DNA of 64,000 nt from Stigmatella aurantiaca DW4/3-1 (lineage in GTDB: Bacteria > Myxococcota > Myxococcia > Myxococcales > Myxococcaceae): contig NC_014623.1 in assembly GCF_000165485.1 (NCBI RefSeq), forward strand, positions 9,194,893 through 9,258,892, given 5' to 3'. Of this stretch, positions 1 to 64,000 are shown one piece after another. Under the pieces are notes generated by a model that did not search any database, was not told where the DNA came from, and saw nothing but the letters and a program-made list of their open reading frames with translations. Position numbers and translations under genes: made by a program. Each line of letters starts with the position of its first letter. Position 1 is the stretch's first letter.

Positions 1-1
1 C

Positions 2-1024
2 GCCATGACGTTCGGAGAAGACCTGGGCTGGGGCAGCAGCGTCCAGGAGTCCGAGGCCATCCTCGACCGCTACATCGAGCTGGGCGGCAACTTCATCGAC
101 ACCGCGAACCTCTACACGAAGGGCCATTCCGAGAAGATCATCGGTGACCGCGTGGGCCATGACCGCGCGAAGCGCGACCGGCTCGTCATCGCGACGAAGT
201 TCAGCGGGAACATGCACGTCGGCGATCCGAACGGCGGCGGCTCGGGCCGCAAATCGATCATCGAGGCCTGCGAGCAGTCGCTGAGGCGTCTGCGCACCGA
301 CTACATCGACCTCTACTGGCTGCACAACTGGGACGCGCTCACGCCCATCGAGGAGACGATGGCCACGCTGCATGACCTCGTGAGCTCGGGCAAGGTGCGC
401 TACATCGGTGTCTCGGACACGCCCGCGTGGAAGACGACGCAGGCGCAGATGCTCGCGCTCTTTCGGGGCTGGGCGCCGTTCATCGCCCTGCAGATCGAGT
501 ACTCCCTCCTCGAGCGCACCGTGGAAGGCGAGCTCATTCCGATGGCCAAGGAGCTGGGGCTCGGCGTCACGCCATGGTCGCCGCTCAAGGGCGGCATCCT
601 CAGCGGCAAGTACACGCGCGCGAACGCCGGCTCGGTGAAGATGGACCGCAACTGGGCCGCGAGCCTCCTCGATGACGGAAAGACCTATGGCCTCATCGAC
701 GAGTTGCAGCGAATCGCGGCCGAACTCGACACGACCGTCGCGCGCGTCGCACTCGCGTGGGTGCAAACACGGCCCGCGGTCGCGTCGACGATCATCGGCG
801 CTCGCTCGCTCGCGCAGTTCGACGACAACGTGAAGGCCCTCGATGTCCAGCTGAAGCCCGAGCAGACCGCGGCCCTCGACAAGCTCACCGAGCCGGTGCT
901 GCCCTTCCCTTGCGGCCTGCTCGATCTGGTGCGCATGGGCCACGCGGGTGGCACCACCATCAACGGAAAGCCCTCGCAGCTTCTCCCTGCGTTTGGCCTC
1001 TCGAAGAAGGGCGATCACTACTGA
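2..1024 (+). CDS. Aldo/keto reductase, 5' end outside window
   Basis: NAD(P)H-dependent oxidoreductase of the aldo/keto reductase family, expected to be a cytosolic TIM barrel reducing aldehydes or ketones. The reading frame is open to the window edge. The first visible residues, MTFGEDLGWG, are the segment that usually follows the first beta strand in this family, so the true start lies upstream and roughly the first 15-20 residues are missing. Counting the ATG at base 5 as residue 1, the catalytic tetrad is visible: Asp32 and Tyr37 (in IDTANLY), Lys65 (IATKFSG) and His107 (YWLHNWD). The cofactor-binding end (IIGARSLAQFDDN) is present and the C-terminus looks complete. The substrate cannot be told from the sequence. 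Confidence 0.9.
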   Translation, partial: AMTFGEDLGWGSSVQESEAILDRYIELGGNFIDTANLYTKGHSEKIIGDRVGHDRAKRDRLVIATKFSGNMHVGDPNGGGSGRKSIIEACEQSLRRLRTDYIDLYWLHNWDALTPIEETMATLHDLVSSGKVRYIGVSDTPAWKTTQAQMLALFRGWAPFIALQIEYSLLERTVEGELIPMAKELGLGVTPWSPLKGGILSGKYTRANAGSVKMDRNWAASLLDDGKTYGLIDELQRIAAELDTTVARVALAWVQTRPAVASTIIGARSLAQFDDNVKALDVQLKPEQTAALDKLTEPVLPFPCGLLDLVRMGHAGGTTINGKPSQLLPAFGLSKKGDHY

Positions 1025-1424
1025 GTGGCTGGCCGTCCTGGCGGCGAGGTGAGGGCCGCTGAGGCGAGCCCCACCGTCCTGAGGTCCTGGGCGTTCCGCA
1101 CCTCGGATCATGGGACGGGGGGATCTCCCAGGCCCCCTCGGACCCGCTCTGCCCTCGGCAGCGTCTCACTGAGCCGCCGGATGGCTTTCAGGTCGCGTTC
1201 GTCGAGCGGGGAGTCCCAGACCAGCCATTTGGTGGCGGCAATCGAAACCGCCTCAAATCCTGTCCACCCCGTCGCGGAAGATGGCCGCGCCACTTTGCCA
1301 TCGATTCCACGGGCACCTGCCTAGGGCTTGTCTGCCCGTTCATGGTTCCGGCATGGGGCTCCCGCTCCATCACATCCGTTATCCAGCGCCTCTCTCCAAC
1401 AGTCGTCTCCCCAAGGAGTCTTGA
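1025..1424. other. Intergenic gap, no convincing gene
   Basis: A 400-base stretch between the reductase stop and the next start. It contains only short open frames on both strands, such as a 61-codon minus-strand frame at 1108-1293, with no recognisable domain and no good ribosome-binding site. AAGGAG at 1413-1418 belongs to the next gene. The stretch may hold worn-down gene remnants, but nothing in it could be identified. Confidence 0.5.
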
Positions 1425-2069
1425 ATGCACGGTCGAACCAGGAGCATCGCGCTGCGAACAGGTGTGTTGTGGGTCATGGGCTGTGGAAGCATGAGCTTCG
1501 CGGGAAGTTCCGGGCCCTTCGAATCTGTCGTGCAGGCCACCCTTCCACAACTGCATCCGCGCTGCGCGCAAGCATGCAGCCCTACGGGATCCTGTGACAC
1601 GCGCTGTGACTTGGTTCCCGGAGAGCCGGCGACATGTGGAGACATTGGCCGGTGTGCCACCGGGGATGTGGATGGAGACGGCGTTCTTCTTGGGCAGGAC
1701 AACTGTCCACGCGTCTTCAACCCCACTCAATCCGACTGCGACGGGGACGGGCGGGGCGACGCCTGCGAGACCGACCCCGGAACCTATGCCTTCAAAGCGC
1801 GCACCATGACGCTGTGCCACTTTGACGCGGACACGCACATCAGCGGAATCACTGTGGAACTCTATACCGCCGATGTGTACCAGGACACGAGCTGCCTCCA
1901 CCTGCCGGATCGTTACGGCAAACGAGAGGTGTCGAGCGTGCACTGCGGTTTCCACAGTGCGAGCACGTGCAAGAGCCGCGTGGCCCAGCGAGTTCAGGAG
2001 CTGGCAGCTCAGGGGTATCAGCCCATCACGGACTCGGATCAGGACATGTGTCCCCAGCCCCGCCTCTGA
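1425..2069 (+). CDS. Small secreted protein with thrombospondin type 3 (calcium-binding) motif
   Basis: A 214-residue protein with AAGGAG seven bases before its ATG. The N-terminus is basic and then moderately hydrophobic (residues 10-27) and includes VMGC, so it could be an exported protein or an atypical lipoprotein. Around residues 80-115 the pattern DVDGDGV, DNCP, NPTQ, DCDGDGRGDACE is the thrombospondin type 3 repeat, an Asp-rich calcium-binding motif common in secreted myxobacterial proteins. The C-terminal 90 residues are Cys-rich (about six cysteines) and match no family I recognise. The many cysteines suggest disulfides outside the cytoplasm. It stands alone: the next gene on either side is a remnant or in opposite orientation. 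Function unknown. Confidence 0.75.
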   Translation: MHGRTRSIALRTGVLWVMGCGSMSFAGSSGPFESVVQATLPQLHPRCAQACSPTGSCDTRCDLVPGEPATCGDIGRCATGDVDGDGVLLGQDNCPRVFNPTQSDCDGDGRGDACETDPGTYAFKARTMTLCHFDADTHISGITVELYTADVYQDTSCLHLPDRYGKREVSSVHCGFHSASTCKSRVAQRVQELAAQGYQPITDSDQDMCPQPRL

Positions 2070-2074
2070 CCGAG

Positions 2075-2411
2075 ACCGAGCGCTTGCCTTCGGCGAGCGT
2101 CTTCGACTCCTCCACGGAGGTGGGGACGCCCCGGCGCCACAGAGGTACTCGGTGCTGGCCAGCACCCCCTCCTGGAGCCGCAACACCACGTGCGAGAGCC
2201 AGGTTCCCCGGGGGAGTTCCTCCCCGAAGTGGACCGCCAGGTCCACGTTGTCCAGCGGCTCGCCCAGAGGGTTGCCGCTGAAGCTCGCGTGGACGCGCAG
2301 CAGGGGATAGGTGGTCCGCAACACCCCGAAGAGCGGGGCGAGCAGGTGCGGCGGGAGCCCGACGGGCATCACCACCCGCAACACGCCCGAGGGGGCCTGT
2401 TCCAGGTCCAT
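2075..2411 (-). pseudogene. LysR-type regulator fragment, frameshifted, no DNA-binding domain
   Basis: From the ATG-like position at 2411 the minus strand encodes about 90 residues typical of the start of a LysR effector-binding domain (SGVLRVVMPVGLPPH, then DLAVHFGEELP and LASTEYL). After about 2140 the frame becomes nonsense, but another frame resumes the LysR pattern (RRGVPTSVEES). A frameshift therefore separates the two pieces. The winged-helix domain that should precede is absent, with only about 65 bases before the neighbouring gene. The second half of the effector domain is also missing. Read as a decayed regulator that can no longer bind DNA. Confidence 0.7.
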
Positions 2412-2476
2412 GTTCTTGCCTCGCTGCCGGGAGTGTACCGGAGCGAGGTGCCGGGGTTGACGTGCCGGAGGGCAGC

Positions 2477-3529
2477 TCAGCGCGTGTAGCGCTCCGCTCT
2501 GAGCTGGTTGCCAGGCATGAAGAGCACCTGGCCCGTGTAGAGCAGGACCGCGGGCCTCAAATAGGAAGAAGGGGAGGAGGAGGGTTCCAACTGCCAGGCA
2601 TTCTGGGAAGGCGAGTACAGCGCCGCCTGTCCACTGTTGTTCGTGACCAGCACTTCGTTGGTGGTGAGCAGCGTCGCGCTGGAAGGCTGCGTGAAGGGAA
2701 GTGCAGGTCCCGCGTACCAGCGCTGATTGTACGGGTCATAGATGTCCACGGCGGTCGCTGCCTCGGAGGGGCCTTCCTGACTATTGCTCAAGACCATCAC
2801 GTGGCCTGAACCGAGCCGGATCGCCTGATGAGAGCCCCGGGGATGTGACAGCGTGCCCGCCGCCGTCCAGGTTCCCGTGGCGGGATCGTACAGCTCGGCC
2901 GATGCGATGGGCTGATAGTCCGACGTGTAACCCCCGGTGACCAGAACCTTGCCCGAGTAGAGCACCGTCGCGCGATGGAAGCTCCGGGCCGTCAGCATCT
3001 GTCCTGGCAGAAGGGTCCACGTCTCCGTGACGGGATCGAACTCCTCCACGCTCGACAGGGCGGTGGCCCGCGGCGGTAGGCCCGGGTAGTGATAGCCCCC
3101 CGTCACGAGGGCCCGGCCCGAGGGAAGCAACGTGATGGCCGGATCCATGCGGTAGACCTGAAACCCTTGCGTCAGGTAGGCCCATTGATCCGTCTCCGGC
3201 AAGTAGGTACTCAGCCTCACCTCGCCCCCCATCCGGCCTGGGGCCCTGGAGATGGCCAGCACCTTGCCTGAGGGGAACTCGGTCAGCATGGGGTTGTTGC
3301 ACATCCCGGGAGCGCACATGGGGCTCGTGATTCGCCATGTGTCCGTGTAGGGATTGTAGCGCTGCACGAATCCCAAACCGACGATCATGGCCTCCCCCGT
3401 GCCGCGGAGGCGCATGATCGCATCGGCGCCATAGGACATGGGCGCAGGGGACGTGGGAGACCACGTCCCGGCCTGAGCGTTGAGGGAAAGCAATCCTGCC
3501 AGTGCCAGAGCTGATTTGAAGCGCTTCAT
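2477..3529 (-). CDS. Secreted kelch-repeat beta-propeller protein
   Basis: A 350-residue exported protein. The ATG at 3529 is chosen because it opens a clean signal peptide (MKRFKSALALAGLLSLNAQA, cleavage after AQA) and has a G-rich ribosome-binding stretch just upstream; a longer frame begins at 3595 without such support. The mature part contains kelch motifs of the form tGGY...YDPatgtWt repeated about five to six times (for example VEEFDPVTETWTLLPG and AELYDPATGTWTAAG), enough for a single beta-propeller. Kelch propellers bind proteins or sugars, and some, such as galactose oxidase, carry a copper site, but no copper-oxidase residues are evident here. Monocistronic in appearance. The partner is unknown. 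Confidence 0.85.
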   Translation of the reverse strand: MKRFKSALALAGLLSLNAQAGTWSPTSPAPMSYGADAIMRLRGTGEAMIVGLGFVQRYNPYTDTWRITSPMCAPGMCNNPMLTEFPSGKVLAISRAPGRMGGEVRLSTYLPETDQWAYLTQGFQVYRMDPAITLLPSGRALVTGGYHYPGLPPRATALSSVEEFDPVTETWTLLPGQMLTARSFHRATVLYSGKVLVTGGYTSDYQPIASAELYDPATGTWTAAGTLSHPRGSHQAIRLGSGHVMVLSNSQEGPSEAATAVDIYDPYNQRWYAGPALPFTQPSSATLLTTNEVLVTNNSGQAALYSPSQNAWQLEPSSSPSSYLRPAVLLYTGQVLFMPGNQLRAERYTR

Positions 3530-3649
3530 GATGGGACCCCCCATGACCCTGCAATGACTTGCAGGAGCGTGCTCGCGCTCAGCGGTCAAAGGCAATCCCT
3601 CTTCAGTCCCAGTGACAGGCCGCGAACCTTGCTGACCGTTGAGAGGACC

Positions 3650-4837
3650 TCAGTCGAGCTGCTTCAGCAGCCGCTCGGCCTGCTCCTTCAGCTCCGGCGC
3701 CAGCGAGACCCCGCGCGACAACAGGGCCTGCGTCAGCTCCTTCGCCCGGGCCTTGTCGCCCAGTTGGGCAGACACCAGCGCCAGGTTGAGCTGGGGCTCG
3801 GGCTGCTCCGGCGCCCGGCGCAAGGCCTCCTCCAGCGCCTCCTGGGCCTGCTTCTGCACCTCGGGCCCCTCCATCCGCGTCAGCAGCAGCAGGCCCAGGT
3901 TGTTGGCCGGCCCCCAGTCCTGCGGGTCCAGCTTCATGGCCGAGCGCCACGCCGCCACCGCCGCCTTCAGGTCGGGGGGCTCCTGGGTCTCGTAGATCAT
4001 CGCCTCCACCGAGCGGCTCAGCGAGGTGGCCTGGCCGCGCTCGGAGAGCTTGCGGCACAGCGCGAGCGCCTCGGGGAAGTTGCGCTGCGCCATCCGGAAG
4101 CGCGCCAGGTTGCTCAGCGCCGACGGGTGGTCTGGCTGGACACGCGCCAGCGTCTCCGCCGCTTCCACCGCGCCCGGGAAATCCCCCTTGCCCGCCAGCA
4201 CGTTGCTCAGGGCCTTCAAGAGGTGGGGCTCGTCCGGGGCCACCTTCAACCCCTGGCGCAGGATGTCCTCGGCCGCCTCCAGCTCTCCGCCCGCCTGCAA
4301 GGCGATGGCGAAGACGAGGTACGAGGGCACGTGCCCGGGGTTGAGCCGCAGCGACTGCTCCAGGTGCTGGAACGCTTCCTTCAGCCGCGCCAGGGCAAAC
4401 AGGACCCGCGCCAGTTGGAAGTGGTAGACCGCTCCCCCTGGCTCGAGTTGGACGGCGCGCTCCAAGGCCGCGCACGCCGCAGTGTTGTCCCCGGCCTCGG
4501 CCAGCAGGAAGCCCAGTCCGTAGAAGGCCTCCGCGCGCGGCGGCTGAGACTGCGTCAGCTTGCTGTAGAGCGCCTGGGCTGGACCCGCCTCACCCCGCTG
4601 CATGAGCAGCGAGGCACGCACCAGCCCCACGTCCACCTCGTCCTCGGCGCTTCCCCCCGCGGCCTTCTGCAGGTAGGACTCCGCCTTGGCCGCCTCTCCG
4701 TCCAGCACCGCCAGCTTCGCCAGCGCAATCAGCGCCCGCCGGTCGGCGGGATTGCGCCGGAAGGCCCCTTCGGCCTCCTCCCGCGCTTGCTGCACATCAC
4801 CCGACTTGAGAAGTGCCTCGAAACGCGGAGTGCTCAT
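3650..4837 (-). CDS. Tetratricopeptide repeat protein
   Basis: A 395-residue soluble protein built almost entirely of TPR units. Repeats are visible throughout, for example AFYGLGFLLAEAGDNTAA at about 110 and HLLKALSNVLAGKGDFPG at about 210. There is no signal peptide or membrane segment, so it is probably a cytoplasmic scaffold. It starts 29 bases after the end of the repetitive toxin-like gene on the same strand and is probably cotranscribed with it, which would fit a chaperone or adaptor role for that product. That link is inference. The partner protein is unknown. Confidence 0.85.
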   Translation of the reverse strand: MSTPRFEALLKSGDVQQAREEAEGAFRRNPADRRALIALAKLAVLDGEAAKAESYLQKAAGGSAEDEVDVGLVRASLLMQRGEAGPAQALYSKLTQSQPPRAEAFYGLGFLLAEAGDNTAACAALERAVQLEPGGAVYHFQLARVLFALARLKEAFQHLEQSLRLNPGHVPSYLVFAIALQAGGELEAAEDILRQGLKVAPDEPHLLKALSNVLAGKGDFPGAVEAAETLARVQPDHPSALSNLARFRMAQRNFPEALALCRKLSERGQATSLSRSVEAMIYETQEPPDLKAAVAAWRSAMKLDPQDWGPANNLGLLLLTRMEGPEVQKQAQEALEEALRRAPEQPEPQLNLALVSAQLGDKARAKELTQALLSRGVSLAPELKEQAERLLKQLD

Positions 4838-4866
4838 CCGAACCCGCTGGGGAAGCTCTTCGCGGC

Positions 4867-5814
4867 CTAGAAGAGCTTCTTGAAGAAGTTACCGATCGAC
4901 TTGCCCACGTCCTTGATGACCTCGATCGGCTTGCTGACGACGTTCTTGACCGCGTCGGCAATCTTGCCGAAGTTGATGTCGACGTCGAAGCCAATCTTGA
5001 AGCCGATGCCCAGCGCCGCGCCCAGTTCGAAGCGGGCCTTGAAGCGGCCCTTCTCCAGGCTGGCCTCCGCACGGCCGGACACACCCACACCGGCCCAGGC
5101 CTCCGCCTTCACGCCCGCGCCGCCGAACTCGCCCAGCGACACCGCCGCCCGGCCTCCGACCTTGGCGCCCGCGAAGGCCTCGCCGCCCACCTGCGCCTTG
5201 TACACGCCGTTGAGCGGATCAATCGTCAGCTCGCCGTTGGCCTTGGCCTGGACGCCCACATAGCCCTTGCCCTCGGCCTCCGCCTTCAGGATGCCCAGGT
5301 CCACCTGCGCCCGGCCCTCGGCCTCCACCAGCGTGGCTTCCGCCTTCACCTCGCCGCGCGCGCGCAGGGCCCCGCCCTCGATGCCCACCGAGCCGCTGCC
5401 GCTCACGTCCGCCTCGAGCACCGCCACCCGGCCCCAGGCCGACGCCCGGCCGCTCGGATCCGAGACGCTGCCCTCGGCGCTGAACACCGAAGCACTCGCC
5501 TCGAAGTTGCCCTCCTTGGTGATGGCGGGCAGGTTGCGCAGCGCGGTGCCCAGCAGGCCCGCGGCGCCCTTGTCCCCCAGCTTCGGGGTGAACATGTCCC
5601 GCTCGGTGCTGCCCGTCTTGCTGAACGTCCGCGTGCTCTCCCCGCTGCGCTCGAAGTGGCTGTCCACGTCGTTCGGCAGGCGCGCCAGCGCCCGGTCCAC
5701 GACATTGGGGGGAGCGGGCTTCGCGGGCGTGGCCGGCGTCGCGGCCGGCTTGTCCTGCGTGACAGAACGGTTCGCCAGACCAGGGCCAGAGGAGTTCGTG
5801 GAACGAACGGACAT
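4867..5814 (-). CDS. Ala/Gly-rich repetitive protein with cationic amphipathic C-terminus
   Basis: A 315-residue protein with GAGG nine bases before its ATG. Residues 1-40 are low-complexity (Thr, Ala, Pro). Residues 95-270 are an alternating pattern rich in Ala, Gly, Glu and Val (units such as ARGEVKAEA, AEAEGKGYVGV, AGVGVSGRAEA), which suggests repeated beta strands like those of pre-toxin segments in bacterial polymorphic toxins. The last 45 residues change character: a hydrophobic stretch (ALGIGFKIGFDVDI) and then a basic amphipathic helix ending SIGNFFKKLF. No signal peptide is seen and no catalytic toxin domain is recognised. The following TPR gene is close enough for an operon. A membrane-active effector is possible but unproven. 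Confidence 0.65.
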   Translation of the reverse strand: MSVRSTNSSGPGLANRSVTQDKPAATPATPAKPAPPNVVDRALARLPNDVDSHFERSGESTRTFSKTGSTERDMFTPKLGDKGAAGLLGTALRNLPAITKEGNFEASASVFSAEGSVSDPSGRASAWGRVAVLEADVSGSGSVGIEGGALRARGEVKAEATLVEAEGRAQVDLGILKAEAEGKGYVGVQAKANGELTIDPLNGVYKAQVGGEAFAGAKVGGRAAVSLGEFGGAGVKAEAWAGVGVSGRAEASLEKGRFKARFELGAALGIGFKIGFDVDINFGKIADAVKNVVSKPIEVIKDVGKSIGNFFKKLF

Positions 5815-5930
5815 GACAACAACCTCATTCGGAAGAGAGTCTTGATCCGGTTATCGCCGCCAAGCGAAGCCAGGTTGCGTGAGCCTACAAGATTCCGCGA
5901 TCAGCCCCGCAGCTTCTCACTTCCTGAGAG

Positions 5931-6431
5931 TCACAGGCGCGCGGAGAACCACCGGACGACGAACTGCGCGGCCACGGCCATGAACAGGAGGGCGCCCCCC
6001 ACCCCTGCCCGGAGGAAGTCCAGGGGGTGGGCCCCCGGCTCCAGCACGGATTCGGTCGGATCCCCTGGGTTGTAGAAGACCCGGAGTTCCTGGCCGGGGG
6101 GATAGCGCGCCAGAACGGCCTGGGAGCGCGCCTCGCTGCCCGTCGCGGTGGGGCTGACGCGGACACGGGTCGAGCCGATGAGCACCCGGCCCACGGTGTA
6201 CTCGTAGTGAACCAGGGCCTCATAGAGGAGGCGGGTTCCCCCACCCTCCTCCGAAGGCACCTTGCGAAGGTGCTGCAGTTCCTCCGTGGAGATGACCTTG
6301 CCCGGAGCGGTGGGCCAGCGCCGCGTGCGCGACGCCCGCCAGACTTCCTTCAACCCCACCACCAGAAAGACCGTGCCCACGGCCGCGAGCAGCGCACAGA
6401 GGACGTGGATGAAGCCCCAAAGCAGACGCAC
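5931..6431 (-). CDS. DUF3592 membrane protein
   Basis: A 166-residue protein with a GTG start; no better in-frame start exists. Two membrane helices, at about residues 5-27 and 140-160, flank a soluble beta-rich region. The middle contains WPTAPGKVIST, then YEYTVGRVLIGS and later RYPPGQELRVFYNPGDPTESVLEPG, the hallmark pattern of DUF3592 (conserved YNP.dP..s.L). The biochemical role of this family is not established. It lies just downstream of the uracil-DNA glycosylase gene on the same strand, with about 60 bases between, and may share its transcript. Confidence 0.85.
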   Translation of the reverse strand: MRLLWGFIHVLCALLAAVGTVFLVVGLKEVWRASRTRRWPTAPGKVISTEELQHLRKVPSEEGGGTRLLYEALVHYEYTVGRVLIGSTRVRVSPTATGSEARSQAVLARYPPGQELRVFYNPGDPTESVLEPGAHPLDFLRAGVGGALLFMAVAAQFVVRWFSARL

Positions 6432-6492
6432 GCGGCAAGGCTAGCAGACGCCAGCGGCCCCGCGGCCCCTGGAAGCGCGAGACGCGGGGGGC

Positions 6493-7167
6493 TCACCCCG
6501 GCAGGCGCCAATCGATGGGCTCCCGCCCCCGCGCGACGAGCGCTTCATTGATGCGGCTGAACGGACGGCTGCCGAAGAACCCCTGAGAGGCCGACAGCGG
6601 CGACGGGTGCGCCGCCTCGAGGATGGCATGCCGCTTCGTGTCGATGAGCTTCTTCTTCTTGCGCGCGTAGCCTCCCCACAAGACGAACACCACCGGCTCC
6701 GGCCTCGCGCTCACCGCCTGGATGACCGCGTCCGTGAACTCCTCCCAGCCGTGCGCCGCATGGCTGTTGGGGGTGCCTGCCCGCACCGTCAGCACCGCGT
6801 TCAGGAGCAGCACCCCCTGCTCCGCCCAGGACACCAGCGAGCCCCCCATGGCCGGGGGCAGCCCCAGGTCGCTCTGAAGCTCCTTGAAGATGTTCAACAA
6901 GGAGGGCGGCAACCTCACCCCCGGACGAACCGAGAAGGCCAGGCCGTGCGCCTGCCCCGGCCCATGGTAGGGGTCCTGCCCCAGGATGAGCACCCGCACG
7001 CGCTCGGGCGGCGTCAGCTGGAACGCCGAGAACAGCTCCTCCTCGGGCGGGTAGATGGTGGCCTCCCCCCGCTCCTGGTCCACGAAGCGCTCCAGCGCCT
7101 CGGCCGAGGGCGCCTCCAGCGCCCCCTTGAGTTCCTGCTTCCACCCTTCTGGCAACCGTTCCCACAT
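6493..7167 (-). CDS. ung: Uracil-DNA glycosylase (family 1)
   Basis: Removes uracil from DNA as the first step of base excision repair, in the cytoplasm. The 224-residue length is normal for Ung. Hallmark motifs are intact: GQDPYHG with catalytic Asp65, the uracil-recognising Asn123 in LLLNAVLTV, and the HPSPLSA loop beginning at His187 followed by GFFGSRPFS. The start is well supported by the G-rich ribosome-binding sequence GGAGGGAGGA directly upstream. It is divergent from the CpaF-like gene, with 138 bases between the two starts. Confidence 0.97.
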
Positions 7168-7305
7168 GAATCCTCCCTCCTGCGTCCTATACCATCATAC
7201 CCACGTCCTGGGTTGGATCGGAAAATGGTCGCCTGCCCTCCCACCTGGAAGCCTCCTGCCAGATGTTGGGTTCATGGCACGGCTCGCGCTAGCCTGCGTC
7301 CTGCC

Positions 7306-9060
7306 ATGTCCATGTACAATGAGTCCCTCCGCGCCTTTCTCAAGCCGGTCCTCCCGTACTTGGATGATCCCTCTGTCTCGGAGATCATGATCAACGGTCC
7401 GGCTGACGTCTGGATCGAGCGCAAGGGCAAGCTCTCCAAGACCGACGCCTCCTTCTCGGAGGAGGGGCTCATCGGTGCCGCGCGCAACATGGCCCAGTTC
7501 GTCGGCCGGCTCCTGAACGACGAGCGCCCCCGGCTCGATGCGCGCCTGCCCGATGGCAGCCGCATCCACGTCGTCATCCCGCCCATCGCCCGGCGCGGCA
7601 CCACCATCTCCATCCGCAAGTTCTTCCGGGAAAAGCTGAACATCGATGCCCTCATCAAATACCAGTCGCTGACGCCGCCGATGGCGCGGCTCATCGACGC
7701 GGGCATCCACACCAAGCTCAACATGCTGGTGTCCGGCGGCACCGGCTCGGGCAAGACGACCCTGCTCAACATCGTCTCCGGCCTCATCCCCGACGATGAG
7801 CGCATCCTCACCATCGAGGACTCGGCGGAGCTTCAGCTCAACCAGTCCCACCTGGTCTCCTTCGAGAGCCGCCCCCCGGACAAGTTCGGCAAGGGCGGCG
7901 TGGACATGGGCGACCTCCTGCACTCGGCGCTGCGTCTGCGCCCCGACCGCATCGTGGTGGGCGAGGTGCGCGGCGGCGAGGCGTTCTACTTGATGCAGGC
8001 GATGAACACCGGCCACGGCGGCTCCCTGGCCACCTGCCACGCCAACACCCCCACCGACACCCTGCGGCGCATCGAGTCGCTGTGCCTCATGTCCGCCGTG
8101 GAATTGCCCATGGTGGCCGTGCGCGCCCAGGTGGCCAGCGCCATCAACTTCATCATCTGCTGCGAGCGCCTCCACGACGGCAGCCGCAAGACGATTGCCC
8201 TCTCCGAGGTGCTCCCCCTCAACGAGAAGGGCGACTACCGCACCCAGGACATCTTCGTCTTCACCCCCGTCACCAAGGACGAAGAGGGCCACGTGCTGGG
8301 CTACCACGCCCCCACGGGCATCATCCCCACCTTCGTCTCCAAGGCCCGGGCCTACGGCTTCACGGACCTGGACGAGGCCTTCTTCGATCCGGCCACCTAC
8401 GGCGTGCCGCCCCCGCCCAGCTTCCAGGTCGGCTCCTCCTATGAGGTGCGCTGGGCCCCCTCGCTCAAGCACCGGGAACGGGGCCACCCCGACCCCTCCG
8501 AGTACAAGAAGCAATGGGCCGACTTCGAGCGCAAGCTCCAGGAGGACGCCCGCAACGGACAGGAGGGGAAGGCCTCGGCCTCCGTGCAGGTGCAGGTGCC
8601 CGCCGCCCGGCCCGCCGCCTCCGCCCGTCCTCCAGCCCCTCCCGTGCAAGCCCGCGCCCCCGCGCGCCCCCCGCCGCCGCCCGTCTCGGACGACGACAAG
8701 ACGCCCCCGCCCACCCGGAACCCCTTCGCCCAAGGGGCGGATGACGATCTGAGCGCCCCTTCTGACTTTCCCACCCATACCGGCTTGCCGCCCCAGGATG
8801 AGCCCAAGGTGGAGGTCTCGGAGGACCTGCTCGCCGAGGCCACCGTGCAGCCTCCCCGCCGGCCCGCGCCCGGGGTGGCCGCGCCGAAGCCGGGCGCCAG
8901 TGCCCTCCCGGTCCTGCGCCCCAACGCCTCGCAGCCCCCCCGGCGCCCCGTGCCAGGGCGCTCCGCCGTCGAGGACGAGGACGAGGACATCAAGACCGAG
9001 GGACAGAACCCCGGCGAGAAGACGCAGATCCGCGCCACCCCCGAGCGGCCCCGCCGCTGA
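7306..9060 (+). CDS. CpaF/TadA-family secretion ATPase with long Pro-rich tail
   Basis: ATPase of the type II/IV secretion superfamily, CpaF/TadA branch. This family powers Tad pilus assembly or related export at the inner membrane. The ATG at 7306 (or 7312) is chosen because homology starts there (MSMYNESLRAFL); an open frame running upstream to 6607 is antisense to ung. Visible elements: an N-terminal domain (SEIMINGPADVWIE at about 25-38), Walker A SGGTGSGKT at 143-151, Walker B region RIVVGEVRGGEA at about 215-226 and the His box HGGSLATCHANTP at 237-249. The ATPase ends near residue 375. The remaining 200 residues are a low-complexity Pro/Ala/Asp tail not usual for the family. No other tad genes are adjacent, so the machine it serves is encoded elsewhere or it acts in a different process. 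Confidence 0.9.
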   Translation: MSMYNESLRAFLKPVLPYLDDPSVSEIMINGPADVWIERKGKLSKTDASFSEEGLIGAARNMAQFVGRLLNDERPRLDARLPDGSRIHVVIPPIARRGTTISIRKFFREKLNIDALIKYQSLTPPMARLIDAGIHTKLNMLVSGGTGSGKTTLLNIVSGLIPDDERILTIEDSAELQLNQSHLVSFESRPPDKFGKGGVDMGDLLHSALRLRPDRIVVGEVRGGEAFYLMQAMNTGHGGSLATCHANTPTDTLRRIESLCLMSAVELPMVAVRAQVASAINFIICCERLHDGSRKTIALSEVLPLNEKGDYRTQDIFVFTPVTKDEEGHVLGYHAPTGIIPTFVSKARAYGFTDLDEAFFDPATYGVPPPPSFQVGSSYEVRWAPSLKHRERGHPDPSEYKKQWADFERKLQEDARNGQEGKASASVQVQVPAARPAASARPPAPPVQARAPARPPPPPVSDDDKTPPPTRNPFAQGADDDLSAPSDFPTHTGLPPQDEPKVEVSEDLLAEATVQPPRRPAPGVAAPKPGASALPVLRPNASQPPRRPVPGRSAVEDEDEDIKTEGQNPGEKTQIRATPERPRR

Positions 9061-9258
9061 GCCGCTCTTTCGCTCTTCTCCCCTCCAGAGGCTCTTTCCT
9101 GGCCAGTACGTGGGCGATTGTCCCACCACCCTGATGGGCCAGTGGGTGCCGTGAGACCTGACGGAAGAAACGTCGCCGAAGCCTTACGAGGTGAAATGAT
9201 CGTGGGCGAGCCGTGAGGCGGCCTTGCTCAAGGGGCGGCATGAGGAGAAAGTCGCCCC

Positions 9259-10242
9259 GTGCTGATGCCCCTGCTTTCTACCCTGTTCCTGCTCGCCCAA
9301 GCGCCCGAGGCGCCTCCAGAGCCCATCACCTTGCTGGTTGCGCCATCGGACACCGTGGGCGTGCCCACCCACATCGTGGAGTTCGCGCAAGAGCACGTCA
9401 CCGAGCAGGCCCGGGCCAAGGGGCTCTCCGTGAAGCGGATGAAGGACATCCTGAGGAAGCTCCCCGTGGCCCGGCGCCGGGCCCTGCTGCGGTGCAAGCG
9501 CACGGAGCTGCGATGCCTCACCAACCTGGGCCAGGTGGCCAAGACCGAGGTCATCCTGGTGGCGGAGCTGCTGCAGCGCTCGGACGGGTACCGCGTGGGG
9601 GCGAAAATTTACAACGCGAAGGATGGCGCGCTCGTCGCCGAGCACCTCATTCCAGGGGTGCGCGAGGACGGGATGCTCGATGCGCTCACGCAGTCCCTGG
9701 ACATGGTGGTGCCCAAGGTCACGAGGGCTTTGCGTCCCGGCTCCGTTCCCCCCGTCGAGCCCGTGGCCCCCCCGCCCGTCGAGCCCACGCCCACCGTCCC
9801 GCTCGAGCCCTCACCCGAAGTCAAGCCCGGCGAGCCCATGACCGTGAAGCCCCCGGAATTGGTGCCCAGCGTGAAGCCCGACGTGAAGCCGGGTCCCCAG
9901 GTGCAAGAGGTGAAGCCCTCACGTCCCTGGTGGACCTGGATGCCCGCCGCGGGGGGCGCCGTCACCGCGGGAGCTGGGACGTACTTCTACCTCCAAGCGA
10001 AGAAGAATCATGACAAGTTGAAGAACAGCACACAGGACGCCCCTCTGCTCGACGCCGACCAGATTGCCAAGGATGGCAAGCGCCAACAGTTGCTGAGCCG
10101 GATTGGCTTCGGCCTGGGCGTCGCGGGGGTCGCGACGAGCACCGTGCTGTATCTGTTGCCGCAAGGAAAGAGCTCCGTGAAGCCCACCGTTACCGTGGGC
10201 CCGGGTGGTGGCATGGTCGGCGTGGCCGGAACGCTGCCTTGA
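9259..10242 (+). CDS. Exported/membrane-anchored Pro-rich protein, function unknown
   Basis: A 327-residue protein. The GTG at 9259 is chosen because GAGGAGA at 9242-9248 sits at suitable spacing. A short hydrophobic leader (MLMPLLSTLFLLAQA) suggests export. Residues 20-160 form an alpha/beta domain (ITLLVAPSDTVGVPTH, then EVILVAELLQRSDGY) resembling the outer-membrane lipoprotein-type domains in which myxobacteria keep paralogues. Residues 165-220 are Pro/Val/Glu-rich spacer. Two hydrophobic segments follow, at about 223-245 and 283-303. Its stop overlaps the ribosome-binding site of the next lipoprotein gene (8-base gap), so the two are probably cotranscribed. No enzymatic motif is seen. 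Confidence 0.7.
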   Translation: MLMPLLSTLFLLAQAPEAPPEPITLLVAPSDTVGVPTHIVEFAQEHVTEQARAKGLSVKRMKDILRKLPVARRRALLRCKRTELRCLTNLGQVAKTEVILVAELLQRSDGYRVGAKIYNAKDGALVAEHLIPGVREDGMLDALTQSLDMVVPKVTRALRPGSVPPVEPVAPPPVEPTPTVPLEPSPEVKPGEPMTVKPPELVPSVKPDVKPGPQVQEVKPSRPWWTWMPAAGGAVTAGAGTYFYLQAKKNHDKLKNSTQDAPLLDADQIAKDGKRQQLLSRIGFGLGVAGVATSTVLYLLPQGKSSVKPTVTVGPGGGMVGVAGTLP

Positions 10243-10250
10243 GGACATCT

Positions 10251-11927
10251 ATGCTGAAGAACTGGAAGCTGCGCCTGGGCTGGACAGCACTTGGGGCGGC
10301 CCTGGCAACGGTGGGTTGCTTCGACTTCGATAAAACCCTGGATGAGTGCAAGAAGAACGGCACCTGCGGGCAGGGAGGGATTTTGCCCGACGGAGGGCTG
10401 CCCGATGGCGGCCGCCCCTGCGACTTCATCAGCAACGAGGATCTGCCGGACGACGAGGGCATCGACGCCAATTGCGATGGGGTCGACGGAATCGCGGCGT
10501 TGGGCCTCTTCGTGGATCCCGTCGCAGGCACGAACGGAGCGACAGGCACTCCCACCGATCCGCTGAAGACCTTGAGCGAAGCGTTCCAGAAGATGCAAAG
10601 CCCCGAGAACGCGGGGCGCTCGGTGCTGTACCTGGCCCAGGGTACCTATGCCGAGGCCAACCTGGAGCTCACGCGCCCCATCTCCTTGTATGGGCAATAC
10701 GGAGGGAAGGCTGGAAACTGGGACCGTCCCTTCCAGAGTCCCTCGCTGGTGTCCGGAGGCACCGTCGCCCTCAAGGTCCGCGACCTGCAGCAGGACGCGG
10801 GCGTTGTCCTGGAGCGGCTGCACATCCTCGCCGCCAATGCGGCCGGGCCCAGCGAGGCGTCCATCGCGCTGCACGTCATCAATTCTCAAGGGGTGCGGCT
10901 GCACCGCACCATCCTGGAGGCGGGACGAGGGGGCGCTGGAGATGGCGGCCTGCCCGGCAATGGAGGCCTCAACGGAGTCGACGGAGGGGGGGGCTCCTCT
11001 CCTCTCAATGGAAGCAACGCGGGCGAAGGAGGGCTGGCCCCCCGGTTCGAGTGCCGAAGCCAGGACCGCTCCGGAGGCAGTGGCCAGAACGGCGGAGGCT
11101 ATAACGGCGCGGGGCTCACAGGAGAAGAAGGCAGACCGAGCACCCTCGGCGGAGATGGCGGGATGCTGGGAACTGCCAGGCTCGTGTCGGGGACCTATGA
11201 CTGCCGAGGGGAAGAACTCAATGGCCTCATCGGCCTGACCGGGGCGCCTGGCTCGCCGGGAGGAGCAGGAGACGGCGGCAGTGGCCTGGGCGAGTTGCGC
11301 AATGGTCTCTGGGTAGCCACCCATCATGGCGCAGCGGGTATTCCGGGTGAGGCCGGCGCAGGGGGAGGCGGGGGCGGCAGCGGAGGGGGATGCCAGGCCT
11401 CCGCGGGAAAGATTGCGGCGGCGGGCGCTGGCAGTGGAGCGGGAGGCTCGGGCGGCTGCGGCGGAGAAGCAGGCCAAGGCGGAGGGGCAGGCGGGGCCTC
11501 CATTGCCCTGGTGCTGGAAGCCGCGGATGTCCAGTTCAGCCATGTCACGCTGCGCACCCGAGGCGGTGGGGCGGGAGGCGCGGGAGGCGCAGGGGGCGAT
11601 GGGGGCGTGGGCGGATTCGGAGGACAGGGGGCCAACGGCGTCCTGGTCTCCGGTACTTATGGTTCCTCCAATACGCCTTACTCCAGCATCGGGGGCAACG
11701 GCGCGGCCGGCGGCCACGGCGGCCACGGCGGCCCGGGAGGCCCCGGCGGAGGGGGGGGCGGAGGACCTTCGGTGGGCATCTGGTGCGGTGCCAACGCCAC
11801 CTATTCTGTCCTACCCTCGGAGACACTCATGACCGAACTGGCAAATGGTGGCCCGGGCGGAGCAAGCCCTGGCCGCCAGGGTACCGAGGGCAGCAAGTTA
11901 CTCCAGGTGAACTGTCCCAACCCATGA
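10251..11927 (+). CDS. Gly-rich (PGRS-like) lipoprotein with beta-helix region
   Basis: A 558-residue lipoprotein. GAGG at 10241-10244 precedes the ATG by seven bases, and the signal peptide ends in the lipobox ATVGC (Cys23). Residues 30-75 are Asp/Gly-rich (DGGLPDGG, then DLPDDEGIDANCDGVDG), a calcium-binding type of linker. Residues 75-230 look like a right-handed beta-helix: a VLYLAQGTYAE-type strand, a PISLYGQYGG turn, then regularly spaced hydrophobic strands, as in pectate-lyase-like parallel helices. From about 230 to 530 the sequence is dominated by Gly-Gly-X runs interrupted by short beta strands. The composition recalls mycobacterial PGRS domains. Probably a cell-surface structural or adhesive protein; that role is inferred. 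Confidence 0.8.
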   Translation: MLKNWKLRLGWTALGAALATVGCFDFDKTLDECKKNGTCGQGGILPDGGLPDGGRPCDFISNEDLPDDEGIDANCDGVDGIAALGLFVDPVAGTNGATGTPTDPLKTLSEAFQKMQSPENAGRSVLYLAQGTYAEANLELTRPISLYGQYGGKAGNWDRPFQSPSLVSGGTVALKVRDLQQDAGVVLERLHILAANAAGPSEASIALHVINSQGVRLHRTILEAGRGGAGDGGLPGNGGLNGVDGGGGSSPLNGSNAGEGGLAPRFECRSQDRSGGSGQNGGGYNGAGLTGEEGRPSTLGGDGGMLGTARLVSGTYDCRGEELNGLIGLTGAPGSPGGAGDGGSGLGELRNGLWVATHHGAAGIPGEAGAGGGGGGSGGGCQASAGKIAAAGAGSGAGGSGGCGGEAGQGGGAGGASIALVLEAADVQFSHVTLRTRGGGAGGAGGAGGDGGVGGFGGQGANGVLVSGTYGSSNTPYSSIGGNGAAGGHGGHGGPGGPGGGGGGGPSVGIWCGANATYSVLPSETLMTELANGGPGGASPGRQGTEGSKLLQVNCPNP

Positions 11928-12018
11928 GGGAGGATGTGGGGAGCCGATGCACCAGGGGGGATGGCCAGGCGCGCCTGAGCGCCTGTCCGAAGGGCTGCTT
12001 TCCTGGAAAGGACAGATC

Positions 12019-12031
12019 GGCGACAGTCGCC
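12019..12031. promoter_or_regulatory. Short perfect palindrome upstream of Ser/Thr kinase
   Basis: GGCGAC-A-GTCGCC, two six-base arms around one base, lies 32 bases before the kinase ATG in a 135-base gap. The position fits an operator or the leader of the kinase transcript. It could also arise by chance in GC-rich DNA. Confidence 0.25.
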
Positions 12032-12062
12032 CATTCTGCTAGGCTGCAAGCCCTGCGTTCCG

Positions 12063-13988
12063 ATGGCTTCCGCGCGAACCTGTGAAACCTGTGGTCTTGA
12101 AGTCCCGCCCGGAATGGGCACGTGCCCTCGGGACGGCACCGCTATCGCTGCGTCTTACGCCGCGCACGACGATGAGGTGACGCAGATCGGCACCCCCAGC
12201 AATGTGTGGGGGGAGGAACCTCCCGCGCGGGGCAAGGGCTCGCCGTTCGCCTGGGGCGAGGAACCCCCTCCGCGCAGCCAGACCCCGTCCTACGCCCAGG
12301 AAGTCCCCCTCTCACCCTCTCCTTGGGGCGAGGAGCCTCCGACGCGCGACGCGCTCATTGGCATGAAGCTGGGCGAGTACGAGCTGCGCCAGCGCATCGG
12401 CGTGGGCGGCATGGGCTTCGTCTATGACGGCATCCAGCCGCTCATCGGCAAGCGCGTCGCCGTGAAGGTGCTGCGGCCCGAGCTGGCGCAGGCGCCCGAG
12501 CAAGTGGCCCGCCTGCTCGCGGAGGCGCGCGCCGTCAACGCCATCCGCCACCGGGGCATCATCGACATCTTCGGCTTCGGGCAGGTGCCCGATGGCCGGC
12601 AGTACATCGTCATGGAGTTCCTGGATGGGCAGCCGCTCGATGCCCACCTGGCCGAGAAGGGCCGGCTGGCGCCCACCGAGGCGCTCTCCATCCTCGATGA
12701 GGTGCTCGCCGCGCTGGGGGCCGCGCACGGCGCGGGCGTCGTCCACCGAGACCTCAAGCCGAGCAACATCTTCCTCGTGCGCGAGCCGGGCAACTCCCGC
12801 TACGTGAAGTTGCTGGACTTCGGCCTCGCCAAGCAGGGCCAGGGCCCCACTGCCCGCACCGCGCAGACGCGCACGGACATGGTGGTGGGCACCCCGGAGT
12901 ACATGGCCCCGGAGCAGGCCCGGGGGCAGGCCGTCGGGCCGATGACGGACCTGTACGCCATGGGTGTCGTCACCTTCGAGATGGTCACCGGCCGGTTGCC
13001 CTTCACGGGCAGCTCCCCGGTGGATCTCTTGATGAAGCACGTGGATGCCCGGCCGCCGCGCCCCTCGGAGTTCGTCCCGGAGCTGCCGCCCGCGCTGGAT
13101 GCCTTCATCCTCCAGATGCTGACGAAGGATCCGGAGGCTCGGCCTGGCTCCGCCGACGCCCTGCGCCAACAACTCCACCGGCTGCGCCGCACCTTGCTGC
13201 GTCCGACGCGCGTCCAAGCCTCCTCGGCCAACGCCATCGCGCCCGCCCGGGCCCTGGCCCCGCTGGCTCCGCCCGAAGTGCCCCTGATTCCCCCCGCGCC
13301 CTTTCAGGCACCGCCGCCGCCGCTCCCCGCCCCCCTCACGAAGCAAGAGGCCCCCACCACCCCCAACGAGACCGTGAAGGTGTCCGACGCGCACGTCCCC
13401 GCGCACAAGACCACGCCCACGGTGCCCAATCCCGCGGTGCTCACGGCCGAGGAGGCCCGGGCCGCGGGGCTGCGTCCGCCTATCCGGAGGATGACCCTCA
13501 TTGGGGTAGGGATCCTGGCTTTGCTGGCAGCGGGCGGGCTGCTGCTGCTCCGGGGCAATGACCCACCAGTTCCTGAGCCCTCCCCTTCGCCTCCCCTGTC
13601 GAACCCCGAGCCGCAGGCGCCCCCTCCCGTGGCGCAGCCGCCGCCCACCGGGCTTCCCGTGGAGTTGGAGCCCCTTCCAGTGCCATCCACGCAGGTACCG
13701 GCGACGGCTCCGTCCCCCGTGGACGACAAACCCACGGCCCGCGTGGAGCCCGCGAAACCGCCTCGCACCAAGCTCTACAGTCCGACGCTGTCTCAACTTC
13801 TCGAGAGCATTGACCTGTTGGAGCGGGAACTGGATTCACGGGCCGCCGCGGGCCAGGACATCTCGATCGCGCGCGGCCAGCTCATGCGGATGCGCGAGAA
13901 GGCGCAAACCGCAGGGAGCGCCGATGCCCGCCGCGAAGTGTCCAAGTCGCTTGAGTTCCTGGAGAAGTCCTACCTGAAGCGGAACTAG
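12063..13988 (+). CDS. Transmembrane Ser/Thr protein kinase with N-terminal zinc ribbon
   Basis: A 641-residue eukaryotic-type kinase that phosphorylates proteins on Ser/Thr. Residues 7-25 form a zinc ribbon (CETCG, then CPRDG). Residues 45-95 are a linker holding three copies of WGEEPP followed by one residue and Arg (Trp49, Trp64, Trp89). The kinase domain spans about 104-375 with all key elements: the Gly loop GVGGMG, Lys135 (VAVKV), HRDLKPSN with Asp230, DFG at 252-254 and the APE motif (MAPEQ). A Pro-rich segment (380-475) leads to one membrane helix (about 478-497) and a short extracytoplasmic part, with a helical C-terminus (SQLLESIDLLERELDSR). The order places the kinase and the zinc ribbon in the cytoplasm. 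Convergent with the next gene. Confidence 0.95.
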   Translation: MASARTCETCGLEVPPGMGTCPRDGTAIAASYAAHDDEVTQIGTPSNVWGEEPPARGKGSPFAWGEEPPPRSQTPSYAQEVPLSPSPWGEEPPTRDALIGMKLGEYELRQRIGVGGMGFVYDGIQPLIGKRVAVKVLRPELAQAPEQVARLLAEARAVNAIRHRGIIDIFGFGQVPDGRQYIVMEFLDGQPLDAHLAEKGRLAPTEALSILDEVLAALGAAHGAGVVHRDLKPSNIFLVREPGNSRYVKLLDFGLAKQGQGPTARTAQTRTDMVVGTPEYMAPEQARGQAVGPMTDLYAMGVVTFEMVTGRLPFTGSSPVDLLMKHVDARPPRPSEFVPELPPALDAFILQMLTKDPEARPGSADALRQQLHRLRRTLLRPTRVQASSANAIAPARALAPLAPPEVPLIPPAPFQAPPPPLPAPLTKQEAPTTPNETVKVSDAHVPAHKTTPTVPNPAVLTAEEARAAGLRPPIRRMTLIGVGILALLAAGGLLLLRGNDPPVPEPSPSPPLSNPEPQAPPPVAQPPPTGLPVELEPLPVPSTQVPATAPSPVDDKPTARVEPAKPPRTKLYSPTLSQLLESIDLLERELDSRAAAGQDISIARGQLMRMREKAQTAGSADARREVSKSLEFLEKSYLKRN

Positions 13989-14007
13989 GCGCCCGGCAAG
14001 GTGCCCC

Positions 14008-14784
14008 TCACCGGCGCAGCATGCACGTCACCGGCTGGGCCATGGCGTTGCGCCCCCGCTCCTCGGTGAGCAAGTCCAGCTCGATGAGCTGCGTCAGCAT
14101 GTAGTCGCGGTTCTGCTTGATGATGGCGGCGTTCTGGCAGCTCTTGAGGGCGCCGTAGTAGTTGTGGGGCGGCAGCGCCAGTTGAAGCTCCGCGAGCTCG
14201 GCCAGTTGCAGCTTGTCCAGCTCCTTGCCGAAGAGCTTGTAGGCCACGTCCTCCACCCCCACCACGCCCCGCTCGAAGCTGATGATGGCCAGGTCATAGG
14301 CGATGAGCTGGTCCTTCTGGAGCGAGGCATGGACCTTGTTGATGGCCACCGTCAGCGGCAGCGACTCATTGACGCCCAGCTTCAACGCGATGCGCGCGGC
14401 CAGCAGCCGCTCACACCGGCCGTCGCCCCCGGGCCGGGCATTCACCGTCACCCCCACGAGCAGCCGCCAGGCCCAGGCCACCCCATCCTCGCGCGGCGTC
14501 TGGAAGTAGGTGGGACACCCCATCTGGGTGATGTAGAGCGCCACCAGGTCCTTCGGGAGCCGGGCGAAGTCCGGACGCGTGAAGGTGATGGGCCGGTCCG
14601 GCTTCACCATCAGGCCGACCACCAAGCTCATCCGCTCGCCTTCAATGCTGTGCTTGAGCAGCTTCTCGACGTCGAATTCGCTGTCCAACTGTGGCAGCTT
14701 GCTCGCGTTATAGAGATAGGCCACGGGCATCAGGACGCCGGACAGCCCCAGAAGAAATAGCAGAATCCACAGAACGCTCTTCAC
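14008..14784 (-). CDS. Degenerate GT51 (peptidoglycan glycosyltransferase-like) membrane protein
   Basis: A 258-residue protein with one N-terminal membrane helix (about 4-24) and a periplasmic domain. The C-terminal half matches the end of GT51 transglycosylases: YKLFGKELDKLQLAELAELQ (183-202) corresponds to the family's yFGK....L.LaE.A.L pattern, followed by LPPHNYY and a RDYML helix. The catalytic motif, which should contain a Glu-Asp pair before Phe and His, reads TQMGCPTYFQTP (86-97) with no acidic residue, and the GGSTITQQ motif is reduced to GGDGRCERLL. It is therefore probably inactive and may act as a decoy or scaffold at the cell wall. The GTG at 14784 is chosen because it opens the membrane helix after GGGTGGG; a longer ATG start at 14841 would overlap the divergent gene. 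Confidence 0.65.
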   Translation of the reverse strand: MKSVLWILLFLLGLSGVLMPVAYLYNASKLPQLDSEFDVEKLLKHSIEGERMSLVVGLMVKPDRPITFTRPDFARLPKDLVALYITQMGCPTYFQTPREDGVAWAWRLLVGVTVNARPGGDGRCERLLAARIALKLGVNESLPLTVAINKVHASLQKDQLIAYDLAIISFERGVVGVEDVAYKLFGKELDKLQLAELAELQLALPPHNYYGALKSCQNAAIIKQNRDYMLTQLIELDLLTEERGRNAMAQPVTCMLRR

Positions 14785-14787
14785 CCC

Positions 14788-14826
14788 ACCCACGCTACCA
14801 GGGCTGCACGGCGCTGGCGCGTGGGT
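14788..14826. promoter_or_regulatory. Large imperfect palindrome in divergent promoter region
   Basis: ACCCACGC (14788-14795) is matched by GCGTGGGT (14819-14826), and inside them CCAG (14798-14801) by CTGG (14814-14817). The palindrome fills the 55-base gap between two divergent genes starting at 14784 and 14840. It could be an operator read by a dimeric regulator, or a hairpin in either leader. Confidence 0.45.
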
Positions 14827-14839
14827 TGAAGGGGGGAAC

Positions 14840-15532
14840 ATGAAGGATTGGTATCCGGCAACCCTCGTTGCCCGCTCGCTTGCCGCAGATGGGCTCACCG
14901 ACCTGACGCTCGATGTGTCGCTGACGCCCGTGGCCCATGCCCACCAACGGCCCGGCCAGTACGCCTGGGTCCGCCTGCCTGGCTACGAGGAGGGGGTGTT
15001 CGCCATCGCCTCCCCACCGGGCATCCCGGGGCGATGGGACTTGCTCGTGAAGGAGGGCAGCCCGCTGCCCGAGGCGCTCGTGCAGCTGCCACTCGGGGCC
15101 CGCATGGAGGTGACGCGCCCGGAAGGCCGCGGCTTCCCGCTCGACCAGGTCAAAGGCAGGGACTTGCTCCTGTTCGCCACCGGCTCCGGCATCTCCGCCA
15201 TCCGCTCCGTCATCGAGAGCCTGCGCCGGGACCGGGATGCGTATGGCCGGGTGACGCTCTACTTCGGGGTGCGCACCCCGAGCGCCTTCGCCTACGCCCG
15301 GGACTTCCAATCCTGGGAGCAGGCCCGCATCCGCGTGGTGGCCACCGTGAGCCAGCCAGGCGCCAGCGGTTGGCAGGGGCTCACCGGCTACGTCCAGGCC
15401 CACCTCGCCGAGGAGGCGCTCGCCCCCGGCACCGCCGCCTTCCTCTGCGGCCAGAAGGACATGGCGCAGAAGGTCATCGAGACGCTGCTGGCCCGCGGCC
15501 TGTCCGCGGCGGACATCCACCAGAACGTCTAA
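14840..15532 (+). CDS. Ferredoxin-reductase-like FAD/NAD(P) oxidoreductase
   Basis: A 230-residue protein with the two-domain layout of ferredoxin-NAD(P)+ reductases. An N-terminal FAD-binding barrel (about 1-95) includes HQRPGQYAWV and the sequence FAIASPPG in place of the usual R-x-Y-S/T flavin motif, so flavin binding may be weak or atypical. A C-terminal nucleotide-binding domain (about 100-230) has LLLFATGSGISAIRS, YFGVRT and FLCGQKDMA. The protein ends in a HQNV tail where typical members end in an aromatic residue. No iron-sulfur or oxygenase partner is adjacent. It is divergent from the GT51-like gene and ends one base before the convergent WD40 gene. The electron acceptor is unknown. 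Confidence 0.8.
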   Translation: MKDWYPATLVARSLAADGLTDLTLDVSLTPVAHAHQRPGQYAWVRLPGYEEGVFAIASPPGIPGRWDLLVKEGSPLPEALVQLPLGARMEVTRPEGRGFPLDQVKGRDLLLFATGSGISAIRSVIESLRRDRDAYGRVTLYFGVRTPSAFAYARDFQSWEQARIRVVATVSQPGASGWQGLTGYVQAHLAEEALAPGTAAFLCGQKDMAQKVIETLLARGLSAADIHQNV

Positions 15533-15533
15533 C

Positions 15534-17132
15534 TCAGCGCCGCCCCACCGTGGGGGAGGCGTAGCGCACCTCGAAGAGCGCGGCCGCCGGATCGCTCTCC
15601 TGGTCCCCGACAGGGTTCTGCGGGGTCCAGGCGGCCACGCCCACCCACCGTCCATCCGGACTGAAGCGCACCCGGCGCACGGACCACCCGAAGGCGCGCT
15701 CGCCCCAGGGCTGGGCCTGTCCCTCGGTGAAGACGCGCAGGCGCTTGTCCCACCCCCCCACCGCCAGCGAGCGCCCATCCGGCGAGATGCTCGCGGTGGA
15801 CACCACGCCCCGGGGCCCGGACCATTTCTGGAGGAGGCGGCCCGAGGCGGCGTCCACCAGCGCACCCGCGTTGAAGGGCGCCTGGGGCTCCTCGATGTTC
15901 TTCTTCTCCCGCTCGTACACCGTGCGCGTGCGCTCCGCCTTCTGCTCCGAGAAGGCCACGCCCAGCCGCTGCCCCCGGGCATCCACCGTGACGTCGTTGA
16001 CGTGCCCCTCGAAGGCGTAGTCCGCCCCGGGCGCCAACACCCACCCCTGCATCTGCCCGACGTCCCCAGACGTGCCCTCCTTCGCCGCGAGGATGGCCTC
16101 ACCATGGGCCTCGTCGAAGGAGATCTCGAAGCGTCCGGTGAAGGGCGCGCCCAGCACCCCCTGGGTGCCCGCGGGCACGCACGCGTCACACACGGCGATG
16201 TCCACGCCCTCCACCCGCAGCGTCTTGAAGCGCAGGGACTGTCCCCGCGCCAGCGGCGCCACGCTGTTGCCCAGCGCCGTGGGCACCGTGAGCGTGTCCT
16301 TCAGGAAGGCCACGTCGATGCCCGCCTCGGTGGCTGTCTTGGTATCGAGGAGGATGGCCGGCGTGCGCCCATCCAGCGCGAAGACGGCCTGCGCCTTGCC
16401 ATTCACGGCCCCCCGCACCACCGCGAAGCCGCCCCGCCGCTCGAAGCGCGCCCGCGCTTGAGCCGGCCGCAGCGTCTCCTCGCGGGAGCTCCACACGCGC
16501 ACGTGCTTGTCCCAGCTGCCCGTGTACAGCGTCCCATCCGGCGCGAAGGCCAGCGCGCTCACCGCATCCCCGTGCGCGCGGACCTCGTAGACATAAGCGA
16601 GCTGCGGCACCGACAGGACGGTCAGGAGCCCCTGAGCGCTGCCCACCACGAGGGCGCGGCCCTCCGGGTGGAAGGCCACCGCCGTGAGCGGCTCCTCCAG
16701 CAGGATCTGGCCCTGGGGCGCGCCCGTGGCGCCATCGAAGAGGCGCACCTGGCCATCCCGCCCGGCGGTGGCCAGAAGCGCGCCATCCCCGGAGAAGGCC
16801 ACGGCCTCCAGGTCCTGCTCGTAGCGGTTGATGGCGTTGTCGGAGACGAGCGTGGGAGGGCTGCCCAGCGCCCACAGCGCGAGCTGGTAGGACTTGGCCC
16901 CCAGGTGCGTGTACGCCACGCGCGTGCTGTCCGGCGCGAAGGCGATGGACCAAACGAAGTCCTTGTTGTTGAGCAGGGGCCCCGGCTCCAGCGCCTTCCC
17001 CTCGCCCGAGAGATACCCCCCGGGGGTGGCCGCCAGCCGCGCGGCCGTCTCGGGCGCCAGCACGGGCGCATGGGCACAGCCCACCGCGAGCGTCAGCAAT
17101 CCCCACGGGAGCAGCCGCGCCCAGCGGCTCAT
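15534..17132 (-). CDS. WD40 beta-propeller lipoprotein with inserted retropepsin-like domain
   Basis: A 532-residue lipoprotein (signal peptide ending LAVGC, Cys19). WD40 blades occur on both sides of an insert. Before it: VWSIAFAPDSTRVAY, LEAVAFSGDGALLATAG, AVAFHPEGRALVVGS and SALAFAPDGTLYTGSWDKHVRVW. After it: STASISPDGRSLAVGGWDK and RVRFSPDGRWVGVA. Residues about 240-350 are not WD40. They follow the outline of a retroviral-type aspartic protease (VNGKAQAVFALDGRTPAILLD, then a VLGAPFTGRFEISFD end), with the catalytic Asp-Thr-Gly replaced by Asp-Gly-Arg at 254-256. A CDAC pair lies at 315-318. The start overlaps the stop of the upstream LpoA-like gene (ATGA), so the two are translationally coupled. 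Probably an envelope binding protein. Confidence 0.8.
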   Translation of the reverse strand: MSRWARLLPWGLLTLAVGCAHAPVLAPETAARLAATPGGYLSGEGKALEPGPLLNNKDFVWSIAFAPDSTRVAYTHLGAKSYQLALWALGSPPTLVSDNAINRYEQDLEAVAFSGDGALLATAGRDGQVRLFDGATGAPQGQILLEEPLTAVAFHPEGRALVVGSAQGLLTVLSVPQLAYVYEVRAHGDAVSALAFAPDGTLYTGSWDKHVRVWSSREETLRPAQARARFERRGGFAVVRGAVNGKAQAVFALDGRTPAILLDTKTATEAGIDVAFLKDTLTVPTALGNSVAPLARGQSLRFKTLRVEGVDIAVCDACVPAGTQGVLGAPFTGRFEISFDEAHGEAILAAKEGTSGDVGQMQGWVLAPGADYAFEGHVNDVTVDARGQRLGVAFSEQKAERTRTVYEREKKNIEEPQAPFNAGALVDAASGRLLQKWSGPRGVVSTASISPDGRSLAVGGWDKRLRVFTEGQAQPWGERAFGWSVRRVRFSPDGRWVGVAAWTPQNPVGDQESDPAAALFEVRYASPTVGRR

Positions 17133-19270
17133 GAACCCGAGGCTCCCGCGCCTCCGGTGGCCTCCGGGGGAATCTCCTTCACCCCCTTGCTGTCCACGGA
17201 CAACAGGAAGAGCGGCTTGACCGCCTCCCGCTGGTCATTGAAGGAGGTGCGGCCCGTGGCGCCCTCGAAGTCCTTGAGGGTGGCGAGCGCATCGCGCATC
17301 GCGCCGCGCGTGGCCGGACGGCCCTTCTCGATGATCTGGCGCAGCATCAGCGCCGAGTCGTAGCCGATGGCCTCCAGCAGGCCCGGGTCCCGGCCCGTCT
17401 CCGCCTTGTAGGCGGCCCGGAACGCCTGAACGAACTTGCGCGTGGCCGGACGCTGCGAGTCGATGAAGAAGCCGTCCACGAACACCGAGCAGGTGACGAA
17501 CTTGCCGCCGCGCTCGACGAGTTCCGGCAACCCGCTCTGGCCCTTGGGGCTGTTCCACAGGTTGGTGCCAAAGAGCGTCACCGTCTTCAGGTCCCTCTTG
17601 CCCGTCGTCTTGCGAATGCGCTCCAGGTCGCGCGGATCGCATGCGTTGGTGATGATGTCCTCCACCGCCAGGGCCGGCCCCACGAGGCTCACGCGCTTCC
17701 AGTCGTCCGGGATGAAGATGCCGTCGAAGTCCACCACCGGATCCAGGCCGCTCTTCACCTTCTCAATGGCCTTGCGCCGCCGGAAGGAATCCTGCTCCTG
17801 GGCATTCACCTCGCGCACGCCCTCGATGTAGTCGAGCCGGTCCTCCAAGTAGTAGCGGCCCACGAGCTTCTTCGCCTCGTTGGTGAACGTCGTCTGGTCG
17901 TGCGAGTAGCTCTCCGCGCCCCGCACCACCCCGCCCCGCTTGAGCACCTCGTCCCAGAAGGTGTTGGCCAGCTCCACGCCATACGAGAGGTTCGGGTAGA
18001 GCAGCGCGAAGCGCTTGATGCCCCGCACGTTCAGCGCGTAGTCCGCGATGGCCTCCGCCTGCGCGGAGTTGGTGAGCATGTTGCGGAAGATGTAGGGCCC
18101 GATGCCGGTGATGCCCTCCTGGCGCGCCATCGTCAGCAGCGGAATCTGAAGCTCCTCGGACACCAGCGCCGCGCGGCGGGCCTCGTCCGGCACCAGGGGC
18201 CCCAGCACGGCGATGGCCCCCTCGTCGAAGGCGAGCTGCTCCACGCCCTGTCCCGCCAGGTTCACCTCGCCCTGCGTGTCCTTGACGATGAGTTCGATGT
18301 CGCTGCCGTTGAGCGCCAGCTGCACGCCGCGCAGCACCGCCTCGCCGATGGGCTTGAAGCGGCCCGTCATGGGCAGCAGCACGCCGACGGTCCGCGGACG
18401 CACCTCCACGCGGCGGGTGGAGCGCGCGAGCAACTCCTTGGCCTGGGCGGCGAAGGGGTGGCTGGGGGCCTCCAGGAGGAAGCGGTTGAGCGTCTCCTCC
18501 AGCCGCGTCCAGTCCCGCAGGTGGTAGTAGATGCGCGCCAGCTTGAAGGTGAGGATGGGCCAGGCGGGGTGGCGCGGCGACAACCCTTCGGCCACGCGCG
18601 CGATGTCCACGAAGTCCGCGCGGCCCTCCACCACCTGCTCCAGCCGCTTCGCGGCGGCGGCCTGCTCCTCGGGCGTCTTGGCCTGCTCGGCCAGCTCCAC
18701 CTCGAGGGTCAGCGCCGAGGAGTAGAGGCCCGCCCCTTGCGCGGCGCGGCTGGCGTCCTCGAGCAGCTTCAGGCGCTCCGCGCCCTCCGCGCGCTCCGCG
18801 AGGCTGGAGAGCGTCTGGTACGCATCCCGGTAGGCCCCCACTTCCAACGCGGAGCGGGCCAGCTTGAGCTTGACGTCCTGCGCCTGGGGGTAGATCGGGT
18901 TCTCGAAGAGCAGCTCGTTGAAGGACTTCCGCGCGTTGGCGTAGTCCTCGGCCTCATAGAAGAGGACGCCCGCGCGGTAGAGGGCCTCCTGGCTCGCCGT
19001 GGTCTCCGGGTACGTCTTGCGCACCACGAGGAGGGACTCGGCCGCCCGCTTCCGGTCCGGCTCCCGCGCCGCGGCCTCGATGGCCTGGGCGAGCGCGGCG
19101 TCCGCGGACGGGTCCTTTTTCGCCTCGACCCGGGGCCGCCCCGAGGACGTCCCATCGCCGGAGGGGTCGCCGTCACCCCGCCTCGCGGAGGAGGAGGTCT
19201 TCGGGCAGGCGGTGAGAAACAGCGCCAGCGTCAGCGCCAGGACGCGGCGCGCAAGGGAAAGGACGTCCAT
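17129..19270 (-). CDS. LpoA-like lipoprotein: TPR repeats plus periplasmic ligand-binding domain
   Basis: A 713-residue lipoprotein. The ATG at 19270 is chosen because it opens a lipoprotein signal peptide ending FLTAC (Cys22). Residues 50-290 are helical TPR-type repeats. Residues about 294-713 are a type 1 periplasmic binding fold of the amino-acid-receptor kind (VGVLLPMTGRFKPIGEAVLRG, then AVLGPLVPDEAR and RFALLYPNLSYG). This order, TPR followed by a ligand-binding-type domain on an outer-membrane lipoprotein, is that of LpoA, which activates penicillin-binding protein 1A in E. coli. Deltaproteobacterial homologues are often annotated as penicillin-binding protein activators. It may equally bind small molecules. 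Followed by the coupled WD40 lipoprotein. Confidence 0.8.
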   Translation of the reverse strand: MDVLSLARRVLALTLALFLTACPKTSSSARRGDGDPSGDGTSSGRPRVEAKKDPSADAALAQAIEAAAREPDRKRAAESLLVVRKTYPETTASQEALYRAGVLFYEAEDYANARKSFNELLFENPIYPQAQDVKLKLARSALEVGAYRDAYQTLSSLAERAEGAERLKLLEDASRAAQGAGLYSSALTLEVELAEQAKTPEEQAAAAKRLEQVVEGRADFVDIARVAEGLSPRHPAWPILTFKLARIYYHLRDWTRLEETLNRFLLEAPSHPFAAQAKELLARSTRRVEVRPRTVGVLLPMTGRFKPIGEAVLRGVQLALNGSDIELIVKDTQGEVNLAGQGVEQLAFDEGAIAVLGPLVPDEARRAALVSEELQIPLLTMARQEGITGIGPYIFRNMLTNSAQAEAIADYALNVRGIKRFALLYPNLSYGVELANTFWDEVLKRGGVVRGAESYSHDQTTFTNEAKKLVGRYYLEDRLDYIEGVREVNAQEQDSFRRRKAIEKVKSGLDPVVDFDGIFIPDDWKRVSLVGPALAVEDIITNACDPRDLERIRKTTGKRDLKTVTLFGTNLWNSPKGQSGLPELVERGGKFVTCSVFVDGFFIDSQRPATRKFVQAFRAAYKAETGRDPGLLEAIGYDSALMLRQIIEKGRPATRGAMRDALATLKDFEGATGRTSFNDQREAVKPLFLLSVDSKGVKEIPPEATGGAGASGS

Positions 19271-19425
19271 GGTGGGCGGGTGCATAGCAGCGAGGGTGCG
19301 TCTCCGTCGACAATCGAGCGGCCAGAAGATTCCGCAGCGAACGTCCCGGATATGCACCGCCCGTGCCCCCCGCAAGTCCCCAGGACTTCAGGGGAAGGCA
19401 CACCGGGGGGCGTGGCCCAGGGGCC

Positions 19426-22266
19426 TCACCCCGCCCCTGGGGCCACGGGACGGCGCGGCTGGAGCGCCCGGCGCACCTTGGCCGCCAGCACATCCGGGTT
19501 CACCGGGTAGGCCAGCACGTCGTCGGCCCCGGCATCGAGCCCCTCCTCCACCAGGCCGGGATCCTCCGGCGGGGCCAGAACGAAGATGGGCAGGCCCGCC
19601 GTGTCCGCGGCCTCCCGGAGCGAGCGGGTCAGGGTGGCCCCCGCTCCGTCCGGCAGGTGCGAGGCCACCACCAGCGCCTGAGCCCCCTCGCCCAGCAACT
19701 GCCGGACGCGCGTGACCGAGTCCGCGAGCAGCACCCGCACGCCGTCGGCCAGGAGGCGGGCGTGGAGGGTGGCGGAGCGCTGCGAATCCGGCTCGGCGAG
19801 CACCACCGTGCCCGCCCGGGAATCCCCGAGCACCAGCTCCGAGATCTCCGCAGACAGGGCCTCCATCACCGCGCTGGGCAGCCGGCCTTCCTCCCGCAGC
19901 CGCATGAGCGCGCGCGCCGCCATGTCCGGGGCGGGCGCCGAGGAGCCCATCGCCTCCAGCAGTGCCAACGCCGCCGCGAGCGCCTGGGCCGTCCGGGGCG
20001 CCTGGGGGGTCTGCCCCGCGCCCTCGGCACAGACCTGGATGAGGGCCGCCACCTCGCCGGCCTCCCGTCCAAGCACCGCGCGCACCGACTCGCCCGAGGG
20101 CCTCGCCAGGAACTCCTTGCCCTCCAGGCGCGCCGCGCAGGCCATGGCATACGCCACGGCAGCGCCCTGCTCGGCCTCCGCCGGGCCCGCGCCCAGGCGG
20201 AGCGCCACTTGCCGCGTCAACCGGGCCAGCACCGCCCCCTGTCCCCCCGCGCCTCCCAGCGCGGCCAGCGCCGCCTCCAGCACCCGCGCGTGCAGCCGCG
20301 CCAGCCGTCCCGAGGTCCCCCCTTCTCCCCCCTGCCCCTCCGCCGGGGGAGGGGGCACACGGCTCGCGGAGTCCGGGGACAGCGCCTCGTCCGTCTTCTC
20401 CAGGGCTGCCCCCGGAACCGGCGGGGGGAGGGCAGGCGGAGGCTCCGCCACACTTGCCTTCACCATGCTGGCCCAGTCCATTCCCGCAGGGGGATCTTCC
20501 CCGAGATAGAAGCGGTTGATGGCCCGCCGGATGGCCCCATCGCTGGCGAGCACCCCGCGCACGGCATAGCCCGTGAGGAACTGAAGCTCACTGAGGCGAT
20601 CCAGGTTCTCCGGCTCACGCATGGCGCACACCAGTTCCTTGCCGTGGAGCGTCAAGGGGACCGCCTCGAAGCGCGCGGCATGCTCCAGCGGCAACAAGGA
20701 CAGCAGGGGCGTGGGAACGGGCAGATGGCGAAGCTGGTGCTCGGCGATGAAGGGTATGCCCAGCTGCTCGCTGATGGCGGCCACCACATCCTCGTCCGTG
20801 ACGAGGCCCTCGGCCACCAGCCACTCGCCCAGCTTTCCGCCGTCCCGCCGCTGCCGCTCCAGCATGGCGTGGAGCTGCGCCTCCGAGAGCTTCCCGGCGG
20901 CGATCAGCAAATCCCCGAGCTGACGGCGCACCGTGGGGCGCGCGCGCGGGGGGGCCAACTGCAACACCGGTGTGGCCAGCGGAGGGGCCACGCGGCGTCC
21001 GGTCTCGGCCCCTGGAAGCGCCAGGGGCACCGGCGTGAGCTTGCGGCCGGGCTCCGCGCCCCCCGTGGAGGCCAGGCGCACCGGCTCCGGGCGCGGCTGG
21101 GCCCGGATGGCCACGGTCCTCGCCCCGGCCAGCAGGCTCACCCCGGGCGTGCCGGGAATGCTCCCCATCGGCGGCGTGGTGGGGCGGTGCGGCTCCAGCC
21201 GCTGCACCGGGCGCCAAGGCCCGGTCCGGATGGGCTCCACGACGCCCCCCGCCCCCTCGGCGCCGAGCCGGATCTCCTCGCCCCGGAACTCCGCGGACGG
21301 CCCCGCCTCCAGGGGAGAGCGCCGTCCCGGCAGGCAGCGCGCGAAGAGCCGGGCCACGTCCTGAGGCCCCACACGCAGCCGGTGCTCGAAGAGGAAGTCT
21401 TGCAGCGCATCCGCCATGTCCCGGGCGCGCTGGAAGCGGGCCGTGGGCTCCTGCGCCAGCGCCCGGGTGATGATGCTCCACAGCGGCGCGGGCACCCCGG
21501 GGAGCGGATCCATCGCCTTGACATCGAAGGACGAGATGCTGCGCAGCACCCGGAAGTAGTCCGGTCCCGAGAAGAGCTGCTGGCCCGAGAGCAACTCGTA
21601 GAGCAGCAGCCCCAGCAGGAAGAGATCCGCGCGCTGGTCCACCGCGACGCCGCGCACCTGCTCCGGGGCCAGGTAGCCCACCTTGCCCTTGACCACCCCC
21701 GCCTGGGTGCCGCTCTGGACATTGGCCGCCTTGGCGATGCCGAAGTCCGCGAGCTTCACTTCGCCCGCGACGGAGATCATCACGTTGGACGGGTTGATGT
21801 CGCGGTGGATGATGTTGAGGGGCCGCCCCACCGCATCCAGCTTGTCATGGGCATAGGCGAGCCCTTCGGCCACCTGCTGGACGATGAAGACCCCCTCCCG
21901 CAGGCCCATGGACATGGGCACGCCGGCCGCGGCGCGCTGGAGCGTGCGGAGGTTCTCTCCATCCACGAATTCCATCACCATGTAGTACTGGCCGCCCACC
22001 TCGCCGAGATCAAACACTTGCAGGACATTGGCGTGCTGCAACGAAACGGTGAGCTTGGCCTCGCGCAGGAACAGCTCCACGAACTCGCGATCCTTCGCCA
22101 AGGACGGCAGCACGCGCTTGACGGCCACGGGCTTCTCGAACCCCTCTGCGCCGAAGACCTTCGCCAGGAAGACCTCCGCCATGCCCCCCGAAGCCAGCCG
22201 TCGGACCAGTCGATAAACGCCCACGGCGCCTCCCCCAGACCGGATGTAGAGAGCGTTGATGTGCAT
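19426..22266 (-). CDS. Ser/Thr kinase fused to MshEN (c-di-GMP-type), HD-like and degenerate receiver domains
   Basis: A 946-residue multidomain signalling protein. Kinase domain, residues 16-295: ASGGMA loop, Lys50 (VAVK), HRDINPSN (154-161), DFG (174-176) and LAPEQ are all intact. Residues 320-445 are Pro/Arg-rich linker. Residues 446-505 match the MshEN signature, two adjacent copies of LGxxLxxxGxxxxxxL (QLGDLLIAAGKLSEAQL and KLGEWLVAEGLVTDEDV), the cyclic-di-GMP-binding motif of the secretion ATPase MshE. The rest of that N-domain continues to about 590. Residues 655-810 are helical and recall an HD domain without metal ligands. Residues 818-935 are receiver-like, but the phosphorylated Asp is Ala868 and the conserved Lys is Tyr920 (AYPVNPD). 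Expected in the cytoplasm. c-di-GMP control of the kinase is inferred. Confidence 0.85.
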   Translation of the reverse strand: MHINALYIRSGGGAVGVYRLVRRLASGGMAEVFLAKVFGAEGFEKPVAVKRVLPSLAKDREFVELFLREAKLTVSLQHANVLQVFDLGEVGGQYYMVMEFVDGENLRTLQRAAAGVPMSMGLREGVFIVQQVAEGLAYAHDKLDAVGRPLNIIHRDINPSNVMISVAGEVKLADFGIAKAANVQSGTQAGVVKGKVGYLAPEQVRGVAVDQRADLFLLGLLLYELLSGQQLFSGPDYFRVLRSISSFDVKAMDPLPGVPAPLWSIITRALAQEPTARFQRARDMADALQDFLFEHRLRVGPQDVARLFARCLPGRRSPLEAGPSAEFRGEEIRLGAEGAGGVVEPIRTGPWRPVQRLEPHRPTTPPMGSIPGTPGVSLLAGARTVAIRAQPRPEPVRLASTGGAEPGRKLTPVPLALPGAETGRRVAPPLATPVLQLAPPRARPTVRRQLGDLLIAAGKLSEAQLHAMLERQRRDGGKLGEWLVAEGLVTDEDVVAAISEQLGIPFIAEHQLRHLPVPTPLLSLLPLEHAARFEAVPLTLHGKELVCAMREPENLDRLSELQFLTGYAVRGVLASDGAIRRAINRFYLGEDPPAGMDWASMVKASVAEPPPALPPPVPGAALEKTDEALSPDSASRVPPPPAEGQGGEGGTSGRLARLHARVLEAALAALGGAGGQGAVLARLTRQVALRLGAGPAEAEQGAAVAYAMACAARLEGKEFLARPSGESVRAVLGREAGEVAALIQVCAEGAGQTPQAPRTAQALAAALALLEAMGSSAPAPDMAARALMRLREEGRLPSAVMEALSAEISELVLGDSRAGTVVLAEPDSQRSATLHARLLADGVRVLLADSVTRVRQLLGEGAQALVVASHLPDGAGATLTRSLREAADTAGLPIFVLAPPEDPGLVEEGLDAGADDVLAYPVNPDVLAAKVRRALQPRRPVAPGAG

Positions 22267-22460
22267 GCCCGCGCCCCGGGGTCAGTGCCTCGGGGCCGCG
22301 CGTGAGGGGAACGTCGGCTCGAAGTCACTCGGCCCACACCGATTCGTCTGGGGCTGAGCACGCGGGGAGCGCGCCAGGGTGGGAGCGGCTACGCGGAGGT
22401 AGCCTCGCCCGCGGCCGGCCTGGCGTTCCCCCCGTGGGCAGGGCGCCGAAGGGGCGGAGG

Positions 22461-23147
22461 CTAGAAAACCCCCGCCAGCCCTCCGACGAGTCCGCCGGCG
22501 CGGTCCACGTGGATCAGCGGCACCACGCGCATGCCGGAGGCTGCCAGGGCCGCGCTCCGAAGCGCGGTCTGGTGTGACCACTCATAGGCCACCATCCCGC
22601 CGATCAGGGGACACAAGGGGGCAAGCACCCCGAGCGGGGGAACCAAGAACGTGAGCGGCGCGGCGAGCAGGCCCAGCAGGACGCCTCCCAGCACGGGCCA
22701 GAACCTCCCCTGGCCCCCCAGCCAGCTGCCCCCCGCCACGATGCCCACAGCCGAGCCGAGGGGAATCCCCGCGACCAGGAAGAAGACCCCCAGGCCCACG
22801 CTCGCGTCGTGCTCGCGGTCCCCTTGGAGGGAGGTCATCAGCAGGAGCGACCCGGGGAGAAGCCCCACCCCCGTGCCCAGCACGCCCCCCAGCGCCTCCG
22901 CCGCGAGCCTCGGGAACCGGCCCGGGGGGGGAGGGACATACCGGGCGCGGGGAATCAGCTCGCCCCGGGGGCGGGAGGGATGCACCGAGGGCGCGGCTTC
23001 AGCCGCGTCCCCCCCGGGAACCAGGGGCGGGGCCGGCACGAGGGGCGGGGGCGGCAAGGGCCCCGCGGCGGGCGCCACCTCCTGGGCCCATCCCGTCAGA
23101 GGCCCTCCCAGGCAGAGCAGCACCAGCAGGAAGCGCGGGCAGAACAT
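22461..23147 (-). CDS. Membrane protein with signal peptide, function unknown
   Basis: A 228-residue protein. The ATG at 23147 opens a signal peptide (FLLVLLCLGGPLTGWAQ); a longer frame from 23858 overlaps dnaJ and is a shadow. A Pro-rich spacer (25-80) is followed by about four hydrophobic segments between residues 85 and 195 with Gly-rich packing (GGVLGTGVGLLPGSLLL, VFFLVAGIPLGSAVGIVAGG). Such Gly-rich segments occur in small myxobacterial envelope proteins of unknown role. It starts 41 bases after the dnaJ stop on the same strand and may be read through from it. Confidence 0.65.
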   Translation of the reverse strand: MFCPRFLLVLLCLGGPLTGWAQEVAPAAGPLPPPPLVPAPPLVPGGDAAEAAPSVHPSRPRGELIPRARYVPPPPGRFPRLAAEALGGVLGTGVGLLPGSLLLMTSLQGDREHDASVGLGVFFLVAGIPLGSAVGIVAGGSWLGGQGRFWPVLGGVLLGLLAAPLTFLVPPLGVLAPLCPLIGGMVAYEWSHQTALRSAALAASGMRVVPLIHVDRAGGLVGGLAGVF

Positions 23148-23188
23148 GCCCGCAGCGTACCGCAGCCCCGGCTTCCGCCCGAGGTGGC

Positions 23189-24310
23189 TCAGCCAAACAG
23201 TTCCTTCACCTTGGCGAAGAAGCTCTTGGACTGCGGGTGCGTCTCCTCGCCCGACTCCTCCGCGAACTTCTCCAGCAACTCGCGCTGCCGGGACGACAGC
23301 TCCGTGGGCGTCTCGAGAATGACGCGCACATGCTGATCGCCGCGCTGCTGGCTGTGCAGGTGGGGGATGCCCTTGCCCCGCAGCCGGAACACCTTGCCGG
23401 ACTGCGTGCCGGGCGGCACCGTCATCTTCACCTTCCCATCCAGCGTGGGCACATCGAGCTTCGCCCCCAGCGCCGCCTGTGTGAAGGAGATGGGCACCTC
23501 GCAGAACACCTCGTAGTCCTCGCGCTGGAAGAGCGGGTGCTCGCGCACGATGACCGTCACGTACAGGTCTCCGGCGGGCCCGCCCCGGTCTCCCGGCTCG
23601 CCCATGCCCGACAACCGCACGCGCGTGCCGTTGTCCACGCCGGCCGGGATGGCCACCTCGAGCACCTCCTCGGAGGGCACCTTGCCGGCGCCCTTGCACT
23701 TGGGGCACGGATCCGGAATGAACGCGCCCGTGCCGTTGCAGTCGGCGCACGTGCGGGACACCGCGAAGAAGCCCTGCGTGAAGCGCACCTCGCCCGAGCC
23801 CCCGCAGGTGCCGCACGGCTTGGGCGCCGCGCCGCTCTTGCTGCCCGAGCCGGTGCACGTCTCACACTTCTTGGGGCGCGGAATCGGAACCTTGGGCCGG
23901 CAGCCGAACGCCGCCTCCTCGAAGGAGATCTCCAGGTTGTAGCGCAGGTCCGCGCCGCGGCCCATGCTCCCACGGCCCCGGCCGCCCCGCGCGCCCCCGA
24001 AAATCTCCCCGAAGATGTCCCCGAAGATGTCGTTGATGTTGACGTTCTGGAAGCCGCCAAAGCCCTCGGCGCCTCCCCCCGAGTGGCCAAAGCGGTCATA
24101 GCGGGCCCGCCGCTCGGGATCGCTCAGCACCTCGTAGGCTTCGGAGGCTTCCTTGAACTTCTCCTCCGCCTCGTTGTTCCCCGGGTTGCGATCCGGATGG
24201 TACTGAAGCGCGACCTTGCGAAAGGCGCTCTTCAGCTCCTGCGGATTCACGCCCTTCTGGACGCCGAGTACCTCGTAATAGTCGCGTTTCTGTCCCGACA
24301 CCGCTGGCAT
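23189..24310 (-). CDS. dnaJ: DnaJ (Hsp40) co-chaperone
   Basis: Cytoplasmic co-chaperone that delivers unfolded proteins to DnaK and stimulates its ATPase. A complete type I DnaJ of 373 residues. The J domain (about 8-75) has the HPD tripeptide at 38-40; a Gly/Phe-rich region follows (78-118, with the repeat [13 protein letters not shown]). Four zinc motifs are present ([32 protein letters not shown]), then the two C-terminal substrate-binding barrels and a short tail. No dnaK or grpE is adjacent. Myxobacteria usually carry several DnaJ paralogues, so this may not be the housekeeping copy. Confidence 0.97.
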
Positions 24311-24422
24311 CGCTTCAAACCCCTGGATTTCCTGGCATTTCGACCCGCGTCACCCGCCGACGCACTATAACGCAGGGTTGAGAGCCAGCAATCCAGGGGG
24401 CAGCGGAGCGGCCGGTTCACGG

Positions 24423-24869
24423 CTAGACTGTCCAGACGCGGTTCACCGTCAGCTCCATGCGGGCCAGCCGGCGTTTGAGGGCCGCATCCACCGGTCCCAG
24501 GGGGGACCACTTGGGCACCACGAAATGCAGCTCCGCGTTGTAGAGCTTCGCGGCGCTCCCCAGCAGACTCCACCGGTTCTCCGCGAGCGCGTCATCCACC
24601 ATTGAAGGGGTGACGATCTCCAGGATGATGGGGGTGCGGGAGGAGTCGGTCTGCCGGCAGGTGAAGTCCGGCCGATGGTCCTCGATCGTTCCTGACAAGA
24701 CCGGCGGCGGCATGAAACCCGGCAACCGTGCCTTGATGTCCGAGTACCCGATCGTCCGGAAGTACTCGGCCATGAGCCACAGGAGCCTTCGCCGCTCCTC
24801 GTCCTCCACGACTGGCTCACAGCCCGGACTGAACAGCGCCTCTTTCTGGTTCGTGTCGTTGATCTCCAT
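24423..24869 (-). CDS. Hypothetical protein, possible PD-(D/E)xK nuclease-like fold
   Basis: A 148-residue soluble protein. The ATG at 24869 follows AGGGAG; an upstream extension to 24989 would cross the divergent promoter. In the middle, RPDFTC followed after about 12 residues by IILEIVT resembles the Asp ... Glu-x-Lys core of restriction-endonuclease-like folds, but the lysine position is Val, so activity is doubtful. AELHFVVPKW near 125 could be the last core strand. The N-terminal 60 residues are helical (RRRLLWLMAEYFRTIGYSDIK). Divergent from the ABC exporter. The fold assignment is tentative and the function unknown. Confidence 0.55.
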   Translation of the reverse strand: MEINDTNQKEALFSPGCEPVVEDEERRRLLWLMAEYFRTIGYSDIKARLPGFMPPPVLSGTIEDHRPDFTCRQTDSSRTPIILEIVTPSMVDDALAENRWSLLGSAAKLYNAELHFVVPKWSPLGPVDAALKRRLARMELTVNRVWTV

Positions 24870-24963
24870 GGCTCCCTGAAGTTGACTGCCCCTCCCTTCC
24901 CCAGCAACGAATGGGCCATCCCAGGGAGTCTGGTAGGCGGGAGAGTAGGCAAGAGAGCTACAT

Positions 24964-26784
24964 GTGGGACTTCGGGGTGGCTTGGCCATTGCCCCCCACG
25001 GTGCGAGAGTCCGCGCCGCCGTGGCCCCCCGTCCCTCGCCGCACGTCTACCGCCGACTGTTGGGTTACCTGTCGCCCTATCGCGGGCTGCTGCTGGCGGG
25101 CCTGGGCGCCTCGCTGATGGCCGCGGCGGCCACCTCCGCCTACGCCTGGCTGGTGGGGCCGCTGCTGCGCGCGGTGCTCACCGGAGATCCGATCTCGCTT
25201 GCGGGGGTGAGCCTGCCCCCGGACCAGATGCTGCGCCGGTTGCCGGTGCTGGTGGTGGCGGTGGCGGCTGTAAAAGCGACGGCCCAGTTTCTTCAGGGTG
25301 GGTGGATGCAGCGGCTCGGCCAGCGGGTGATGGCGGATCTGCGCCGCTTCCTCTACGCCCGGCTGCTTGCCCAGCCGCCGGCCTTCTTCGAGCGGCGCCA
25401 CTCGGGGGAGCTGCTCTCGCGCTTCACCGCGGACGTGCCGCTGGTGGAGTTCTCGGTGGCGCAGGCCCTGTCCTCGTACATCAAGGATGGGCTGCAAATC
25501 CTCGCGCTGCTCGTCACGTGCGCCCTCATCGACGCGAAGCTGTTCCTGTTCACCTTCGTGGTGATGCCCGCCACGGTGGTGCCCGTGGCCCGCTTCGCGC
25601 GCTCGCTGAAGAAGGTGGCCCTGCGCTCCCAGACGAGCCTGGGGGCCCTCACGTCGCTCACCGCCGAGCAGCTCCAGAACCTGCCCGTGGTGCAAGCCTA
25701 CGGCGGGGTGCCCCGGGCCCTGTCCCGCTTCGACGAGGAGGCGGGGCGCTACTTCGGGGAGATGCGCCGCTCGCTCTTTCTGCGCGGCGCCTTCAGCCCC
25801 ACGGTGGAGATGCTGGGCATCGCCGGCGTGGCGCTGGTGGTGATGTGGGGGGCGCGCGCGGTGTCGGCCGAGCCCGCGCTGGCCGGGCGGCTGCTCTCCT
25901 TCGTCGCCGCCTCGCTCCTGCTCTACCAGCCGGTGAAGTCCCTCAGCGGAACGTTCTCCCAGGTGCTCACGGGGCTGGTGGCCGCCGAACGCCTCTTCGC
26001 CCTCGCGGACGAGCCCGCCCCTCCGGACGAGGGCCGCGAGGCCGAGCCCCTGAAGCAAGCGCTGGTGCTGGAGGGCCTGCGCGCCACCTACCTCGATGGC
26101 CGTGAGGGCCTGCGCGGCGTGGACCTCACCGTGCCCGCGGGCGCACGCGTGGCGCTGGTGGGCGCCTCGGGGGCGGGGAAGACGACGCTCTTCTCCATCC
26201 TGCTCGGCTTTTTGCCCTCCAGCGGGGGCGAGGTGCGCTGGGATGGGGTGCCGCTGCGGGAGCTGAAGCCCTCCAGCGTGCGCGCGCAGATGGCCTGGGT
26301 GTCCCAGGAGCCCATGCTCTTCTCCGGCACCGTGCGCCACAACCTGCTGCTGGGACGCCCCGGGGCCAGCGACGCGGAGCTGTGGGAGGCCCTCACCCTG
26401 GCCCATGCGCGCGACTTCGTGAGCACCCTGCCCGCGGGGCTCGATGAGCCGGTGGGCGAGCGGGGCTCCCGGCTGTCCGGCGGCCAACGCCAGCGCCTGG
26501 TCCTCGCCCGGGCCTTCCTGCGCCGTCCCTCCGTGCTGCTGCTGGACGAGCCGACGAGCGCGCTGGACGCGGCCAGCGAGGCGGCGGTGGGCGAAGGGCT
26601 GGCGGAGCTGATGAAGGGCCGCACGGTGCTCGTCATCGCGCACCGGCTCGCCACGGTGCGGGACGCGGACCTCATCGCCGTGCTGGAAGCGGGCCAGGTG
26701 GTGGAAGCCGGCACCCACGAGCAGCTCGTCGCGCGCCAGGGACGCTACGCGCGGCTGCTGGGCGAAGGCGCCGTCGCCGCCTGA
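24964..26784 (+). CDS. ABC exporter, MsbA-type half transporter
   Basis: Inner-membrane ATP-driven exporter that works as a homodimer; relatives move lipids, lipid A or drugs. Six membrane helices lie in the first 330 residues. The nucleotide-binding domain has Walker A GASGAGKTT (400-408), signature LSGGQ (504-508), Walker B VLLLDEP followed by the D-loop, and the H-loop His in IAHRL. It is 606 residues if the GTG at 24964 is used. The GTG at 25021, which gives a more typical short N-terminus (MAPRPSPHVYRRLLGY), is an equally good start because both have only weak GAGAG ribosome-binding sequences. The layout resembles MsbA, but substrate identity is not visible. Confidence 0.92.
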   Translation: MGLRGGLAIAPHGARVRAAVAPRPSPHVYRRLLGYLSPYRGLLLAGLGASLMAAAATSAYAWLVGPLLRAVLTGDPISLAGVSLPPDQMLRRLPVLVVAVAAVKATAQFLQGGWMQRLGQRVMADLRRFLYARLLAQPPAFFERRHSGELLSRFTADVPLVEFSVAQALSSYIKDGLQILALLVTCALIDAKLFLFTFVVMPATVVPVARFARSLKKVALRSQTSLGALTSLTAEQLQNLPVVQAYGGVPRALSRFDEEAGRYFGEMRRSLFLRGAFSPTVEMLGIAGVALVVMWGARAVSAEPALAGRLLSFVAASLLLYQPVKSLSGTFSQVLTGLVAAERLFALADEPAPPDEGREAEPLKQALVLEGLRATYLDGREGLRGVDLTVPAGARVALVGASGAGKTTLFSILLGFLPSSGGEVRWDGVPLRELKPSSVRAQMAWVSQEPMLFSGTVRHNLLLGRPGASDAELWEALTLAHARDFVSTLPAGLDEPVGERGSRLSGGQRQRLVLARAFLRRPSVLLLDEPTSALDAASEAAVGEGLAELMKGRTVLVIAHRLATVRDADLIAVLEAGQVVEAGTHEQLVARQGRYARLLGEGAVAA

Positions 26785-26819
26785 GCCGCGGCCCTTCCGC
26801 CTTGCTCCCCTTCTCAGGC
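26779..26819 (+). terminator. Inverted repeat at end of ABC exporter gene
   Basis: GCCTGAG (26779-26785), overlapping the stop codon, is matched by CTCAGGC (26813-26819) across a 27-base loop and followed by TTTG. It may be a weak terminator. The long loop makes this uncertain. Confidence 0.25.
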
Positions 26820-26838
26820 TTTGCCAGCGTTGGAAGGG

Positions 26839-27219
26839 ATGCCGCGCGAGCCTTCTCCGCTCAACCTCAACACCCTGCTGCTGGTGCCTGCCCTGGCCTT
26901 GGCCGCCGTGGCGTGCACGGCGGTGGCGGCCCGTCAGACGGCGCTGGCCGTGGCGGCCTCCGCCACCCTCTTCCTCGTCCCCGTCGTCTTCCGCCTCCTC
27001 ACGCGCACCTGGTACCGCGGGCTGGTGGTGCGCGGCGTGGGGCTGTTCGTGCTCGGATTCCAGGTGCCACTGTTCATTCTGGGCTTCTGTGCGGGAGCGC
27101 ACATTGGCTGTGAGCCAGGTAAGTGCTTTGGACTCATCACTTTGGGCGCGGGCCTCGGACCCATCGTGGGAGTGTTGTTCACCGTCATCTATTGGCTGGT
27201 CGGCCGGCCTCCAGCCTGA
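26839..27219 (+). CDS. Small four-helix membrane protein, function unknown
   Basis: A 126-residue hydrophobic protein from the ATG at 26839, with GGAAGGG just before it; a TTG at 26821 would add six residues. About four membrane helices cover nearly the whole length (NTLLLVPALALAAVACTAV, ALAVAASATLFLVPVVF, LVVRGVGLFVLGFQVPLFILGF, GAGLGPIVGVLFTVIYWLVG). Two cysteines around residues 88-100 (GCEPGKCFG) sit in a loop between helices 3 and 4 and may form a disulfide. No family recognised. It ends two bases before a strong hairpin that leads into the next gene. Confidence 0.6.
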   Translation: MPREPSPLNLNTLLLVPALALAAVACTAVAARQTALAVAASATLFLVPVVFRLLTRTWYRGLVVRGVGLFVLGFQVPLFILGFCAGAHIGCEPGKCFGLITLGAGLGPIVGVLFTVIYWLVGRPPA

Positions 27220-27220
27220 G

Positions 27221-27257
27221 TTCCCAAGAAATAGGGGGGTCCCTATTTTCCGGGGAA
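27221..27257 (+). promoter_or_regulatory. Hairpin covering the ribosome-binding site of the next gene
   Basis: AAATAGGG (27229-27236) pairs perfectly with CCCTATTT (27241-27248) around the four-base loop GGGT. Outside it, TTCCC (27221-27225) pairs with GGGAA (27253-27257). The second outer arm contains the GGGGAA that should bind the ribosome for the ATG at 27258. The structure would hide that site in the mRNA. It could serve as a translational switch, an attenuator or an mRNA boundary. The structure is read directly from the sequence; its role is inferred. Confidence 0.5.
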
Positions 27258-28919
27258 ATGATCGCAACCGCCAAAGCCAGCCTTGCCCCGGGGACGCTCG
27301 CGGCCGCCGCCGCACCCACGACGGTCCTGCTTGTCTCCGGGGTGACCTTGGTCTGCCTGGGAGGCTCGGAGGCCGTCTCACGGGTGGTGGGGGCCGCGGG
27401 ACCCTTCACCCTCCTGGTGGTCATCTCGGGGCTGGTGGAGATGGGGTTCCTGACCCTGATGCTCTGCCAAGCCAGCACGGGGCGCGTGGTGCCCCTGGCG
27501 GTGATGCTGGGCGTGGCCACGCTGCCCTGGACGGTGGGGTTGCTGGGCACGGAGGTGCTGGTGAACCGGGCGGTGGAGGCGCTGAGCGCCCTGGAGCCCT
27601 CGGACGCGCGGACCCTGCTGGCCCAAGGCACCGGCATGGCGATGGCGCCTCGGATGCTGGGGGCCTGGACGAGCGCGGCGTTGCTGGCGGGGCTGGGGCT
27701 GGGGCTGGGGCTGACCCGGAACGAGTCCGAGCTGGGGGGCATCGAGAAGCAACACACTCCCGCGGGCCGGACCTTCGGCGTCATCGTGGCCCTCGTCCTG
27801 GCCACCGTCGCGGTGGTCAGCGCGATGGAGGCCTACCGGCTCTTCGTTCCGCTCATGAGCCTGGCGCAGGTACCGGTGACCGGGCGCGCGGACTTCCTCG
27901 AGCAGGCGGCCGGGGAGATCCTCCGGTTGCAACCCGTGCGCTGGGGAAGCATGGGGTTGCTCGCCGTGCTGGGGGGAACGCTCCTGCTGTGGATGGCCCG
28001 CGGCGGCCCCTGGGGCAAGGAGTGGATGGGCAGCCTCATCCTCGTGGCCTCCGTGTCCGCCCTGTTCGTGCTGGATGGCCACCCGCTGCGCACCGCCGTC
28101 GCGGGGGCACGGTCCGCGGGGCTCTGGCCCATCCTGCCCCCCGCGGGCTTCGAGGCCCTGCGGACCGCGCAGACCGCCTCGCTTCCCCCCCGCGCCGCCT
28201 TCGCCACCCTCGAGGGGCTGGCGCCCAACGGGGGGCCCCGGCTGCCTTGGACGGCCTCTTCCGAGACGCTCGCCAGCGCCCTGTCCCCCTCGCTCTATTC
28301 GGCCGTCCCAGGGGCCCTGCTGCCCGTGGGCCTCGCGCCGGAGCCCGTGCTGCCGCTCCAGACCGACGTGCGGCTGGCCGGCGATGCACTGCGCCACCTC
28401 ATGGAGGCCTGTGCCCAGACGGGCGCACGCTCCGTGGCGCTCGTGGGACAGCACCCGGAGGCCGTCGGCCCCGCCACGCTGAAGCACCTCGAGGCCCAGC
28501 TGCCCCTCTTCGCCCTGCTGGCGGCACAGCCTGGGACGCTGCGGCTCCTGTTCCCCTCGGCCCTGCCGGGCCCCCTGGCCCTGTCCTGGCGCGCCCGCAT
28601 CGAGGGAAACAGCCTGCTGCACCTGTCTCCCGCAGCGGGCGGCCCGGCGCTGAGCCTGTCCCTCCACTCGCGGCCCGCCGAAGTGCCCAACGTGCTGGCC
28701 GGGGCCTTCGTCGGCCTGGAGCTCTCGGAGGAGGTCTCCTTGAAGGAGCTGGGCGCCGCCGCCGACGTCATCGCCCTGTCGGGCGCCTCCACCGTGGTCC
28801 TGCTCGATTCGAGCCCCCACAAGGCCGCCGCGCCCTCGCTCGATGACATCGAGGCCCAGTGGCCCGAGCCCTTCCACCGGGTGGCGGAGGAGCCCCACCG
28901 CGCCATGGAGACGCTCTGA
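27258..28919 (+). CDS. Multi-pass membrane protein with large soluble C-terminal part, function unknown
   Basis: A 553-residue protein from the ATG at 27258; a longer frame from 27123 overlaps the previous gene. The first 300 residues contain about six hydrophobic helices, two of them close to the start (LVSGVTLVCLGGSEAVS region and PFTLLVVISGLVEMGFLTLML). A MotA/TolQ/ExbB-like organisation was considered but no proton-channel motif is clear. Residues 300-553 are soluble, with alternating Pro-rich and hydrophobic beta segments (DVRLAGDALRHLMEAC, TGARSVALVGQHPEAVG), and are likely periplasmic. A hairpin would cover its ribosome-binding site. Convergent with the next gene, 15 bases apart. Confidence 0.6.
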   Translation: MIATAKASLAPGTLAAAAAPTTVLLVSGVTLVCLGGSEAVSRVVGAAGPFTLLVVISGLVEMGFLTLMLCQASTGRVVPLAVMLGVATLPWTVGLLGTEVLVNRAVEALSALEPSDARTLLAQGTGMAMAPRMLGAWTSAALLAGLGLGLGLTRNESELGGIEKQHTPAGRTFGVIVALVLATVAVVSAMEAYRLFVPLMSLAQVPVTGRADFLEQAAGEILRLQPVRWGSMGLLAVLGGTLLLWMARGGPWGKEWMGSLILVASVSALFVLDGHPLRTAVAGARSAGLWPILPPAGFEALRTAQTASLPPRAAFATLEGLAPNGGPRLPWTASSETLASALSPSLYSAVPGALLPVGLAPEPVLPLQTDVRLAGDALRHLMEACAQTGARSVALVGQHPEAVGPATLKHLEAQLPLFALLAAQPGTLRLLFPSALPGPLALSWRARIEGNSLLHLSPAAGGPALSLSLHSRPAEVPNVLAGAFVGLELSEEVSLKELGAAADVIALSGASTVVLLDSSPHKAAAPSLDDIEAQWPEPFHRVAEEPHRAMETL

Positions 28920-28934
28920 CGGGCGCCTCGGCCC

Positions 28935-29543
28935 TCAGAGCAGCCAGAACAGCAGGGCAATGCCCACGATGAGCCCCACGCCCAGCACCCCCACCATCAT
29001 CAGCCCCTCGAACCGGGAGGAGGACGGCGGGGTCCAGGTGTGCGCCGAAGGGGGGGACGCGGAGGGCACCACGGTCACCGTGGCCTCCTCGGGCTCCTGA
29101 GGGCGCAGGGGGACCAGGGGCTCCCCGCGAAGCTCAAGCCCTTCCCGCGCGAGGGCCAGCACCCGCTTCATGTGAAGGATGTAGCGGTCCTCGCCCTCAT
29201 ACCCCGCGAGCGCCCGGGCGCCCCGCACGAGCCGGAAGGGCAGCAACTGGGGATCCGTGCGGATGGTGGCCGCGGCCGGGTTCACCCTCGCGCTGGCCCC
29301 CCGCTCCACCCAGCCGGTGAGCAGGCCCTCGCCGCTCGACCAGACGTAGTGGTCATCCAGCAACGTCATCTCCTGACGCTGCACGCGGCCTTCGGGATCC
29401 ACCAGCGACAGCAGCTCCACCCCCTGGGCGCTCATGTGCCAGACGGGGCGGTGTCCATTGTCTCCAGGGGGCCCCTCGACGGCTCGCACATGGGCGAGCG
29501 CCTGGACCGCGGCCTTCAGCTTTTCGGGCGAGGGGTTATCCAT
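28935..29543 (-). CDS. Tail-anchored membrane protein, function unknown
   Basis: A 202-residue protein. The first 150 residues are soluble (VWHMSAQGVELLSLVDPEG, YVWSSGEGLLTGWVERG), followed by a short Ser/Thr/Pro linker. The only hydrophobic helix is at the very end (GVLGVGLIVGIALLFWLL), so the protein is tail-anchored with its body in the cytoplasm. No family recognised. The ATG at 29543 is the first Met of the likely coding part; the frame continues upstream to 30341 but there it overlaps the divergent gene. No strong ribosome-binding site is seen. Confidence 0.6.
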   Translation of the reverse strand: MDNPSPEKLKAAVQALAHVRAVEGPPGDNGHRPVWHMSAQGVELLSLVDPEGRVQRQEMTLLDDHYVWSSGEGLLTGWVERGASARVNPAAATIRTDPQLLPFRLVRGARALAGYEGEDRYILHMKRVLALAREGLELRGEPLVPLRPQEPEEATVTVVPSASPPSAHTWTPPSSSRFEGLMMVGVLGVGLIVGIALLFWLL

Positions 29544-29692
29544 CCCGCGCGCGAGCCTAGCATGCGCGCCCGGGCCGCTCTCGCCCCTTCGATGGGCCTG
29601 GACGCCCGGTCCCCACCCGCCGTTGAGGGGTGAATGAAGCCCCGATGACGCCGCGTGCGTCCCTTGACGCAGGAGGCTACCGTCTGCCGCCC

Positions 29693-30457
29693 ATGAGCCG
29701 CTCCCGCGGAAAAGACCCCGAATTCGTCCACCACTTCGAGGGCGCGCAGACGCTCGATGGGCTGCTGGAGCTGTCCGGCAGCCCCTGCGACACCGAGGAA
29801 GTGCTCGCGCGCATGCGTGCGGCCCATGCCGAGGGCCAGCCGCACGGCGCGGTGATTCCCACCTTGTTCGAGGGCGAGCCCCACTTTCCCTCCCCCGAGG
29901 TGGCCCGGCGGTTGTTCCAGAACCTGCTGGGGCTCTGGGACTTGGTGGAAGAGGGACTCTCGGTCCGCCTGGAGGACGGCCCCCGGCCCCCCCGGCCCAA
30001 GAAAGAAAAGGTGGAGCCGCCCAGGCCCTTCGCCCCCGGCGAGCCCGATGCCGAATTCGTGGAGGCCGCCTGGCGTTACCTGGAGGATGACGAGAAGGGC
30101 CGCCTGCGGCGGACCCATGCTTTCGAGAACCGCCAGGACGCGTTGCTGGGCGCGCTTGACGCAGCGGGCCTAACAGACGAAGGATATGGGGCTGCCCGGC
30201 ACCTCCTCTTTGAGTTGCACGCCATGCTGGAGCTGGGTTGGCCGCAAGGGCTTGCCAGCGTGGACCCGGCGCAACTGGAGAGGCCGGGCACGGAGACTCC
30301 GCCGGTGCCCGAAGCCCTCGCCGCATACGCGGAAGAGGCACTGTTCGAGGCGGAGCAGGACGAGGAGCATCCTCTGTCGCCCGAGGAACTCACGCAGGTG
30401 CGCACCTTGGTGCGGCGTGGGCTGACGGCGCTGTGGGAGGCTCGGAAGGGACGCTGA
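29693..30457 (+). CDS. Conserved hypothetical soluble protein
   Basis: A 254-residue acidic cytoplasmic protein. The start is uncertain: the ATG at 29693 gives an N-terminus MSRSRGKDPEFVHHFEG and has AGGAGG 16 bases upstream, rather far; an ATG at 29645 is possible. The sequence is helical with a charged Pro/Lys hinge at about 100-115 (RPPRPKKEKVEPPRP). The two helical halves (residues 10-95 and 120-254) may be separate domains. It is followed four bases later by another small gene, and the pair is probably cotranscribed. No function is apparent. Confidence 0.6.
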   Translation: MSRSRGKDPEFVHHFEGAQTLDGLLELSGSPCDTEEVLARMRAAHAEGQPHGAVIPTLFEGEPHFPSPEVARRLFQNLLGLWDLVEEGLSVRLEDGPRPPRPKKEKVEPPRPFAPGEPDAEFVEAAWRYLEDDEKGRLRRTHAFENRQDALLGALDAAGLTDEGYGAARHLLFELHAMLELGWPQGLASVDPAQLERPGTETPPVPEALAAYAEEALFEAEQDEEHPLSPEELTQVRTLVRRGLTALWEARKGR

Positions 30458-30461
30458 CGGG

Positions 30462-31022
30462 ATGGCTCGAGACAAGGACGACAACGAAGGCGGTGGATTC
30501 TCCGGCAAGCGCAACAAGACGTGGCGCGAGATCGACGCCCAGCGGGGCAAGAGCCGGAGCCACTCGCGCCAGGATGACCCGGCCCAGCAGCGCATCGAGC
30601 GCAGCGCCTCGTATCAAAAGTACAAGACGGCCGCCGACGCGCTCTTCACCGGGGGCGAGTTGCCCCAGGGGCTGGCCGAGAAGTTCGATCCCGATGGCAA
30701 GCGCAAGGCCCAGAAGGCGGCCATGCAGAAGCTGGCCGAGGCCGAGACGCGCCAGGACTGGGTCCAGGGCGTCATCGCCTACCTGGAGAAGTACCCGGAG
30801 CTGCCCGAGGACGCGTACTTCCTCGACAGCCTGCTGGACCACCCGCGCGAGCGGATCTCCGACAAGGCGCTCGCGAAGCTGGAGGCCCTGGAGGCCGAGG
30901 GCAAGCTGAAGACGAAGGTGCCCAAGAGCCTCGACGAGCGCCTGAAGTCCATTCAGCTCACCAGCATGGACCCTGACATGCAGGGCCGGGCCAAGGCCTT
31001 GCGCGAGAAGCTCAAGGCCTAG
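30462..31022 (+). CDS. Conserved hypothetical protein, basic N-terminus and helical repeats
   Basis: A 186-residue, highly charged soluble protein. Residues 1-45 are Lys/Arg/Ser-rich and probably disordered (GGGFSGKRNKTWREIDAQRG). Residues 55-186 are helical: YQKYKTAADALFTGGELPQG, then VIAYLEKYPELP and LDSLLDHPRERISDKALAKL. The pattern suggests helical hairpins of the HEAT/TPR kind. It starts four bases after the previous stop and 15 bases before the histidine kinase, which suggests a three-gene operon. The basic tail could bind nucleic acid; that is only a suggestion. Confidence 0.65.
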   Translation: MARDKDDNEGGGFSGKRNKTWREIDAQRGKSRSHSRQDDPAQQRIERSASYQKYKTAADALFTGGELPQGLAEKFDPDGKRKAQKAAMQKLAEAETRQDWVQGVIAYLEKYPELPEDAYFLDSLLDHPRERISDKALAKLEALEAEGKLKTKVPKSLDERLKSIQLTSMDPDMQGRAKALREKLKA

Positions 31023-31037
31023 GGGGCATCTGTCCGC

Positions 31038-32513
31038 GTGTCCCGTGTCATGAGCCTCCGTGGCCTGCTCACCACCATCGCCGGGGTCCTCCTGGTGCTG
31101 GCAAGCCTCATCGCCGCCGCGCTGATCATCATCACCAGCCGGATGGAGCGGAACAACGGCCAGCTCTGGCAGGCGGTGGAGAGCGTCCGGGCGGTGGAGC
31201 AGCTCGAGATCGCCCTGCTGCTCCACAACCGGGAGCAGCGGCTGCTGGCGCTCACCGGCCACCCCGCCCATGCCCAGGCGATGCAGCGGGCGGAGGAGGA
31301 GCTTCACTACTGGCTGAAGCAGGCCGGTGTTTTCGTGGGAAGCCCGGCCGAGATGGTCATCGTCAATGAGGTGACGGCCGGGGTGGAGAACTACCTGCGG
31401 CGCGCCGCGGAGCACCAGAGCCGGCCCGGGGATCTGCTCTCGGATGGCCCCGAGCTCATCACCCAGGCGTTGAACAGCTCCGAGGCCCTCATCGAGGTCA
31501 ACTTCGCCGATGCCCGCGCCGTGGCGAACGAAACGGACCGCTGGGACGCGCTGGCCAACCTGCTCGGGCTGGGCCTGATCGCGGCGATGGCCATCGGCTT
31601 GGGCCTGGGGCTCTGGACCGTCCGCCGCTCCCTGTATCATCCCCTGCTCTCCATCCGGGATGCGCTGGTGCGCTTCCGCCCGGGCACCTCGCCCGAGGTG
31701 GCCCCCGAGGTGGGCCCCCTGGAGCTGCGGGAGATTGCCCACGAGTTCAACCAGATGGCCGAGCGGCTCAAGCGCCAGCGCGAGGTGCAGCTCAGCTTCA
31801 TCGCGGGCGTGGCGCATGACCTGCGCAACCCGCTGGGCGCCCTGAAGCTGGGCGCTTCGACGATGCGGCCCGGCCAGCCGCTGCCCGCCGAGGAGAAGAT
31901 CCGCGAGCGCTTCACGCTCATCGTCCGCCAGGTGGAGCGCCTCGAGCGGATGGTGGAGGACCTGCTCGACACGGCGCGCATCGAGGCGGGGCGGCTGGAG
32001 CTGCGCCTGGAGCGCTATGACTTGCGAGGGCTCGTGCACGAGGCCGTCGCGCTGCACCAGGGACTGTCTCCCGCGCACGAGCTGGTGTCCCAGCTGCCGG
32101 AGAAGGCCGTGTCCGTGCAGTGCGACCCCACGCGCATCTCCCAAGTCCTCAACAACCTGCTCAGCAACGCCATCAAATACTCTCCCGAGGGCGGGCTCGT
32201 GAGCGTGGAGCTGCAAACCACCGGCGGGGAAGCCCAGGTGACGGTGCGGGACTCGGGCGTGGGAATCCCGTCCACGGAGCGCGAGAGCATCTTCGAGCCC
32301 TTCCGGCGCAGCACCAGCAACCGGGACACCATCCCCGGCGTGGGGTTGGGCCTGTCCGTCGCCCGGCGCATCATCGAAGCCCACGGGGGCCGCATCGCGG
32401 TGGAGAGCACCCCCGGGGTGGGCTCCACCTTCCACTTCCACCTGCCGCTCCCAGGGGGGGCGCCCTCCGGAAGTGGAGGCGCCCCGCCCGAGAGGCCTTA
32501 CGGCGCGCAGTAG
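31038..32513 (+). CDS. Membrane sensor histidine kinase with HAMP domain
   Basis: A 491-residue two-component sensor. The GTG at 31038 is preferred over the ATG at 31050 because of the G-rich sequence eleven bases before it. Two membrane helices (about 12-33 and 173-193) enclose a helical periplasmic sensor of about 140 residues. HAMP follows (195-248), then the dimerisation domain with phosphorylated His260 (GVAHDLRNPLG), and an ATPase domain with N box (NNLLSNAIKYS), G1 (DSGVGIP) and G2 (GVGLGLS). No response regulator is adjacent. Its last 16 bases overlap the tail of the convergent lipoprotein gene. Confidence 0.95.
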   Translation: MSRVMSLRGLLTTIAGVLLVLASLIAAALIIITSRMERNNGQLWQAVESVRAVEQLEIALLLHNREQRLLALTGHPAHAQAMQRAEEELHYWLKQAGVFVGSPAEMVIVNEVTAGVENYLRRAAEHQSRPGDLLSDGPELITQALNSSEALIEVNFADARAVANETDRWDALANLLGLGLIAAMAIGLGLGLWTVRRSLYHPLLSIRDALVRFRPGTSPEVAPEVGPLELREIAHEFNQMAERLKRQREVQLSFIAGVAHDLRNPLGALKLGASTMRPGQPLPAEEKIRERFTLIVRQVERLERMVEDLLDTARIEAGRLELRLERYDLRGLVHEAVALHQGLSPAHELVSQLPEKAVSVQCDPTRISQVLNNLLSNAIKYSPEGGLVSVELQTTGGEAQVTVRDSGVGIPSTERESIFEPFRRSTSNRDTIPGVGLGLSVARRIIEAHGGRIAVESTPGVGSTFHFHLPLPGGAPSGSGGAPPERPYGAQ

Positions 32514-33244
32514 GTGGCGCGTTCGATCTGGGCCGTCACGCTGACGACGGAGCCGGCGCGGATGACGAACTCGCTGGCCCCCACGTGGGTGTCGGCGTTG
32601 CACCAGTCATAGGTGTAGCCAAGCCCCGACCAGGGGAAGTGCGTCTTCTGCCAGAAGCCATAGCTGTACGCGTAGTTGGCGTTGATCCAGTTCTTGTGCT
32701 CAGCCGTCGCCGAAGCGGGGAACTCCAGGCCGCACGTGCTGTCGTCGATCTCCGCATCCGGGCAGGGCCGGAACAAATCGCCCGGCTTCACCCACATCTC
32801 GGCGAAGTAGCGCGCATTGTCGCTCTCGGTGGCCGGCAGCAACCCCAGGTACTGGTTGAGGCGCGGGACGATGTCCTCCGAGGGGAGCGTCTTGCACAAG
32901 TCCTGCACCTGGGGAACGGTGGTGACCCAGACCTCGCGGGACAGGGTGTTGTCGCCCGGGGTGTAGCCCCGGTAGGTGGTCCACGCCACCATCTTCACGG
33001 CCGTCTTGTCAGCGTTCCACACCAGCTTGGGGTTGGTGGGGGTGATGGCCACCAGACCGGTGACGACATCCTCCTGGGTGGGCTCGGCGGCATCCCGGAC
33101 GGCCTCGTCATAGGCCGCCGCGTCACAGACCAACTCGGCCGGAGGAGGCGTCGAGGTCTCATCCTCATCGCCACAAGCGGCCAGCGACAGCAGGGCCACG
33201 GCGCCAATCCATCCACGCGAACGAAACACGGCAGAGACCAACAT
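32498..33244 (-). CDS. Lipoprotein of unknown function
   Basis: A 248-residue lipoprotein with lipobox SLAACG about 22 residues after the ATG at 33244; a TTG at 33259 would add five residues. The mature protein is Trp/Tyr-rich (KMVAWTTYRGYTPGDN, HFPWSGLGYTYDWC) with four cysteines that could form disulfides. It ends in Val-rich strands (GASEFVIRAGSVVSV). No catalytic motif or known family is visible. The gene overlaps the end of the histidine kinase tail-to-tail by 16 bases. Probably anchored in the outer membrane. Confidence 0.7.
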   Translation of the reverse strand: MLVSAVFRSRGWIGAVALLSLAACGDEDETSTPPPAELVCDAAAYDEAVRDAAEPTQEDVVTGLVAITPTNPKLVWNADKTAVKMVAWTTYRGYTPGDNTLSREVWVTTVPQVQDLCKTLPSEDIVPRLNQYLGLLPATESDNARYFAEMWVKPGDLFRPCPDAEIDDSTCGLEFPASATAEHKNWINANYAYSYGFWQKTHFPWSGLGYTYDWCNADTHVGASEFVIRAGSVVSVTAQIERATYCAP

Positions 33245-33301
33245 GAATGACCACTCCAAGTCAGAAGTAAGGAAGCGCAGGAAGCGCGCCCGCGAAGGGC
33301 T

Positions 33302-35359
33302 CTAGGGCCAGAGCCGCAAAAAGAACAAGTCACTCAGCCCTCGAGACACGTAGGTTTGCTGCTCCAACCGGACAGGACGGGTGAAGTCACTGCCCGCAAG
33401 CAGCGCGCCCCCGGGCAAGGGCTCCATCCAGAATCTTGGCTTGTAAGAGGCCCCCTCGACATCCACGTCGAAGGTGCGGGACCAGAGGTGGATTCCCTCC
33501 GCCGAGTAGCGCGCGACCAGCGGGGCACGGGTGTAAACCCCCGCGTCATCATTCGGTCGGAAGAGGCCCCCCCCCAGCTCCACGTACTCCCCCTCGCCAT
33601 GCACGGTGAGGGTCCCATCCTCCCCGGTGACGAGCCCATCCAGCGCCCCATCCTCGATGGTACTGCTCGACAGGCGGATGAGCCAGCCATCCTCTCCCGT
33701 GGCGCTCAAGGTGCCCAGGTGGACGCTGGGGTCTCCCCCTTCGAAGTCATCCCAGTTGCGGCTGCCCGTCACATGCGTGCGCTGCCCAAAACGCAGCGGG
33801 AGCACGAAGTCAGCGAGAAACGCCACCGTGCGTGCCCCCAAGGGCCGGACGCCCCGGATCTGGCCGTGGACACCGTCAAACCACCGCGTCCACAGCGCGT
33901 CCCCCCCGGCGGTGTATTTCGTGATGAAGGGCCTTGCCTGCCCCACCGGGCCTTCGGGCAGCGAGCCCCTGAAGGAGCCACTCACCCCGACGAGGACATT
34001 GCCCGTCGGGTCCGCGGTCACCGTGCGCGCATCGGTCGCGACTCTCGCCGCGTCGGACGGGAAGTCCTTGGACCAGAGGTGAACCCCTTGCGCGGAGAAC
34101 TTCGCGACGAATCCACCCGCCACCCTTCCCGCGCTCAGTTCCACCACGCTCTGCGAACCGGCGAAGAGGGGCTCGCCCCCCAACGCCAGCTCGCCGTGGA
34201 ACCCACCGGCCACGAGGAGGTTGCCCTCGGAGTCCGTGGCAACCTCATGGGGATCCACAGGCAATGCCTTCCACTGGGAGCCTTGGGAGACACCGGCCTC
34301 GAACCCCTGCGCCCACTGCGGAACGCCCTCGGGTGAGAACCGGGCGATGAACAACCCACTGTCCACCTGCCCTTCGGACACACCGGCGAAGGGCAAGGGG
34401 CCCGTTCCGAGATCCGGCGCCCCCGTGTAGCTGCCCACCACGAGAATGTGCCCCCCCGGCGTCACGGCGAGGTCCTTCACCGTCACGTCTCCCTGGACCA
34501 CGGTGCGGCTCCACCACAAGGTCCCATCCGCGGCATGGCTCAAGAGGGCGAACCCCTTGCCATCCGGAAAGGGCTCGGCGCCAAACAGGCCCGCGGCCAC
34601 GAAGCTCCCCGTGGCATCGGCCGCCAGGGCGCGCAACCGCTCGGCGTGGGGACCTCCTTCCTGCCAGCCCCCGGCGGTGCCTCCGCCCCCCGCGCCATAA
34701 TAGGTACACGAAGGCCCTCCGGGCCTGGCCAGGGGCATGCAACCCCAGGCCGGCGCCTCCAGGGACACCACGAGCTGGGGCCGCAGGTCCTCCCGAGGGC
34801 TCTCTCGCGAGTGGAAGTCCACCCCATCCCCCGAGGTGCCCACGAGCACGAAGTCGTACTCGCCACCGCCATACACCGCCCGCGTGACATCGAATTCCAC
34901 CCAGGTGTTGGGGGCAACGGCGCCCTTGGCATCCAGGGCTTCTCCGAGCCGCCCGGGCCGCGTGCTCCAGGACAGGAGGCTCTCCTCCCAGTGACTCTTG
35001 GCGAGAAACACGCGTACCCCGGACGCCGAGCCATCCTTCGCGAACAGCCGCAGCGTCGCCTGGGTGACGCGGCCCTGGAAGGGCCGGGCTCGAAAACGCA
35101 AGTAGGCCTCACGCTGGGGCGAGAGATCCACCACCAACTTGGGTGTGCCCCCCGCGGTCAGCTCCGGCCCGTCTTCCGAAACAAATGCATCGGCGGCGGG
35201 TCCGAACGAGACAGATGCGGCGGGTGAGACAGGCATGGTTTGAACTGCCATTGCCCCGGAGGGCTGGGCCTCCGTTGCCTGGCTCGCACAGAGCACCCAC
35301 AGCATCACCCGGGCGCTCCCACCCTGGTATCCTGCCTTCACGAACGCGCGCTGGCGCAT
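33302..35359 (-). CDS. Secreted protein: DNRLRE (CBM96-type) domain plus beta-propeller
   Basis: A 685-residue exported protein from the ATG at 35359, which follows a G-run; the frame extends a few codons upstream. After a leader of about 35 residues, residues 45-190 form a DNRLRE-type beta-sandwich (AYLRFRARPFQGRVTQATLRL, ESLLSWSTRPGRLGE, WVEFDVTRAV), a fold linked to polysaccharide binding. From residue 205 to the end there are repeats of about 60 residues of the form VVGSYTG...FIARFSPEGVPQWAQGF, like SBBP-type beta-propeller repeats in large secreted bacterial proteins. Probably a surface glycan-binding protein. The next gene upstream, for the HAD phosphatase, is about 100 bases away. Confidence 0.8.
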   Translation of the reverse strand: MRQRAFVKAGYQGGSARVMLWVLCASQATEAQPSGAMAVQTMPVSPAASVSFGPAADAFVSEDGPELTAGGTPKLVVDLSPQREAYLRFRARPFQGRVTQATLRLFAKDGSASGVRVFLAKSHWEESLLSWSTRPGRLGEALDAKGAVAPNTWVEFDVTRAVYGGGEYDFVLVGTSGDGVDFHSRESPREDLRPQLVVSLEAPAWGCMPLARPGGPSCTYYGAGGGGTAGGWQEGGPHAERLRALAADATGSFVAAGLFGAEPFPDGKGFALLSHAADGTLWWSRTVVQGDVTVKDLAVTPGGHILVVGSYTGAPDLGTGPLPFAGVSEGQVDSGLFIARFSPEGVPQWAQGFEAGVSQGSQWKALPVDPHEVATDSEGNLLVAGGFHGELALGGEPLFAGSQSVVELSAGRVAGGFVAKFSAQGVHLWSKDFPSDAARVATDARTVTADPTGNVLVGVSGSFRGSLPEGPVGQARPFITKYTAGGDALWTRWFDGVHGQIRGVRPLGARTVAFLADFVLPLRFGQRTHVTGSRNWDDFEGGDPSVHLGTLSATGEDGWLIRLSSSTIEDGALDGLVTGEDGTLTVHGEGEYVELGGGLFRPNDDAGVYTRAPLVARYSAEGIHLWSRTFDVDVEGASYKPRFWMEPLPGGALLAGSDFTRPVRLEQQTYVSRGLSDLFFLRLWP

Positions 35360-35460
35360 ATGTCCCCCCCCCACTGCGGTCCGCGGACCCTAGGCGGAAC
35401 CCAGGCGCGTCCTCAAGAAGCTCCCTTCTTCAATGATATGGGAATGACAAAGCCACACGC

Positions 35461-36114
35461 TCAGCCCTGGCAGGCCTCCACGGCCGGCACCACGTCTGAG
35501 AGATGGTTCACGACCTTCACCGCCCCCGCCTCCGTCAGGGCCTCGGCATGCCCGGGCCAACTGTGCCCACCCCCCGTGAAGCCAATCACCCGCATCCCCG
35601 CGGCCACCGCGCCCGAAACTCCATGGACGGAGTCCTCGATGACCAGGGTCTCCCGGGGGGGCGCACCCAACACCTTGGCCGCATGCAGGAAAACATCGGG
35701 CGCCGGCTTGGAGCGGCCAATCTCAGGGGCTGAGAAAATGTGAGGATAAAACCGTTCCCACAGCCCTGCCGCCGTCAGGCTGAGCTTCAGCCGGCGGGTG
35801 CTCGAATTCGAGCAGACGCCCCGGGGCGCGGAGAGCCGGTCGAGCATCTCTTGCACCCCGTCGATGGGCTTCACCGCCTCCAGCCTCCGGTCGATCTCCA
35901 CACGGGAGCGCTCATCGAAGTCCTCCGGCAAGGCGCGCCCGAGCAGCGCTTCCACCTTCGCGAGCACCTGCTCATGCGTCAGGCCCGTGAACCGCGCGAT
36001 GACCTCCTCCCGGGTGATGCGCAGACCCAGCTCCGTCAACAATTCGGCGTTCACTCCCGCCGCCAAAATCTCTGAATCAATCAGCACGCCGTCACAATCG
36101 AAGAGGATGAGCAT
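35461..36114 (-). CDS. HAD-superfamily phosphatase (phosphoglycolate/beta-phosphoglucomutase-like)
   Basis: A 217-residue cytosolic hydrolase. The ATG at 36114 opens motif I directly (LILFDCDGVLIDSE, nucleophile Asp6 and general acid Asp8). Motif II is CSNSS, the motif III lysine is in RSKPAPD, and motif IV is IEDSVHG. A helical cap lies between residues 15 and 85. The length and the DCDGVLIDSE sequence place it near phosphoglycolate phosphatase, beta-phosphoglucomutase and YcjU/YieH-type sugar phosphatases, but the substrate cannot be fixed. An upstream extension to 36174 is not supported by a ribosome-binding site. Confidence 0.9.
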   Translation of the reverse strand: MLILFDCDGVLIDSEILAAGVNAELLTELGLRITREEVIARFTGLTHEQVLAKVEALLGRALPEDFDERSRVEIDRRLEAVKPIDGVQEMLDRLSAPRGVCSNSSTRRLKLSLTAAGLWERFYPHIFSAPEIGRSKPAPDVFLHAAKVLGAPPRETLVIEDSVHGVSGAVAAGMRVIGFTGGGHSWPGHAEALTEAGAVKVVNHLSDVVPAVEACQG

Positions 36115-36274
36115 GGGTAATCTTTCAAGGCCAACATAAGCCCAGCGGGGAACCGGCACGACTCCCCGATACATGGGGGGCTCAACCTTCTCGTGACCCT
36201 GTCATTATTCAACTTTGCTACACGCCCACGGGGATGTTTACGGAAAACCCACGATGGCAAATTAAACACAACCA

Positions 36275-36303
36275 TTGTGCCTTTCTGGAATCTCCTCTAA
36301 AAC
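36275..36303 (+). promoter_or_regulatory. Possible promoter of the metalloprotease gene
   Basis: TTGTGC (36275-36280), 17 bases, TAAAAC (36298-36303) form a sigma-70-like pair (3/6 and 4/6 matches) about 120 bases before the protease ATG. They lie in the 309-base gap 36115-36423, whose 36190-36320 part is markedly A/T-richer than its surroundings. Nothing else is seen in the gap except AGGAG at 36413-36417 before the start. Confidence 0.3.
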
Positions 36304-36423
36304 TGTAGGTGTAGTTCGAGTTTGCTGTCAGCACATCCCACACCGCTTTTCGTCCTCACCGTGCTGCCCATCCCCCTGGGACTGGCTCAGTTCTCATGTG
36401 TCGTGGTCCCGTAGGAGTCCTGA

Positions 36424-39400
36424 ATGCGTCATGTCGCGAAGTTGACCGCCTGTTGTGCGCTGCTCGGTGCAGCCACCAGTTGGGCGATCGTCCCCCCCGA
36501 GTCTGGTCCTGGAACCCTCGCGAGCAAGGCTTTCTTCAAGCCCGAGCTCACCCTGACCATTAGCAACGTCCCCCTGCGCGAGCTCCAGCCGCAGATGTCC
36601 ACCGCGGGCCTGCGCTCGTGGGACGCGTTCTTCGCGCGCAACGGCCGCGACTTCAATGTTTACCTGGATGCCCGGACGGGAACCCCCACCTCCATCCAGG
36701 GCTCCATTCCCCTCATCCCCGGCGACGGCGTGGGCAACCGCGTCACGCTCGATGGGCTCCGCCAGCGCCTGGGGCGCACCGTGGCGCAGGTGGACGCGGC
36801 CACCGTCGCGGACCTCGTGGTCCAGTTCATCGTGAACAACCAGGACGCCATGGCCGTGGACCCGCTGATGCTCGGCGAGCCGCGCGTCACCCAGGTCACC
36901 CCGCAGCTGTGGCAGGTGCACATTCCCCAGGTGATTGATGGCGTGCCCGTGCGGCACAGCCGCGTGGCGGCCACCATCAGCCACGGTAACCTCATCCTCA
37001 TCGGCACCGAGGCGTGGTCCACGCCCCAGCAGCTCTCCGTGCGCCCCACGGTGGCCCCCGAGCAGGCGATGGCGTTCGCCGGTGACCGGTTCGGCCTGCT
37101 CGAGACGCCGAGCACCCTGTGGATGCAGCCCACGCTGGAGGTCGTCCCCCAGGTGCGCGCGGACGCGCAGCGTGGCCAGACTTTCATTGGCAAGGTGGGC
37201 CAGGGCTACACCTACAACCTGGCGTGGACCTATGGCTTCCAGCGCCCCGGCGAGCAGGAGCGCTGGAAGGTGACGGTGGATGCCCAGTCCGGAGAGGTGC
37301 TCTCCATGGAGGACGACAACCACTACATCGATGCCACCATCAAGGGCGGCATCTACCCCACCACCAACATCGAGACGTGCGCCGACAACACCGTGTGCGG
37401 CACGATCCAGCCCAACTCCCCCATGCCGTGGGCGAACACGGGCTTCGCCTCGCCCAACAACTACACGGATGGCGCGGGCGTCTACAACTACTCCTCGGGC
37501 ACCGTCAGCACCACGCTGGACGGCAAGTACGTGAAGATCACCGACACCTGCGGCACCCCGAGCTTCAGCTCCACGACGGGCAACATCGACATGGGCGGCG
37601 AGACCGGTGACCACGACTGCGTCACCGACGGCGGCGGCACGGGCAACACGGCCGCGGCGCGCTCCTGCTTCTACGAGCTCAACAAGCTGAAGGAGCAGGC
37701 CCGTGGCTGGCTGCCGGCCAACACCTGGCTCCAGGGCAAGCTGACCGCCAACGTCAACATCGGCAGCACCTGCAACGCTTTCTGGAACGGCTCGACCGTC
37801 AACTTCTACAAGAGCGGCGGCGGCTGCCGGAACACGGGCGAGATTGGCGCCGTGTTCGACCACGAGTGGGGCCACGGCATCGACAACTACGACGCCAACG
37901 GCACGCTCAGCAACTCCAGCGAGGGCTACGCGGACATCGCCGCCATCTACCGCCTGCAGACCTCCTGCATTGGCTTCGGCTTCTTCCACACCACGAACAC
38001 GGGCTGCGGCCAGACGCCGGATGGCTCGGGCTACAACCAGAACGAGGCCCAGACGGGCGCGGCCTGGTGCAACACGAACTGCTCCGGCGTGCGCGACGCG
38101 GACTGGGACAAGCACGTCAACAAGACGCCCTCCACCCCGGCCAACTTCGTGTGCACCCGCTGCAGCTCCGGCACGGGCCCGTGCGGCAAGCAGGTGCACT
38201 GCGCGGCCTCGCCCACCCGCCAGGCGGCGTGGGACTTCGTGGCGCGCGACCTGCGCGCCGCGCCGTTCAACTACGACTCGAACACCGCGTTCCTCGTGGC
38301 CAACAAGGTCTTCTACCAGGGCAGCGGCAACGTGGGCACGTGGCACGGCTGCAACTGCACCGCGGGCACCTCTGACGGCTGCGGCGCCACCAACGGCTAC
38401 ATGCAGTGGCTGGCGGCGGACGATGACAACGGCAACCTGGCGGACGGCACGCCGCACATGACGGCCCTCTACGCGGCCTTCAACCGCCACAACATCGCCT
38501 GCTCCACCCCGGCCCCCGTCAACGGAGGCTGCGCCAGCGGTCCTTCCTCGGCCCCCACCGCCACCGCCACCCCGGGTGACGGCCAGGTCTCCCTGGCGTG
38601 GACGCCGGTGACCAACGCCACCCAGTACTGGGTGATGAAGACGGAGGGCTTCGCGGGCTGTGACTTCGGCAAGGCGAAGATCGCCACCGTCACGGGCTCC
38701 AGCTACGTCGACAGCGAGGTGGCCAATGGCCGCGCGTACTGCTACTCGGTCGTGGCGGCCGGCTCGAGCGCCGCCTGCTACAGCCCGGGCAGCACCTGCA
38801 CCTGCGTGACGCCGGCGTGCAGCGCCCCCGCGTCCCCCGCCCTCAGCTCGCCCGCCGCGGGGAGCACCGGCGTGGAGCTGGCCGCGGTCCTGGACTGGGC
38901 GGATGCGGCCAGCGCCAGCAGCTACGACGTGCAGGTGGCCACGGACGCCGCCTTCACCAACGTGGTGGCCTCGGCCTCGGCCCTGGCCTCCAGCACCTGG
39001 ACCGTCTCGCCGGCGCTGTCCGCCAACACCCTCTATTACTGGCGGGTGCGGGCCTCCAACTCCTGCGGTGGCTCCACCGCGTGGACCGCCGCGCGCACCT
39101 TCACCACGCGCGGCTGCGTGAACCTGGCGGCGCCTACCCTGCTGAGCCCGGCGGACAACGCCACGGGCGTTGGCAGCACCGCCACGCTGGACTGGAGCGA
39201 TGTGGCGAGCGCCACGGGGTACGAGGTGCAGGTGGCCAAGGACTCGGCGTTTGCCACCGTGGTGGCCTCCGGCACTTCGGCGGCCAGCACCTGGACGGTC
39301 TCTCCGGCCCTGAGCTCCAACACCCTGTACTACTGGCGGGTGCGTGCGACGGACGCGTGCGGCAAGAGCGCGTACAGCAGCGTGTCCAAGTTCACCACCG

Positions 39401-40002
39401 CCCAGGTCTGCACGCCGCTGGCCGCCACCTACAATGCCACCACCAAGAGCCCGGCCTGCGTGGCGGGTTGCGGCTGTGACACGGGCACCACGCTCATCAA
39501 TGGCCGTGGCACCCTGAGCGGCGGGAACGAGCCGAACCGGCCGAACACCCTCGGTGGGACGTGCGCCGACGGCAACAGCGGCACCTACCACTCGGACGAG
39601 AGCATCGACCGCATCGTCATCAAGACGGTGGACCAGGGGTCCTTCGCCCCGGGCAAGCAGGTCACGGTCGACGTGACGGTGTGGTGCTTCGGCACCACGG
39701 ACGGCCTGGACCTCTACTACACGACGGCGGTGGGCACGCCTTCCTGGACCACGCTGGCCACGAACCTGGCGTGCACGGCGGGAGGCCGGGCCCAGACGTT
39801 CTCCCAGACCTTCACGCTCAACGGCACCGCGACCGGCCAGCAGGCCGTGCGCGCCCAGTTCCGTTACGGCGGCACCGCCTCCTCCGCGTGTGTCAGCGGC
39901 AGCTACAATGACCGGGACGACCTCGTCTTCGCGGTCTCGGCCTCGGCCCAGCCGAAGCAGGCCATGCTCGTCCCCGGAACGTTCGAGTCCGGGCGGCCGT
40001 AA
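36424..40002 (+). CDS. Secreted zinc metalloprotease with fibronectin-like repeats
   Basis: A 1192-residue exported protease with AGGAG ahead of its ATG and a signal peptide (TACCALLGAATSWA). Residues 25-300 form a propeptide with an FTP/PepSY-like region (RWKVTVDAQSGEVL near 280). The catalytic domain has the zinc motif HEWGH (His480, Glu481, His484), with Glu500 in SSEGYADIAA as the likely third ligand, a gluzincin layout related to M36-type peptidases. The many cysteines (for example VCTRCSSGTGPCG) suggest disulfides. Downstream come two Ig/fibronectin-like units sharing LDW(A/S)D...YYWRVRA (about 810-1000), an earlier one (about 705-780), and a C-terminal beta domain (1030-1192) that may bind polymer. 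Expected to degrade proteins outside the cell, for example during predation. Confidence 0.9.
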   Translation: MRHVAKLTACCALLGAATSWAIVPPESGPGTLASKAFFKPELTLTISNVPLRELQPQMSTAGLRSWDAFFARNGRDFNVYLDARTGTPTSIQGSIPLIPGDGVGNRVTLDGLRQRLGRTVAQVDAATVADLVVQFIVNNQDAMAVDPLMLGEPRVTQVTPQLWQVHIPQVIDGVPVRHSRVAATISHGNLILIGTEAWSTPQQLSVRPTVAPEQAMAFAGDRFGLLETPSTLWMQPTLEVVPQVRADAQRGQTFIGKVGQGYTYNLAWTYGFQRPGEQERWKVTVDAQSGEVLSMEDDNHYIDATIKGGIYPTTNIETCADNTVCGTIQPNSPMPWANTGFASPNNYTDGAGVYNYSSGTVSTTLDGKYVKITDTCGTPSFSSTTGNIDMGGETGDHDCVTDGGGTGNTAAARSCFYELNKLKEQARGWLPANTWLQGKLTANVNIGSTCNAFWNGSTVNFYKSGGGCRNTGEIGAVFDHEWGHGIDNYDANGTLSNSSEGYADIAAIYRLQTSCIGFGFFHTTNTGCGQTPDGSGYNQNEAQTGAAWCNTNCSGVRDADWDKHVNKTPSTPANFVCTRCSSGTGPCGKQVHCAASPTRQAAWDFVARDLRAAPFNYDSNTAFLVANKVFYQGSGNVGTWHGCNCTAGTSDGCGATNGYMQWLAADDDNGNLADGTPHMTALYAAFNRHNIACSTPAPVNGGCASGPSSAPTATATPGDGQVSLAWTPVTNATQYWVMKTEGFAGCDFGKAKIATVTGSSYVDSEVANGRAYCYSVVAAGSSAACYSPGSTCTCVTPACSAPASPALSSPAAGSTGVELAAVLDWADAASASSYDVQVATDAAFTNVVASASALASSTWTVSPALSANTLYYWRVRASNSCGGSTAWTAARTFTTRGCVNLAAPTLLSPADNATGVGSTATLDWSDVASATGYEVQVAKDSAFATVVASGTSAASTWTVSPALSSNTLYYWRVRATDACGKSAYSSVSKFTTAQVCTPLAATYNATTKSPACVAGCGCDTGTTLINGRGTLSGGNEPNRPNTLGGTCADGNSGTYHSDESIDRIVIKTVDQGSFAPGKQVTVDVTVWCFGTTDGLDLYYTTAVGTPSWTTLATNLACTAGGRAQTFSQTFTLNGTATGQQAVRAQFRYGGTASSACVSGSYNDRDDLVFAVSASAQPKQAMLVPGTFESGRP

Positions 40003-40063
40003 GCGCCTGAGTTGATTCCTCCTCCCAGCCCACACGCGCTGGGGGGAGGGGCCCAATGCCTGT

Positions 40064-40096
40064 CCTGGGGAGCGTGTCTGTCTTTCGCTCCCCGGG
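40064..40096. terminator. Bidirectional terminator between convergent genes
   Basis: CCTGGGGAGCG (40064-40074) pairs with CGCTCCCCGGG (40086-40096), an 11-base stem with one G-T pair and an 11-base loop, lying between the protease and the convergent lipoprotein. TGTTTC follows on the plus strand. A second, imperfect stem lies just before it at 40021-40049. Confidence 0.6.
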
Positions 40097-40101
40097 GTGT
40101 T

Positions 40102-40650
40102 TCACCCTTCCGCGCCCTGCGTGACGATGCTGGCCGCTTCGACCGCATCGACCGCATAGGGCACCGCCAGCAGCCCCCGGAGCCGCACATACCGGTAGGG
40201 CGTCGGCGCAGCCGAGTAGGCCACGTCCGTCACCTGTTTGCCGCCCCGGATCTTCGCCAGGTGGAGCAGCCCGCTGCTGATCAGCGAGCCATCCGTCCGG
40301 AGAAAGTCCACGTGGGTCACGATCCCGATGGACACGCCACTGTAATAGACGGAGAGGTCGCCCGTGCCTTCCTCTCCTTCCCCCATGTCGAGCACCAGCG
40401 CGGTGTTGAGCAAGCCCAGGACGATGGCGGACTGCTCATCGGGCCCCCCGAGGGCACTGTCCGCCCCGAGCACGGGTGAGCTCGTGCCAGGGCCGATCGC
40501 ATTGGCATAGGGATCGCCCAGCACCCACCCCTCGGGGGATGAGAAGGCTTGCCCCTGTGTCAGGCCGTCATCACCACATCCTGCCAGCAGGGCCAAGCTC
40601 CAGACTGCCTGGACCCCACGCACCGCGCTCGAAGCTCGCTTGCTCTTCAT
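40102..40650 (-). CDS. Small lipoprotein, possibly beta-rich adhesive domain
   Basis: A 182-residue lipoprotein. The ATG at 40650 has GGGGGGAGA ahead of it and opens a signal peptide ending LALLAGCG. The longer frame starting at 41004 overlaps the hydrolase remnant and is not supported. The mature part is beta-rich (VLGLLNTALVLDMGEGEEG, DLSVYYSGVSIG, YRYVRLRGL) and ends in a PYRYVRLRG...PYAVDAVEA segment, a pattern seen in discoidin-like or cell-surface beta-sandwich domains. No family is certain. Convergent with the metalloprotease, with a clear terminator between. Confidence 0.65.
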   Translation of the reverse strand: MKSKRASSAVRGVQAVWSLALLAGCGDDGLTQGQAFSSPEGWVLGDPYANAIGPGTSSPVLGADSALGGPDEQSAIVLGLLNTALVLDMGEGEEGTGDLSVYYSGVSIGIVTHVDFLRTDGSLISSGLLHLAKIRGGKQVTDVAYSAAPTPYRYVRLRGLLAVPYAVDAVEAASIVTQGAEG

Positions 40651-40894
40651 GGAATGATCTCCCCCCGGTGCATCAGTTATCCACCTTCTGGACACCGATC
40701 CAAACGGGCAGTCCATGCAGCGTTTCCTTCCAGACCCTGACCTCTGTCTTCGCGAGGGCAGCCCTGGCCCGGACGCGGCCTTCCTTCCGGTTCTGAAACA
40801 TCTCGTATCCCCGGGGGGCATCTTTCGACCAGAATTCCGCCCTGGCGCTTCGCCTCCCTTCTGTGTTCCCACCGGAGCTTCCTTGGAGACCTTC

Positions 40895-41017
40895 CCCCTC
40901 CAGGGCGTGCTGCGGCGCAACCGCCTCACCGTCCTGCGCGGCCAGGGGCACTTCGCCATGAACGAGGCCCCCGAGCTCTTCGTTCGCGAGGTGCTCGCCT
41001 TCATCGACGCGAGGCTG
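40895..41017 (+). pseudogene. Alpha/beta hydrolase C-terminal fragment
   Basis: A plus-strand segment translates to VLRGQGHFAMNEAPE and then LFVREVLAFIDARL, the usual end of an alpha/beta hydrolase: the catalytic-His segment GHF followed by the last helix. No nucleophile elbow or other core element precedes it in any frame within the 544-base gap 40651-41194. It is therefore read as a gene remnant. The rest of the gap shows nothing recognisable. Confidence 0.55.
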
Positions 41018-41194
41018 ACGGCGCGGCGAGATTCACGTCCCCCTGCCGGGCCCAGAGCTCTGGGCGCTCATCCAGCTTGGGTTCAACGAGCTCGGACCCC
41101 ACTTCCTGTTGGCGTCATTGACGGCCGTGTCCTGGGAGCCTTGTGATGGCCCTTTGTGCCTTCCGCAAGCGGAGGCATGCCAGGGGAGATGCTC

Positions 41195-42631
41195 ATGCCA
41201 CGCCAGTCAGCCCTGTTCCTGTGCGCCTTCTTCGCAGCGTGCAGTACGCCCATGAAAGTGGTTCGCCTGGACACTGGCCGGGGCGAGCCCATCGTCCACG
41301 TTCCGCGCCTTGAGGGAGAGCCCGAGAAGGTCGGCCGCACCGCCTTCAAGGAAGCCCTCGCGAAACATGGGCGCACAGTGCCCCCCAGCGAGCGGCCCTT
41401 GGAGTTCGCTCGCCAGTTGTTCGGAATGAGCGAACGCAGTGGCTGGTACCGCTACGAGCGCAAAAGCCGACGGCTGTTCTCTCTCGGTGCGGAAAATGAG
41501 CTGAAGGTGGAGATTTCGCCTGCCGACGAGGCGTTGAACCGCCTGTACGTCCTGTGGTGTGGCCGCACCTGGGGACCCCCGCCCAGGGATTGCCTGCGCT
41601 TGCTGATGGACAGACCCCTTCTGGACGGCGAAGGAAAATACGCTTTGGCGATGGCCATGGCCCAGGGGGCAGTGCTGGGGGAGATGAAGGAAGCCTTCGG
41701 GCACCTGGTAAGCCCTGAAGCCATTGCAGCAACCCTCACAGGTGCGATGACGATGTACCTGATGCTGTGGCTCTTACCCGAGCCTGTCTCAAAAGGGGTG
41801 GCGGCGCTCATGACCGTGGGGTTGGTCAGCTACTTGGGCTGGGAGCTGGTGTGGAAGCTCATCGCCGGATGGCGCGAGATGGTGGCAGCTGTGGATGAGG
41901 CCACCACCTTCGAGGAGATCCGTACAGCAGCAGAACAGTTCGCCAGGGTCATGGGGGACAAAGGGGCGAAAGCATTGGTGATGATGGCGACGGTGGCTGC
42001 GGGGAACACAGCTGCGGGAATGGCGGCGAAAATGCCGACGCTGCCAGGCGCTGGGAAAGCAGCAGCGGTGGCCGAGGCGCAGATGAACATTCGCTTTTCA
42101 GCAGCGGCACTGGCGCAGGTCAAAGCCGTGGCCCTTCACGCAGAAGGCGTGATTGTCACCTTGGCGCCCACCGCAGTGGCCATGACAGCACACGGCAACT
42201 CCGGAGGCCCAACGGGCACCCAAGTCCAGCCGCTCCCTTCCGGTGGCCCTGGCAAATGGATCCAAGTAGACGAGTCTATGTCCGGGAATGCTCGGACCTA
42301 TCAAGCCCAGATCACAGGTGCGCCCAAGGGCTACGCCTATCGCGTCACCCGCGGTCCCGAAGAGGTAGACTTCGATGGTTTCGAGCAGGGGGTATTGCTT
42401 GAAGTGAAGGGCAACGGCTACGCACAGTGGATCGACCATAAGCTGAATTTCTTCAAGATATTCGAGGGCGGTCCCAAGATGCTTGATCAGGCACGGCGTC
42501 AGCTCAGAGCAGCCCGAGGAACGCCCATCCGCTGGGTTGTTGCTGAAGAGAAACTCGCGAGTGTACTCAGGAAAATGTTCGCGGACGCCAACCTTCCGAT
42601 TGAGGTTATCCATGTTCTTCCGGCGCCATGA
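41195..42631 (+). CDS. Lipoprotein-type polymorphic toxin with Tox-REase-5 nuclease domain
   Basis: A 478-residue toxin. The ATG at 41195 lies six bases after AGGGGAG (41182-41188) and opens a lipoprotein signal ending FFAAC (Cys16). The middle contains two hydrophobic helices (about 176-228), then an Ala/Met-rich helical stretch. The C-terminal 105 residues match the restriction-endonuclease-fold toxin 5 domain: YQAQITGAPKGYAYRV, then VDFDGFEQGVLLEVKG with Asp392/Asp394 and Glu403-x-Lys405 as the likely metal-binding core, then QARRQLRAARGTPIRWVV. Such domains cut nucleic acid in rival cells. The lipoprotein signal and membrane helices suggest the toxin is displayed at the surface and exchanged by contact. 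Its stop overlaps the start region of the immunity gene. Confidence 0.85.
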   Translation: MPRQSALFLCAFFAACSTPMKVVRLDTGRGEPIVHVPRLEGEPEKVGRTAFKEALAKHGRTVPPSERPLEFARQLFGMSERSGWYRYERKSRRLFSLGAENELKVEISPADEALNRLYVLWCGRTWGPPPRDCLRLLMDRPLLDGEGKYALAMAMAQGAVLGEMKEAFGHLVSPEAIAATLTGAMTMYLMLWLLPEPVSKGVAALMTVGLVSYLGWELVWKLIAGWREMVAAVDEATTFEEIRTAAEQFARVMGDKGAKALVMMATVAAGNTAAGMAAKMPTLPGAGKAAAVAEAQMNIRFSAAALAQVKAVALHAEGVIVTLAPTAVAMTAHGNSGGPTGTQVQPLPSGGPGKWIQVDESMSGNARTYQAQITGAPKGYAYRVTRGPEEVDFDGFEQGVLLEVKGNGYAQWIDHKLNFFKIFEGGPKMLDQARRQLRAARGTPIRWVVAEEKLASVLRKMFADANLPIEVIHVLPAP

Positions 42632-42645
42632 GGAGCAGCCGATCC

Positions 42646-43362
42646 ATGATTGAGACCTATTACGCGGGCACGTACTGGCGTGCCCGGCCCGAATCCGCGG
42701 AGGCGTGTGCACGGCGCGCGGAACATTTTTTTGATCTCCTCAGCCGTTGCGACCCTGCGTGGAGCCACTGGTATGAAACGGCGAACTCGTTCGAGAAAGC
42801 ACGCGAACGCGCGTTCGCGACAAGCGCCGCAAACTTCCAGAACCTCTTCTCACGAAAAGAGCACCAGATCGGAGATGGCTTTTCCTTTCACCTGTGGACA
42901 GGCGACACCCTTCAGGAAACGTCTGGCATCAACGGAACGTGCGGTTCAGCCGATCCGTTGCTGTCATCCACTTGCATCCTCCAGCCTTACGATGAAGGGC
43001 CCGTGGCAGAGCGGGTGCTGACCACGCCGGTTATGACCGAGGTCCTGCGCGCCATGGCCTTGGCCTGGGAACCGGAATGGGGCGTAGCGACCTCACACCA
43101 ACACCGGGAAATGGCCGTGAAGGGGTTCCCCCACGCAGGAACCTTCGTGGGCTGGGTCATGTATTTCTCCCGGATGAGGGGCACCATTCCCCCACTGCCT
43201 GCTCCTGTGCGCGTCGAGCCTGTAGAAAACAAGGGCACCCTCATCATCCTGACCCCCGAGAAGTTCTCCGTCTCCAGCCCAGAGCACGTAGCGCTGGCCG
43301 CTCGCGTTCACGAATCGCTGAGCAAAACGGGTCTATTGGGCCCGCTGCAACCCGTGAGGTAG
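42646..43362 (+). CDS. Immunity protein, Imm52-like
   Basis: A 238-residue soluble protein expected to neutralise the neighbouring Tox-REase-5 toxin. AGGAG (42631-42635) overlaps the toxin stop and lies ten bases before the ATG at 42646; an ATG at 42628 overlapping the stop is also possible. The N-terminus, YYAGTYWRARPESAEACARR, is the pattern I associate with Imm52-type proteins found next to Tox-REase-5 genes in myxobacteria. Conserved-looking aromatics follow (WSHWYE, FHLWTGD, FVGWVMYFSR). The family name comes from memory of the pattern and was not checked. Position and coupling support the role independently. Confidence 0.75.
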   Translation: MIETYYAGTYWRARPESAEACARRAEHFFDLLSRCDPAWSHWYETANSFEKARERAFATSAANFQNLFSRKEHQIGDGFSFHLWTGDTLQETSGINGTCGSADPLLSSTCILQPYDEGPVAERVLTTPVMTEVLRAMALAWEPEWGVATSHQHREMAVKGFPHAGTFVGWVMYFSRMRGTIPPLPAPVRVEPVENKGTLIILTPEKFSVSSPEHVALAARVHESLSKTGLLGPLQPVR

Positions 43363-43381
43363 GGGAGGAGGGGGCCACCGC

Positions 43382-44482
43382 ATGCCCCCCCCGAGGACCC
43401 TCATGGCGTGGAACGATGCAATGACCTTCAACCCCTCTGCCCTCCCTCCGGGCATCCGGGTCGGCTCCTGGCAACTTCTCGCCTGGCAAGGCCGTGGCAC
43501 GTACGGCACCGTCTACCGCGCCACCCCCTGGAGACAGCCCTCCTCGGGGGCCGTTGCCCTCAAGCTGGCCTCTCACCCTCGGGATGAACGCTTCGCCCGC
43601 GAGGCTGAACTCCTCTTGGATTACGGCGCAGGGCATTACGTGGGGGCCGCCCCACTCCCCCCCCCTCCTTTTCCTCCGGGCAGCCCTCGCTACCGCAGTC
43701 CCGAAGCCTGGGCCTTCTCTCCTAAGGATGAGGAGTCCCGGGTCTGGGATCTGGAGGCAGGGGGGCCTCGGCCTCCTCAGACCTTGAACCCCTCGGTGGA
43801 CCCACGCCTCGGGGCTCTCATTCTTCGCATGCTGGCTGTCCGGACTGAGTCACGTGGCTCCGCGCCCGTGTTGGCAGCCGCATTGGAACAAGCTGCCGCT
43901 CACGCAGGCCCAGAGGCGGATCAGCCTTTCTTCTCCGGTGAGCCGCGCTCAAGCGCACGATGGCCCTCGGAGGATCTCGTCGTCGCTCCGCAATGGACCT
44001 CCTCCGGACCCGCTCCCACTCCGGAGCACAGCCCTCCTCCCGTTCAGCCCCGCTCCCAGCGGGCCTGGCTCCTCACGATGGGCGTGGGCGTGTCCTTGGC
44101 GGTGTGCATGGGAGGGGGGGTATGCGTCCATCTCCAGTCACGGCTTCCGGCGATACAGGCCTCCTCAGACGCAGGGGAACTTGACGGTGGCAGTGTGGCC
44201 TTGGGCGATACCTCTCTGACGGTCGCAGCCGTCTCCTCTCCAGCGCCCTTGGAGGGTGAAGGAATTGGATTGGAAGCGTCCCCCCATCTCATCCCAGGGC
44301 AGAGCAGACCCGACGTCAAGGGCAAGTGTCCCTCGAAAGGACAAGTGGTTTTGAATGGTGGGTGCTGGATCAAGCTGGATGTGACTCACCCAACCTGCCA
44401 GGGCAACGTTTATGTGTATCAGGGAAGTTGCTACATCCCCGCGCTCCAGCCTGCCACCGTTCCAACCTCAGGCCGCCACTGA
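43382..44482 (+). CDS. Ser/Thr kinase relic with two internal deletions (pseudokinase)
   Basis: A 366-residue intact frame with a strong GGAGGAGGGGG ribosome-binding site seven bases before the ATG. The N-lobe is present (GRGTYGTVYRA at 37-47, Lys61 in VALKLA, Glu75), but the frame then jumps to DYGAGHY (80-86), which corresponds to the DFG region. The whole segment with the HRD catalytic loop is missing. After the SPEAWAF activation segment (106-112) a second jump near residue 115 removes helix F and resumes at the end of the C-lobe (GPRPPQTLNP, DPRLGALILRML). One membrane helix (about 229-250) and a Cys-containing extracytoplasmic part follow. It cannot phosphorylate but remains translated in the toxin/immunity operon (19-base gap). 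Confidence 0.8.
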   Translation: MPPPRTLMAWNDAMTFNPSALPPGIRVGSWQLLAWQGRGTYGTVYRATPWRQPSSGAVALKLASHPRDERFAREAELLLDYGAGHYVGAAPLPPPPFPPGSPRYRSPEAWAFSPKDEESRVWDLEAGGPRPPQTLNPSVDPRLGALILRMLAVRTESRGSAPVLAAALEQAAAHAGPEADQPFFSGEPRSSARWPSEDLVVAPQWTSSGPAPTPEHSPPPVQPRSQRAWLLTMGVGVSLAVCMGGGVCVHLQSRLPAIQASSDAGELDGGSVALGDTSLTVAAVSSPAPLEGEGIGLEASPHLIPGQSRPDVKGKCPSKGQVVLNGGCWIKLDVTHPTCQGNVYVYQGSCYIPALQPATVPTSGRH

Positions 44483-44493
44483 AGCCGCCTGAG
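44467..44493. terminator. Hairpin between convergent kinase relic and RapA-like gene
   Basis: CTCAGGC (44467-44473) and GCCTGAG (44487-44493) form a perfect seven-base stem with a 13-base loop, spanning the stop codon of the kinase relic. There is no T-run. It could end transcription in both directions between the convergent genes. Confidence 0.35.
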
Positions 44494-44505
44494 ACGAGAA
44501 GATGA

Positions 44506-47500
44506 TCAGCGATTGATGACGAAGCCGCACGCCGAGTCGAGCGACACCTTCGCTCCCGACAGGGCCCTCAGCAGCCGGTCGTAGTGCATGCCCTCCGCGT
44601 CGAGTTGCTCCTGCACCGCCTCGGCCGAGAGGCCTTGGTGTCCCAGCGACAGCTTCATCCGGGCCAGCGCCGCGTCTCGCTCGGCCTCGATGGCTTTCTT
44701 GGCCTTCACCGCCAGCTTGCCCAGCTCCGCCTCGGCCGCCTTCTTCGCCACCGGCACCGCCGCCTCCACGAAGACGCTGAAGCCGGGGAAGGCGCGCGCC
44801 ACCTCGTCTCCCTTGAGCGCCTTGCCGTCCGCTTCCAGCGAGGACAGCAGGCTCGCGTCCACCTTGGGCCCGCCCTGCCCCTCCGCCACCGCCACGTGCA
44901 ACAGCGTCCGCTCCAGGAAGCGCGCCAACTGCCGGCTTGGCACCCGTGCTCCCGGCGAGGTGTCTTCCGGCTCCGGCAATTGCACGTGGTAGAGGAACTC
45001 CAGCCCCTTCGCCTTCAGCGTCCCCCGCTTCTCGATGAAGCGGAAGCCGCTGCGCCCATACGGCCCATCCCTCAGGAAGCCGAACAGCGCCTCCACCAGC
45101 GAGTGGCCCGTCGCGAAGTACTCCAACTCCTCGGCCTCCACCGCCGTGTCCCGCCAGAAGGTGCCCAGCACCGTCCGGTCCTCCATCACGTCCAGTCCTG
45201 GCAAGCCCTCGACGTTGAGCGCGTGGCCAAAGTGGAACGCGCACTGGAAGGCGTCCACCTCATCGTCCGTGTCCACCCGGATCCCCACCCGCTTCGCCAA
45301 CTCCGTGACGCTCTCTTCCAGCCGCTCGTCGAGGTCTCTCGCCACGCCCCACAGGCCGTCCTCCAGCGGCTCGGCCTCCTCGTCCTCGTCCACCTCGATG
45401 CCCATGCGCGTCTGCGCCCGCGTCACCAGCCGCTCCACCGCCGGCTTGTCGAAGGACCGCAGGTCCAGCAACGGATCATACGCGCGCTTCACCTGCGCCC
45501 GCGCCGCCTCCACCTTCGCCTTCAGCTCCGCCGCGTACGCCACCCGCGCCTCGCGCGGCAGCAGCGCCAACTCCGCCAGCCGGTCCTCCACCTCCTCCAG
45601 CACCGCGTCCAGGCCGCCCACCGTCTCGCCGAACACCCCCACCGCGTCCGCCAGCAACATCAGCACGTCCGAGGCCAGCGTCCCCGCCGGATCAAAGACG
45701 TGGATCTCCACCGGCTTCGACTGGCCAATCCGGTCCAGGCGGCCGATGCGCTGCTCCACCGTCGCCGGGCTCCAGGGCAAGTCGTAGTGCACCAGGTGGT
45801 GCGCGAACTGGAAGTTGCGCCCCTCGCCGCCCACCTCCGTGCACAACAGCACCTGCGGCCCCTCCGGATCCCGGAAGCGCGCCACCTGCCGGTCCCGCTC
45901 CACCAGCGGCAGGTCTCCGTGGTAGCCGAGCGCCTCGATGCCCTCTCGGCCCAGCTCCGCCTGGAGCGCCTCCAGCGTGTCCCGGCTCTCCGTGAAGACC
46001 AGCACCTTCGCCTCGCGCTCCTGCGCCCAGATGCCGCGCAGCACGCCCAGGAACGCGTTCAGCTTCGCATCCCTCGCGGGCAGCTTGAGGTTCGCCGCCT
46101 TGAGCGCCGGGTTCGCGCTCACCGCCCCCGCGAACGCCGAGGGGCTCGACTCCAGCCGCCGCATCACGTTGGCCAGCGGCGCGCCCCGCAGCGAGGCCCC
46201 CGCGAGCACCGCCAGCGCCGCGTCCCGCGTCTTCAGCTCCTCCGCGGACAGCTGCACGGGGTGGCGGTGCAGCCGCCGCGAGGAGAAGCCGCCCACCACC
46301 GCGCGCCGGTTGCGCACCAGCCGGTCGGACAGGCTGTAGGTCTCCGCCAGGTGCTCCAGCAGCGCGTCCCGGTCCTTCAGCCCCTGGAGCTTCGCATCCC
46401 CGGGGAAGCGCTTCGCCAGCGCCTTCACCGCCGAGGCGGGCTCGCCTCCTTCCAGCAGCGCGCGCACCGCGCTCGACAGTTCCTCCTGCCGCGCCAGCCG
46501 CTCCTCGAAGCCCTTCACCGTGGGCGCCGTGGCCGCGTCAATCAAGGTGAGCAGCCCATGGTACTCGGCCGGATCCAGTTGCATGGGCGTCGCCGTGAGC
46601 AGCAAGAGCCCCCAGCTGTTCTCCGCCAGGCCCTGGGCGGCCTCGAAGGCCTTCTCGCCCTTGAGGTGGTGCGCCTCGTCGATGATGACCAGATCCCAGA
46701 ACGCCTCATCGGCCGCCACCGCGCGCCGGTGCTCCTCGGTGCGCGAGAGCAACTCCAGGCTCGTCACCACCAGCGGGAAGCGCTCCCAGGGGGACACGTC
46801 CGGCTGCTCCTTCAAGGACTGCGCATACCGGTCCGAGTCCATCAGCGTGAAGAGCTGGTTGAACTTGTGGAACAGCTCCACCAGCCACTGCACCGTCAGG
46901 TGGCTGGGGGCCACCACCAGCACCCGGCGCGCCAGCCCCGCGAGCCGCAGCGCGCTGAACACCATGCCCGCCTCGATGGTCTTGCCCAGACCCACCTCGT
47001 CGGCGAGCACGAAGCGCGGCCGCCGGGCCGACAGCACGCGCTGCACCACGCCCACCTGGTGCGGCTTCACCATCACCCGGCTGGCCAGGAGCGCGCCGAG
47101 CGCGTCGCACCGCCGCTCATCGTCCAGGACCAGGGCCTGCTTGCGCAGGGTGAAGGCCTTGGCGTCCCCCACCCGGCCCTCGCGCAGCGTGCTGAGCAAA
47201 TCCGAGCGCGGCGGGAGCGCGCGCAGCTCGGACTCGGGCATCTCGTCCTCCTCACCCGTGTCCGTGTACCGGATGACATAGCGGCGCAGGCCCCGGGCCC
47301 CTGGCTCCTCGCTCACCACCGTGGCCGCTCGCCCCTTCACCGTGACGACAGGCTCGCCGGCCGGCAGGGCGTAAGCCACCAACGCACTGCCCTTGGTGGA
47401 CACGAGCACCGGCGCATCCTCGCGTGCCGGGAAGAAGACGACCGCCTTCGCGCCCTCTTCCATCAGCGCGGCGAGATGTCCCACGCCCCACTCGGGCTGG

Positions 47501-47538
47501 GGGAGGTAGCGAACCTTGAGACCTTCGACGAGAGACAT
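44506..47538 (-). CDS. RapA-like SNF2-family ATPase
   Basis: A 1010-residue helicase-like ATPase. RapA recycles stalled RNA polymerase in E. coli, where the protein is about the same length. An N-terminal region of about 150 residues contains beta-barrel-like segments (GSALVAYALPAGEPVVTVKG). The SNF2 motor has motif I DEVGLGKT (180-187), motif II DEAHH, motif III LLTATPMQ and, in the second lobe, motif VI VEQRIGRLDRIGQ preceded by LLCTEVGGEGRNFQF. A C-terminal part of about 350 residues follows. The ATG at 47538 is the first Met of the conserved region; the frame runs back to 47814 without support. It may also act in DNA repair. No restriction or defence genes adjoin. Confidence 0.85.
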   Translation of the reverse strand: MSLVEGLKVRYLPQPEWGVGHLAALMEEGAKAVVFFPAREDAPVLVSTKGSALVAYALPAGEPVVTVKGRAATVVSEEPGARGLRRYVIRYTDTGEEDEMPESELRALPPRSDLLSTLREGRVGDAKAFTLRKQALVLDDERRCDALGALLASRVMVKPHQVGVVQRVLSARRPRFVLADEVGLGKTIEAGMVFSALRLAGLARRVLVVAPSHLTVQWLVELFHKFNQLFTLMDSDRYAQSLKEQPDVSPWERFPLVVTSLELLSRTEEHRRAVAADEAFWDLVIIDEAHHLKGEKAFEAAQGLAENSWGLLLLTATPMQLDPAEYHGLLTLIDAATAPTVKGFEERLARQEELSSAVRALLEGGEPASAVKALAKRFPGDAKLQGLKDRDALLEHLAETYSLSDRLVRNRRAVVGGFSSRRLHRHPVQLSAEELKTRDAALAVLAGASLRGAPLANVMRRLESSPSAFAGAVSANPALKAANLKLPARDAKLNAFLGVLRGIWAQEREAKVLVFTESRDTLEALQAELGREGIEALGYHGDLPLVERDRQVARFRDPEGPQVLLCTEVGGEGRNFQFAHHLVHYDLPWSPATVEQRIGRLDRIGQSKPVEIHVFDPAGTLASDVLMLLADAVGVFGETVGGLDAVLEEVEDRLAELALLPREARVAYAAELKAKVEAARAQVKRAYDPLLDLRSFDKPAVERLVTRAQTRMGIEVDEDEEAEPLEDGLWGVARDLDERLEESVTELAKRVGIRVDTDDEVDAFQCAFHFGHALNVEGLPGLDVMEDRTVLGTFWRDTAVEAEELEYFATGHSLVEALFGFLRDGPYGRSGFRFIEKRGTLKAKGLEFLYHVQLPEPEDTSPGARVPSRQLARFLERTLLHVAVAEGQGGPKVDASLLSSLEADGKALKGDEVARAFPGFSVFVEAAVPVAKKAAEAELGKLAVKAKKAIEAERDAALARMKLSLGHQGLSAEAVQEQLDAEGMHYDRLLRALSGAKVSLDSACGFVINR

Positions 47539-47929
47539 GGGACGTCCGGATGCGGCGGAGTGAAAAAAGGGGGTTCGCCTCTTAACTCCCTCCCTGACCG
47601 AAGGCCACTCTGCTTCCACCCGGCACGGCCGCATTTTGCGCCGCCCGCCCCACAGGCAGGTGATCAGCAGCTCATGCCACAGCCAGACCGCCCCGAACTC
47701 AGGGGTCTCCGAACGTCTTTTCCCAGAGCTGTTGCCCCTCGGAAGACAGACCGAAGGTTCACAGGGGCCGACTCGCGGCCCGTGCTGTTGTGCCGCTCGA
47801 CGTCTCGCGCCCAATCGTCAGTACGGCCAAGGCGGCCAGCCCCGCCCTCCATCCGAGCCACCTGGGAACATCCTTCGAGGGGGGCATGGGACCCGCTAAA
47901 ACCAACTCTGGAATGATGGGGGCGATCTC
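47539..47929. other. Upstream region of RapA-like gene, no gene recognised
   Basis: A 391-base stretch between the RapA-like start and the frameshifted remnant. Open frames on the plus strand (for example 47636-47899) read as shadows and have no ribosome-binding site. A G/A-rich run (GAAAAAAGGGGG on the plus strand at about 47562) is the only notable composition. No promoter could be assigned. Confidence 0.4.
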
Positions 47930-48180
47930 CTAACCCGCGCCGCCCCCATCGAGCGCGGCATCGAGCCGGTGGAGGTTGGGACGGGTGCGTACCCGGCTCA
48001 GCTCGGTGCCGTTCATGTAACCCGCTGAGACCTTGGGGCGCTTGTCGACGGAGGGGTTGTCGCCCGTCCCCCCGGGGTAAACAGATTGCCCAGCGTCATT
48101 CCATAGCGCCAGCGATCATCGATGGAGGTGAGCAATGCATTCATGCACCCTGCTCCCCAGACGCCAGGAGCCTGGGTGTC
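47930..48180 (-). pseudogene. Frameshifted gene fragment, family not identified
   Basis: On the minus strand an open frame beginning near 48180 reads APGVWGAGCMNALLTS and DDRWRYGMTLGNLFTPGG. At a run of six G (about 48072-48077) it leaves frame and meets a stop. If one base is added at that run the reading continues smoothly with NPSVDKRPKVSAGYMNGTEL and ends at a TAG at 47930-47932, with high third-position G/C throughout. This looks like the end of a real gene broken by a one-base change, with its front part lost. I do not recognise the family. Confidence 0.5.
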
Positions 48181-48260
48181 CCATCAGCAGGCTGTCCACA
48201 GCGCTGGGCCGCACGCTTGGGTTCGCCCCATGCTGGGCAAAGCCTCTTCCTGTCCGCCTA

Positions 48261-48289
48261 TTGACAGCCTCCCCTCCCAAAAGGGCAAT
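48261..48289 (+). promoter_or_regulatory. Possible promoter of GAF histidine kinase
   Basis: A perfect TTGACA (48261-48266) is followed after 17 bases by GGCAAT (48284-48289, 3/6 match), about 80 bases before the histidine kinase ATG. The -35 element is strong and the -10 element weak. Confidence 0.35.
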
Positions 48290-48368
48290 ATCCCCAGAAC
48301 GCGGGCGCGTGAATGCTCGCGGTTCGACCGCACGTGAGCTGAAGCACGGTCTGCGGGGGGGAGTTCAC

Positions 48369-49808
48369 ATGATGCGCCGTCGGACCTTCATGCCACGTAC
48401 GGGGGCGGGACTGCCTGCCTATGCCCTGTCCGGGTTGCTGCCTTTTCTCGCGCTGGTCCTGCCCCTGCTGTCCTTGCCCAGCCAGTACGCCGACGCCCTC
48501 CCGCTCACGTTCGTTCCCGGCTTGATGATCCTCGGAAGCCTCGTGGTGCTGCACGGTGCCTCCGCGCGCCTCATCGCCCCGGCGTCCAGCCTCTCGCGCC
48601 ACCGGGTGGAGCGCGTCGAGGCGCTCTTCACCGCCGCCGGCCGCGTCCTGTCCTCGGTCCAGTCGCCCGAGATGCTCACCACCGCCCTGTCGCGCATCTG
48701 TGTCCCCGAGGCGGCCGACGCCTGCCTGCTGTTCATCCCCGGCGAAGACGGCAGCCCGAAGGCCGTGGCCACCGCCCATGCGTGCGTGGAGTTGGAGCCG
48801 CGCCTGGGAGATCTCGCGCGATTGCTGTCTGCCAGCCGCGAGGGCCGCGTCGCCCGCGCGCTGAGCACCGGCCAGGGCCAGCGCTTTGACCGGGGCGCCC
48901 TCGAGCGCCTGTCCCGGGAGACCCCCGAGGGCCAGTTCCTCCGCGCCTTCGGGGTGCGCTCCTGCCTCATCGTCCCCCTGGCCGTGGGGCCCCAGGTGCT
49001 CGGTGTCCTCGTCCTGATGTCCACCCACCCCCGGCACAGCTACAGCGCGGTGGACCAGTCCTTCATGGAAGAGCTGGCCGGCCGCGCCGCCCTCACGCTG
49101 GACAACGCCCGGCTGCGGGCCGAGGCCCAGCGCACGCTCGAGCTCATTGGCGTCGCGGCGCACGATCTCGGCAACCCGCTGTTCGCCCTCCAGCTCCGGC
49201 TGCGCCGGCTGCGCTCCCCCTCCGCCCAGGCCGAGGGCCGGCTGGGCGAGGGGCTCGCCCACGCGGAGCAGGAGACCCGCAGGCTCGGGCAGTTGGTGCA
49301 CAACCTGTTGGATCTGTCCCAACTGGGCACCGGCTCACTCACCCTGGAGCCGGAGCCCCTGGACCTGTCCGCCCTGGTGCGGCAGCTCGCCGAGCGCCAC
49401 GCGGACCAGGCCCAGGCCAGCGGGTGCACGCTCACCGTGGACGCCGGCCCTAGCACCCCGGGGCACTGGGACCGGCTGCGCCTCGAGCGCGTGTTGACCA
49501 ACCTGCTGAGCAATGCCTTCAAGTTCGGCCGCGGCGCCCCCGTGCAGGTGAGCGTCCAGGACGAAGCGGCCCACACCGTGCTGCGCGTGAAGGACCACGG
49601 CATCGGCATCGCCCCCGAGGCCCAGCAGCGCATCTTCGGCCGCTTCGAGCGCGCCCCCACCCCCGAGCGCCAGGCGGGGGTCGGCCTCGGCCTCTACATC
49701 GTCCGCCAGCTCGTCCACGCCCATGGCGGTGCCATCCGCGTCTCCAGCCAGCCCGGCCAAGGCACGGAGTTCACCGTCTCGCTCCCTCACCCCTCCGCTC
49801 GCGTGTAA
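48369..49808 (+). CDS. Membrane histidine kinase with GAF domain
   Basis: A 479-residue sensor kinase. The ATG at 48369 (or the adjacent one at 48372) follows GGGGGGAG. Two membrane helices lie in the first 66 residues (YALSGLLPFLALVLPLLSLP and LTFVPGLMILGSLVVL) with almost nothing outside. A GAF domain (about 80-245) contains the CLIVPLAVGPQVLGVLVLMS core and may bind a small ligand or cofactor. The dimerisation domain has His265 (GVAAHDLGNPL) and the ATPase domain has NLLSNAFKFG, DHGIGIAP and GVGLGLYIV. The protein ends with the ATPase domain and no regulator gene is adjacent. Confidence 0.93.
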   Translation: MMRRRTFMPRTGAGLPAYALSGLLPFLALVLPLLSLPSQYADALPLTFVPGLMILGSLVVLHGASARLIAPASSLSRHRVERVEALFTAAGRVLSSVQSPEMLTTALSRICVPEAADACLLFIPGEDGSPKAVATAHACVELEPRLGDLARLLSASREGRVARALSTGQGQRFDRGALERLSRETPEGQFLRAFGVRSCLIVPLAVGPQVLGVLVLMSTHPRHSYSAVDQSFMEELAGRAALTLDNARLRAEAQRTLELIGVAAHDLGNPLFALQLRLRRLRSPSAQAEGRLGEGLAHAEQETRRLGQLVHNLLDLSQLGTGSLTLEPEPLDLSALVRQLAERHADQAQASGCTLTVDAGPSTPGHWDRLRLERVLTNLLSNAFKFGRGAPVQVSVQDEAAHTVLRVKDHGIGIAPEAQQRIFGRFERAPTPERQAGVGLGLYIVRQLVHAHGGAIRVSSQPGQGTEFTVSLPHPSARV

Positions 49809-49917
49809 GGGACTGTGCGGGAGTCGCCTCCTGAACGGTTCATCGTTCCCGTGTAAAGACAAAAATACATTTTGGATAAACCCGCTGTTCAACCGGCTAG
49901 AACTATTTCTCATTTTC

Positions 49918-49947
49918 TTGTGTCGTTCCGTTAGAAGCGGATATTAT
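49918..49947 (+). promoter_or_regulatory. Possible promoter of cytochrome-FIST-kinase cluster
   Basis: TTGTGT (49918-49923), 18 bases, TATTAT (49942-49947, 5/6 match) lie in an unusually A/T-rich part of the 282-base gap before the cytochrome gene, about 140 bases from its ATG. A leader of that length could hold regulatory structure. Confidence 0.4.
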
Positions 49948-50090
49948 TAGTGTGGCTCGAACCGGCCTCTCCCGGACGCTCCGGCGGAAACGATTTCCAC
50001 CTACCTTCGGCGACATCTCGGGGGTGAGACATCGGATCAGGGAGGCCAGGGCGCATTCCGCGCCCAAGTGCGAGTGAAGGAGGGGCCACC

Positions 50091-51959
50091 ATGCGTGGAA
50101 CGACGGCACCGACGGCGGCGAAGGGCACTGCTCCTGCAATGGGGGGCTCCACGCTGGGTGTGCTCCTGGTGGCACTGCTGGCAAGCGCCGGTTGCGGCGG
50201 GCACGAGGCGATGGGCGAGGGGCTGGGAGATGGGTTCGGAACTGGGTTCGAAGAGACCTCCTCCGGTTCCCCCGAGGCGTGGGCCACCGGGGCGCAGGCC
50301 CTCTCGGAGGGCACCGCGCCCCGCTCCTCCCCGCAGACGGCCCTCGGGGTGGCGCTGGAGGTGGAGGATGGGGTGGCCATGCCGCTGCGCGTGCGCGCGG
50401 GGCAGACCGTCTACATCAACCAGATCGACATCCGCTCCAGCGTGGCCGCCTCGAAGGACGAGGGGCTCGCGGGGCTGGTGCGCATGGGCGACTTCGCGGG
50501 GCTGGGCTGGCTGGGCGTGAAGCAGGTGGAGCAGGAGTTCGAGCTTCTGGGCAGCGCGGAGGGCTACAAGCGCCGGCGCTTCTACCGGAACGCCGCGTGG
50601 ATGAACCTGCCGAGCGCCTTCTTCGTGGAGCCGGTGGACGAGTACGGCCGGCTCACCGGGCTGCCCATCGTCCTAAACGCGGGCCAGAACGACCAGCGCA
50701 AGGACAGCGACGACTTCTTCGTGCGCCGCTTCCGCGCCATTCAGTGGACGTATGACTGCCCGGCGCTCGAGAACTGCGCCGGGGCGTCCAACTACCTGGA
50801 GGAGGCGCTGCTGGAGCTGCGCAACGCCCGCACGCAGGCCAGGCAGAAGACCCTGGCGCTCAATTCCCGCACCAAGGCCCTGCGCCTGCGCTGGACGCTG
50901 CGCCCCTTTTCCGCGTACACCATCCCCGTGGAGCAAGTGGCCCAGCCGGCGTACGACTACGGCTTCTCCATGGACGTGTCGCCCGTGACGCCACCCCTCA
51001 AGGATGGCACCTACGCGCCTGGCACGGACATCCGCTTCCGGCTCACCCTGAAGGATGGTTCTGGCAAACGGCTCCACCCAGTGGGTTGGCTTCCGGCCTA
51101 CAATGATGTCATCTTTGGCGAGAACGAGGCGGGCATTCAGTACTACCGTGCCTTCTTCGACCCGACCGCGACGTATTACCGGAGGAAGCACCGCGAACGC
51201 ATGCTGATCGCGCAGATCATGGGACCGGCGCAGCGCATCCAGCCCATCCGCTCCATCATCGATATGGAGGCGTTCCTCGCCCCCGAGACCGACGTGCAGA
51301 CCATCAGCACGGCCGCCCGGGACGGCGTCTACTCTCAGTTCAGGACCTTCCCTCCCGCCAACCAGCTGTTCGGCGGCGCGTTCGATCCGATGCACGTGGG
51401 CTGGGCCGCCCCGGTGAGCGACACCTGGAGCTTCCAGCTTCCCCCCAACGCCGAGCCCGGCACCTACCTGGTCACCGTCAAGGGGCGCCGTGTATACCTG
51501 GGGGAGGACATTCCCTACAGCAAGACGATCGAAATCCAGGTGGGCACCCAGCTGAAAACCCAGCCGGTGCTGACCACGGGCCCGTGCAACACCTGCCACA
51601 GCGAGGGCGGGGAGCTGAACACGGTGCTGCACGGCAACGACAACCGCGCCGCGTGCGCGGCGTGCCATGCGCCCCTGGGCTTCGAGCTCGAGGGGCCCGT
51701 CTTCGTCCGCGTGCACTTCATCCACAGCCGCTCGGAGCGGATTGGCGCGCCCATGGCGCAGTGCAGCAAATGCCACTTGACGCCGGAGAGCGTGCGGCGC
51801 ACCAGCAAGGCGGCGTGCCTTTCCTGCCACACGAGCTATCCCAAGAGCCACGAGCAGCAGTTTGGGCCCATTACGAGCATGTATGTGGGCGGTGGCCGCG
51901 AGTCCTTCCAGCAGTGTACCAGTACCTGCCACACTACACACCCGCAGAGCGGCCTCTAG
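50091..51959 (+). CDS. Multiheme c-type cytochrome lipoprotein
   Basis: A 622-residue lipoprotein (AAGGAGGGG six bases before the ATG; lipobox LASAGC). Residues 40-480 are a beta-rich region without heme motifs (ending TYLVTVKGRRVYLGEDI). The C-terminal 125 residues hold four CxxCH heme sites (Cys499, Cys522, Cys558 and Cys576 start them) and one CTSTCH (609-614), a CxxxCH spacing that may bind a fifth heme. Additional His residues (LHGNDN, VHFIHSR) are likely distal ligands. The HG...CAACH and VHFIH pattern recalls OmcA/MtrC-type surface cytochromes used for electron transfer across the envelope. It is followed after 30 bases by the FIST gene. The electron partner is unknown. Confidence 0.85.
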   Translation: MRGTTAPTAAKGTAPAMGGSTLGVLLVALLASAGCGGHEAMGEGLGDGFGTGFEETSSGSPEAWATGAQALSEGTAPRSSPQTALGVALEVEDGVAMPLRVRAGQTVYINQIDIRSSVAASKDEGLAGLVRMGDFAGLGWLGVKQVEQEFELLGSAEGYKRRRFYRNAAWMNLPSAFFVEPVDEYGRLTGLPIVLNAGQNDQRKDSDDFFVRRFRAIQWTYDCPALENCAGASNYLEEALLELRNARTQARQKTLALNSRTKALRLRWTLRPFSAYTIPVEQVAQPAYDYGFSMDVSPVTPPLKDGTYAPGTDIRFRLTLKDGSGKRLHPVGWLPAYNDVIFGENEAGIQYYRAFFDPTATYYRRKHRERMLIAQIMGPAQRIQPIRSIIDMEAFLAPETDVQTISTAARDGVYSQFRTFPPANQLFGGAFDPMHVGWAAPVSDTWSFQLPPNAEPGTYLVTVKGRRVYLGEDIPYSKTIEIQVGTQLKTQPVLTTGPCNTCHSEGGELNTVLHGNDNRAACAACHAPLGFELEGPVFVRVHFIHSRSERIGAPMAQCSKCHLTPESVRRTSKAACLSCHTSYPKSHEQQFGPITSMYVGGGRESFQQCTSTCHTTHPQSGL

Positions 51960-51989
51960 CCGCCTGCTCCACTCTTTTGGAGGTCCTCC

Positions 51990-53153
51990 ATGGCGCAAGT
52001 GAAGATGCAGACGGCTCGAACCACCCTGAAGGAGCCAGTCGCAGCCGCGGAGGACTTGTTCAAACAGCTTGGGGGCATCGTGCCCAAGCTGGTGATGATG
52101 TACGCCTCGCGGGAGCGGGATCAGGTGGCCCTCAACCGCGCGGTGCGCGAGCGGCTGCCCAAGGGCTGCCGCCTGGTGGGCTCCACCACCGGCGGCGAGC
52201 TGGACAACACCGGCATCTACTACGGCAGCGTGGTGCTCGGCGCGCTCTGGGGCGACTTCGACGTGGGCATCGGCCTGGGCACCGGCCTCACCAACGACGC
52301 GGTCTCCTCCGGGGGCGCCGCCATCAAGCGCGCGTGCGAGGAGCTGGGCGTGCGCCAGGGCGACCTGGATCCACGCAAGTACGTGGGCCTCGTGATTGAC
52401 GACGGCTTCCGCTACAAGAAGGAGGAGCTGCTGCTGGGCATCCTCGAGAAGAACCAGACGCTGGTGCTCGTGGGCGGCGGCGCCAGCGACGACAACCGCG
52501 ATCCGGCCAAGCAGTCCGCGCTCTTGCACGTGGATGGGGAGGTGGCCACCGACGCGGTGCTCGTGGCCCTGTTCCGCACCAACGCCCCGTGGGGCGCGCT
52601 GCGCTCGCACTGGTACATCCCCACCAACGAGCGGATGACCATCACCAAGGTGGACGAGACGCACACCCGGGCCCTGGAGATCGACAACAAGCCGGCCGTG
52701 CTGCGCTACGCCGAGATGCTCGGCGTGGAGCCGACCGACCTGGAGTTCGGCACCCCGAAGGGCTTCGCCGTGCGCCCCACCGCCCTCAAGGTGGGCCGCG
52801 AGTACTTCATCCGCACCCCCTGGAAGCCCATCCTCGAGGACAACTCCATCCTCTTCGCCAACCTCCTAGAGGAGGGCAGCGAGCTGGAACTGATGAAGTT
52901 GGGTGACATGGCCGGCATGACCAAGCAGTTCTTCGCCGAGGAAATGCCGCGCCGCGTCCAAAACCCCCAGGCCGCCCTCCTGTTCCACTGCGGTGGGCGC
53001 ATGTGGTACGCGCACGCCACAGGTAAGGTCCCCGAGCTGGCCGAGACCTTGCGTTCGGCCCCCACGGCGGCTGGAATGAATGTGCACTTCGAGATCTACT
53101 CGGGGTTCCACATCAACACCACGCTGACCGTCTTGGCGTTCGGATCCAATTAG
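51990..53153 (+). CDS. FIST-domain sensor protein
   Basis: A 387-residue cytoplasmic protein. Residues about 20-215 form the FIST N domain (VPKLVMMYASRERDQ, GCRLVGSTTGGEL) and about 220-370 the FIST C domain (ALEIDNKPAVLRYAEMLG, LLFHCGGRMWYAH). FIST domains are proposed small-ligand sensors, possibly for amino acids or their derivatives, and are usually fused to or encoded beside signalling proteins. No membrane segment or output domain is present. Its TAG is immediately followed, with no gap, by the ATG of the hybrid kinase, so the two are made together and probably form one sensor complex. Confidence 0.92.
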   Translation: MAQVKMQTARTTLKEPVAAAEDLFKQLGGIVPKLVMMYASRERDQVALNRAVRERLPKGCRLVGSTTGGELDNTGIYYGSVVLGALWGDFDVGIGLGTGLTNDAVSSGGAAIKRACEELGVRQGDLDPRKYVGLVIDDGFRYKKEELLLGILEKNQTLVLVGGGASDDNRDPAKQSALLHVDGEVATDAVLVALFRTNAPWGALRSHWYIPTNERMTITKVDETHTRALEIDNKPAVLRYAEMLGVEPTDLEFGTPKGFAVRPTALKVGREYFIRTPWKPILEDNSILFANLLEEGSELELMKLGDMAGMTKQFFAEEMPRRVQNPQAALLFHCGGRMWYAHATGKVPELAETLRSAPTAAGMNVHFEIYSGFHINTTLTVLAFGSN

Positions 53154-56060
53154 ATGAGCCCACTTTCCTCCGCGCAGGCCGAAGGATCGACCCCTCGCAT
53201 TCTCCTCCTCACCAGCGACCGCGAGACCGAACAGATTCAGAACGCACTGAACCAGGCTTCCGTCAAGGTTCAGGTGGAACGCGTCACCACGCCCGAAGCC
53301 CTTCTCCCGTCGTTCGCGCGCCCCTGGGCGCTGGCGGTGATCGGCTCGGAATCTCCGCTCTCGCTGGCGCAGCTGCGGCAAGCCCGCCGGGACGCGAGCG
53401 TCTACTTTCCCTTCGTGGTGCTCGCCAAGAAGTGGACGGACGAGGCGTTCAAGGCCGCCATCGAAGCCGGGGCCTCGGACTTCTTGACCGAAGAGCAGCT
53501 CGGGCGGCTGGCCATGATTCTGGCCCGCGAGCTGCGCTCCTCGGTCACGTTCGCGGACGAAAAGCACGTGCCCATCGACGTGCTGCTGGACAACCTTCCC
53601 TTCATCGTCTTCGTGAAGGACGCGAAGGACCTGCGGCTCAAGCTGGTCAACCAGACGTTCGCCGAGCGCTTCCGGACCACGAAGCAGTGGCTCCTGGGCA
53701 AGCTCGACCACGACTACTTCCCGCCGGAGCAGGCCACGGCCTTCATGGCCGATGACCGGGAGGTGGTCAACACCGGGAAGATGAAGACGTTCGACGAGGT
53801 GGCGCGCGTCGTCGACACGGACCGGCTGTTCGGCACGCGCAAGGTGCCCATCACCAACGCCCAGGGCGAAGTGCTCTACGTCATGGGCATCGCGGAGGAT
53901 GTCACCGAGCGCCGCAAGAGCGAGGAGGTGCTGCGCGCCTCGAAGTCGGAGCTGGAGGCGGCCAACCTCAAGCTCGCCGAGAGCCTCGAGGAGCTCAAGC
54001 GCTCGCGCGCCGTGTCCGCGCGCTCGCTGGCCAGCTACCAGCAGCGCGCGTTGCAGATGGAGATCATCCGTCAGCAGAACGAGGACCTGGACCGGCTCGC
54101 CACGGACCTGGCCATCTCCAAGCGCAACGAGGAGGAGCGCGCCCGCGAGGCCGAAGGGGCCGCGCGGCTCAAGAGCGAGTTTTTGGCCAACTTCAGCCAT
54201 GAAATCCGCACGCCGCTCAACGGCATCATCGGCTACTGCGACCTGCTGATGCGCGAGGAGGGCAGCCGCCTCACCGCGCACGGCCGGCGCGACCTGAACG
54301 TCGTCAAGACGAACGCCAAGACGCTGCTGGCGCTCATCAACGACATCCTCGACCTGTCGAAGATCGAGGCGGGCCGCGTGGAGGTCGTCGTCGAGCGTGT
54401 GGATGGGCAGGAGCTGGCCGAGGAGTGCCTCGCCACGGTGCGCGAGTACGTCAAGGGCCGCGACGTGGAGCTCACGCTGCACGTGGACGAGCGCGCGCGC
54501 TACCTGAACACGGACGCGCTGAAGCTGCGCCAGGTGATGCTCAACCTCTTGAGCAACGCCGCCAAGTTCACCGAGTCCGGCGAGGTGTCCCTGGGGCTGC
54601 GCGCCGACGGCAACGAGCTGGTGATGACGGTGGAGGACACCGGCGTGGGCATGCCGGCCGATCAGCTCCCGTTCATCTTCGAGAAGTTCCGCCAGGTGGA
54701 CGGCTCCACCACGCGCAAGGTCGGCGGCACCGGCCTGGGTCTGGCCATCGTGCGCGAGCTGAGCAAGGTGCTCGGCGGCAACGTGACGGTCTCCAGCGTG
54801 CTGGGGCGCGGCTCCACCTTCACGGTGCGCCTGGCCGGCGTGCTGGAGGGAGAGTCGCAGGGAGCGCCCGCCCCCGAGCTGGAGAAGATGGTGTCCGTGG
54901 AAGAGGTCGCCGCGCAGCTGGCGCCCCTGGCCGTGGGCAGCACCGTGCTGGTGGTGGACGACGATCCGCTCATGCAGCAGCTCGTCGCGGGCCAGCTGGA
55001 GCCCGCGGGCTTCAAGGTGGTGGCGGCCGAGGACGGCGTGAACGCGCTGCGGCTGGCGCGCGAGGTGAAGCCCCAGGCCATCATCCTGGACATCCACCTG
55101 CCCCGGCTCGACGGCTGGAGCGTGCTCAGCCAGCTCAAGAGCGAGCCCACGCTGTCGGGCATCCCCGTCATCCTCGTGTCCGTGGAGGAGCAGCGCGCCC
55201 GCGGCTACTCCCTGGGCGCGTGTGAGTACCTGGTCAAGCCCGTGGAGCCCGACCACCTGGTGGAGGTGGTGACGCGCACGCTGGGCACCGCGGCCCTGGC
55301 CAGCGGCGAGGTGCTGGTGGTGGACGACGACGCCAGCACGCGCGAGCTCGTCAGCCGCAGCCTGCGGCGCGCCGGGTTCTCCACCAGCGAGGCCCACAGC
55401 GGTGAGGATGCGCTGCTCAAGGCGCGCGTGTCCCCGCCGGTGCTCGTGGTGCTCGACCTGATGATGCCCAACCTCGATGGCTTCGAGGTGCTGCGGCGCC
55501 TGCGCTCGGACAAGCTGAACATGCCGGTGGTGGTGCTCACCGGCAAGACGCTCTCCGCCCAGGAGCAGGCCACGCTGCGCGACGGCTTCATCGCCTTCGT
55601 GCGCAAGGGCGGCCACGCGCTCGAGGACGTCATCGGCCAGGCCAAGACGCTGCTGCTCCAGCAGCGCGCCACCGCCACCGGCCGCATCCCGCGCATCCTC
55701 TACGTGGAGGACAACCCCCAGAACCGCGACATCGTCCGGCGCTACCTCGGTGGCACCTACGAGCTGCTCGAGGCCGAGGACGGGGAGCATGGCCTGGAGC
55801 GCGTGCAGCGCGAGACGCCCGACCTGGTGCTGATGGATCTGTCCCTGCCCCGCGTGGACGGGTGGGAGGCCACCCGGCGCCTGCGCGCGCTGCCGGCGGC
55901 CATCTCCAAGGTCCCCGTCATCGCCGTCACCGCCCACGCGGGCCGCGAGTACCAGGACAAGGCCATGGCGGCCGGTTGCGACGCCTACCTCACCAAGCCC
56001 CTGGACCGCGAGCAGCTGCTCGACACCATCCGGAAGCACCTGGGGAAGAACCATGCCTGA
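53154..56060 (+). CDS. Hybrid histidine kinase with PAS and three receiver domains
   Basis: A 968-residue soluble sensor kinase. Residues 13-130 are receiver-like but lack the phospho-Asp. A PAS domain (about 139-255) is followed by a long coiled coil (258-335). The kinase core has His349 ([13 protein letters not shown]), [18 protein letters not shown] and GTGLGLA. Three receivers follow: Asp646 ([11 protein letters not shown]), Asp768 ([11 protein letters not shown]) and Asp895 ([11 protein letters not shown]), each with a C-terminal lysine region. No membrane helix: its input most likely comes from the FIST protein encoded immediately before it. Its last eight bases overlap the response regulator gene. 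Multiple receivers suggest a phosphorelay. Confidence 0.95.
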
Positions 56061-56451
56061 AGGGAAGTTGCGCGTCCTGGTCGTGGATGATGATCCCGAC
56101 CTGCTGGATCTGGTGGCGCGCTCGTTGAGCGCCCATGGCATCGAGGTGGAAACCCACCCCTCGGCCCTGGGCGTCTCCAACCGCGTCCGGGACACCGTCC
56201 CGGACGTGGTGCTCATCGATGTGAACTTCCCTGCCCTCAAGGGCGACAAGGTGGTGTCCCTGGCGCGGGTGAGTGCGCCGCGGGACACCCGCTTCATCCT
56301 TTATTCGGCCTCCGATGAGGCCCAGCTGCGCTCGCTGGCTCTGTCCTCGGGCGCGGACGGTTACCTGTCCAAGAGTGTCCAGGGCGCCGAATTGGCGCGG
56401 AAGATCCATTCGTTCCGCCTCCAGCCGCGCCCCGCCGTCGTTCCTGTGTGA
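56053..56451 (+). CDS. Single-domain response regulator
   Basis: A 132-residue receiver with no output domain. The acidic pocket is VVDDDPD (10-16), the phospho-Asp is Asp56 (LIDVNFPALKG), the switch residue is in LYSASDE and the lysine in YLSKS. It overlaps the hybrid kinase gene by eight bases, so it is its likely partner, acting through protein binding or as a phosphate relay or sink. No histidine phosphotransfer gene is next to it. Confidence 0.93.
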   Translation: MPEGKLRVLVVDDDPDLLDLVARSLSAHGIEVETHPSALGVSNRVRDTVPDVVLIDVNFPALKGDKVVSLARVSAPRDTRFILYSASDEAQLRSLALSSGADGYLSKSVQGAELARKIHSFRLQPRPAVVPV

Positions 56452-56521
56452 CGTCCGTTCCCCCTTTCCGGCTGTCCGACTTCCCTCGAATTGCCAGTGC
56501 TCTCCCGGAGGGCCCCCCGTC

Positions 56522-57679
56522 GTGCGCACCCCCGACTACAGTGAGGCTGAAAAACTACGGCGCCAATTGGAGTCGCCGATGTTCAACGCGCTGCTGAAGA
56601 AGTGGGTCGGCAAAGGAGAACTCGACTACGAGGTCTACCTGAAGACGCCGACGCTGCTGAATCTGCAGACGCCGTCCGAGCAGCTCGTCCACCATGACGA
56701 GCTGCTGTTCCAGCTGACGCACCAGGCGCAGGAGCTGTGGCTCAAGCTGGTCTCCATGGAGGCGGTCGAGGTCGTCGCGGAGATGGACGGCGATCTGCTC
56801 TGGCCCGCCACGGGACGGCTGGAGCGGATGCTGCGCGCCATGCGCTGCCTGGTGGCGGAGATGAACATCCTGGAGACGATGACTCCGGACACCTACCAGA
56901 TCATCCGCCGCAGCCTCGGCAATGGCAGCGGGCAGGAGTCTCCGGGCTACAACGCGCTGCGGCTGGCGGCCGATGGGCTGGAGGCGGCGCTGGAGCGCGT
57001 GCTGACGCGGCGCCAACTGCGGCTGCTGGATGTGTACAAGGTCGGGGCCTACGGCGCCGAGGACCTCAAGCGCGTGTGCGAGCAGCTCGTGGACCTGGAC
57101 GAGCTGTTCCAGAACTGGCTGTACACGCACTACCAGATGGTCCGCCGCATCATCGGCGTGGACCGGTCCATCAAGGCGCTGGACGGCCTGCCCACGCAGG
57201 TGCTCGCGGGCCGCATGACGCTGCCGCTCTTCCGCAAGCTGTGGGAGGTGCGCGTGGAGATGACCAACGCGTGGAAGCGCGACGGTGGGTACCAGCCCGG
57301 GGTGAACCGCCCCGCCGACGGCACCGCGCCGCTGGGCCCCCCGGGCGTGCCCCCGAGCGCGCCGCCCATCTCCCCGCCCCCGCCGCCCGCGGTGCTCCCA
57401 CCGCCCGTGACGGTGGCCGCGGTGGCGCCGGATCAGGCCCCCTCGGATGATCCGTGGTCCAAGCCCGAGCCGCCCACCTCCCGCCGGGGCTTCGGGGATC
57501 CGACCACGGCGACGCCGCCGCCCATTCCGGCCGCGGCCCCTACCTCCGAAGACCCGTGGTCTCGGCCCGAGCCGCCCACCTCCCGCCGCCTCCCCCCCGC
57601 CCCCGCGGAAGAGGCCTCCAGCTCGCCGGAGGCCGACGCCCGGCTCACCCGCCCCCCGAAGGCCCAGGGACAGTTCTGA
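56522..57679 (+). CDS. Tryptophan 2,3-dioxygenase-like protein with Pro-rich repeat tail
   Basis: Heme enzyme family that opens the tryptophan indole ring to give N-formylkynurenine. The GTG at 56522 is chosen because GGAGGG (56507-56512) precedes it; homology starts before the ATG at 56579. The core is about 250 residues: LLFQLTHQAQELWLKL (His67), IIRRSLGNGSGQES (129-140) with the conserved Arg, and YTHYQMVRRIIG (His203, the likely heme ligand). The family's GTGGSSG loop after the heme ligand is absent (DRSIKALDGLPTQ instead), so it belongs to a divergent branch and substrate binding may differ. Residues 255-385 are a Pro-rich tail with two copies of DPWS(K/R)PEPPTSRR. Coupled to the kynureninase-like gene (TGATG). 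Confidence 0.8.
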   Translation: MRTPDYSEAEKLRRQLESPMFNALLKKWVGKGELDYEVYLKTPTLLNLQTPSEQLVHHDELLFQLTHQAQELWLKLVSMEAVEVVAEMDGDLLWPATGRLERMLRAMRCLVAEMNILETMTPDTYQIIRRSLGNGSGQESPGYNALRLAADGLEAALERVLTRRQLRLLDVYKVGAYGAEDLKRVCEQLVDLDELFQNWLYTHYQMVRRIIGVDRSIKALDGLPTQVLAGRMTLPLFRKLWEVRVEMTNAWKRDGGYQPGVNRPADGTAPLGPPGVPPSAPPISPPPPPAVLPPPVTVAAVAPDQAPSDDPWSKPEPPTSRRGFGDPTTATPPPIPAAAPTSEDPWSRPEPPTSRRLPPAPAEEASSSPEADARLTRPPKAQGQF

Positions 57680-58824
57680 TGACCGGCAAGAGCCTCTCGG
57701 CCCTGCGCGCCGAGTTTCCGCTGCTCCAGACGTGCACCTACCTCAACAGCAACTCCACGGGGGCCTTCCCCCGGGGCATGGAGGCGGTGCTCCAGCGCTA
57801 CTCGCGCACCCTCCAGGAGTGGCGCGACGAGGTGTGGGAGGGCTGGTGGGCCGACTGGCACGCCTATGCGGACGCGGTGGCGCGCTTCATCGGCGGGCCC
57901 CCGGGCTCCGTGGTGACCGACGGCAACCTCACCACCCTCATGGGGCGGCTGGCCACGTGCTTCGACTTCCAGGGGGAGCGGCGCCGCGTGGTGATGACCT
58001 CCCTGGAGTTTCCCACCGTGCCCTTCCTCTGGAGCGGCTTTGGCCGGTACGGCGCGGAGCCGGTGGTGGTGCCCTCCGAGGGGGGCCGCGTGAACGAGGA
58101 GCAGCTGTGCGCCGCCATCGACGAGCGCACGCGCGTGGTGAGCCTCTGCCACGCCAGCTTCGCCACGGGCGCGCTCATCGACCTGACGCCGGTGGTGCGG
58201 CGCGCGCACGCGGTGGGCGCCCAGGTGGTGGTGGATGCCTACCAGTCCGTGGGCGCCGTGCCCATCGACGTGCAGGCGCTCGGCGTGGACTTTCTGCTGG
58301 GGGGCGCGCACAAGTGGATGTGCGGCTCGGTGGAGAGCGCCTTCCTGTACATCCGCCCCGAGCTGCTGCCCTCGCTGAGGCCCGCGGCCACCGGGTGGAT
58401 GGCGGCGGAGAACCCGCTCACCTTCGAGCCGGCGCGGGACTGGGCCCCCAGCGCGCGGCGGCTGGCCAGCGGCACGCCGGCGGTGCTGCCCTCGCAGCTG
58501 TCTCAGGTGGGGTTGGATTTGCTGAACGCGGCGGGCATCCAGACCATCCGCGAGCACTCGCTGCGGTGCACCGCGCGGGTGATGGCACGCGCGGACGAGG
58601 CGGGCCTTCCGGTGGTGACGCCGCGCGCGGATGCCCAGCGCGGCGGGGTGGTGACGATGCGCTTTGCCGGGGATGCCCAGGTGGCGCGCCGGTTGGTGGC
58701 GGGCGGCTTCGTGTGCAGCTACCGCGGTGGGCTGCGGGTGGCCCCGCATTTCTACAACACGCTGGATGAGGTGGACCGATTCATGGATCAGCTCGTGGCC
58801 GAGGCCCGGAAGGAGGCGGCATGA
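57679..58824 (+). CDS. Kynureninase-like PLP enzyme (aminotransferase class V)
   Basis: A 381-residue PLP-dependent enzyme. Kynureninase splits kynurenine or 3-hydroxykynurenine to anthranilate or 3-hydroxyanthranilate plus alanine. Visible elements: TYLNSNSTGAFPRG (20-33), VVVDAYQSVG with PLP-binding Asp186, and GGAHKWMCG with the Schiff-base Lys212. The start overlaps the dioxygenase stop by one base and its stop overlaps the methyltransferase start (ATGA). The neighbours strongly suggest a tryptophan-derived substrate. Class V members also include cysteine desulfurases and isopenicillin epimerase-like proteins, so the exact reaction is inferred. Confidence 0.8.
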   Translation: MTGKSLSALRAEFPLLQTCTYLNSNSTGAFPRGMEAVLQRYSRTLQEWRDEVWEGWWADWHAYADAVARFIGGPPGSVVTDGNLTTLMGRLATCFDFQGERRRVVMTSLEFPTVPFLWSGFGRYGAEPVVVPSEGGRVNEEQLCAAIDERTRVVSLCHASFATGALIDLTPVVRRAHAVGAQVVVDAYQSVGAVPIDVQALGVDFLLGGAHKWMCGSVESAFLYIRPELLPSLRPAATGWMAAENPLTFEPARDWAPSARRLASGTPAVLPSQLSQVGLDLLNAAGIQTIREHSLRCTARVMARADEAGLPVVTPRADAQRGGVVTMRFAGDAQVARRLVAGGFVCSYRGGLRVAPHFYNTLDEVDRFMDQLVAEARKEAA

Positions 58825-59843
58825 GTGGGCAAGCCGCTTCGCCGCGTGCGCTCCTGCACCTGCTGTACAACAGCGCGCGCGCCCTCGACGTGGTGCAGAC
58901 GGCGCGCGAGATGGGGCTGCTGGAGGCGCTGGAGAAGGGCCCGGTGACGCTGGGCGAGTTGAGCACGCGCCACGGCCTGGTGCCCGGGCGGCTCTACAAG
59001 TTCCTCGACTGTCTGGAGAGCCTGGGGCTGGTGCAGCGCGAACAGACCACGGACGCGATCGTGGAGGCGCGCTACACGGCGGCCCCGGGCCTGAGCGCGG
59101 CGGCGGAAGCCGTGGTGGGCCCCCACTCGCTGGAGCGGGACCGGGAGAAGTACAACTGGGGCGCGCTGTACGGCCACTTGCCCGAGGTGCTGCGCGGCGA
59201 GCGCAGCATGCCGCGCGAGTCCTTCGATTGGCCCCCGAGCACCCCGGAGCAGGTGGCGGGCTTCGAGGCCAGCATGGCCGCGGGGCTGGGCCCCATCCTC
59301 GAGGTGTTCCGCACCCACGGCGGCAAGCTGTGGCGGCCCGGCCAGAAGCTGCTGGAGGTGGGCGGCGGGGATGGGACGCTGGCGGCGCGCCTGCTGGAAG
59401 AGCACGCCGGGCTCGCCGTGGACGTCTACAACCTGCCCTCCACGGAGGGGCTCGTCACCCATACGCGCGAGAAGCACGCGCTGGGCGGGCGCCTGGGCTT
59501 CGTGGGCGGAGACTTCCTGCGCGAGCCGCTGCCGCGCGGCTACGACGCCATCTCCTTCGTGCGCGTGCTGCATGACTGGCCCGCGGAGACGGCGCGCGCG
59601 CTGATGAAGGCCGCGCACGCGGCGCTGCCCCCGGGGGGCCGCCTCCTCATCTGCGAGGAGTTCCGCACCCCGGAGCGCCTGGCGGCCCAGTTCTTCTGGT
59701 CCTACTTCCTCATGGGCGTGGACAGCTGCGTGAGCCGGCTGCGCGAGGTGCAGTTCTACCTCAAGGCGCTCACGGACCTGGGCTTCCAGCAGCCCGAGGT
59801 GCTCCCCGGGCCGTTCGAGCTCGTCGCCGCGACCAAGGCCTGA
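58821..59843 (+). CDS. SAM-dependent methyltransferase (O-methyltransferase family, dimerising)
   Basis: A 340-residue methyltransferase. The first 100 residues are a winged-helix dimerisation domain (GELSTRHGLVPGRLYKFLDC). The catalytic domain has motif I LLEVGGGDGT (177-186), VDVYNLP at the acidic motif II position, and GGDFL, followed by RVLHDWP, which carries the His usual in plant-type O-methyltransferases. The family methylates small aromatic or secondary-metabolite substrates, including C-methylation of 3-hydroxykynurenine in pyrrolobenzodiazepine-type pathways. Here it is translationally coupled to dioxygenase- and kynureninase-like genes, so an aromatic tryptophan breakdown product is the likely acceptor. 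Which atom is methylated is unknown. Confidence 0.85.
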   Translation: MSGQAASPRALLHLLYNSARALDVVQTAREMGLLEALEKGPVTLGELSTRHGLVPGRLYKFLDCLESLGLVQREQTTDAIVEARYTAAPGLSAAAEAVVGPHSLERDREKYNWGALYGHLPEVLRGERSMPRESFDWPPSTPEQVAGFEASMAAGLGPILEVFRTHGGKLWRPGQKLLEVGGGDGTLAARLLEEHAGLAVDVYNLPSTEGLVTHTREKHALGGRLGFVGGDFLREPLPRGYDAISFVRVLHDWPAETARALMKAAHAALPPGGRLLICEEFRTPERLAAQFFWSYFLMGVDSCVSRLREVQFYLKALTDLGFQQPEVLPGPFELVAATKA

Positions 59844-59859
59844 GGACAGGGAGGCCAAG

Positions 59860-59884
59860 CCGGGACAGGGAGGATCCGTCCCGG
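59860..59884. terminator. Hairpin terminator-like structure after methyltransferase operon
   Basis: CCGGGAC (59860-59866) pairs with GTCCCGG (59878-59884) around an 11-base loop, with a GGCC pair further out (59853-59856 and 59887-59890). It lies between convergent transcripts and could terminate both. No T-run follows. Confidence 0.45.
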
Positions 59885-59968
59885 TCGGCCAATGAAGACT
59901 GGGCAACGCTGCCAAGATGAGCCCGGTGCGGCGCGCCTCCCATGGGACTTTGGTTCCATCGCTCCCCC

Positions 59969-60640
59969 TCAATCGAAGGCAGGGCGTTCCAGGCCGAGCT
60001 GGCATGCCAGCATCGCCATCTGCGTGCGGTTCTCCACCTTGAGCTTCTGGTAGATGCTGGTGATGTGCGCCTTCACCGTGCGCTCGGTGATGTTGAGACA
60101 GGCGGCGATTTTCAAGTTGTCCGCGCCCGTGGAGATGTAACGCAAGACCTCGAACTGTCGGGGCGTGAGCAGCCGGACGCCCGTGGCATCCACGGCCTCG
60201 CTCACCTCGACACGGGCCGAGAACAAGTCCAGCGGACGCATGCTCTCGCCTTGCGCCACCCGCGTCACGGCATCCACCAGTTCCACGCACGTCACCTTCA
60301 GCTTGCACAGGTAACCCGCGGCCCCCGCCCGGAAACACCGCTCCATCACCTCCGTGTCATGGCTTCCGGACAGCACGAGAGGTTTTACGGCCGGAAAAAA
60401 GTCATGCAACAGTTCCACGGCTCGGACGCCATCCGTCACAACCGCGTCCTGGACGCGCTCCAGCCTCAAATCCACGAGGGCCACGTCCGGCGGGTGCTGG
60501 CGGGTGCTGGCCATGAAGTCCTCGAGGGTGGAGCCCGTGGCGACCACCTCGAAGCCCGCGTTCTCGCAGATGGACACGAGGCTCTCCAGAAAGACTTGCT
60601 GATCCTCGAGGATCCCCACCTTGATGGAACCAACAGCCAT
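59969..60640 (-). CDS. NarL/FixJ-type response regulator with LuxR helix-turn-helix
   Basis: A 223-residue DNA-binding regulator. The ATG at 60640 follows AGGAGGG six bases upstream. The receiver domain has LEDQQ (11-15), Asp57 (ALVDLRL) and Lys113 (YLCKLK); the output domain (about 157-215) has the LuxR pattern LTPRQFEVLRYISTG and NITERTVKAHI. A six-residue insertion after the phospho-site (RVQDAVVTDG) is slightly unusual. Its kinase is not adjacent in an obvious way; the divergent CheR-PAS/histidine-kinase pair starting 248 bases away is a candidate. Confidence 0.93.
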   Translation of the reverse strand: MAVGSIKVGILEDQQVFLESLVSICENAGFEVVATGSTLEDFMASTRQHPPDVALVDLRLERVQDAVVTDGVRAVELLHDFFPAVKPLVLSGSHDTEVMERCFRAGAAGYLCKLKVTCVELVDAVTRVAQGESMRPLDLFSARVEVSEAVDATGVRLLTPRQFEVLRYISTGADNLKIAACLNITERTVKAHITSIYQKLKVENRTQMAMLACQLGLERPAFD

Positions 60641-60887
60641 GGTTGCCCTCCTGAGGCATGACACTGGCGAACCGCTTCAATTGTAATGGGTCAACCCGGC
60701 AAGAAAGAAAGTCGCGGCCCCTCCTCTGACCGGCTGCTCAACAGATCAGCACACCGTCGGGCCCCCCCCATTGTACCCACGTCCAATAACGGGGGAGTTC
60801 CCAAGGGGGCTATTCTGTCTGACCTTCGCCACTGGGTGAGCCCTCATCCTTGCCCACTCTCCAGGCCCTGGGTTACAGCCTTACCCA

Positions 60888-62840
60888 ATGGCCAGCAAGC
60901 CCCCCCGCGACAGCGAATTAGAAGCCATCCTCGAAAAGGTGCGGCAGGTCCGGAGCTTCGACTTCCGCAGCTACAAGCGGGCCACGCTCCAGCGCCGCAT
61001 CGAGCGGCGCATGGCCGCCACGCGCTGTCAGACCCGGACCGCGTACCTGGCCCTGCTCGATCGGGATGCGAACGAGGTGAACACCCTCGTCTCCTCCATG
61101 CTCATCAAGCTGACCACCTTCTTCCGGGACCCGGAGGTGTGGACCTCGCTCGAGAAGGTGGTGCGGGAAATGACGCTCAAGCGCCAACCCGATCAGGAGC
61201 TGCGCATCTGGAGCGCGGGGTGCGCCACCGGCGAGGAGGCCTATTCGATTGCCATCCTCGCCGCGGAGGCCTTGGGCCCCGGCATGCCCGGCGCGGAGCT
61301 GAAGGTGTTTGGCACGGATGTGGACGAGGCGGCCATTGCCTTCGCGCGCCGCGGCGTCTACACCCCCCAGCAGCTCGAGGGCTGCTCCAAGGAACGGCTG
61401 GCGCGCTGGTTCGTCCCCTCCGGCGGGGGGTATGCGGTGCGCAAGGAGATCCGCCGCGCGGTCGTCTTCGGGGTCAACAACCTCGTCTCCGACGCGCCCG
61501 TCTCGCGGATCGATCTCATCCTCTGCCGCAACGTCTTCATCTACCTGGACGCGGAACTCCAGAAGCGCTCCCTGGCGCGCTTCCACTTCGCCTTGCGCCA
61601 CGACGGCGTCCTGGCCCTGGGGCGCTCGGAGCTCATCCCCTTCGCGGCCAAGCTCTTCGAGCCGGTGGAGCTGACCCGGCGCATCTACCGCAAGGATGGG
61701 CGGCAGGAGCTGTCCTGGGCGCCCCAGGAGCGGGGGATTTCCTCGAGCGAGCCCACCGGGACTGGGCGGCCCCCCCTGGACGCGCAGTCCCCCCGGGACG
61801 CGCAGCGGGCCCTGCTGCGCGAGGTGCTCGACTCGCAACCCTGCCCGCTCATCGCCACGGACAACGAAGGGACCGTCATCGTCTTCAATCAGGCCGCCGC
61901 GCATCTGTGGGGCCGCACCGAGGCGGAGGTCGCCGGCAAACGCCTGGCGGCCTTGGCGCTGCCCGGGCTCAGCCAGGACCTGCTGGTGGAGCAGAGCGCC
62001 CGCGTGAAGGCCGGCCGGTCCGCGCGGGAAGTGGGCGACGGCACCCTGAAGGTCCCGGGCACGGACCCGGTGGTTATCCGGACCCTGGTCGTCCCCTTGC
62101 GCTCCCTCTCGGCCGAGAACGCCGGCCTGCTGTACGTGGCGCACGATGTGACGGCGCTGCGGAGCCTGGAGCAACACCTCCAGCAAGCCAACGAGGAGCT
62201 GAACACCGCCAACCTCCGGCTCCAATCCTCCAACGAGGAGATGCGCGCCTCCAACGAGGAGCTCGAGACGACCAACGAGGAGCTCCAGAGCGCCAACGAG
62301 GAGCTCCAGACGACCAACGAGGAGCTTCAGTCCACCAACGAGGAGCTCGAGACGACCAACGAGGAGCTTCAGTCCACCAACGCCGAGCTGGACGCCACCA
62401 ACCGGGAGTTGGCCCACCGCACCCAGGAGATGGATGCGCTGAGCTTCTCCCAGCACGCCATCATCCGTGCCCTCTCCGAGGGGGTGATGGTGCTGGATGC
62501 CAACGGCTACATCACCGCGTGGAACCTTGCCGCCGAGCGGCTGCTGGGCCTCACCGAGCGAGAAACGGTGGGCCAAGTGCTGTGGACCCTGCGCATCCCA
62601 GCCCTCAACCGGGCCCTGCTCAACCGCGTCCGCAAGCACCTGACGGCCAACCGGACCTTGCGCCAGGAGGATGTCAGCTATCAGCTTCCCCATGGCGGAC
62701 GGGGCCGCGCCACCTTGGTGGCCACCCCCCTCATTATGGATTCCCAGGTCCTCGGGGCTATCATCCTCCTCGAGGACACTACCCGGCTGAGCACGCTCGC
62801 CCAGAAGAACCGGGAAATGAAGGAGCGCATGAAGGCATGA
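60888..62840 (+). CDS. CheR-type methyltransferase fused to PAS domains and a long coiled coil
   Basis: A 650-residue soluble protein. Residues 10-270 are a complete CheR methyltransferase (FRSYKRATLQRRIERRM, then the IKLTTFFRD loop, SAM motif SAGCATGEEAYS at 109-120, and LILCRNVFIYLD). CheR methylates glutamates of chemoreceptors. A PAS domain follows (about 310-430), then a seven-residue coiled-coil repeat (449-507) and a second PAS (about 515-640). Similar proteins usually also carry CheB at the N-terminus, which is absent here. Its stop overlaps the start of the next gene, a histidine kinase (ATGA), so the pair probably forms one pathway. No chemoreceptor gene is nearby. Confidence 0.93.
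   Translation: MASKPPRDSELEAILEKVRQVRSFDFRSYKRATLQRRIERRMAATRCQTRTAYLALLDRDANEVNTLVSSMLIKLTTFFRDPEVWTSLEKVVREMTLKRQPDQELRIWSAGCATGEEAYSIAILAAEALGPGMPGAELKVFGTDVDEAAIAFARRGVYTPQQLEGCSKERLARWFVPSGGGYAVRKEIRRAVVFGVNNLVSDAPVSRIDLILCRNVFIYLDAELQKRSLARFHFALRHDGVLALGRSELIPFAAKLFEPVELTRRIYRKDGRQELSWAPQERGISSSEPTGTGRPPLDAQSPRDAQRALLREVLDSQPCPLIATDNEGTVIVFNQAAAHLWGRTEAEVAGKRLAALALPGLSQDLLVEQSARVKAGRSAREVGDGTLKVPGTDPVVIRTLVVPLRSLSAENAGLLYVAHDVTALRSLEQHLQQANEELNTANLRLQSSNEEMRASNEELETTNEELQSANEELQTTNEELQSTNEELETTNEELQSTNAELDATNRELAHRTQEMDALSFSQHAIIRALSEGVMVLDANGYITAWNLAAERLLGLTERETVGQVLWTLRIPALNRALLNRVRKHLTANRTLRQEDVSYQLPHGGRGRATLVATPLIMDSQVLGAIILLEDTTRLSTLAQKNREMKERMKA
62232..62399 (+). repeat. Eight tandem 21-base units encoding a heptad coiled coil
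   Basis: Eight 21-base units each encode seven residues of the form N-E-E-L-(Q/E)-(S/T)-(T/A); the first reads NEEMRAS and the last NAELDAT. The phase is exactly seven, so the coil is an uninterrupted heptad linking the two PAS domains. The near-identity at DNA level makes the tract prone to gain or loss of whole units. Confidence 0.9.
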
Positions 62841-64000
62841 GTCCTCGCCGCCCTCACCCGCGTCACCCGCCCGGCATCCTCCCGGTGCCTGAGGCCAAGC
62901 CCGGGGGGGCACTGCTTCGCAAGTACCAGGAGCTGACCGCCAAGCACGAGGCCCTGGTGCACCGCCTGGAGGTCCGCAACGACGAGCGCATCTCGACCTA
63001 CCAGCTCTCCACCTGGGCTCTGGAAACGACGGCGAGCGCGCTCGCTCTCCTGCGTGCCCAGTCCGTTCTGCTGGCCAACCGGCGCTGGCATGCGCTGGCG
63101 CGCAGCGGCCCCTGGCAGCAGCTGCGCCAGTGGGAGCCCACCGGCCCTGCCCTGGCGACGCTCCGGGAGGTGGTCCACCATGAAATCGATGCCTTGCTCT
63201 CCTCGAGGGAACCGGGCATCCGCGGCCAGCTCTACCGGAAGCAGGGCTCCAACGAGACGCTGGAGATTCGCGTGGAGCGGGCGGGCCCCCGGACCCGTGT
63301 CCCCCGGACCCAGATGGTCCTGGCCCTCATCCACGACGCCACCCAGGAGACGCTCGCCGCGGCCGAGTTGGAGCAGGCCCGCGCGGCGCTGGCCCGGCAA
63401 GAGCACCTGCGGGCCCTGGGGGAGATGTCCTCGGGCATCGCGCATGACCTCAACAACACCCTCAACGCCATGCGGCTCCGGCTGGAGATGCTCCAGCGCG
63501 ACGCGGCGTTCGCGCCGCACCAGGCGAAGAACCTGAAGTCCCTCATGCAGATCGTCTCCGACGCGGGCACCCGCGTGCGCCACCTGCAGGAGTTCTCGCG
63601 GCAGCGGTTCGAGCCCAGCCAGGAGCAAGTTCACCTCCACGGCATCATCCACGAGGCGGTGGAGCTTGCCCGCGACAACATCGAGCACCGCGCGCGGAAC
63701 GAGGGGGTCAAGCTCCGCATCGAGAACGAGGTGCCCGTCCTGCCCGCGGTGAACGGCGAGGCCGCGGACCTGCGCTACGTCTTCCTCAACCTGCTCCTCA
63801 ACGCGCGGGATGCCATGCCCCACGGGGGCACCGTGCACCTGCGGGGGACCGTCTGCGCCTCGAAGGTGGTCATCACCGTGGAGGACGAGGGCACGGGCAT
63901 CCCCCAGGACCACCTGGACAGCATCTTCCTGCCCTTCTTCACCACCAAGGGGGCCCAAGGCACTGGCCTGGGCCTGTCCATGGCCTATGGCGTCGTCTCG
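62837..64000 (+). CDS. Histidine kinase, 3' end outside window
   Basis: The first 388 residues of a soluble sensor kinase whose gene runs off the window edge. The ATG at 62837 overlaps the CheR-PAS stop (ATGA). Residues 25-60 form a short coiled coil; a PAS-like input region lies at about 55-175; and the dimerisation domain has phosphorylated His203 in SSGIAHDLNNTLNA, the AHDLNN type seen in NtrB-like kinases. The ATPase domain has LLLNARDAMP, DEGTGIP and GTGLGLS and is nearly complete at the edge. A C-terminal receiver could follow beyond base 64000. Confidence 0.92.
   Translation, partial: MSPRRPHPRHPPGILPVPEAKPGGALLRKYQELTAKHEALVHRLEVRNDERISTYQLSTWALETTASALALLRAQSVLLANRRWHALARSGPWQQLRQWEPTGPALATLREVVHHEIDALLSSREPGIRGQLYRKQGSNETLEIRVERAGPRTRVPRTQMVLALIHDATQETLAAAELEQARAALARQEHLRALGEMSSGIAHDLNNTLNAMRLRLEMLQRDAAFAPHQAKNLKSLMQIVSDAGTRVRHLQEFSRQRFEPSQEQVHLHGIIHEAVELARDNIEHRARNEGVKLRIENEVPVLPAVNGEAADLRYVFLNLLLNARDAMPHGGTVHLRGTVCASKVVITVEDEGTGIPQDHLDSIFLPFFTTKGAQGTGLGLSMAYGVVS

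Follow-up and report, generated by a model that had tools for sequence, protein, structure and literature searches.

MshEN domains have been recorded with several partners. Wang et al. (2016) name Ser/Thr protein kinases among them, and also receiver and HD-GYP domains, and in the excerpted text of that article the kinases, which show the same joining of MshEN and Ser/Thr kinase as the protein described here, are mentioned without a stated function (PMC5013675). According to excerpts of two papers on PilF, binding by its GSPII-A domain was rebuilt only with two Gln and the Arg that opens motif II, the position-3 Gly serving high affinity (PMC12002112), and its GSPII-B domain binds c-di-GMP at 6 nM although its motifs open with Lys and Leu (PMC11731258). 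MshEN-type domains without c-di-GMP binding are also described, namely XpsE and the GSPII-A domain of PilF (PMC12002112 for the latter). Among the open-licence papers listed by our literature searches, none treats what a kinase-MshEN fusion does, and none reports an experimental, direct link from c-di-GMP to Ser/Thr phosphorylation. We know of no experimental demonstration that c-di-GMP directly controls a Ser/Thr kinase.

The window, a stretch of 64,000 nucleotides from Stigmatella aurantiaca DW4/3-1, encodes a protein in which a Ser/Thr kinase is followed by an MshEN domain, a helical HD-GYP-like domain and a pseudo-receiver. The kinase and MshEN site residues are conserved among the aligned relatives that have MshEN, and the catalytic residues of the tail are absent.

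Kinase and MshEN domains of the window protein

The ORF (946 aa; 19426..22266, minus strand) lies where the sequence-only reading had placed it. The chain described there, from a kinase through MshEN and an HD-like region to a dead receiver, is confirmed overall, and each of the four domain assignments is upheld, that of the HD-like region solely by fold. The GTG at 22224 (residue 15), with GGAGG directly upstream, is likelier to be the true start than the ATG at 22266, because the similarity of relatives begins there. Relatives were searched for with residues 652–936, with up to 42 candidates scored per genome. From this search 20 loci were taken, leaving out the orthologues L099 and L101–L103, as well as L110 (internal stop), L113 and receiver-only rows; from an earlier set of 24 loci, the final alignment omits L026 and L029, of which contig ends leave nothing but the kinase end, and L030–L042, whose similarity extends over no more than the kinase and which we assigned to other families. 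The final alignment holds 30 sequences, 26 with MshEN and 23 with the pseudo-receiver, and the fractions 26/26 and 23/23 refer to these, not to all relatives.

The Hanks-type Ser/Thr kinase domain (residues 18–290; 21397..22215, minus strand) was assigned by profile and alignment, with a Pfam Pkinase match at residues 18–279 (E 3.4e-36). The active-site Lys, alphaC Glu, HRD, loop Asn, DFG and APE Glu are all present, the residues found being K50, E69, H154-R155-D156, N161, D174-F175-G176, E202, D214 and R277. The catalytic loop reads HRDINPSN, so that Asn158 replaces the usual Lys of HRDxKxxN, and Asn occupies this position in 26/26 MshEN-bearing sequences, all of which preserve the remaining 12 kinase positions that were checked. 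The kinase had been called catalytically complete; this holds for the other checked positions but not for the catalytic-loop Lys. In the structure model, made with 10 similar sequences as input, the kinase was poorly predicted (pLDDT mostly below 50). A Pro/Arg-rich linker of low model confidence follows (residues 291–446; 20929..21396, minus strand).

Residues 449–591 form a complete MshEN domain. Its N-terminal part (MshEN_N, residues 449–501; 20764..20922, minus strand) matches the NCBIfam c-di-GMP_motif profile NF053729 (E 1e-15, 57.3 bits against a cut-off of 38), and alignment resolves it into two 24-residue motifs, QLGDLLIAAGKLSEAQLHAMLERQ and KLGEWLVAEGLVTDEDVVAAISEQ, separated by a spacer of 5 residues. 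The alpha/beta lobe (MshEN_C, residues 502–591; 20494..20763, minus strand) is supported by the model, by PDB sequence matches and by Pfam MshEN (PF05157; residues 503–591, E 1.3e-17, 64 bits against a cut-off of 23.1). With residues 433–612 the best PDB sequence matches were PilF and PilB, then MshE (5htl, E 6e-14). The two adjacent LGxxLxxxGxxxxxxL units noted at 446–505 from sequence alone were correctly read as MshEN, the second ending in V and not in the last L of the pattern; the two profile searches and the PDB sequence search all gave significant matches. The predicted secondary structure, four helices and then an alpha/beta lobe, agrees with the described MshEN layout.

The positions expected to matter for binding are strongly conserved. 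G451, G480, Q472, Q501 and L469 are invariant in 26/26, so that each motif has Gly as its third and Gln as its 24th residue throughout, and residue 478, which opens motif II, is K or R in 26/26; published mutants show an effect of these Gly, Gln and Lys/Arg residues on c-di-GMP binding. Mean identity is 0.87 at the ten contact positions and 0.64 at the remaining 43 of the motif region, and only 0.25% of random sets of ten positions reach the former value; the contact positions are partly structural, nine core positions having a mean identity of 0.76. Two features count against the reading as a c-di-GMP sensor. The c-di-GMP-contacting Asp of the MshE C-lobe appears to align, via PilB, with E551, and motif I opens with Q449 here (K, P, Q or R among relatives) and has K459 at position 11, where the consensus is hydrophobic; it therefore misses, at two positions, the relaxed search motif given in the excerpt of Wang et al. 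2016 (PMC5013675). K478 should be no obstacle to binding and Q449 not necessarily one, because PilF GSPII-B, as excerpted, binds with its Lys and Leu openings (PMC11731258). Taken together, this domain is very probably a sensor of c-di-GMP.

The genome contains 18 MshEN-profile matches and at least 150 kinase domains, but MshEN and a kinase share an ORF in just two of the 18 cases. A paralogue of the gene lies at about 5465.6–5468.7 kb of the genome (G000:C1). A scan of nine ORFs next to the gene showed no pili or exopolysaccharide genes.

Degenerate C-terminal modules and their loss among relatives

Downstream of MshEN lies a low-complexity stretch (residues 592–649; 20320..20493, minus strand), the site of an additional receiver-like module in 20 of the 30 aligned sequences. 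The window protein, L123 and L124 are without it; judging from the alignment, the window protein has lost a module that most aligned relatives retain. As a true receiver this module was rejected, since 1 of 10 members matched Response_reg (E 0.0022) and the profile comparison with the C-terminal receiver gave E 0.01 and a probability of 4%; it is kept as receiver-like only.

The helical domain (residues 650–815; 19822..20319, minus strand) reached a pLDDT of 84.5 when predicted alone, and structural re-alignment placed HD-GYP or related HD phosphodiesterases at ranks 1–10. The best HD-GYP match had Z 11.6 (3.6 Å over 155 residues), in a range (below about 13) where matches of helical models may be due to chance, and the best Foldseek match had E 0.1, with none below 0.001. 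HD-GYP identity by sequence was rejected: the domain of the window protein had no Pfam match, the Pfam search of 30 members (matches with E up to 1) brought up no HD family, and profile comparison with five HD domains of the same genome gave no significant match. Metal-binding HD residues were likewise missing, the 30 aligned sequences having no invariant His or Asp in this domain; the commonest His column is shared by 16/30 and the commonest Asp column by 20/30, and 7/30 have no His anywhere in it. The earlier description as an HD-like region thus survives as a fold assignment, but not by sequence or conserved His, and we regard the domain as a degenerate HD-GYP-like one.

The C-terminal domain (residues 817–937; 19456..19818, minus strand) was identified by Pfam, fold and alignment. 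Its Response_reg match (E 8.9e-6, 26.3 bits) is below the curated cut-off of 30.2, and its predicted structure folds as a receiver, with Z 18.4–21.1 over 112–130 residues among the 50 matches listed. E825-P826 lie at the acidic pocket, and A868, A898 and Y920 replace the phospho-Asp, Thr and Lys, with Ala868 and Tyr920 exactly where they had been reported. None of the 23 aligned receivers has Asp at the phosphorylation position (15 A, 5 E, 2 G, 1 S) or Lys at the conserved-Lys position (12 Y, 11 R); having a receiver fold without phospho-Asp or Lys, the domain is named a pseudo-receiver, in line with the earlier description as dead.

Tail modules have been lost in some lineages, the receiver-like module being missing in 10/30 aligned sequences and the pseudo-receiver in 7/30; in L136/L138 and L137 the receivers were lost, perhaps once, perhaps twice. 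The 4/30 sequences without MshEN form one clade and have also lost kinase catalytic residues. This joint loss counts for the c-di-GMP-set kinase proposed below, although, in a single clade, it equally fits plain decay of one copy.

Kinase, MshEN and pseudo-receiver are under constraint in the window's clade, which is represented by three pairs from three proteins, pairs that share sequences and so are not independent. Of the four domains measured, constraint there is strongest on kinase and MshEN (dN/dS 0.06–0.11); the pseudo-receiver has dN/dS 0.11, 0.29 and 0.17, and the helical domain 0.29, 0.56 and 0.61. Against the 0.08–0.42 found for the helical domain in 17 pairs retaining the extra module, it looks relaxed in the window's clade. 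In the short forms L136/L138, which miss both receivers, the helical domain reaches 0.70, and constraint is weaker also on the kinase (0.42) and MshEN (0.49).

A proposed c-di-GMP-set kinase and the competing explanations

In the reading we prefer, c-di-GMP would bind MshEN, and the bound nucleotide would set the activity of the kinase or its choice of partner. The C-terminal part would be a remnant of modules resembling those of response regulators (pseudo-HD-GYP and pseudo-receiver), which by their residues should neither hydrolyse c-di-GMP nor accept phosphate, and which probably provide an interaction or dimerisation surface. We consider this proposal as a whole, a Ser/Thr kinase set by MshEN-bound c-di-GMP with a dead tail, somewhat probable. 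Gating of the kinase by c-di-GMP is plausible, and better supported than before because the site residues are kept in 26/26 and agree with the published minimal determinants. The pseudo-receiver may act as a docking module, as the sequence-only reading had proposed, and its dN/dS well below 1 in the window's clade fits such a role. The evolutionary account is more tentative, a serious candidate that we would not yet call probable: a c-di-GMP-gated kinase would have been built from a live MshEN and the dead remains of a response regulator that was a c-di-GMP phosphodiesterase, namely its receiver-like module, pseudo-HD-GYP and pseudo-receiver, with lineages trimming the dead modules differently and one making a pseudokinase copy.

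It is rather unlikely that MshEN has little or no affinity for c-di-GMP and is a structural docking module, as in XpsE, leaving the kinase outside c-di-GMP control. Non-binding members of the MshEN family are documented and motif I departs from the consensus at positions 1 and 11, but XpsE is without several key residues, whereas here 26/26 keep the Gly at position 3 and the Gln at position 24 of each motif, as well as the Lys/Arg of motif II. Less probable still is a weak or inactive kinase, owing to Asn158, within a c-di-GMP-responsive scaffold. The Asn is fixed among the aligned MshEN-bearing sequences, and all 25 pattern-recognised loops among the 30 best-scoring kinases of the genome have Lys; however, among 20 mid-scoring kinases, 14 of the 17 recognised loops are without it (11 S, 2 T, 1 N), and a loop without Lys is therefore, by this sample, a common type in this genome. 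The other checked positions and the constraint on the kinase domain also argue for activity, and the kinase of the pseudokinase copies L139–L142 looks quite unlike that of the window protein.

That the C-terminal half is a functionless, decaying remnant, and that kinase and MshEN alone matter, we hold to be very improbable. The repeated absence of the two receiver modules and the seemingly relaxed helical domain, most of all in the pair without both receivers, would fit such decay, but constraint on the pseudo-receiver persists in the window's clade, and even the four pseudokinase copies retain the helical domain. If the preferred reading, a kinase set by c-di-GMP, is true, the protein would be a direct link from c-di-GMP to Ser/Thr phosphorylation, with a second messenger feeding eukaryote-type phosphorylation in one chain. 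Since predicted sensor and kinase share that chain, the link is testable with purified protein, and relatives that have or lack MshEN and each dead module would serve as natural controls.

Comparison with known systems

By profile and PDB sequence matches, the N-terminal (GSPII) domains of MshE, PilB and PilF are the same two-motif c-di-GMP domain as that of the window protein, in which its partner is a kinase instead of a traffic ATPase and its motif I opens with Q. MshEN and HD-GYP occur in one chain in MXAN_2807 of Myxococcus xanthus, and the same pair, MshEN and HD, is found in L017 of the Stigmatella genome; unlike the helical domain of the window protein, that of L017 has a Pfam HD_5 match and an intact HD pair, and it is followed by DUF4388, with no kinase in the stretch examined. 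Among myxobacterial pseudo-receivers, that of FrzS (M. xanthus) appears in the fold matches (2nt3, 2i6f), but FrzS serves motility, has a coiled-coil domain and is not a kinase.

Fungal Rim15 is a kinase with a C-terminal pseudo-receiver that has lost the Asp, with Glu in its place in Ascomycota, and the working of pseudo-receivers outside plants is little understood (PMC12632262). The pseudo-receiver of the window protein sits on a kinase and is under constraint, and Glu, as in Ascomycota, is present at the phospho-Asp position in 5/23 sequences of its family; Rim15 itself is eukaryotic. We know of no c-di-GMP domain in Rim15 and of no common origin with the window's family. The kinase-MshEN fusion as such is already known and not a first, because Wang et al. 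2016, in the excerpted text, mention MshEN joined to Ser/Thr kinases (PMC5013675); described here is one kinase-MshEN family, with its dead phosphodiesterase-like part and repeated module loss.

Domain order, relatives and neighbours

The ORF on the minus strand at 19426–22266, placed there by the sequence-only reading, encodes, from N to C terminus, a kinase (Pfam Pkinase, residues 18–279, E 3.4e-36), a Pro/Arg-rich linker, a complete MshEN, a low-complexity stretch, a helical domain (650–815) and a receiver-like domain (Response_reg, 831–931, E 8.9e-6, below the Pfam cut-off). That reading's overall domain observation was confirmed, to which we add an Asn in the catalytic loop and a lost module. 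All 10 members of a first alignment matched Pkinase, MshEN and Response_reg in Pfam. Given that similarity to relatives begins at about residue 15 (counted from the ATG at 22266) and that a GTG there (22224) is preceded by GGAGG, the protein probably starts at this GTG and has 932 aa.

One scan of genome contigs returned 24 loci, with 9 full-length relatives: two each in Hyalangium, Archangium, Myxococcus and Pyxidicoccus, and one in another Myxococcaceae. With residues 652–936 as query, matches at E 1e-8 were found in 24 of 58 genomes of the family, part of them to the receiver only; 20 loci taken at length after this search entered an alignment of 30 sequences, including the window protein. 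The relatives form two main groups, and this genome holds one member of each, that of the second group (L003/L131) having 1040 aa. A receiver-like module of about 92 aa lies between MshEN and the helical domain in 20 of the 30 sequences. The window protein has lost it, and L123 and L124, its two closest relatives (grouped with support 100/100), lack it too; L126, from the same genus, keeps it. Loci L136–L138 lack both receivers. In L139–L142, MshEN and both receivers are gone and the HD-GYP-like domain is kept; since these loci form one clade, the joint loss counts as one event. They are copies of the same kinase and, by their sequences, a pseudokinase clade: the active-site Lys is replaced by Glu and the HRD Asp is gone in three, and all four have DTG for DFG. 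The front portion of L142 is out of frame.

The same-strand order DnaJ, kinase, LppC-like lipoprotein, WD40 protein was found in 9 of 25 loci examined, some of them cut short (L019, L020, L123–L126, L129, L136 and L138). None of the four was found as a neighbour of second-group members among these 25 loci, and the 9 loci in which an LppC/LpoA-like lipoprotein adjoins the kinase all belong to the window's orthologue group. The window's copy of this lipoprotein (17129–19375, minus strand) combines a periplasmic-binding domain with weak matches to TPR, and further along there is a transglycosylase-like ORF; a cell-envelope role is at most possible. Between DnaJ and kinase lies an ORF (22461–23087, minus strand) with a signal-peptide-like start and no Pfam match. 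In L123 and L124, the DnaJ and kinase frames are at most about 200 bases apart.

The kinase domain

The kinase had been called catalytically complete, which holds for K50, E69, HRD, N161, DFG, E202, D214 and R277, kept in all 26 MshEN-bearing aligned sequences, but not for the catalytic-loop Lys, replaced by Asn158 and likewise Asn in 26/26. Scoring the loops of own-genome kinases by pattern, we recognised 25 among the 30 best-scoring kinases, all with the Lys, and 17 among 20 mid-scoring ones (L073–L092), 14 of which have Ser, Thr or Asn instead. Given this frequent absence of Lys, the predicted kinase of the window protein is of a type that this genome has in numbers. The Lys-less loops of the mid-scoring kinases read HRDxSPxN and similar, and this large type merits separate study. 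The window also contains another kinase domain (12378–13172, plus strand), of the ordinary HRDLKPSN type.

The helical domain and the pseudo-receiver

The 'HD-like region' of the sequence-only reading stands by fold and not by sequence. In the window protein the helical domain matched no Pfam family, and across the 30 members it matched no HD family; comparing its profile with those of five HD domains from this genome gave nothing significant. Predicted alone with 30 sequences (pLDDT 84.5), its model gave no Foldseek match under E 0.001; the first four rows were the HD-GYP domain of DvhD (E 0.10–0.22, probability 0.98–1.00). On structural re-alignment, ranks 1–10 were DvhD, Bd1817, V-cGAP3, PA4781 and PgpH entries, with Z from 11.6 to 8.9 over 144–160 of 166 residues, values that helical arrangement alone can reach according to the tool's warning on helical models. 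Ranks 11–32 include many HD-type hydrolases, identified by title or by family, and also glycyl-tRNA synthetases and other entries. We accept an HD-GYP-like fold because one superfamily occupies the top ranks across the whole domain. No His is conserved (the commonest His column reaches 16/30) and 7 of the 30 sequences have none in this domain, which we conclude to be, by predicted fold, a degenerate, inactive HD-GYP-like domain.

Pairwise dN/dS, from a simple method with overlapping pairs and wide intervals, was 0.06–0.11 for both kinase and MshEN in three pairs of the window's clade, 0.11–0.29 for the pseudo-receiver and 0.29–0.61 for the helical domain, against 0.08–0.42 for the latter among 17 pairs retaining the extra module. 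Values were higher throughout for L136/L138 (kinase 0.42, MshEN 0.49, helical domain 0.70). Where receivers are gone, then, selection on the helical domain appears relaxed; given such pairs and intervals, this is only suggestive.

Residues 817–939 superpose on receivers with Z 18.4–21.1 among the best 50 matches listed, ranks 1 and 43 being entries with unrelated titles. By its residues the receiver is dead, as had been proposed: across 23 sequences, the phospho-Asp site holds 15 A, 5 E, 2 G and 1 S, never D, and the conserved Lys site 12 Y and 11 R, never K. The Glu occurs in second-group members (L023, L131–L133 and L135), where it is possibly a permanent phospho-mimic.

MshEN and its known counterparts

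The MshEN placed within residues 440–600 was recovered by Pfam (503–591, E 1.3e-17) and, as the MshE-type c-di-GMP motif domain, by NCBIfam (449–501, E 1e-15; 57.3 bits against a cut-off of 38). Among PDB sequences, residues 433–612 best matched PilF and PilB, with MshE 5htl at E 6e-14. In the AlphaFold model, blocks of 450–590 (pLDDT 76–88) form four helices and then an alpha/beta lobe, the layout given for MshEN by Wang et al. 2016 (PMC5013675). The motif given there is RLGxx(L/V/I)(L/V/I)xxG(L/V/I)(L/V/I)xxxxLxxxLxxQ. The window protein has QLGDLLIAAGKLSEAQLHAMLERQ as motif I, a 5-residue spacer and KLGEWLVAEGLVTDEDVVAAISEQ as motif II; of the contact residues that the paper names within the two motifs, it keeps all but four: motif I has Gln in place of Arg, and motif II has Lys in place of Arg, and Val and Ile in place of two Leu. 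Against the relaxed search motif of the same source, motif I mismatches at two positions and motif II matches. The C-lobe contact Asp appears, via the PilB alignment, to be Glu551. Mean identity is 0.87 at ten contact positions, a value matched by 0.25% of random ten-position sets, versus 0.64 at the other 43 positions of the motif region, and 0.76 at nine core positions; as contact residues are partly structural, this conservation supports c-di-GMP binding and does not prove it.

The proposed c-di-GMP-sensing kinase draws on a complete MshEN with site residues kept in 26/26 MshEN-bearing sequences. We grade a c-di-GMP-responsive kinase as plausible and as the best explanation, at somewhat better than even chances. 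Among the open-licence papers listed in literature searches, we came across no experimental work on a kinase-MshEN protein. Wang et al. 2016 mention Ser/Thr protein kinases, as well as receiver and HD-GYP domains, among the partners to which MshEN is joined. A 2022 study reports 17 MshEN proteins in M. xanthus, with HD-GYP and MshEN both present in MXAN_2807 (PMC8844925). According to two reports on Thermus PilF, GSPII-B, whose motifs begin with Lys and Leu, binds at 6 nM (PMC11731258), and GSPII-A, once other obstacles were removed, regained binding when both motifs ended in Gln and motif II opened with Arg, position-3 Gly serving high affinity (PMC12002112). Of these determinants, the window protein carries Q472, Q501, K478, G451 and G480; residue 478 is K or R, and the other four are invariant, in the 26 MshEN-bearing sequences of the 30 aligned. 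The kinase-MshEN fusion is already on record as a kind, and the window protein is a new version of it.
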